DNA of 25,655 nt from a virus: the IMG/VR virus record IMGVR_UViG_3300032134_000017, positions 1 through 25,655 of that record. The stretch is one strand, 5' to 3'. Position numbers and translations under genes: made by a program. The notes below the pieces were generated by a model. The model was not told the DNA's origin. It saw only the letters and a list, made by a program, of their open reading frames with translations, and ran no database searches. This document shows, one piece after another, positions 1 through 25,655 of this stretch; position 1 is the stretch's first letter, and each line of letters starts with the position of its first letter.

Positions 1-1707
1 ATTTCCATCATTCCATTTAATAACTCCGTGAGCTACTTTGAATTGAGTATTGCCATATAGCTGAGGAATCTTATTTTTTCTTCTAAACCCGAAGGAGCTA
101 TTACTCATAAGGTCTAGATGCTGACCATTAGCAGACATATCTAATTGCTTACGATCAGATTGTCCTGCTGCAAGAGGGGCTGCTGGAGAATCAAAGACAA
201 ACGAAGAGTTTCTACATCTAATAGCTTCTCCACTATGAGCATCAACACAGAAGTTTTCATAGGTAACCTTTGATCCATCAGCCTGAATACCCTTATCATC
301 ACCATAAACATCCAAGAGACCTTTAATATCCATTTCAGAATTATTTAAGATCATCCCGTAACCTGTATTTAATTCCGTACCGATGATACTACCAGTCTCA
401 GCATTAGTGGGCAATCTTCTTTGAACTCCTCCTGTTAACTTAGAATTATCAAGAACAAATCCTGCGTAATTTCTGGAGGCTATAATGTTGCAGTCAACTC
501 CCGAACCCCCCGTATCTCCAGCATAAGTTGTACCAAACAAAGTTGGGAGAGAACTAACAAGAACTTCACTATTAACTGCGTGGAATCCGTAACCAGTCTT
601 CGCTTCTCTAGTAGTCGTACTTGTTAACTTATAGTTTCTATAAGCAGCAGCGGATCTTGAAAGAGTTACTTTAGAGTTATTAAACTTAAATCCAGTTTCT
701 TGTGCCCTGACCCCAGCGCAGTTTTCCAGAAGAACATCTGAGTTGGTTATTTCAATAGCATTCTTACGAACAGTTTCTCCATCAACAAAGAAGTTTCTAA
801 TATAAATGGGACCATCACAGTTCTTAACGCTGATCTTAGAACAGCGGTTGAAGTAAGTATTGCCACCTACACATAACTGCTCCGCAGCAGTTAATTGGGC
901 TCTATAGATCTCTAAGTCTGTCGCTTGGTTCGTTGCACTAACATCCATAGTTGTTAGAGTATCATCAGTAGCTGTATTATCAATATTCTCATACGGAGCA
1001 AAAGAGAATTGATCTACAGTTCCAGTAAACGGGGTAGCTGATTTAAACGCTACTGTTAGAGGAGCTTTTCTTAAATTATGTTTTGGATAAAAGAAAGAAT
1101 ACCCCAGGTTCTCGGCTTCGTCAGGATCAGCCGCTAAACCAAAAACAGGGGTGCTTATATGAAGACAAGAGGTATCTGCAAGGGTAGAACTTAAATCCAA
1201 AGAGCTTACAGTAGTCATGAGAGCATGAGAGGCATTATAGGTTGGTGCAGCAACAATGGCTTGGCAGTCAGCAGATGCATTATAAACTCTACCAAAGTTT
1301 CTATTAATGATCTCAATAGAACCCCCCTCTTCAATTCGGAAATTATGTAGCTCTAAGTTTCCAAGATCTCCAAAGTTTCCAACTTCAACCAAAACAGGGA
1401 AGCGAACAATTTTAGGAATAGCAGCAATACAGGAACTCAGGTCTGTAAAGATATTGTTATTAGCAGCCAAAGTTGCGGCTGGAGTATCAGCAGAAACTGT
1501 TAGCGCAAAGCCCGTAACTCCTGAAGTAGCAAATCCAGCCTGTTCCCAGTTCTCATAGGTACGCTCTTCAAGATCATAAAGAGGAAGATTATCTTGTTCC
1601 CAATTGTAGAAGGAGCTTGTATCGAACTTGGACACATAAGGGGTCCAAGAGTTAAACAGCATGACGCTGCCACTACTGGTATAAATGTCGTTTCTATTAA
1701 AAGGCAT
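1..1707 (-). CDS. Beta-helix-like tail fibre/adhesin (C-terminus off the left edge)
   Basis: An open frame runs from an ATG at 1707 leftward for 569 codons to the window edge without a stop, so the C-terminus is missing. The start overlaps the stop of the upstream gene as TAATG, the coupling seen at several junctions of this operon. From about residue 315 the protein repeats a short strand motif of the type N-S-x-hydrophobic-x-hydrophobic about every 20-40 residues (for example NNSKVTLS, VNSEVLVS, DNSKLTGG, NNSEMDIKG, NSSFVFDS). Such spacing of turns and strands is typical of right-handed parallel beta-helix proteins used by phages as fibres, tailspikes or adhesins. The N-terminal 100 residues contain two NWEQ-type segments and no recognisable motif, and probably attach to the baseplate. 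Its place at the end of the baseplate operon fits a host-contact protein. I see no catalytic motif; enzymatic activity cannot be judged without the C-terminus. Confidence 0.75.
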   Translation of the reverse strand, partial: MPFNRNDIYTSSGSVMLFNSWTPYVSKFDTSSFYNWEQDNLPLYDLEERTYENWEQAGFATSGVTGFALTVSADTPAATLAANNNIFTDLSSCIAAIPKIVRFPVLVEVGNFGDLGNLELHNFRIEEGGSIEIINRNFGRVYNASADCQAIVAAPTYNASHALMTTVSSLDLSSTLADTSCLHISTPVFGLAADPDEAENLGYSFFYPKHNLRKAPLTVAFKSATPFTGTVDQFSFAPYENIDNTATDDTLTTMDVSATNQATDLEIYRAQLTAAEQLCVGGNTYFNRCSKISVKNCDGPIYIRNFFVDGETVRKNAIEITNSDVLLENCAGVRAQETGFKFNNSKVTLSRSAAAYRNYKLTSTTTREAKTGYGFHAVNSEVLVSSLPTLFGTTYAGDTGGSGVDCNIIASRNYAGFVLDNSKLTGGVQRRLPTNAETGSIIGTELNTGYGMILNNSEMDIKGLLDVYGDDKGIQADGSKVTYENFCVDAHSGEAIRCRNSSFVFDSPAAPLAAGQSDRKQLDMSANGQHLDLMSNSSFGFRRKNKIPQLYGNTQFKVAHGVIKWNDGN

Positions 1708-2306
1708 TAGAAATTAAGTGTCCATCTAAATATGAGACTAAAATCATTAGTCTTTCGAATATTGCTGAAGGTTCTATATGCCACAAGAATTGGTCTATCG
1801 TCTGTATTCCCTGTAGGATTCTTCATTAAAAGCCCAACCTCATTAATATTAGCATCAGTACTATCTCTCGTAATATCATTACAAGCTTCCTCATCAACCA
1901 CCAAGGTATACCGTACAGAACTGTCCCCTATCTTCGTCCTTTTATTGGCAGGAATAAGCGCAGCAGCGTACTCAGTTAGAGTAACATTAGTTATCTGATC
2001 TCTAACAGCTATAAATAAATTACTACCAGCCCCATACTCACTCTCAGTTGCTTGTCCTGAAAGTTCATAAATAGAACTAAGAACCCCTCCTGTAGGAGGA
2101 CCAGAAACACCTACTTGGAACCGATCAATTTGATAATCTAAAACACTATTGGAACCAGACCCAGTGAACATATAAGTAAGACCCACACCCATACCAGATA
2201 CGATAATGTTGTGGTCATCAAAAACAACTTCTTCTTGACCATCAGTGTATCGTTTAATGATGGTCAAATGTCCGTTAATCCCTAATTCTTCTGTAAAATT
2301 TTTCAT
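1707..2306 (-). CDS. Small tail-fibre-like structural protein, relative of the upstream gene product
   Basis: A 199-residue protein if it starts at the ATG at 2306. That ATG overlaps the upstream TGA as ATGA and has GGAG 12 bases before it. A GTG at 2324 would add six residues but has no ribosome binding site, so I prefer the ATG. The N-terminal part (GHLTIIKRYTDGQEEVV, then HNIIVSGMG) resembles the first 30 residues of the 389-residue neighbour (EIWDGDKLLHRESNLLV). The two C-termini also match in style (FSLIFRWTLNF against LTIKWRLHFL). The middle is Gly/Ser/Thr-rich and beta-like. This looks like a short member of a duplicated fibre or baseplate-peripheral family. The function is inferred only from position between baseplate and fibre genes and from the composition; I do not recognise a named family. 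Confidence 0.75.
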   Translation of the reverse strand: MKNFTEELGINGHLTIIKRYTDGQEEVVFDDHNIIVSGMGVGLTYMFTGSGSNSVLDYQIDRFQVGVSGPPTGGVLSSIYELSGQATESEYGAGSNLFIAVRDQITNVTLTEYAAALIPANKRTKIGDSSVRYTLVVDEEACNDITRDSTDANINEVGLLMKNPTGNTDDRPILVAYRTFSNIRKTNDFSLIFRWTLNF

Positions 2307-3472
2307 AGGAAGTGTAATCTCCACTTAATAGTTAGGTCTGTGTGTTTAACAAAACCAGCATTATCACCATGATCATTGATGTAACATAGGTTTTTACTTA
2401 ATCCTTTCCTAGCAAATAGTTTGTATTTCCTAGGATTATTTAGTACACTAAAGGCAAATGGGGGAGTATTTCCATTCAGAAGAGATTGTTTCATATCAAT
2501 TGTCCATAATCCGAGGTGATAGATGCCACCGTATAAATTTACAGTAGCCAAATCCCCTCCCGCTAACATAACGCTGTATTCCACCGTACCTGAATTAGTG
2601 GGATCATGTCCCCCTGATACCGTCAACCCACTTGCCCCTGAACTCATCTCATACTCTTTTTTGATGTCGGTTCCTGGGCTTCCTGACATAACCATATTCA
2701 CAAACCCAGATACATCCATGGAGCTAACTTCATTAAAAAATCCAAATGTATCAGAAACAGCGGAGAGGTTTGTAGGAAAAGCGGTTTCCACACCTTCTTG
2801 AGCCAGTATACGATAGGTTGCGAGATCCATAGCCCCTTGGGTAGAACTTCCAACAGGAAAAGCTCCCAAAACAGTCTGTGCTAACACCAAAGAAGAGGGG
2901 TAAGTACTGGCAGTATCAGGAGTACTGTAAGCGAATTCCGTTGATTCCATCATACTACTCCCTATCGCAGATGGTAAAAAGTTAATATGTTGTCCATTTC
3001 CTGGGAAAACGCTGCTAACATCGACTCTTACTCCTGACCCAGTAAATGATGCAGAAACACTTGTGTTCTGTTCCAAAACTTTAGAGCTTGGGTTTGGTGC
3101 TTCAGGCAATCCAACATCAGGAATATACGAGGATCCATCTAAGACATTTTGAAGTGCTATAACCAGAGGACCACCTCTTATTCCATTCCCTGATTCACCT
3201 ATGGTCTTAACTAAATATCGTATTTTATCCGCACTGAGATATTGTGCATTCCTCGCTGATGTAAAAGCGTCTCCACCAGTACCAAAGGATATAGCTTGAA
3301 TGGTATAGTTAGAAGAGTCTAAAATGGAGGAGGTAGCGTGGTCTGCAATACCAGATAAGGAGGGGGAGACTGTCATAATGTCAGCTAATAGTTCTCCTGC
3401 TCCATCCACAAGAAGGTTACTTTCCCTGTGAAGAAGTTTGTCTCCGTCCCAAATTTCTACTTCTCCTCTCAT
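2303..3472 (-). CDS. Tail-fibre-like structural protein, larger paralogue
   Basis: A 389-residue, Ser/Gly/Thr-rich protein without membrane segments. It opens with a beta-hairpin-like segment (GEVEIWDGDKLLHRESNLLV) followed by a Gly-Ala-Gly turn, and closes with a strand ending in KWRLHFL. The downstream 199-residue protein shares this head and tail but lacks about 190 residues of the middle, which suggests duplication with a domain inserted or lost. The start ATG at 3472 overlaps the upstream stop as TAATG, and the gene ends with an ATGA overlap with the next start, so all three are probably translated together. Short N-terminal motifs of the type DG...E.N.vv.gG occur in phage fibre and baseplate-peripheral proteins, which with the position supports a host-contact or fibre-attachment role. 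This is an inference; no specific family was recognised. Confidence 0.75.
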   Translation of the reverse strand: MRGEVEIWDGDKLLHRESNLLVDGAGELLADIMTVSPSLSGIADHATSSILDSSNYTIQAISFGTGGDAFTSARNAQYLSADKIRYLVKTIGESGNGIRGGPLVIALQNVLDGSSYIPDVGLPEAPNPSSKVLEQNTSVSASFTGSGVRVDVSSVFPGNGQHINFLPSAIGSSMMESTEFAYSTPDTASTYPSSLVLAQTVLGAFPVGSSTQGAMDLATYRILAQEGVETAFPTNLSAVSDTFGFFNEVSSMDVSGFVNMVMSGSPGTDIKKEYEMSSGASGLTVSGGHDPTNSGTVEYSVMLAGGDLATVNLYGGIYHLGLWTIDMKQSLLNGNTPPFAFSVLNNPRKYKLFARKGLSKNLCYINDHGDNAGFVKHTDLTIKWRLHFL

Positions 3473-6400
3473 TAGTTGTCTAACTCCACATTTGTATAGT
3501 TATTATAATTGGTTTGTTTTGTAACGAGGTTCGTCCAATCTGGTTGGATTCTATAGTTCAATCTACTACCACCACTTAGTTCTAAAGTACCTGATGTAAT
3601 TGTAGCATCTCTAGAAGCAAGAGTGGTTGCATAAACTCCAGTACCTAGTCCTGCCAATCCATTATAGAACTTTAAAACATCTCTAAGTTGCTCTTTATCT
3701 AGGTATAATTTATCTTCTGTAACAAAAGGTCGGAAAGGGATACCACTAGTCGCAACCCCGTGCCCAGTTCCTATAGCAGCCTGATCTCGTTGAGTAACAT
3801 CCTCAAGCTCTATAGAATCAATTAACAAGTACTTAGTTGGATTATTGTTTGGAATAAAGAAGACTTCCACAATGTAATTAGTATCGTCTCTATTTACTTG
3901 CTCAGTAATTTGATAAATGTCATCCTCAATTGGAATAATATCAAGGTATTCATAGTTATTATGAATAGTAAAGTTTCTAGTATCAAATTCTATAGTAAAA
4001 GTTTCAAAATATTTATCCTTAAGATTCTTGAGAGTATTATTATTTATAACTTCAGAAGAATCAGATATATTTCCTAAACAATATATCTCATCTACAGGAT
4101 CTGGAGTTTTAAGTACAAAATCATATATATGGGATAAGAGATTTTTAACCCCTGGTAGAGATATCCTAGTATCCCGTATCACTTCCCATTTTTGCTTAGG
4201 AGTCCAGGTCCACATAACTCCACTAACTGGTTGGGTATGAATCCATACCCCTAACTTTCCTCCCCCCAATATAGGAGAATTTTCTTCTGCAACTAAAGCT
4301 TTAATATCTAATTTAAATTTATGATCCTTAATGAAATAGTTTCTTCTATCTCCATATGAAGAAAGATCAAAACGAAGTCTTGGCAACCCTCCAACAGATT
4401 TACATTTGACTACAGAATTATTAACTAAATAATTTTCCATACCAGGAACAGCATTTGAAGAATCTAATTTAAATATAGTAAACTGATTAGCGGAAGGAGC
4501 CCCTGATATATCACAAAACTCTATACCACTTAAAATAGCTGGATTTCTATAATCAGCATTATTAATATTTCCCGAAGTCCAAGTTCCCGACAAAGGAACA
4601 ACTGATTGCCCATCGCTACTTGCAATAAAAGTTCCATCTGCTGTTTCGTTCCAAACATTTCTAATGTTAATCGAACTAGCACTGCCAGGAGTAGGGGCTA
4701 TCATATTTCCAACAGCCGATCCTCCCAAAGCAAAATCACAATTAAATAATCCATTTCCAAATACTTGAGCAAAAATATTACCCCCAGTCTTAGCAGCCTC
4801 ATTTAACCCTAAGGGGTGTTTAGCAAAATACTTACAGTAATCTCTATGGGTTTTCTGAAGACCCGTTCCAAAACTAAAGTTCTCATAGTCAGCAAAAGAA
4901 TTCAGAACAAAGCCACTAGCAATAGCTTGATTAGCAAAGCTTTGAAGATTGTTTTTCCAATAAGCATCAGCATCAAATCCGCTTGTATCTAATTTAATTT
5001 GTTCATTAGCATAGTCATATGCTTTAGATTCAAATAGCTTATGCATGGTAATATAAAGTTCAGGAACCTGACCTCTATCTACATATCTTGCTGTAGCAGC
5101 CGCAACTTCTGGCATCTTATTATTAGAGCCTAAAGCTGATAAACCTCTATACGGGAAGGTAGCACTAGTGTAAACTCCTGAGAACTGACGAGAGGACTCA
5201 AGCTTCTCACATTCATGCCAAACCCCCGAAGGATTAACAGGATCCACCACAGGGTAGAACTTGCCAGCAGAGGCCACATAGCCCAGCGTAAGCTCTCCTA
5301 AGGACGAAGGCAAGGACTCCTCAAGGGTGGAGGGATCGTAGCTCACAGGGCCATTGAAGCCCGTCCTGTCGTAGTAGCCTTCTTGGGGGAGAAGGTACTT
5401 GAGGTTGCGCCTTCTTAAAGCCCTTCTAGGAACAGAATTTAAACTAGGAACATGATTTACAGAGCTTAATAAGTTATCAATTATTTGATCGGCCTGGGGT
5501 CTCTTAAAAGTATTTGCTCCATCTCGTCCTCCACTAGAATCCTGATTTCCATCCCCGCCACCTTGAGCAAAGGTCATAGCAGTTCCGCTCCACTCAAAGT
5601 TTGCTAATACAGATGCAGATGTATACGAGGCTCTTGTATCATCTTTATCAAAGCCTAAATATTCCCATTTTGCACTTGAAGTTGAAAAATAATCTTCAGC
5701 ACTAGCAGTAAGATTTACTCTAGTAATAGCATGAGCAGGAGAGAATTCTCTTGCTACTCTAGCTGCTTCGTATAGAGCATACTTACTATCCCCTTCTAAA
5801 GTAGTTTTAGCAAAATCAAAATCAGTATCTTTAAAATTAATAAAGAGGTGAGAAGATTTACCATTCCACAAGTTCAAGAGGTTCTTCTCGTAGTCAGAAA
5901 TACTGAGCATCACATCATTAAAGTTTGAGGGAACTTGGACCGAACTAAACAGCATAAGGAACTCATTTAAAGTTCCTAAATCTGAATCATCTGTAACAGC
6001 ACTACTAAGAATATAATTCCCTACCTCATCAGCAAAACTCTCTTTTACATTAAAGCACTTTAATCTTTCTACTACCAGACTAACTAGATCAGCCGTAACA
6101 GTAGAATCTTTATAGTATTTTACCTCTTCAAACGGAGGAAGGGGATAATTTACTCTTCCTCTATAGTTAAATAAGAAATTAAGATCCCCTTCTGGTTTAA
6201 GATAAATAGGACGCTCTCCCGTAACGGGGTGATCTGCCCCAGCCATGTATACTCCAGAACCTAAAGCCCCAAATCCTGTCGCAGCTTCGAATGCGTTACC
6301 TTCTCCAAACAGTTTTGCATCTTGTTTGTATGCTTGATATCCAGGACTATCAATGGCATGGATATGGAATTGTTTCATCCCAGGCTCCCCAACTACGGTG

Positions 6401-7887
6401 TATAGTTTAGTTTTACAGCCATCATTATCAACTTCCCAGAATTCAGGAACACTAAACTTCTTTCCATGGAATAAGAAGTTATCAGGGAATGCTTTATACA
6501 GATCCATCATGATAGAATCTACCACAATCTTAAGATTTTCATCTAAACTACTAGTACTATAAGTAAACACTCCTGCTTGAGTTGCTAATCCAGGAGTCCA
6601 GGTATTTAAATTCTTAAATAAAGGAGATTCTGTTCCTAAAGCATACCAAATTAATAAGGGAATATAGGATTCCCAAAGTTCTTGAACTTTACCTGAAACA
6701 TCAAAAACAGAATCAACAATCAAAGCATTTATAGCTGCCTGGATAGCTGCTATAGTTCCTGATTGTTTGTATAGATCTAAGGCTAATCGTAGTTGATGCC
6801 TCCACTTTGACGGAGAGTGACCACGAAGCTTAAAGCCAATCAAGTCTGCTATGTATTGTAAATGCTCCCCTTTAACATTCTCTATATCATAAATTAAACC
6901 AATGTTATCAATTTGGTTGCTAATATCAGCAAACTCGTAACCCATAAGGCTATTAAATTTTCGATAGGGTCCTTTAGATGTTTTGTCTTCTAATTGTAAA
7001 GAAGCATCAATATAACTATCGAAGGCATCCTTAACTGTATAGTCTTGTTCGTCAATATACAAAGGAGAGTAGACTACATCCATTAAAGTTTGAAGAGCCT
7101 CTAGCTTCTGAGTCCCGCTAGTATAAGTAGGAATAACTCCTGCGCTAGATTCGGTGATACCGTCTGCCGTTCCAGAAATGAAATCAGCAGGAATATACCC
7201 CCCAAAGGAACAGGTCTCATTGTTCCTCCATAAATATTCTGTTAATCCTTTTACTCCATCAATAGTCTCCAAGGTCTTACCCATATAAAGACTATTAAGA
7301 GAACTAAGAACATAGCTAGATGGAGAATAGTCTAAGCCCCCATCAGCAGAAGTATTTAAGAAATACATCCACCCTAAGGCATCCACTAAGTAATTATGAA
7401 CACTACTAGCATTTGCATCTCCCGTTAAAGACGAGAGTGTAATCATATTAGCCTGAAGAGGATCTACCTGGGTAAGAGAGGGAGGAATAATGATAGGAAG
7501 TAAAGTACCCGAAAGGTAATCATTAAACTCACCACTCGTATCATAGTTAGATAAAGTAGTACTTAGAGGCAACAGAATCTTACTCTCAAATAAGTAAGGG
7601 TTAATTTTTGTTAACTCATTTTGTTTTACGAAATACTGGGATATACCAGAAATATTACCTAAAGCAGAAGTTTGTGAATTTGCTACACCAGAAAGGGGGA
7701 TAACGGTAGAAATATTAGAAGCAACATTCAAGTGAGCATTGATTACCTGCGACACAGGATTTACTTCGGTTCCACTTAATAGAACGTCTTCCGTCCTATA
7801 CACTTCAGGAGTGATAAGTTCAATTAGCTCTACAAAATTAGTTTTGTAGTACTTTCTCGGATTAGATGTAAACTTGCTATCACCCAT
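3472..7887 (-). CDS. Giant baseplate wedge protein, gp7/tail protein I-like
   Basis: At 1471 residues this is the largest protein in the window. Residues of about 335-395 carry the P2 tail protein I-type signature: LQYIADLIGFKL, then a WRHQLRLALDLYKQSGTIAAIQ segment, where an Arg-rich helix is followed by GT and a second helix. P2 gpI is under 200 residues, while T4 gp7 is about 1030, so size favours a gp7-like wedge protein that clamps gp6 and gp53 homologues to the hub. Further on, AREFSPAHAITRVNL at about residue 710-725 resembles a segment common in large virion proteins of this kind. The gene follows the J/gp6-like gene with a TAATG overlap, as I follows J in P2. The C-terminal 700 residues are unrecognised and beta-rich, perhaps peripheral fibre-binding domains. 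A 200-base GC-rich patch with altered codon use lies inside it (5211-5415). Confidence 0.85.
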   Translation of the reverse strand: MGDSKFTSNPRKYYKTNFVELIELITPEVYRTEDVLLSGTEVNPVSQVINAHLNVASNISTVIPLSGVANSQTSALGNISGISQYFVKQNELTKINPYLFESKILLPLSTTLSNYDTSGEFNDYLSGTLLPIIIPPSLTQVDPLQANMITLSSLTGDANASSVHNYLVDALGWMYFLNTSADGGLDYSPSSYVLSSLNSLYMGKTLETIDGVKGLTEYLWRNNETCSFGGYIPADFISGTADGITESSAGVIPTYTSGTQKLEALQTLMDVVYSPLYIDEQDYTVKDAFDSYIDASLQLEDKTSKGPYRKFNSLMGYEFADISNQIDNIGLIYDIENVKGEHLQYIADLIGFKLRGHSPSKWRHQLRLALDLYKQSGTIAAIQAAINALIVDSVFDVSGKVQELWESYIPLLIWYALGTESPLFKNLNTWTPGLATQAGVFTYSTSSLDENLKIVVDSIMMDLYKAFPDNFLFHGKKFSVPEFWEVDNDGCKTKLYTVVGEPGMKQFHIHAIDSPGYQAYKQDAKLFGEGNAFEAATGFGALGSGVYMAGADHPVTGERPIYLKPEGDLNFLFNYRGRVNYPLPPFEEVKYYKDSTVTADLVSLVVERLKCFNVKESFADEVGNYILSSAVTDDSDLGTLNEFLMLFSSVQVPSNFNDVMLSISDYEKNLLNLWNGKSSHLFINFKDTDFDFAKTTLEGDSKYALYEAARVAREFSPAHAITRVNLTASAEDYFSTSSAKWEYLGFDKDDTRASYTSASVLANFEWSGTAMTFAQGGGDGNQDSSGGRDGANTFKRPQADQIIDNLLSSVNHVPSLNSVPRRALRRRNLKYLLPQEGYYDRTGFNGPVSYDPSTLEESLPSSLGELTLGYVASAGKFYPVVDPVNPSGVWHECEKLESSRQFSGVYTSATFPYRGLSALGSNNKMPEVAAATARYVDRGQVPELYITMHKLFESKAYDYANEQIKLDTSGFDADAYWKNNLQSFANQAIASGFVLNSFADYENFSFGTGLQKTHRDYCKYFAKHPLGLNEAAKTGGNIFAQVFGNGLFNCDFALGGSAVGNMIAPTPGSASSINIRNVWNETADGTFIASSDGQSVVPLSGTWTSGNINNADYRNPAILSGIEFCDISGAPSANQFTIFKLDSSNAVPGMENYLVNNSVVKCKSVGGLPRLRFDLSSYGDRRNYFIKDHKFKLDIKALVAEENSPILGGGKLGVWIHTQPVSGVMWTWTPKQKWEVIRDTRISLPGVKNLLSHIYDFVLKTPDPVDEIYCLGNISDSSEVINNNTLKNLKDKYFETFTIEFDTRNFTIHNNYEYLDIIPIEDDIYQITEQVNRDDTNYIVEVFFIPNNNPTKYLLIDSIELEDVTQRDQAAIGTGHGVATSGIPFRPFVTEDKLYLDKEQLRDVLKFYNGLAGLGTGVYATTLASRDATITSGTLELSGGSRLNYRIQPDWTNLVTKQTNYNNYTNVELDN
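5211..5415. other. GC-rich island inside the gp7/I-like gene
   Basis: Counting by hand, 5221-5400 has about 101 G or C in 180 bases (56%), against about 40% in 5041-5100 and 5401-5460. The encoded stretch around residues 820-890 uses mainly C- or G-ending codons (TAC, TTC, GGC, TCC, CTC, GTG), unlike the A/T-ending codons on both sides. The reading frame is intact and the protein composition is not obviously strange, so the change is largely synonymous. Confidence 0.6.
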
Positions 7888-9482
7888 TAATCTAATAGTT
7901 CTATATTAATAGTTAAGTTATTTAATTGAATAATTTCATTAAAATCAATCGTGATGTCTTCCTTAACATTATCTATGGTAGAATACCTCACCTCGTCCAC
8001 TTCAAAGATTTGCCTATTCATTTCAGCAACACTAAAATCTTCTCCGAACTCACGATTATCTACATTCATGTAAGTTAAAATCTTGTCTCTTACTTTTGCT
8101 TTAATTTGATCCTGATTCTCTTCCTCTTCTCTATCAATTCTTATAGTGGTAACAAGATCTAAAGTTCTAATTAAACCATCCACGATAACAACATCATCAG
8201 TTGCCATTTTCTTATTGTTTATAGCATCCAGTAGCTGCGTTTTGAAGTTGGTAGTCGCTCGCTGCAACTGTAAATCTGATGCTTTCTCTAAGATATAAAT
8301 ATCAATCACATTAGCTGACGAATAGGCTTTTCTAGTTGCAGCGGCAGCTTTACCCACAGTTCCAAAAGTACTGATGAAAGTATTAGAAAACACAGAATAA
8401 TCTTCTAAGGTTACTAATCTATCTTGTCTTCTAAAGTTTAATGGAGCATAGCGTTTGGCATGATCTAGAGTTTCAGCATTAGATCCTCCTGTACCTTTAG
8501 AAATATTTGTTATTGAAAGAATATCCTCTGTTGGGGAACCGCCAGTAATTCTAGCAGTAATACTATTATTAATAGAATCCTTAGCTATGTTCCCTCGGGT
8601 GCCTCCCCCCACTCTGTAAAATACAGTATAGTCGGAAGTATCATCAGGAGAAACCCCAACGCTCCCATCCCCGAAAACTACAGTAGCATTAAAAGCATCA
8701 TCATAAACTACTTCAAAGATTTTATCTGAAGAACCTGAAGCGAAGTAAATATTAGGAACTTCAACAAAAGCCCCATTCTTAGTTGAGTCTGGTCCTTCAG
8801 TAAACACTTGGACACTTCCTTCCACCACAGGACCCTTAGTGAGCTTAATTGTCTTTACCCCCTCAGTAGCAGCAAAGCTTCCACTATCTTGAACTAAAGC
8901 TCCTTCTTGTAGAACTAAGTTTTCAAAAACCGTTACAGGGGTTCCTTGTCCTTCTGAGTTATTAAGGGTTATTTGACCAGTGCTATTTACCGTGTCCACT
9001 AACCCATTAACAACTTTATACAAAGTAAAGGTTACCGCTCCTCCATCTTCAGGAGATATAGTTTCAATTGTTCTATTTGCTGCCCCAATCACTAAAGTAG
9101 TGGCAACTTCCTGAGTGGCAGTAATTTTAGCATCAGCAGCCGAAGATAAAGGACCCTTCATCCTAATGCCAATTAACTCTAAAAGTTTTTTAACACTAGC
9201 TCTCTGATTGGCAGTAGCCAAGAAATTTTCATTAGCAAGCATATCGGCCTTCATTGACATGACCGCACCCATATAAGCGACAAGTTCTAAGAACATCATA
9301 CCTAGATCAGATTCAACAAAGTATTTGTAGTCTCTAGGGTACACCGCTTTAGCATATGCAATTAACGAATTTCTTAGAGTGACAAAATCCGTAGCAGCAA
9401 AATTAATTAGAGAAGGTCTCTTCAGTATAGGGACCTGGGCTAATTTCATAAAGTCCGATGTTATAGTTCCCGAAAAGTTCAT
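7887..9482 (-). CDS. Baseplate wedge protein, gp6/baseplate J-like
   Basis: A 531-residue protein with the baseplate J/T4 gp6 hallmark at about residues 55-115: a D-L-G-M-M-F-L-E-L-V-A-Y helix, then N-E-N-F-L-A-T-A-N-Q-R-A-S-V and the L-L-E-L-I-G-I segment. In T4, gp6 dimers form the inner ring of the baseplate wedge and trigger sheath contraction; P2 gpJ is the equivalent. The middle (about 110-300) is beta-rich and ends with a GDGSVG turn at about residue 272, typical of the family. The C-terminus carries the alpha/beta segments shared with J proteins. It starts with an ATGA overlap on the gp25-like gene and ends with a TAATG overlap on the gp7/I-like gene, giving the W-J-I order known from P2. 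Length agrees with the family (T4 gp6 is about 660, P2 J about 300). Confidence 0.93.
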   Translation of the reverse strand: MNFSGTITSDFMKLAQVPILKRPSLINFAATDFVTLRNSLIAYAKAVYPRDYKYFVESDLGMMFLELVAYMGAVMSMKADMLANENFLATANQRASVKKLLELIGIRMKGPLSSAADAKITATQEVATTLVIGAANRTIETISPEDGGAVTFTLYKVVNGLVDTVNSTGQITLNNSEGQGTPVTVFENLVLQEGALVQDSGSFAATEGVKTIKLTKGPVVEGSVQVFTEGPDSTKNGAFVEVPNIYFASGSSDKIFEVVYDDAFNATVVFGDGSVGVSPDDTSDYTVFYRVGGGTRGNIAKDSINNSITARITGGSPTEDILSITNISKGTGGSNAETLDHAKRYAPLNFRRQDRLVTLEDYSVFSNTFISTFGTVGKAAAATRKAYSSANVIDIYILEKASDLQLQRATTNFKTQLLDAINNKKMATDDVVIVDGLIRTLDLVTTIRIDREEEENQDQIKAKVRDKILTYMNVDNREFGEDFSVAEMNRQIFEVDEVRYSTIDNVKEDITIDFNEIIQLNNLTINIELLD

Positions 9483-9943
9483 GATATATCTACCTCAACA
9501 TCAAATATTTCTAAATCAGCAGTATCTAATTTTAGTGATAAAACTACCTTAAGTGAGTTTCCTCCTGCTGGTCCTGCATCTCCTGTAGGAAATACTCCAA
9601 GTTTTGCTATGTGGGCTCCTACAATATAATTAGTAAATGAGTATTGAATTTCCCTCTTAATATCTTCAAAGGTATCTTGATCTAAGGGTTGGAAAACATA
9701 GCGTCTCAAGTTACAACCAAAGTTTGGCAACATAACTCTCTCACCTTTTTCTGTTAAAAGAAGCTGCTTTACAGCGTCCTTAATCATTTCAGCCCCAGAC
9801 TTTTTAGCAAAAAACCCTCCTCCACTTGCCGAGCCCAAAGGAAAATCTAAACCATAAACTTCCTGCCTTTGCCCCGTAACAGGTTGCTTCATATACCTCG
9901 GGGGTATTTTTCCGTAGACGGTTACTGTTTGATTAGCTGCCAT
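9479..9943 (-). CDS. Baseplate wedge protein, gp25-like (P2 W-like)
   Basis: A 154-residue protein. Residues 53-110 match the gp25-like fold: a helix (MIKDAVKQLLLTEKGER) running into the conserved GER-V-M-L-P-N-F-G motif at 67-76, then RRYVFQPLD and a D-I-K-R-E-I helix. In T4, P2 and contractile injection systems this small protein joins the gp6/J ring to the sheath and is needed to start sheath polymerisation. Despite the 'gp25-like lysozyme' domain name, no catalytic role is implied. The first 50 residues are an extension with an unusual Gly/Phe-rich stretch. The start overlaps the stop of the LamG protein gene as TAATG, and the stop overlaps the J start as ATGA, so its output is probably tied to both neighbours. 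Confidence 0.93.
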   Translation of the reverse strand: MAANQTVTVYGKIPPRYMKQPVTGQRQEVYGLDFPLGSASGGGFFAKKSGAEMIKDAVKQLLLTEKGERVMLPNFGCNLRRYVFQPLDQDTFEDIKREIQYSFTNYIVGAHIAKLGVFPTGDAGPAGGNSLKVVLSLKLDTADLEIFDVEVDIS

Positions 9944-12663
9944 TACATCTTAATGTTCTTGAAGAAGCCTTGTTGAGCTTTATAATTTTTTAAAACTTCT
10001 GAATTATCTAGGGCTCTAGAATAAAATTTCAAGCTTCCTAAGTGTCCACGCAACCCGCTTGTAATTCCACCTCTATCTCCCCCCAAAAAGTTACCAGATT
10101 TATACATCCCATCCGTGTACCCACCCCCTACAATCCAAGGAGTATAGAAAGTATTAAGAAGGGGGCCTTGTTTAAGAACTGTAGGACCATCAACAGTTGT
10201 GGAAGAGTATTGGAAACTGTTGTTTTTCTTAAAGGAGGGTAGACTTGGAGGCACTTGCGGGTCCACACCAAAAACAGTTGATATGGAAGATGTAGCCACC
10301 AACGCCCCATCAGCAAACATCTTTATCGTATTTGTTTTAGGATCACAAGTTACATCAATTAAAACAAATTGAGAGGAGACGCTTCCAAAAGTAGTAGCCG
10401 AGAGGTCTACTTTCATTTTATAGAAAGTTTCTAAGTCCTGGCAGTCATCACTATTAATCCAGGAAGCAGAGGATAAATCCCGTGACTGGGTAGGAGCTAT
10501 AAAGAAACTTAAAGAAGAAGTAGGATCATTATCATAATTATGATTACTGTACCCTGATGATCCTAAACCGTACCCTGCTTCAGTAATTCTCCTATCCCTA
10601 GTAAACCCACAAACCATTCCTCTAACAAACTGTTCTCCCCGTTCATTCCTTAAGAAGTCTAAATCTCGTTCAGTCCCTGTGTGATCTACAGCAGAAGCTC
10701 CTACTGCTGCTCCAACATTTTCACTTGCCAAAATAGCCTTTGTCAAGGAAGACACTGTGGAACTAAGCCACCCAGCCTCACCATCCATAATATTAGGAAC
10801 ATGAGCCCAGCACTCCATAGTAAATCCAGTTGACGAATAAGTTAGGTCTCGGAACTCCTTGGTGTCGGGCAGCTTGGCATAGGAGCCTAAAGCTGATGCT
10901 GCCGCAGTATCACTTGATTTGTTTTTAACAATCCCTGCAAAGTATGGGATGGCTAATCCAGAAACAAAAACACTCTTCCTAGAAGGTGCAACTAACTGAG
11001 CATTATTATACATATTCTCTGTAGCACAGTTAGTGACTGGGAAAGCAACAGAGGAGGGTAATTCTAAAGTGGTCTCTAAGAAGTTGTAAACTGCGAACAA
11101 ATCTGTAGCTACAATCTGATCATTAAGAGATAGAACGGTTCCTGCTTGGGTCGAAGAAGGAGAATAAAGAATACTACCTTTTCCAACAGTAGGAATCTTT
11201 AAATGTTCAAAAGAAAGGGAAGGGGGCTTTGCACTAGTTTTAGCAAATTTAGCATCAATAGGAAGAACAATCCCCACAACATCTGCTTGATTAAAAATCA
11301 AAGCGTTCTGCTTTTCTAAATCAACTTCTAAGTTATAGTCTGCCAAGTAGGAGAAATCATTAATTGGAATCTCACCAGGGGGGTAGGTAGGTCCACTAGC
11401 ATCTCCATAAATTTGGGGTGCTTTTACAGCTACCTCAATTTGCTTCTTGCGTCTATTAATTTTATTGTTATGATTAGCAATATCAGAGATAATCAAATTT
11501 CGCTGATTAGTTACAACAGAAGAATCTTCTCCGTAGTCGGCAATATAAGTCTGTAAATCGGAAGACAAATCATAAGTTTGTTTGTCCCGCTGTTGCTTAA
11601 GGACAGAGAGGAAGTGATCCTCATCATAATACATTTGCAGTCCAATACTATCATCAATCCTATTAGGATCAAAAATATTATCAGTAAACTTATTCAGAGA
11701 TTTGATAGAAATGGCCTGGCCCTTCCCGCCGAGGTTGGGGTCATAATCGTAAGTCCACTGCTCCCCAATAGGAACAATTCCCGAAATAGCTAGAAATACG
11801 GGATCCAACCCCCCGCTCTGAGAATCATAATACAAGCCATCAGAGGTAAGCACATACTGCCCAGCAACCGAGATGGGTGGCCCATAGGTGAGTCTAAATA
11901 CTTCTTCTTCATCAGCACCCACCTCAGGATCTTCAAGTGGATATCTCCTAAAATTCGTATTATCTAGGAAAGGATCAAGTTCGGAGCTATCTAAAAATCT
12001 AGGCTCTAGGGAAGGATCGTTTGCTCTAGCCTCTAAAATATTATTAATAGTATCTAATGAAGCATTACATTGAGAGATAAAAGCAGTAGTTTTTTGTAAA
12101 CCAGCTTTATCTCCAGCATAGATAGAATCAAGCAATTCTGCTTGTTCTGACGGGGTTAGGGTGGCTCTTTGATCAGCCGAATTTCCTGATTGAAAAGATT
12201 GAAGATCATTAAACTTATCTAAACAATCCTCTGCACTGCCTACTAAAGCAGTTATATCCTGATAATTTTGATAAAGCCCTGCTCCCACATCAATTGCATA
12301 ATCAACGGCCCCCAGGAAACCCCCTAGGTTATCCGTTTCTTGTTTGCTATCATTATCCATCCCCATCCATGCAGTATCAGAAATCCAAGTCCAGATACCT
12401 CCTTCAGTAAGAACTTCAAAAACCCCTGTGTTTATGCCAAGCTTCTTAAAAAACTCTTTAGTTTTTTCCTCAGCCTTTGCCTTTCCTCCACCGATATTAG
12501 ATTGTAACGAAGCAAGTACCCCCGAAGGCATTAAGCTAAGTGCGTTTCCAGCTAAATTTAGCATACAGCTAGGAACACCATAAGCCATACCCATAGCTTG
12601 AATGGTTCCTGTTCCTGTTTGTCCTTTAACTTTTAAGAATGTTTCTAAATCAAATGATGCCAT
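9943..12663 (-). CDS. Baseplate-associated structural protein with C-terminal LamG-like lectin domain
   Basis: A 906-residue protein in three visible parts. Residues 1-60 are rich in Gly and hydrophobics (including MGMAYGVPSCMLNLAGNALS), followed by helical and acidic segments to about 230. Residues of about 340-415 look like a long polar helix or coiled coil (FLSVLKQQRDKQTYDL through NRRKKQIEVAVK). From about 600 to the end lies a concanavalin/LamG-type jelly roll: GFTMECWAHVP, later IKMFADGALVATSSIST, and a C-terminal G-S-L-K-F-Y-S-R-A-L-D-N-S-E-V-L-K-N-Y signature that is very typical of LamG_3 domains. Such domains bind sugars, so surface glycan binding is a reasonable inference. The gene sits between spike and gp25 genes, where P2 has nothing comparable. 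GAGGG lies 8 bases before the ATG. A moderately GC-rich patch covers about 11710-11880. Confidence 0.8.
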   Translation of the reverse strand: MASFDLETFLKVKGQTGTGTIQAMGMAYGVPSCMLNLAGNALSLMPSGVLASLQSNIGGGKAKAEEKTKEFFKKLGINTGVFEVLTEGGIWTWISDTAWMGMDNDSKQETDNLGGFLGAVDYAIDVGAGLYQNYQDITALVGSAEDCLDKFNDLQSFQSGNSADQRATLTPSEQAELLDSIYAGDKAGLQKTTAFISQCNASLDTINNILEARANDPSLEPRFLDSSELDPFLDNTNFRRYPLEDPEVGADEEEVFRLTYGPPISVAGQYVLTSDGLYYDSQSGGLDPVFLAISGIVPIGEQWTYDYDPNLGGKGQAISIKSLNKFTDNIFDPNRIDDSIGLQMYYDEDHFLSVLKQQRDKQTYDLSSDLQTYIADYGEDSSVVTNQRNLIISDIANHNNKINRRKKQIEVAVKAPQIYGDASGPTYPPGEIPINDFSYLADYNLEVDLEKQNALIFNQADVVGIVLPIDAKFAKTSAKPPSLSFEHLKIPTVGKGSILYSPSSTQAGTVLSLNDQIVATDLFAVYNFLETTLELPSSVAFPVTNCATENMYNNAQLVAPSRKSVFVSGLAIPYFAGIVKNKSSDTAAASALGSYAKLPDTKEFRDLTYSSTGFTMECWAHVPNIMDGEAGWLSSTVSSLTKAILASENVGAAVGASAVDHTGTERDLDFLRNERGEQFVRGMVCGFTRDRRITEAGYGLGSSGYSNHNYDNDPTSSLSFFIAPTQSRDLSSASWINSDDCQDLETFYKMKVDLSATTFGSVSSQFVLIDVTCDPKTNTIKMFADGALVATSSISTVFGVDPQVPPSLPSFKKNNSFQYSSTTVDGPTVLKQGPLLNTFYTPWIVGGGYTDGMYKSGNFLGGDRGGITSGLRGHLGSLKFYSRALDNSEVLKNYKAQQGFFKNIKM

Positions 12664-12675
12664 TAGTAGCCCTCG

Positions 12676-13794
12676 TTAGTATGTAGTAATTCCCTTGTTT
12701 CCGTAAGTACTTTGCTCAGATGGTAAAAGTACCTCCGAAGGATTAGCCCCGCCTCCTGCTAAGTTTATGTTACCTTCTATGGCATCAATGTCTATTCCCT
12801 GCTCTGCCCTTATATCTACAGAGGCACAATCAAGACTAAACTTTTTAGTCTTCATTCTAATCTCTTCATCAGCATGAATATTGAGATTTCCCCCTTCTGC
12901 ATTTAAAGTAATATCTCCCCCAGCCTTAATTATAATATCTCCGTTTGTTCCTTTAGTTTCTATTTGAATAACTTGCTCTGTTCCATTTGTTTTCAAACAT
13001 TGAATAAAGATTCTTCCTGATTCAGCTTGTGTAAAGACATTTACATCCTTCCACTTACTCTGAACATTTACATTCCCACAAATAGCCCCATCTCCCCACT
13101 CCACTCCGTTGGCTTGGTTAAGAAGCTGTAGTTCTCTTCCCCCCTTCTCTACTACAACATCAGTCTGAGATCCTATATTAAGATACTTTTGTGGTCCTAC
13201 ACTTTCTATTTCAATAGCTCTAGCAGGAAGATCATCAGTTTGAGGATTATCTGTAATCTTTATGGTACTTCCGTTCCCAGAATCTAAGACTATAGAATCA
13301 ATAGCAGGGCTATCACTTAGAGTAATTTTCTTATTTACAGTTGAAGTTAGCTCAGTCTTCCTATTAATAAAATCAGGATTATATTCTTCAGAAATAGTAA
13401 GACCAGCAGCATTAGGGCTTTTTAAAACAATCTTCATGGGTACGCCCCTAGCCCTGTATATATTGGGATCTACTCTATCAACTGGCATAGTATTAGCCCC
13501 AACAATAGGTCCCAACTCTGCTTCTACTTGTTCTGGTTCAGGAGAAAAAGTAGCTCCCATATAGTACCAAGAAGAAGATCCCACGGGCTGGCACACCAGG
13601 ATTTGAGTTCCATCTTCAGGAATTGCTATAAATGCAGCTTCACCATTTGAAGCATAAGGACTTACATAAAAAACATCCCTTAATGCATTTCCTAAAGCAT
13701 TAATTCTTGCCGAAAATGCTCCATTTGTGTTTACATCTGTTCTATCTCTTACTTCAGCTAAAGAAATTACAGGAAAGCTATCATTAGTCGTCAT
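12676..13794 (-). CDS. Central tail spike protein (gpV/gp5 C-domain-like)
   Basis: A 372-residue protein. Residues of about 20-90 have the alternating strands of an OB fold as in P2 gpV and the N-domain of T4 gp5. Residues of about 280-350 form a run of short strand repeats (GDIIIKAGGDITLNAEGGN, then LNIHADEEIRM, VDIRAEQGIDIDA, GNINLAGGG), the hallmark of the trimeric intertwined beta-helix of the membrane-piercing spike. A spike trimer sits under the hub and pierces the outer membrane on contraction. T4 gp5 carries a lysozyme domain between these parts; none is visible here, so peptidoglycan digestion must come from elsewhere, as in P2. The gene starts inside the last codons of the hub gene (11-base overlap), consistent with hub-spike co-production. 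Confidence 0.88.
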   Translation of the reverse strand: MTTNDSFPVISLAEVRDRTDVNTNGAFSARINALGNALRDVFYVSPYASNGEAAFIAIPEDGTQILVCQPVGSSSWYYMGATFSPEPEQVEAELGPIVGANTMPVDRVDPNIYRARGVPMKIVLKSPNAAGLTISEEYNPDFINRKTELTSTVNKKITLSDSPAIDSIVLDSGNGSTIKITDNPQTDDLPARAIEIESVGPQKYLNIGSQTDVVVEKGGRELQLLNQANGVEWGDGAICGNVNVQSKWKDVNVFTQAESGRIFIQCLKTNGTEQVIQIETKGTNGDIIIKAGGDITLNAEGGNLNIHADEEIRMKTKKFSLDCASVDIRAEQGIDIDAIEGNINLAGGGANPSEVLLPSEQSTYGNKGITTY

Positions 13795-16423
13795 CTTCTA
13801 CAAAATCCTCCTTTGCAAGCCTTTGGCGCACTTCAAGCTCATCTTCTTGACCCATCTTCATAGCATTTTTAACCAACTTAAACTCTGATTGTACGCTATT
13901 TCCACTAATTGTATGCTTAAATCCCATTATTTTATAAAGGCCACTAAAAAAAGTATTCATTAGTGTTCTTTTATTTTTTCGGCTTTGTTTTATAGACGCA
14001 TCTTGAGCGAAAACTATACAAGGACTGTTTACAGTAGCTACTTTAGACAAATGAAAAGTAGGAAGAGTCTTAATACTCATTTGTAAAGCTTTTCTATATA
14101 AATCTTCCATCATATCAACTGTTAAACTGTGGGGGTTTCCAGGAAGTTCTTGGTCAATTGCTAAATATCCTTTTAAATCGTTTTCTTCTGCATCATCTAA
14201 AATAGCTGCAACATGATCTGCGGTTAGGTCAGCATTATCTAACTCCAACTCTCTCGCTAGATTAGGGGAGATTCTAGATGCTAGGTCACTAAGGATCTTT
14301 TTTCTATCCTCTTTTCCTAAACCTTGAGTAAATCCTTTTTGTTTAATATAAGCTGCTGCCGCTCCTCTAGTCCTAATAGGAAAAGATCCAATCCCAGTGG
14401 GAAGTAGCCCCTCCACTACAGCAGCAGCTTTTCTTGTAATCTCTTTACTGAATCCTGCTTTTAATAGAGCAAGATAAATGGGTCCAAATTTAAAATTCAT
14501 ATCTAGAATATTAGGATTTTGGGTATTATATCTAAAGACAGAGATTCCTTTTTCTTTTATATAATTTTTTTGTTCATCACTAAAAGTAACATCAGAATAA
14601 GCAAACTCATCAGGGAGGTAAGATACATCTCCAAAAGAACCAACCTGCTCTCCCACAGGAGGATAAATTATATGTCTAATAGTATCATTATAGTGCGGGT
14701 TTCCCAAAATAATTTTATCTAATGGATGGAGAGGGATTTCTTTTACAGCAGCCATAGCATAGTCTTCTTTATTAACGAAGTCTGCCTTATCCGTTACTGA
14801 ACTCAAACTATACCCAAGTACACTTACTTCAGAAAAGTAATTTAAAAGTTTCTTTTCAGAATCTTTTGTTATGGTCTTAGCTCCTTTTTCTTTTAATTTA
14901 TTTATAGTTTCATATTTTTTATTTATATCTATCCCACCATAAAGGTACTCTTTAATAAGAGCTAAGTCTCCTACAATAATAGCCTCTTTATTTTCATTAA
15001 ATTTGTTATACCCTCCAAAAGTATAATGTACAGAAGGATCAATAACTCCTGTTTTTTTAGACCATAAATCTAGAATTTTCGTATCTGTTTCGCTCAAAGC
15101 CACAAAATTAATTTGATACTCTTCCTTAGATTGTTTTCTAATTTTATTAATTACTTCCGTTAAAACTTCTATATGATCTGGGATACCTTTTTTATCAGCT
15201 TTTTGAAGTACAGCATTAAAATATCTAGTAGAATAATAATGTTCAAACCGTTCTTTCGCAAATTTAGCTTTTTCTGCGGAGATCAACTTACCAGCCTGCG
15301 TGGTAGGAATAGTCCCTGTTAATTTTCTACCTGTTAAAGATTCTGCCTCAATTACACGAAGGTCTAAGCCAAAAGAAGACAATACCCAATCTAAAAATAA
15401 TCGTTTTCTGCCAGCCTCCGCTAAAGTAAATCCAATATCAAAAATTTTTGGAAGTTCTATGGCTTTTTTAGCAGTCCTAGTATTTTTAGCATTTTCTTGT
15501 AGAGCTTGTCTACAAATAATATTAATATTAGGAAGTAAAACAATTACGTTAGGGTTGCTTGTGGCTTTTTGTATATAATTTCTTATAGCATCTACTACCA
15601 TAGCGTGAATATCATATTCTCCTAACAAAACTGAAAGATCTGTATACGCTACGCCTTGTAATGCTTCTACATTTTCTGATCTATGTTTTTTAATATCATA
15701 TTTATCACCAGCATGTATTTTTAAATAATTTAAAGGATCATACCCAGCAAACTTTCCAAAATTTATATTTTTAGATTCCCCTTCATACCTCATCAGAAGT
15801 CCAGCTAAGTTTAAATTTACTTTTTCGTTGTATGCTCCACGCCTGTCTCCTATTTGTAAGGCATTTGCTGTTGGAACAAAATCTAATGTAATTTTTCTAG
15901 CCCCTTTTACCGAAATATCTGCTCCCGTAAGGACAACTCTATGTGGCCCAGACCATAAATCAAGATTATTTCCTACTCCATAAGAAATAAAAATTTCTTT
16001 ATTTCCATAATGTTTTTTATATTCTTGAGCTAACTCTGAATAATACAGCTTCTCATACTTTTCTAGACTAACTCCAACCTCTTCATTCATTTTTTGAGCT
16101 AGTTCACTATTTTCAGGGTTGTTTACCCGCTGGTGGGACCAACCTACTACATTTCTTACAGCATTATCAGTAAAAAAACGAGCTTCAAGCTCTTCAGTAG
16201 GATCAATAAGAACTAATCTCATTCTCATAGAAGAACCCAAATTAAGAGTATGCTCAAAAGAAATGAAATTTGGGTTAGATTCATTATCAAAAAGCAGGAC
16301 ATCCTCAAGACCATTGAGGGTTAATTCTTTTATTAAATTTTTATATGTTGCTCCCTGGGTAAAGAGTCTATCCATTACCTCTTTATTAAATCCAACTATT
16401 ATATTTGCTGTGGGGATTTTCAT
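13784..16423 (-). CDS. Baseplate hub protein (gp27/gpD-like role)
   Basis: An 879-residue, Lys/Glu/Asn-rich protein. Its N-terminus holds a strand-rich segment (SFEHTLNLGSSMRMRLVLID, then PTEELEARFF) of the kind found at the start of large baseplate hub proteins, where tube-like beta barrels sit on the spike. Downstream are helical stretches and a segment HPLDKIILGNPHYNDTIRHI followed by IYPP. The gene lies directly between a gp53-like gene (ATGA overlap at its start) and the spike gene (11-base overlap at its end), exactly where a hub gene is expected next to its spike. It is more than twice as long as T4 gp27 (about 390) or P2 gpD, so extra domains are present that I cannot name. Function rests mainly on position and the N-terminal pattern. 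Confidence 0.65.
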   Translation of the reverse strand: MKIPTANIIVGFNKEVMDRLFTQGATYKNLIKELTLNGLEDVLLFDNESNPNFISFEHTLNLGSSMRMRLVLIDPTEELEARFFTDNAVRNVVGWSHQRVNNPENSELAQKMNEEVGVSLEKYEKLYYSELAQEYKKHYGNKEIFISYGVGNNLDLWSGPHRVVLTGADISVKGARKITLDFVPTANALQIGDRRGAYNEKVNLNLAGLLMRYEGESKNINFGKFAGYDPLNYLKIHAGDKYDIKKHRSENVEALQGVAYTDLSVLLGEYDIHAMVVDAIRNYIQKATSNPNVIVLLPNINIICRQALQENAKNTRTAKKAIELPKIFDIGFTLAEAGRKRLFLDWVLSSFGLDLRVIEAESLTGRKLTGTIPTTQAGKLISAEKAKFAKERFEHYYSTRYFNAVLQKADKKGIPDHIEVLTEVINKIRKQSKEEYQINFVALSETDTKILDLWSKKTGVIDPSVHYTFGGYNKFNENKEAIIVGDLALIKEYLYGGIDINKKYETINKLKEKGAKTITKDSEKKLLNYFSEVSVLGYSLSSVTDKADFVNKEDYAMAAVKEIPLHPLDKIILGNPHYNDTIRHIIYPPVGEQVGSFGDVSYLPDEFAYSDVTFSDEQKNYIKEKGISVFRYNTQNPNILDMNFKFGPIYLALLKAGFSKEITRKAAAVVEGLLPTGIGSFPIRTRGAAAAYIKQKGFTQGLGKEDRKKILSDLASRISPNLARELELDNADLTADHVAAILDDAEENDLKGYLAIDQELPGNPHSLTVDMMEDLYRKALQMSIKTLPTFHLSKVATVNSPCIVFAQDASIKQSRKNKRTLMNTFFSGLYKIMGFKHTISGNSVQSEFKLVKNAMKMGQEDELEVRQRLAKEDFVEDDD

Positions 16424-16728
16424 AACAACTTAGGAATAAGAATCCTTTGGTTTGGAAGAAAACCTTCTCCTGGGTCAGAAATACCATTAACTAGCATTAG
16501 AAGCCACCAATTCTTAGGGCTTCCATAAAATACATTAGAAATTAAATCGGGACGATGCTCGTAACCAGCAGGAATGTAACCAACTTCATAATAATATGCA
16601 GATCCTAAGTCTTCTAATATAGAATCAAACTTTGGAGTGTTAACAATGGTGGTAGTTGTAACATTCCTATGCTTTACCCTCTGAACGTCTAGACTGTACG
16701 GTCCTTTATTTTTTCCTAATGATGCCAT
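16420..16728 (-). CDS. Baseplate wedge protein, gp53-like
   Basis: A 102-residue protein whose second half reads GYEHRPDLISNVFYGSPKNW, then WLLMLVNGISDP and a terminal LPNQRILIPKL. T4 gp53 has the same pattern (RPEELANAIYGNPQLYW followed by a VLLMCND segment). The NQRILIP ending also resembles a LysM-type repeat, a relation already known for gp53. In T4, gp53 clamps neighbouring wedges at the inner baseplate rim next to the hub. AAGGT lies 8 bases before the ATG, and the stop overlaps the hub start as ATGA. T4 gp53 is about 196 residues, so this is a compact form that ends where T4 has an extra C-terminal half. Confidence 0.85.
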   Translation of the reverse strand: MASLGKNKGPYSLDVQRVKHRNVTTTTIVNTPKFDSILEDLGSAYYYEVGYIPAGYEHRPDLISNVFYGSPKNWWLLMLVNGISDPGEGFLPNQRILIPKLL

Positions 16729-16737
16729 TATGTTACC

Positions 16738-17817
16738 TTATGAGGCAGGAGGAGACCAAGCAGCCTCAAGAGCCCCTGGATCCATGCTGTGTGCCTCTCC
16801 TAATACAACTGCTTCCCATCCTGCTAAATTATCACGTTTAATAATATTATTAGCTCCTTCTGAATTAAATGCCCCAAAGTCTCCTGTTCTAATCTCTTCT
16901 AGTTTCATATTAATTTGTAATTGACGGGGAAGTAAAGTATCTATATCGTATCCTGCTGCTTCATTATAATCAATGGTATAGCTTGTACAAATACAAGGAA
17001 TATCTTGATACAAAATTCCATGGTTCAACCTTATAATAGGAGGACCATAAATTGGATTTTGAGCATGATTAACCAGACTAGCTCTAATAATATTAGTCCA
17101 AAAAATGATTATATCAATAATACGATATTTTAACTGATCATATGCGTCTCTTGTTGCTGTTTCATTTTGGTTAGCTGTAGAGATCTGGGCTGAATTTTGA
17201 GAAAAGTCTGTATCTGCTGGAGCCCCACCGAACATTGTCACAGCACTATTTGCAGCCGACAGCAGAGATTGTTTAGCTAGTTGATTAGCGAAAGTCTGTT
17301 TTGCAATCCCATATTTAGTAGATAAAAAAGCTATATCTTCATAATTTAAAGAACCAAACCAAATTGCGTCCCCTATTACCCTTTCAGCAGACTCACGGGC
17401 AGCGGAAATATAGTGTTTCCCCTTCAAAAAAGCTGCTCCCCCAGGCTTATCAGAAGCTTTAAAAGGTTCTTTAAACTTTTGCTTTTCAGACTCTAAGTTC
17501 ATTTTATCAGAAGTGTAATAATCTATATATTCTTCTAGTTTAAGCCCTGGATGCTCCTCAAGGATATGCGGTAGTGTCATATTGAAAGACAAGTTAAGCT
17601 GCCTAGAGTCGGCTCCTAAGTAACTATACAAATTACTTGATCTTGATATCAAAGAATACTTTTGATATCTAGCTTTTTTTGTTTCTTTAATAACTACATT
17701 CTCAAAGAAAGGCACTCTAGCTATATAATATTCTTCTCCTTGAGTAGGTTTAGGGAAATAGAAAGCTAGTTTTGCCCTTTCAGGAAGTTGTCGATCAATT
17801 ATATGTCTATTAGTCAT
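16738..17817 (-). CDS. Tail tube/baseplate junction structural protein (probable)
   Basis: A 359-residue protein without membrane segments. The C-terminal part contains NPIYGPPIIRLNHGILYQDI, then PCICTSYTIDYNEAAGYD and LLPRQLQINMKLEEIRTGDFG. A 'P-P-hydrophobic-x-L-x-x-G' strand followed by 'Y-x-I-D' and 'LP-hydrophobic' is common in tube-fold and tube-initiator proteins that sit between hub and tail tube (the role of gp48/gp54 in T4), but the identity is too weak to name it. Its place between the tape measure (7 bases upstream) and gp53/hub genes supports a tube-cap or tube-initiator role. GGGA lies 12 bases before the ATG, overlapping the end of the tape-measure gene. A Gln/Asn/Ser-rich stretch near residues 200-225 is probably a flexible loop. 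Confidence 0.55.
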   Translation of the reverse strand: MTNRHIIDRQLPERAKLAFYFPKPTQGEEYYIARVPFFENVVIKETKKARYQKYSLISRSSNLYSYLGADSRQLNLSFNMTLPHILEEHPGLKLEEYIDYYTSDKMNLESEKQKFKEPFKASDKPGGAAFLKGKHYISAARESAERVIGDAIWFGSLNYEDIAFLSTKYGIAKQTFANQLAKQSLLSAANSAVTMFGGAPADTDFSQNSAQISTANQNETATRDAYDQLKYRIIDIIIFWTNIIRASLVNHAQNPIYGPPIIRLNHGILYQDIPCICTSYTIDYNEAAGYDIDTLLPRQLQINMKLEEIRTGDFGAFNSEGANNIIKRDNLAGWEAVVLGEAHSMDPGALEAAWSPPAS

Positions 17818-17824
17818 TTTGTTT

Positions 17825-19666
17825 TTATGTCCCTATACTAGTAGCTCCCCCAATAGGGGATTTAACAGCTTCATCTGCTGAAACTTCCGCTGCTTCTCTA
17901 ATTCTTTTCATTTCCTCAAGGGTCTCTTCAGCAACGGTATCTCTTCCGACTCCCAAGATACCTTCAATACTTCGTCCTAACATATTCGCTGTTTCATCTA
18001 AAAATTCAGGAGATGTTTTAATTTCTTTTTCAGTATTTACCGAAGTTTTTTTTGTGTGTTCTTCAATTTGTTGGGTAAGACCAAACATCGCCCTATCGCC
18101 TTTTCTCGTTTTCTCGAAGGCACCCATAAGATCCGCTAACTGTTGTTCTTGTGTCTTTTTCTTACCCTTATCCTTATCCTTTGTGACCGCAGCAGCATGA
18201 GCTTCTATATCGGACTGGGAATTGACTAACGCTCTCCCCCAATTTCCAACGAAACCAGGAACAAGCTTATATGAACCCAACTCAATTAACATATGTCCCA
18301 TGGCTAGAATTACTTTTTTATAGGCACTATTAACAGCTTCAATAAGAGGATCCATAAAGCCAAATTTATCATTTAACAGTTTAATTATAAGAATAATTGC
18401 ACCAACAGCAGCAATTAAAGGCCAGAACGGAGCAGCAGCGGCTATAATACCTATTGTAAAACTAGCAAGACCGAGAATAGGCCCAATTAGGGCAATAGCA
18501 AAACCAGCTAAGGCTTTAGCAGTAACCCAGACAAGTTTCGCACCAAGCTTGATCAAGTGGGGTATGATGACTATTGTAATTATTTCTCCAAATTTTGTCC
18601 ACAATTCTTTTGCTTTTTCTACTACTCCTGATAATCCTCCAAGCCATATATAAAGTTCCAACGCTTTTATAATCACAAATGTAAGAGCTTGTTTTAAGAC
18701 CACCCCTATAACGGTAGCAACATCCAGAATGATGGGATAGAAAGTTATAAATGCTTGTTGCAATGGAAGAAGAATTTCAGCTTTGATTACAGAAAGTTGA
18801 TTTCCAAAATCAGCAGCTTGTTCGCCCTCTTTAGCTACTCTCTCTCCAAATGCGTCTTGAACAGCGGTGAGTTGGATAGCTGACTCACCAAAAATCTCAC
18901 TAGCAACTCCAATTTGGAAGAATCCTTCACTAGCATCCCCTACCACCGACTCAAATGTACCAGCACCTTTTTGTATAGCATCTTTAAGAATGCTTTGAGC
19001 TTCTTCGGCACTCTTAGCAGCAGATAACTGCTCTCTCACTCCCTCCATCCCTAACATCGTAAGCTTCTCATAACCCTCCATGCTAGTGTCCATGATCATA
19101 CTCATAACACTTTGCATGGGGCCTTTCATGGATGGCCCTAATTCAGCAGTTAACGAAGCAAAAGCTTGAGTAACCTCAGCCCCCATACCAGCTAATTTTT
19201 GAGCAGGGAAGCTCTTTTCTAAAGCACTCATAGCGTCAACCAAATGATCTGTACTAACCATCCATTCATCGCCTATTTGTACAAAGTTTTTAGCTAATGC
19301 ATTAGTTGCCTCTCTAGAAACCCCTAATTGCGACTCCATTTTAGCAAATGCCATCGCGGTTTTCTTAGATTCTGTCCCTGTTAATCTTTGTTGGTTAACT
19401 AAGTGTGCAAGACCAGCCGTATTACCTTGCATACCAACCTCTAACCCAGCAATAGAAGCAGTAAATCTTTCACTAATATCCCCCCGCAAACCCTGCATAG
19501 TGGGAGTAAGTTCTTGATTAGTGTGCTCTAAAGAGGTTCCCAAAGCTAAAGAAGCTTTTTGTGCATTTTCACCAAATTGCATAGTTTCCCTGAGTGTATC
19601 TTTCAGAGCATCTACAGCAGTAATAACACCACCAAGAGCAAGTTCTAGTCCAGCACCAGCAGGCAT
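17825..19666 (-). CDS. Tape measure protein
   Basis: A 613-residue protein rich in Ala and helices. It starts GAGLELALGGVITAVDALKD, continues with long amphipathic helices to about residue 300, then has a dense block of hydrophobic segments at about 305-435 (for example FITFYPIILDVATVIGVVL and FWPLIAAVGAIILIIKLL), and ends in a charged helical tail with a KDKDKGKKK stretch. This pattern (helical rod plus membrane-active centre) is that of tape measure proteins, which set tail length and help DNA cross the inner membrane. At about 0.15 nm per residue it predicts a tail near 90 nm, close to T4 (gp29, 590 residues). It starts 2 bases after the upstream stop with AAGGAAA in front. The usual chaperone pair is not directly upstream; the gp26-like candidate lies about 4 kb away, beyond the primase cluster. 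Confidence 0.88.
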   Translation of the reverse strand: MPAGAGLELALGGVITAVDALKDTLRETMQFGENAQKASLALGTSLEHTNQELTPTMQGLRGDISERFTASIAGLEVGMQGNTAGLAHLVNQQRLTGTESKKTAMAFAKMESQLGVSREATNALAKNFVQIGDEWMVSTDHLVDAMSALEKSFPAQKLAGMGAEVTQAFASLTAELGPSMKGPMQSVMSMIMDTSMEGYEKLTMLGMEGVREQLSAAKSAEEAQSILKDAIQKGAGTFESVVGDASEGFFQIGVASEIFGESAIQLTAVQDAFGERVAKEGEQAADFGNQLSVIKAEILLPLQQAFITFYPIILDVATVIGVVLKQALTFVIIKALELYIWLGGLSGVVEKAKELWTKFGEIITIVIIPHLIKLGAKLVWVTAKALAGFAIALIGPILGLASFTIGIIAAAAPFWPLIAAVGAIILIIKLLNDKFGFMDPLIEAVNSAYKKVILAMGHMLIELGSYKLVPGFVGNWGRALVNSQSDIEAHAAAVTKDKDKGKKKTQEQQLADLMGAFEKTRKGDRAMFGLTQQIEEHTKKTSVNTEKEIKTSPEFLDETANMLGRSIEGILGVGRDTVAEETLEEMKRIREAAEVSADEAVKSPIGGATSIGT

Positions 19667-19668
19667 AG

Positions 19669-20037
19669 TTAAAGTTTCCTTATTTTTCTAAGAGGTCCAA
19701 AGATATGACTCAAAATATAAGTTCTGTAATTATCTTCTGGTAATTCTCTATTTTTATATAGAGTTTCTAAAGAATTGGGAGTATAAGTGCTATCCGTAGG
19801 GATTTTAAATCCTGTAAGAAGAACATTTCCTGTAGATGCATCCTTTGTTACTGGCTCTGTTATAAGAAAAATTCTATATCCTCTACTACCCTTTCCTTCA
19901 CCAAGCTTATATCTAAAGAAAAGTATATCTCCAGGGTTAGCACAAGAGTCCGATTTTGGAACAATAGCTACCTCCCACCATTGGTCTGCTCCGACCTCAG
20001 TTAAAAAATTACGAATTTCTGGTGAAAATCTGGTCAT
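19669..20037 (-). CDS. Small tail-operon protein of unknown function
   Basis: A 122-residue soluble protein, first gene of the leftward block. It contains ADQWWEVAIVP, a GDILFFRYKL segment, GYRIFLITEPV, LLTGFKIP and a C-terminal NYRTYILSHIFGPLRKIRKL. The alternating strands and the final YRTY...L..I.GPLRKI segment suggest a small folded beta domain, but I recognise no family. It ends 2 bases before the tape-measure start, so the two are surely co-transcribed and a tail assembly or tube-end role is possible. No clear Shine-Dalgarno precedes its ATG (AATATAAGAAC), unlike most genes of this strand. It faces the rightward 99-residue gene across a 34-base AT-rich spacer that must hold its promoter. 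Confidence 0.7.
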   Translation of the reverse strand: MTRFSPEIRNFLTEVGADQWWEVAIVPKSDSCANPGDILFFRYKLGEGKGSRGYRIFLITEPVTKDASTGNVLLTGFKIPTDSTYTPNSLETLYKNRELPEDNYRTYILSHIFGPLRKIRKL

Positions 20038-20071
20038 GTTCTTATATTATATATAAAGATTAGCTTAAACC
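20038..20071. promoter_or_regulatory. 34-base divergent AT-rich spacer with inverted repeat TTATAT-TAT-ATATAA
   Basis: This spacer separates the start of the leftward tail operon (20037) from a rightward gene (20072). At 20042-20056 it holds a perfect 6-base inverted repeat around TAT. The symmetry gives TATA-type hexamers on both strands, so a two-way promoter is plausible. No clear -35 element or exact T4 late-promoter octamer is seen. Function is inferred from position. Confidence 0.4.
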
Positions 20072-20371
20072 ATGAATAATAATCTCGATGTAGAAATAAT
20101 TGATTTTCTTGATTTAATAAATGAAACACTTAGTTACTCATTTGTAGAAAAATGGAGACATAAGTATTCTGAAAAATTTATAAAGCACTTTCAACTAAAA
20201 GTTTTAGATTCTATGAACAAGCAGAAGCCTATCAAGCTGGAGATGCTCTATAATTATCTTACTAAGAAGTGTAAATACTCACCAGAGCAAGTAAATAACT
20301 TCTTTATCTCTATAGAGATAGATATCTATCATCCCTTTATATACGGGGCTTGGCCTAAGATTTCTTCTTAG
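20072..20371 (+). CDS. 99-residue helical protein of unknown function
   Basis: The only frame that fills the 317 bases between the leftward tail operon and the leftward nuclease gene, and it does so exactly, which supports its being real. The protein is acidic at the N-terminus (LDVEIIDFLDLINETL), Lys-rich in the middle and mostly helical, with Leu/Ile/Phe spacing of a small globular domain. It ends with IDIYHPFIYGAW. No motif was recognised. No Shine-Dalgarno precedes the ATG. Its 3' end overlaps the nuclease gene on the other strand by 17 bases. A rightward transcript from 20038-20071 would carry it, then run antisense through the nuclease gene and reach the primase gene. A small regulator or replication accessory protein is possible, but this is a guess from the neighbours only. 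Confidence 0.6.
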   Translation: MNNNLDVEIIDFLDLINETLSYSFVEKWRHKYSEKFIKHFQLKVLDSMNKQKPIKLEMLYNYLTKKCKYSPEQVNNFFISIEIDIYHPFIYGAWPKISS

Positions 20372-21125
20372 CTTTTAGTTCATCTATCTTTTTGCTTACC
20401 TCATGCATCGTACAGAACTCTGGGCAAGCGGTCTTGTAAGCACACCAGTTACAAAACTCATTTCTACTAGGTTTCATCTCGTCTTTCTTCCTTTTACGGA
20501 TCTTCCAGACCTCATCAACTATCTTTCTTATATGTGCGTTGATTTGAGGGACGGAGTACTGGACATGAACAAAGTTATTGGTTAGGGGATAGTAGTGTGC
20601 AGCCACTATTTGGGAGAAGGGGATCTTATAGAGCTTACTGATAGCATAAACATATCCCTTCAATTGAGTGTCCTGATAAAGCTCTACTTTACTTTTTTCT
20701 CTTTTTGAAGTCTTGTAGTCGATTACCAAGTATCCTCCATCTTTACCCTTTATAACACGGTCAATAACCCCATTAAGCGTAATGTCCTCTTTAACGGGAA
20801 CTTCGAAGACTAACTCAGTAGCCACCGTTTCTTCAAGTTTTGGGTTGAACTCAAGAAAATTGTTAATACACTTTAAATCTTTGCCCGTGTACTTCTTTGA
20901 TACCTTGTATGAACCCCTTACCTCCTCAGCAATCAACACTAGCTCTTCCTGAGTTTTTGCGTTCACTCCATCTTCAAGTATCTTGTGGATATATGACCCA
21001 AAGTGAAGAGCCTCCGTGTTGGACTCCCTTGGTTCAGGAAGCCGATCAACATAACGATAACGATATTTTAACTGACACTGTTTATAAGTCTGAAACTTAG
21101 ATTCGGAAATTGTTTTTATGTACAT
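20355..21125 (-). CDS. PD-(D/E)XK nuclease with Fe-S cluster, Cas4/RecB-like
   Basis: A 256-residue protein with the RecB-family order of motifs: Cys17 in TYKQCQLKYRYRY, GxxxH at Gly43-His47, Glu104, Asp122 in GVIDRVI, Asp136-x-Lys138 in LVIDYKTSK, and QxxxY at Gln154-Tyr158. The C-terminus carries Cys225, Cys228 and Cys234 (FCNWCAYKTAC), which with Cys17 form the 4Fe-4S site seen in Cas4 and AddB. These residues predict a metal-dependent DNA exonuclease, acting in recombination, end processing or host DNA breakdown. No cas1, cas2 or CRISPR repeat is near, so a CRISPR role is not supported. The start is well fixed: GAGG lies 7 bases before the ATG and the family begins with this Tyr/Ser/Cys segment. 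The start overlaps the primase start by 8 bases and the end overlaps the 99-residue gene by 17. Confidence 0.9.
   Translation of the reverse strand: MYIKTISESKFQTYKQCQLKYRYRYVDRLPEPRESNTEALHFGSYIHKILEDGVNAKTQEELVLIAEEVRGSYKVSKKYTGKDLKCINNFLEFNPKLEETVATELVFEVPVKEDITLNGVIDRVIKGKDGGYLVIDYKTSKREKSKVELYQDTQLKGYVYAISKLYKIPFSQIVAAHYYPLTNNFVHVQYSVPQINAHIRKIVDEVWKIRKRKKDEMKPSRNEFCNWCAYKTACPEFCTMHEVSKKIDELKAKKKS
21118..21125. other. Palindromic shared start site ATGTACAT of two divergent genes
   Basis: The octamer equals its own reverse complement. Reading rightward, 21118-21120 is the primase ATG; reading leftward, 21125-21123 is the nuclease ATG. Both proteins therefore begin Met-Tyr-Ile. Each gene's ribosome binding region and any near promoter must lie inside the other gene's coding sequence. 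Confidence 0.85.
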
Positions 21126-22110
21126 AATATCACCTCAGTTTATTAGAGACTATCTTACTCAAAACTTCAAGAATAATGGGAAACTATCGGCTAGTGGGCG
21201 CGAGTTCATCATGGAGTCTCTATTCGTCAATCATGACTGGAAGAAGCACATGAGCGTCAATGTAGATAGTGGTTTGTGGCAGTGTTTCAAGACAGGAAGA
21301 TCAGGTAACTTCACCAGACTATATGCAGAGGTAGAAGGTATTCCGTACTTTAGGGCCCAAAGAGATCTTATAATCAAGAACTTTGAATTCCTTGGTGAGG
21401 AGGTTCCCGAATTAGATAGACCAACGAAGGAGCTAGAGCTAGACACAAGTAAGTTAATCCCTGTCGATATTAACTCAGGAATGTCGGAGGATAAGAAAAT
21501 TCTTGATGCGTGGAATTTCTTATTCGGTCGAAAACTATTCGACATGGAGAACATAGAAGTAGGCCCCTTTTATCTGTGTACTGAGGGGAAGTTCACAGAC
21601 CGTATTATTATCCCATTCAGGGCAGAAGGAACTGTATACTACTTTCAAGCCCGCGCCCTTTACGATCAATCCCCGAAGTATTTAAATCCATCAACCGAGA
21701 TTGCCCCTAAGCCGTCCGACATCCTGTATCCGTATGATGAAAATTCTGACCACTTAGTGGTGTGTGAGGGGCCTCTAGATGCCCGCGCACTACAACTTCA
21801 AGGCGTTAATGCTACTGCCACTATTGGAAGCTCAATCAGCCCTAGACAGGCTGATATACTGTCTACCTTTGAAGGAAAGATTATCCTAGGATACGACAAC
21901 GATGAGGCGGGACAACGAGGTATTGAGAAGTTTGACAGGATCAGAAAAGAAATGAGGATGGAAGGCTTTGAAATATGCCCTCCACCCTCAGGATTTAAAG
22001 ATTGGAATGAAGCTCACATCGCTGATGAAAACTTATTTCAATGGGTTATGGAAAAAACTGTTGCGTATGATTTCGAGTATCAGATTAGTACTCAACTAGG
22101 TTCTGATTAA
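21118..22110 (+). CDS. DNA primase, toprim family, T4 gp61-like
   Basis: A 330-residue protein close in length to T4 gp61 (342). The toprim catalytic residues are visible: Glu217 and Asp221 in VVCEGPLDARALQ, and Asp260 and Asp262 in ILGYDNDEAGQRG, followed by KDWNEA at about 294-299 as in DnaG-type primases. It should make RNA primers for lagging-strand synthesis together with a gp41-type helicase, which is not in this window. The N-terminal segment HMSVNVDSGLWQCFKTGRSG has the shape of the primase zinc domain but only one Cys (Cys56), so a standard zinc ribbon seems lost. The start at 21118 agrees with the YIISPQFIRDYL beginning expected for the family; only a weak GGAA precedes it. The 3' end overlaps a leftward structural gene by 26 bases. 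Confidence 0.9.
   Translation: MYIISPQFIRDYLTQNFKNNGKLSASGREFIMESLFVNHDWKKHMSVNVDSGLWQCFKTGRSGNFTRLYAEVEGIPYFRAQRDLIIKNFEFLGEEVPELDRPTKELELDTSKLIPVDINSGMSEDKKILDAWNFLFGRKLFDMENIEVGPFYLCTEGKFTDRIIIPFRAEGTVYYFQARALYDQSPKYLNPSTEIAPKPSDILYPYDENSDHLVVCEGPLDARALQLQGVNATATIGSSISPRQADILSTFEGKIILGYDNDEAGQRGIEKFDRIRKEMRMEGFEICPPPSGFKDWNEAHIADENLFQWVMEKTVAYDFEYQISTQLGSD
21133..21136 (-). promoter_or_regulatory. Ribosome binding site of the nuclease gene, inside the primase gene
   Basis: On the minus strand GAGG is followed by TGATATT and then the ATG at 21125. It is a good Shine-Dalgarno at normal spacing, yet on the plus strand these bases are codons 6-7 of the primase. It fixes the nuclease start and supports the divergent overlap as real. 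Confidence 0.7.
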
Positions 22111-22654
22111 AGGGAGGACAAGCTTGTTCACAATGCATTAATAATTGAGCAACGTGGGAACCCATGGTAGCTGAAGTGTCATAAGTGGGATTATATTCCC
22201 CTGGTAACTTTGCTATAACACAGTTGTTTGATCTATTACAAAGAGATTCCGCATCAGTTCCAACCACCCATTTTCTACGCATGTAACCAACAGCACTTGT
22301 AGTCACAGTTCCAGAAGTACCTAACCCACCAACAGTGCTATCACTAAAGAATCCTAGTTTTTGTGGTTGAAAAAGCCCACTACAATATGAGGCTTTCTCT
22401 TTTTCTTCTGCAACTTGAATGGTGTAATTACAATCAATATAACTATAAGCAACTGCTGGGGCTCCTGAGACTACACCCCCTGCTGCTGGGGTTGGCACAC
22501 TATCATAAACAAATACTCTTTTATACATAGCATTAATGACTTGAGTATGAGTAAACCAATCAGCAAATTCACAAGAGCTAGTATCTCCAGAAGCGTTGAG
22601 ATTATCTGTTATAGATGTAGCTATTCTTACAGGGGCAATTTCAGATGGGGGCAT
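22085..22654 (-). CDS. Cys-rich structural protein of unknown function
   Basis: A 189-residue protein without signal peptide or membrane segment. It has seven cysteines (28, 75, 91, 139, 145, 175, 179), many for a cytoplasmic phage protein, plus a Gly/Ser/Thr-rich centre. The Cys pairs CNRSNNC and CEQAC could bind metal or form disulfides in the finished particle. GGAGG lies 10 bases before the ATG, a strong ribosome binding site that suggests high expression, as for virion proteins. It lies downstream of another probable structural gene with 65 bases between them. Its last 26 bases overlap the primase gene on the opposite strand. I do not recognise a family; neck, tail-completion or decoration protein are all open. 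Confidence 0.65.
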   Translation of the reverse strand: MPPSEIAPVRIATSITDNLNASGDTSSCEFADWFTHTQVINAMYKRVFVYDSVPTPAAGGVVSGAPAVAYSYIDCNYTIQVAEEKEKASYCSGLFQPQKLGFFSDSTVGGLGTSGTVTTSAVGYMRRKWVVGTDAESLCNRSNNCVIAKLPGEYNPTYDTSATMGSHVAQLLMHCEQACPPFNQNLVEY

Positions 22655-22688
22655 AATATTTTTTCCTCCATCATATCTAGGTTATAAC

Positions 22689-22717
22689 TTAGATATTTTT
22701 TATAAAATATTATCTAA
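22689..22717. repeat. AT-rich inverted repeat between two structural genes
   Basis: TTAGATA at 22689-22695 is matched by TATCTAA at 22711-22717, with an AT-only 15-base loop that can pair further (ATATTTT with AAAATAT). It lies in the 65-base spacer after the 324-residue gene and before the 189-residue gene. It may be a weak terminator or a promoter or operator region; the stem has little GC, so a strong intrinsic terminator is unlikely. Confidence 0.4.
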
Positions 22718-22719
22718 AT

Positions 22720-23694
22720 TCAAGTAATAGTAAAATAGAACGGGGGAGTAACAAAGTTCTGAGTTAAGAAAGAGTACTTAGCCACAATGAAATATGTTCC
22801 CACCCCAATCGCGTCCGCATCTGCAAATGTATTATAATTATAAAGGATCGTGTTGTCTGTCGTAACTGAAGCAGGTTCATCTTCCAAAACCGTAGTCCAA
22901 GCTTCTTGATTAACACTATCATCATTAACTTTTTTGATAGTAACTGAAGCACCCGTAATTGGATAATCTTTCAAGATATTCTTAACTTCTTCTGAGAGAG
23001 TCCTGTTTTGAACCGTAAGATCAGTCGTAATCTTCATATCAATCTTTTCACCAAAACGCAACTTCTTGTTTATCAATCTATTACGAGTAGTAACTAGGAG
23101 CGGTTCTGTGATAGTAGTGAAGTTATCATTATACAGGCTGAAGTTATTGATAAAGATTTGATACTCAGAGTCCTCAAAGAGTTTTACAGTCCAAACATCA
23201 ATATAGTCCTGAACAGAAGAGGCAGTGTTGGTTACGGTGACTCCTGCACTGTATGGGTAACGTATAGTATAGCCACCTGATAAATCTAGACTACCATCTA
23301 GAACAGCAATATAGTCTCCTGTACCAACTCTAAAAATACCACTAGCTTGGTTCCCTGGTACATATGCAGGGAACCAAGCCAAATCCCCAAGGTTATTGGA
23401 GGTAACTCTACCATCTATACCATCATGAGGATCCTCGCGCGTACCCAGGGGATTTCCAGAAATCCCAAAGCTCATGGCAATGACCGAGGTAGCATCACTA
23501 CTAAGTAGTCCGTCATCACCTTCCACAATAGAATCAGGAGAAATATTTGCTGCCTTAGTAAAGATAGTACATGCACTTACATCATAAGGATCAATAAACG
23601 CTCCATTATTAATAAATAGCGTTCGAATAGCTACTTTCCCACCCACACTTGGGCGATTATGTCTATCAACTAGAGTTACTCCGTTTAATTGCAT
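22720..23694 (-). CDS. Beta-rich virion protein of unknown function
   Basis: A 324-residue protein starting MQLNGVTLVDRHNRP. It is rich in beta-branched residues, Asp and Asn, with segments such as GDYIAVLDGSLDLSGGYTIR and a C-terminal IGVGTYFIVAKYSF then PPFYFTIT, which look like immunoglobulin-like or other beta-sandwich domains. There is no signal peptide, membrane segment or catalytic motif that I can see. Its first 29 bases overlap the end of the -1 frame of the gp26-like gene, and a GGAGAGAG stretch inside that frame serves as its ribosome binding site. Tight linkage to the gp26-like chaperone and to a structural gene suggests a tail or neck component. This is by position only. Confidence 0.65.
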   Translation of the reverse strand: MQLNGVTLVDRHNRPSVGGKVAIRTLFINNGAFIDPYDVSACTIFTKAANISPDSIVEGDDGLLSSDATSVIAMSFGISGNPLGTREDPHDGIDGRVTSNNLGDLAWFPAYVPGNQASGIFRVGTGDYIAVLDGSLDLSGGYTIRYPYSAGVTVTNTASSVQDYIDVWTVKLFEDSEYQIFINNFSLYNDNFTTITEPLLVTTRNRLINKKLRFGEKIDMKITTDLTVQNRTLSEEVKNILKDYPITGASVTIKKVNDDSVNQEAWTTVLEDEPASVTTDNTILYNYNTFADADAIGVGTYFIVAKYSFLTQNFVTPPFYFTIT

Positions 23695-23860
23695 CTTCTT
23701 CTCTCTCCAAGTCTTCCTTTAATAATTTAAGAAAAATTGTCCTCTCGGTACGAGACATAGTTTTTACATCAGAATAACTGAAATGTGCTCGTTTCACAAG
23801 TATATAGGCTTCTAGAAGAAGAGAATCAACATCAATTACTTCATCTAGCTCACATCGAAA
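23666..23860 (-). CDS. -1 frame extension of the gp26-like protein (64 codons)
   Basis: If ribosomes slip back one base at the AAATTTT heptamer after codon 244 (Phe), they read 64 further codons, FRCELDEVIDVDSLLLEAYI and onward through VKRAHFSYSDVKTMSRTERT to a charged helix ending in KRSNSS, then stop at 23666-23668. The whole product would be 308 residues. The extension is helical and charged, as expected for the T domain of a G-T chaperone that binds the tape measure. It has no well-placed start of its own: the first ATG (23758) and the GTG at 23797 lack a ribosome binding site and would lose most of the frame. It fills what would otherwise be a 150-base hole, unusual in this dense genome. 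By position it could correspond to T4 gp51, which follows gp26. Confidence 0.6.
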   Translation of the reverse strand, partial: FRCELDEVIDVDSLLLEAYILVKRAHFSYSDVKTMSRTERTIFLKLLKEDLEREEDAIKRSNSS

Positions 23861-24591
23861 AAATTTGCATCAATTGGTAAGTCTACGACCGATACCCCTC
23901 CACAGTCCGTACAGGCAAATTTAATCTTAGTGTCAACACCATAATCGGATTTTATAGCATTTAAAAGGGTTCTAACGTCCTTAAGAGGCAGCTTGTCAAT
24001 AACAGCAGAAATAATAGATTTATCTGTATGTCCGTCGATCTCTACAACAAATCTCCATAGTTGATCTAAAGCAGTAGTAGGATCTGCAAAAATCTTTTCA
24101 TCTCTAACTCTGGGTTGTCTAACTTTGATGTCTTTGGCTAACTGTGGAAGGGTTATAGTAATGGGATCTTCAAAATCATCAGGAACAGGGTTCACATTAA
24201 GCTGAGAAAGCTTGACTGTAGTTGGATTCTCAGCTTTACATTCTTGACAAATAAGTAGGGTATTATAATCATCCCCGTATGAAATTTCTCTTAATTTCAT
24301 AATAAGAAAGAGTTTATCCATAGGAAGAAGCTCTAAAATCTTCACATTAGTTACACACCTTTGAAGAACAAGATTTACAGGATCTTGTTCTTTCTTAGCA
24401 CTAACAATATTCTTTTCATCCTCAAAGGTCATCGGCCTAATGGTCACAGGCATATCGGGATCTTCTAATTCATAAACTCTACACTCGGAAGGTAAGTCTA
24501 CCTCTACCGCTGTATTCGTAGGGAGTTCTTTTAAAAGATCATCAATAATATTTTGTTTTGCTGGGTCAACAGCGTAGCTCTTTTCTGCCAT
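23845..24591 (-). CDS. Baseplate hub assembly/tail chaperone protein, T4 gp26-like (0-frame product)
   Basis: A 248-residue acidic protein resembling the T4_baseplate (gp26) family. It has two CxxC pairs far apart, Cys115/Cys118 (LLICQECKAENP) and Cys227/Cys230 (FACTDCGGVSV), forming a probable zinc ribbon around a helical insert, preceded by VTIRPMTFEDEKNI at about 49-62. In T4, gp26 and the product of the next gene, gp51, act in hub assembly. AGGAG lies 8 bases before the ATG. The stop comes five codons after a slippery A AAT TTT TTC run, and the -1 frame stays open for 64 more codons, so this protein is probably the short form of a frameshift pair like lambda G/GT. The family assignment is by pattern memory, not alignment. 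Confidence 0.8.
   Translation of the reverse strand: MAEKSYAVDPAKQNIIDDLLKELPTNTAVEVDLPSECRVYELEDPDMPVTIRPMTFEDEKNIVSAKKEQDPVNLVLQRCVTNVKILELLPMDKLFLIMKLREISYGDDYNTLLICQECKAENPTTVKLSQLNVNPVPDDFEDPITITLPQLAKDIKVRQPRVRDEKIFADPTTALDQLWRFVVEIDGHTDKSIISAVIDKLPLKDVRTLLNAIKSDYGVDTKIKFACTDCGGVSVVDLPIDANFFDVS
23857..23866 (-). promoter_or_regulatory. Programmed -1 ribosomal frameshift site (A AAT TTT TTC)
   Basis: In the zero frame the codons are GCA AAT TTT TTC GAT, so A AAT TTT (23866-23860) fits the X XXY YYZ slippery rule, and T TTT TTC (23863-23857) fits it again one codon later. The zero-frame stop TAG follows at 23847-23845. Downstream the minus strand contains CTTCTAGAAG, a 10-base palindrome that could help form a stimulating stem. 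Confidence 0.65.
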
Positions 24592-24623
24592 AATTGAATC
24601 TCCTATAGTTAAGATTTCTAAAC

Positions 24624-24629
24624 TATAAT
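24624..24629 (+). promoter_or_regulatory. TATAAT box just before the helicase start
   Basis: A perfect bacterial -10 hexamer ends 6 bases before the helicase ATG. Transcription from it would give a leader of about zero bases. No good -35 lies 16-18 bases upstream, and no Shine-Dalgarno precedes the ATG. It could be a promoter for a leaderless message or chance in an AT-rich spacer. Confidence 0.35.
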
Positions 24630-24635
24630 AGTGTG

Positions 24636-25655
24636 ATGAAAATCCGTATAAATAATTTAAATTCTAAGATTGAAACAGACAATCCAGAACTTCTCAAGGC
24701 TTTATATGATTTATATACTTTTAGAGTTCCAGGAGGTGAATATTCTCCCGCCTATAGACGAAGACAATGGGACGGAAAAATTCACTATATTTCAGCAACA
24801 GGAAATTTTAAAACAGGACTACTTTCTAGAATTCTAAAAGATCTAAAGAAGATTGACTGTGATCCAGAAATCTGGGGCTCAGAAGATATGTCTGATGGTA
24901 AGTTACTAGCTTCCTATGAGATCTCTGGTTTTACCTATTATGACTATCAACAGAAATTAATAGAACAAGGGTTAGATAAGATGAGGGGCATTATTAAGTC
25001 CCCTACAGGTTCAGGAAAAACTTTAATCATGGCAGGGCTAATCAAAGCCTTATCAGGAAGAAAAATGGTTATTCTTTTCAACGCAAAACAATTACTAAAA
25101 CAAACTTATGATTTTCTTACTGAAACTTGTGGGATGGACAATATTGGTCTTTGTTCTGGTGAGGGCTATATTTATGGTGATATTATGCTCTCAACTGTCC
25201 AGAGTATTGAAAAGCTCCTCGACACACACCTTAAAGAAGCCGAAGTCTTAATGGTAGATGAGTGTCATGAGTTCGCTAACGGCAAGACTACCCTAGCAGC
25301 CATCAGGAGCTTCCCTAAGGCCCTGTATCGCTTTGGATTCACCGCTACGCCTCCCCGTGAGCCTGTGCCTCTCTACAACCTAGAGGGGGCTCTAGGGGCC
25401 GTACAGGAGGTTGTAGACACAGCTACGCTTATAAACTCTGGTAAACTAACTAAACCAATAATTCAATTAGTTAATAGACCTTATACTGCGAGTGGATCTG
25501 ATGAAGATCTAGGGTATTTAGATGTGTATGAAGAGTATATCGTACAGAATGATTCGAGAAATAAAATTATTGAGGAAATAGTAAATGACATCAAAAAACG
25601 AAATAAAAGAGCCCGCATCCTTGTTCTTACCAAATCACTTGATCACGGAAGAGCC
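24636..25655 (+). CDS. uvsW: UvsW-like SF2 DNA helicase (C-terminus off the right edge)
   Basis: The frame opens with ATG at 24636 and continues for 340 codons to the window end. The N-terminal 110 residues contain YSPAYRRRQWDGKIHYIS, typical of the DNA-binding domain of T4 UvsW. The helicase core follows: a Q-like YYDYQQKLIEQGLD at about 101-114, Walker A SPTGSGKT at 122-129, DECH at 208-211, and motif III FGFTATP at 233-239. The second RecA domain starts at about 310 and is cut by the edge. UvsW unwinds branched DNA and R-loops, stops origin-dependent initiation and drives recombination-dependent replication late in infection. It is divergent from the gp26-like gene with 44 bases between. 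A GC-rich patch with different codon use covers motifs II-III (25211-25435). Confidence 0.9.
   Translation, partial: MKIRINNLNSKIETDNPELLKALYDLYTFRVPGGEYSPAYRRRQWDGKIHYISATGNFKTGLLSRILKDLKKIDCDPEIWGSEDMSDGKLLASYEISGFTYYDYQQKLIEQGLDKMRGIIKSPTGSGKTLIMAGLIKALSGRKMVILFNAKQLLKQTYDFLTETCGMDNIGLCSGEGYIYGDIMLSTVQSIEKLLDTHLKEAEVLMVDECHEFANGKTTLAAIRSFPKALYRFGFTATPPREPVPLYNLEGALGAVQEVVDTATLINSGKLTKPIIQLVNRPYTASGSDEDLGYLDVYEEYIVQNDSRNKIIEEIVNDIKKRNKRARILVLTKSLDHGRA
25211..25435. other. GC-rich island inside the helicase gene
   Basis: By hand count 25261-25440 has about 100 G or C in 180 bases (56%), while 25441-25500 has about 32% and 25021-25080 about 35%. The codons switch to C/G endings (CTC, GCC, AAC, GGC, TAC) across the DECH and TATP motifs and switch back sharply. 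The protein stays in frame and looks normal for the family. Confidence 0.6.

Follow-up and report, generated by a model that had tools for sequence, protein, structure and literature searches.

The gp26-type gene on the minus strand of the viral DNA analysed here (IMG/VR record IMGVR_UViG_3300032134_000017, 25,655 nt, hereafter the window) very probably encodes a two-form tail assembly chaperone (TAC) of the T4 gp26/gp51 family, with the longer form made by a −1 frameshift. We infer the slipping itself, the slip rate and the chaperone function. The elements of the locus, with motifs written 5′ to 3′ on the coding strand, were as follows.

23845..24591, minus strand: gp26-type ORF of 248 aa, the short form (TAC-N), with a putative lambda G-like role
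23845..23847, minus strand: zero-frame stop TAG, maintained via the CTA leucine codon of the −1 frame
23857..23863, minus strand: slippery heptamer T TTT TTC, in zero-frame phase, three sense codons 5′ of the stop
23860..23866, minus strand: overlapping upstream heptamer A AAT TTT, present in phase, without conservation
23666..23857, minus strand: −1 frame extension of 63 aa plus stop, predicted to complete the long form (TAC-NC, GT-like)
22720..23694, minus strand: next gene, 324 aa, with no assigned function; the 29 bases at its start lie within the extension, and it is found downstream across the clade

The zero frame ends with GCA AAT TTT TTC GAT GTG AGC TAG, and 150 bases lie between the gp26-type ORF and the start of the next gene at 23694. 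From stop to stop, the −1 frame is open for 67 codons (23869-23666), and a slip on T TTT TTC leaves 63 sense codons and yields a fusion of 308 aa. The first start codons of the −1 frame past the zero-frame stop, GTG at +50 and ATG at +89, are both deep within the conserved part. These observations reproduced the description given in the initial annotation, namely a −1 frame that is open across the slip site, fills a 150-base hole, lacks a credible start of its own and produces a 308-residue fusion. The 324-aa product of the next gene had no significant PHROG match and no Pfam family match.

The 248-aa protein matched PF12322 with 62.9 bits against a cut-off of 24.5, covering profile positions 6-218 of 219, and matched phrog_150 (baseplate hub) with an E-value of 3.3e-21; its AlphaFold model had a mean pLDDT of 86.8. 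PF12322 was also matched by both T4 proteins (215.6 bits for gp26 and 177.5 bits for gp51), and we therefore regard these as paralogues, gp51 being a gp26 paralogue with about 48 extra C-terminal residues. The −1 ORF of the window, for its part, matched phrog_634 ('baseplate hub assembly catalyst', gp51) with an E-value of 3.8e-4. When extension alignments were compared with gp51 C-termini by hhalign, the E-value was 2e-9 for the pooled alignment and 3.6e-5 for the window clade alone, with reversed controls at 0.23 or worse. A fused profile aligned with gp51 over nearly its full length (E-values of 1.6e-16 for Aer31 and 8e-13 for T4), and reversed decoys gave 2 or worse. Comparison of a single gp51 sequence with alignment A2 was weak, and is superseded by these profile comparisons. 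Searching 1.84 million six-frame residues from the collected loci, into which some contigs entered twice, the extension profile gave 199 matches at E < 1e-3, comprising 194 −1 ORFs that overlapped the end of a gp26-type gene and 5 in-frame gp51 C-termini, with no match elsewhere at that threshold. Between E-values of 1e-3 and 1, it found only the remaining gp51s and the +1 extension of phage GXN1.

Judged by these profiles, the −1 extension is homologous to the gp51 C-terminus. It corresponds to the last ~48 residues, the remainder of gp51 being the gp26 paralogue, which rules out the extension as a whole gp51. The argument from adjacency made in the initial annotation had to be given up, as T4 genes 26 and 51, though adjacent, lie on opposite strands. 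The wider proposal, in which T4 makes with 26 and 51 the short/long chaperone pair known as G/GT in lambda, is supported on grounds that the initial annotation did not have, the gp26/gp51 paralogy and the common extension. The window gene has PF12322, the C-terminal extension and a short plus a long form in common with T4 gp26/gp51, but T4 has two divergently transcribed paralogous genes where the window has a single gene with a −1 frameshift.

Models of gp26 and gp51 had no fold match among solved structures, and the two proteins had no sequence match in the PDB and no match to a Pfam TAC family. Known lambda-type chaperone families are very divergent among themselves. The model used in place of the 308-residue fusion was that of an in-frame gp51 from L208, a T4-like contig; the C-terminal extension of this gp51 was predicted to form three helices with modest confidence (blocks of pLDDT 61-73). 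The gp51 gene appeared split near codon 120 in another T4-like contig (L216:2501-3255), and Klebsiella phage KPV15 is represented by two half-length proteins in the structure library, comparable to that split gene. A DNA search of phage records gave no match.

Lambda G attaches along the tape measure, and GT, which is rare, brings the tube protein via its extension (PMC5009743). The window gene would share with lambda G/GT this two-form logic and a −1 frameshift of low frequency close to where the short form ends (PMC5009743), but its slippery heptamer is different, sequence or fold similarity was not detectable, and its gp26-type protein has CxxC pairs and a longer N-terminal domain compared with lambda G. 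By analogy with lambda G/GT, we propose that the majority of ribosomes would stop at TAG and release the 248-residue short form, which would coat the tape measure protein. A minority would move back by one base at T TTT TTC, where the two tRNA-Phe would re-pair on TTT TTT, and would produce the 308-residue long form, whose helical C-terminal extension would recruit the tail tube subunit; the proportion of long to short form would be low and fixed. In T4, gene 26 would supply the short form and its paralogue, gene 51, the long form.

The order of tail tube, gp26-type gene and tape measure was directly seen in phages SP-15 and LIS04. A candidate for the tape measure was present in the window as well.

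17825..19666, minus strand: probable tape measure protein, 613 aa, five genes downstream of the gp26-type gene

This protein had no family match in Pfam or PHROG, and is probably the tape measure in view of a long hydrophobic stretch (about residues 303-435) and its position in the tail cluster. The conserved gene order in the clade begins with gp26 and its extension, the 324-aa gene and sometimes a 189-aa gene, and continues with a primase on the other strand, an exonuclease, a 122-aa gene and the probable tape measure. The DnaG-like primase (plus strand) and the PD-(D/E)XK nuclease (minus strand) overlap inside the tail cluster (window 20355-22110), an arrangement conserved in the clade.

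T4 gp26 and gp51 are listed as hub assembly chaperones, and gp51 is needed for hub assembly yet absent from the particle (PMC3004832). T4 genetics puts genes 26 and 51 in hub assembly (PMC3004832), and database names of the gp26-type family also say baseplate hub, so that the product could instead be a hub component or a hub-specific assembly factor, as annotated for T4, with a long form whose target is the baseplate hub rather than the tape measure and tube. We consider this unlikely, since the short/long design matches chaperone pairs, as does the placement of the gene between those for tube and tape measure in SP-15 and LIS04. Moreover, the hub and tape-measure readings overlap, because gp29, the tape measure of T4, also belongs to the hub.

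As for the frameshift that would produce the chaperone pair, the layout by itself is only suggestive, because in-phase slippery heptamers are common in the AT-rich window: 49 in-phase X XXY YYZ heptamers (Y = A or T) were counted in 7,467 codons, about one per 150 codons. A slippery heptamer within the last seven codons is by itself only mildly unusual, and the case for the frameshift therefore rests on conservation. Two scans of IMG/VR gave 28 and then 361 relatives, and the best 80 of the 361, with 48-90% identity, were kept. Alignment of these relatives, which the initial annotation had called for, showed T TTT TTC or T TTT TTT together with the −1 extension in every locus that had the gene end, down to 48% identity, where T TTT TTT characterized the most distant group. 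The extension reached 52-60 codons beyond the zero-frame stop. In 23 of 23 distinct close relatives T TTT TTC was invariant while neighbouring third positions varied; the frequency expected for T TTT TTC from N-F-F at the genes' own codon usage is about 10%. The leucine codon of the overlapping −1 frame was CTA in all 23, against a usage of 20%, and this maintains TAG, which indicates that the zero-frame stop is selected too. Past the stop, median dN/dS was 0.13 in the −1 frame, compared to 0.87 and 1.85 in the other frames, indicating that purifying selection on the extension is confined to the −1 frame. None of the 23 had a stop in 153 nt of the −1 frame, and the other frames contained up to nine.

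Both slippery phases noticed at first, A AAT TTT and T TTT TTC, are indeed in phase, but only T TTT TTC is conserved. A AAT TTT was ruled out as the slip site, as relatives have AGT TTT, TCT TTT or GGT TTT in its place and read, for example, GCG AGT TTT TTC and GCG TCT TTT TTC. With a conserved slip site, a conserved stop and coding selection in the −1 frame, the programmed −1 frameshift originally suggested for this gp26-like protein is strongly supported.

The same junctions bear on whether the −1 ORF could be a small gene of its own on which ribosomes re-initiate past the gp26 stop, in which case a frameshift is unneeded. Nearly all cyanophage-type loci have an ATG 5 nt past the stop, and databases annotate their −1 ORF as a separate 'baseplate hub assembly catalyst'; in Cygsa01 and Vibrio K474, an ATG overlaps or abuts the stop and the canonical heptamer is missing. 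However, the window clade, Syn19, Ah1, Atu_ph07 and Paride have no ATG, GTG or TTG near the junction that would yield the conserved part, and their conserved protein begins at the slip site. T TTT TTC would also be unnecessary under re-initiation, which we regard as very improbable for this gene. The slip site is a T run, and the long form might be made by transcriptional slippage, but this is hardly credible given that 6-7 T is short for polymerase slippage and that the run keeps strictly to the X XXY YYZ phase, where Z is C or T.

Ribosomal slipping on T TTT TTC, the reading that we prefer, would possibly be stimulated by a downstream stem or pseudoknot.

23812..23848, minus strand: possible stimulatory stem, 23848-23839 pairing with 23821-23812, 8 nt past the heptamer; weak evidence

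This stem has 10 bp in several relatives and a U.U mismatch in the window. Pair counts over the relatives gave 88.8% of cells paired and no covariation beyond shuffles, and RNAalifold on the downstream region predicted almost nothing (−0.32 kcal/mol). The sequence CTTCTTCTAGAAGCCTATATA at window 23821-23801, about 40 nt past the slip site, was strongly conserved in divergent relatives, including at third codon positions, and is a candidate RNA element. Cyanophage-type loci such as L119 carry a nearly invariant GGAGGG/GAGGGT motif about 9 nt 5′ of T TTT TTC, resembling the Shine-Dalgarno-like stimulator of dnaX; the window does not have this motif.

Beyond the window clade, all 39 distinct loci compared (38 of cyanophage type and one of IC12 type) had the T TTT TTC and −1 design at the end of gp26. 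The design was also found in Synechococcus Syn19, Aeromonas Ah1, Vibrio V07, Pseudomonas Milchi, Rhizobium IC12, Agrobacterium Atu_ph07 and Pseudomonas Paride, a range that takes in jumbo phages of Agrobacterium and Pseudomonas, and the slip site of the Pelagibacter phage HTVC008M was T TTT TTT. Kyanoviridae gp26 and short 'gp51' showed the T TTT TTC end and a gp51-related −1 extension as in the window, although Kyanoviridae often have an ATG just past the stop and a GGAGGG-like motif, neither of which is in the window. The Ackermannviridae (maane), Cygsa01 and Vibrio K474 kept the −1 ORF without a canonical heptamer. An extension in the +1 frame followed the gp26-type gene in Bacillus phage SP-15, Listeria LIS04, Streptococcus GXN1 and Mel-JY01.

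L031:6551-6874: +1 extension of SP-15
L030:6569-6877: +1 extension of LIS04
L032:6644-7012: +1 extension of GXN1
L114:5695-5931: +1 extension of Mel-JY01

SP-15, LIS04 and GXN1 are like the window in having a gp26-type gene and an overlapping extension ahead of the tape measure, but they differ from it in the +1 frame and make no conserved use of T TTT TTC. The motif CC CGA TTY just 5′ of the stop was common to these three phages. Extensions of the SP-15 type may be reached by +1 or −2 shifting.

T4, Aeromonas 31 and RB43 had one long and one short gene in place of the frameshift. Judged from their gene ends, cyanophages, Ah1, PA5oct-like phages and Agrobacterium jumbo phages are predicted frameshifters, whereas T4 uses a short and a long gene. 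In the tree, Straboviridae gp26 and gp51 formed one clade (99/96) beside the frameshifting Ah1, V07 and Milchi, with weakly supported deep forks around it. We lean towards a history in which the family switched repeatedly in T4-related phages, with −1 shifting on U UUU UUC/U as the probable ancestral state, present from cyanophages to jumbo phages, +1 shifting in SP-15-like phages, a possible stop-restart in some and a duplication in the T-even phages.

The T4 two-gene explanation is already published in outline: Vladimirov, Gautam and Davidson (Virology 2022), as represented in PMC10885494 and PMC12846349, described a TAC in T4-like phages that is carried as a short gene plus a longer fused one, and slip signals of the poly-T kind in the short-form genes of such phages. 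The TAC of phage Adele (Vandenendeviridae/Andersonviridae) has a poly-T −1 frameshift and a −1 frame uninterrupted family-wide, like the window gene (PMC12846349), but it belongs to another phage family and has the motif GTTTTT. The present analysis adds an uncultured clade, the breadth across the family, the evidence of selection and a +1-frame version in phages of the SP-15 type; of these, the +1 variant and the family-wide picture have the best claim to being new.

Previous comparisons noted that cyanophage gp51 lacks the first ~200 residues yet resembles the T4 C-terminus, and that gp51 is missing only in Aeh1 (PMC3037559). Both remarks are accounted for by the distribution of frameshifting and two-gene arrangements, with Ah1 standing in for Aeh1. 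Long-tailed phages 'except T4' have been said to conserve the frameshift in tail assembly genes (PMC5009743). Repeated switching, if true, would explain the truncated-looking cyanophage gp51, the apparent absence of gp51 in Aeh1-type phages, and T4 as the named exception to this rule. In T4-like phages and cyanophages, many genes annotated separately as 'gp26' and a short 'gp51' probably form a single frameshifted gene, of which each is one half. Through one protein family, the data tie T4 to the tail-frameshift rule and offer a concrete evolutionary route from frameshift to gene duplication.
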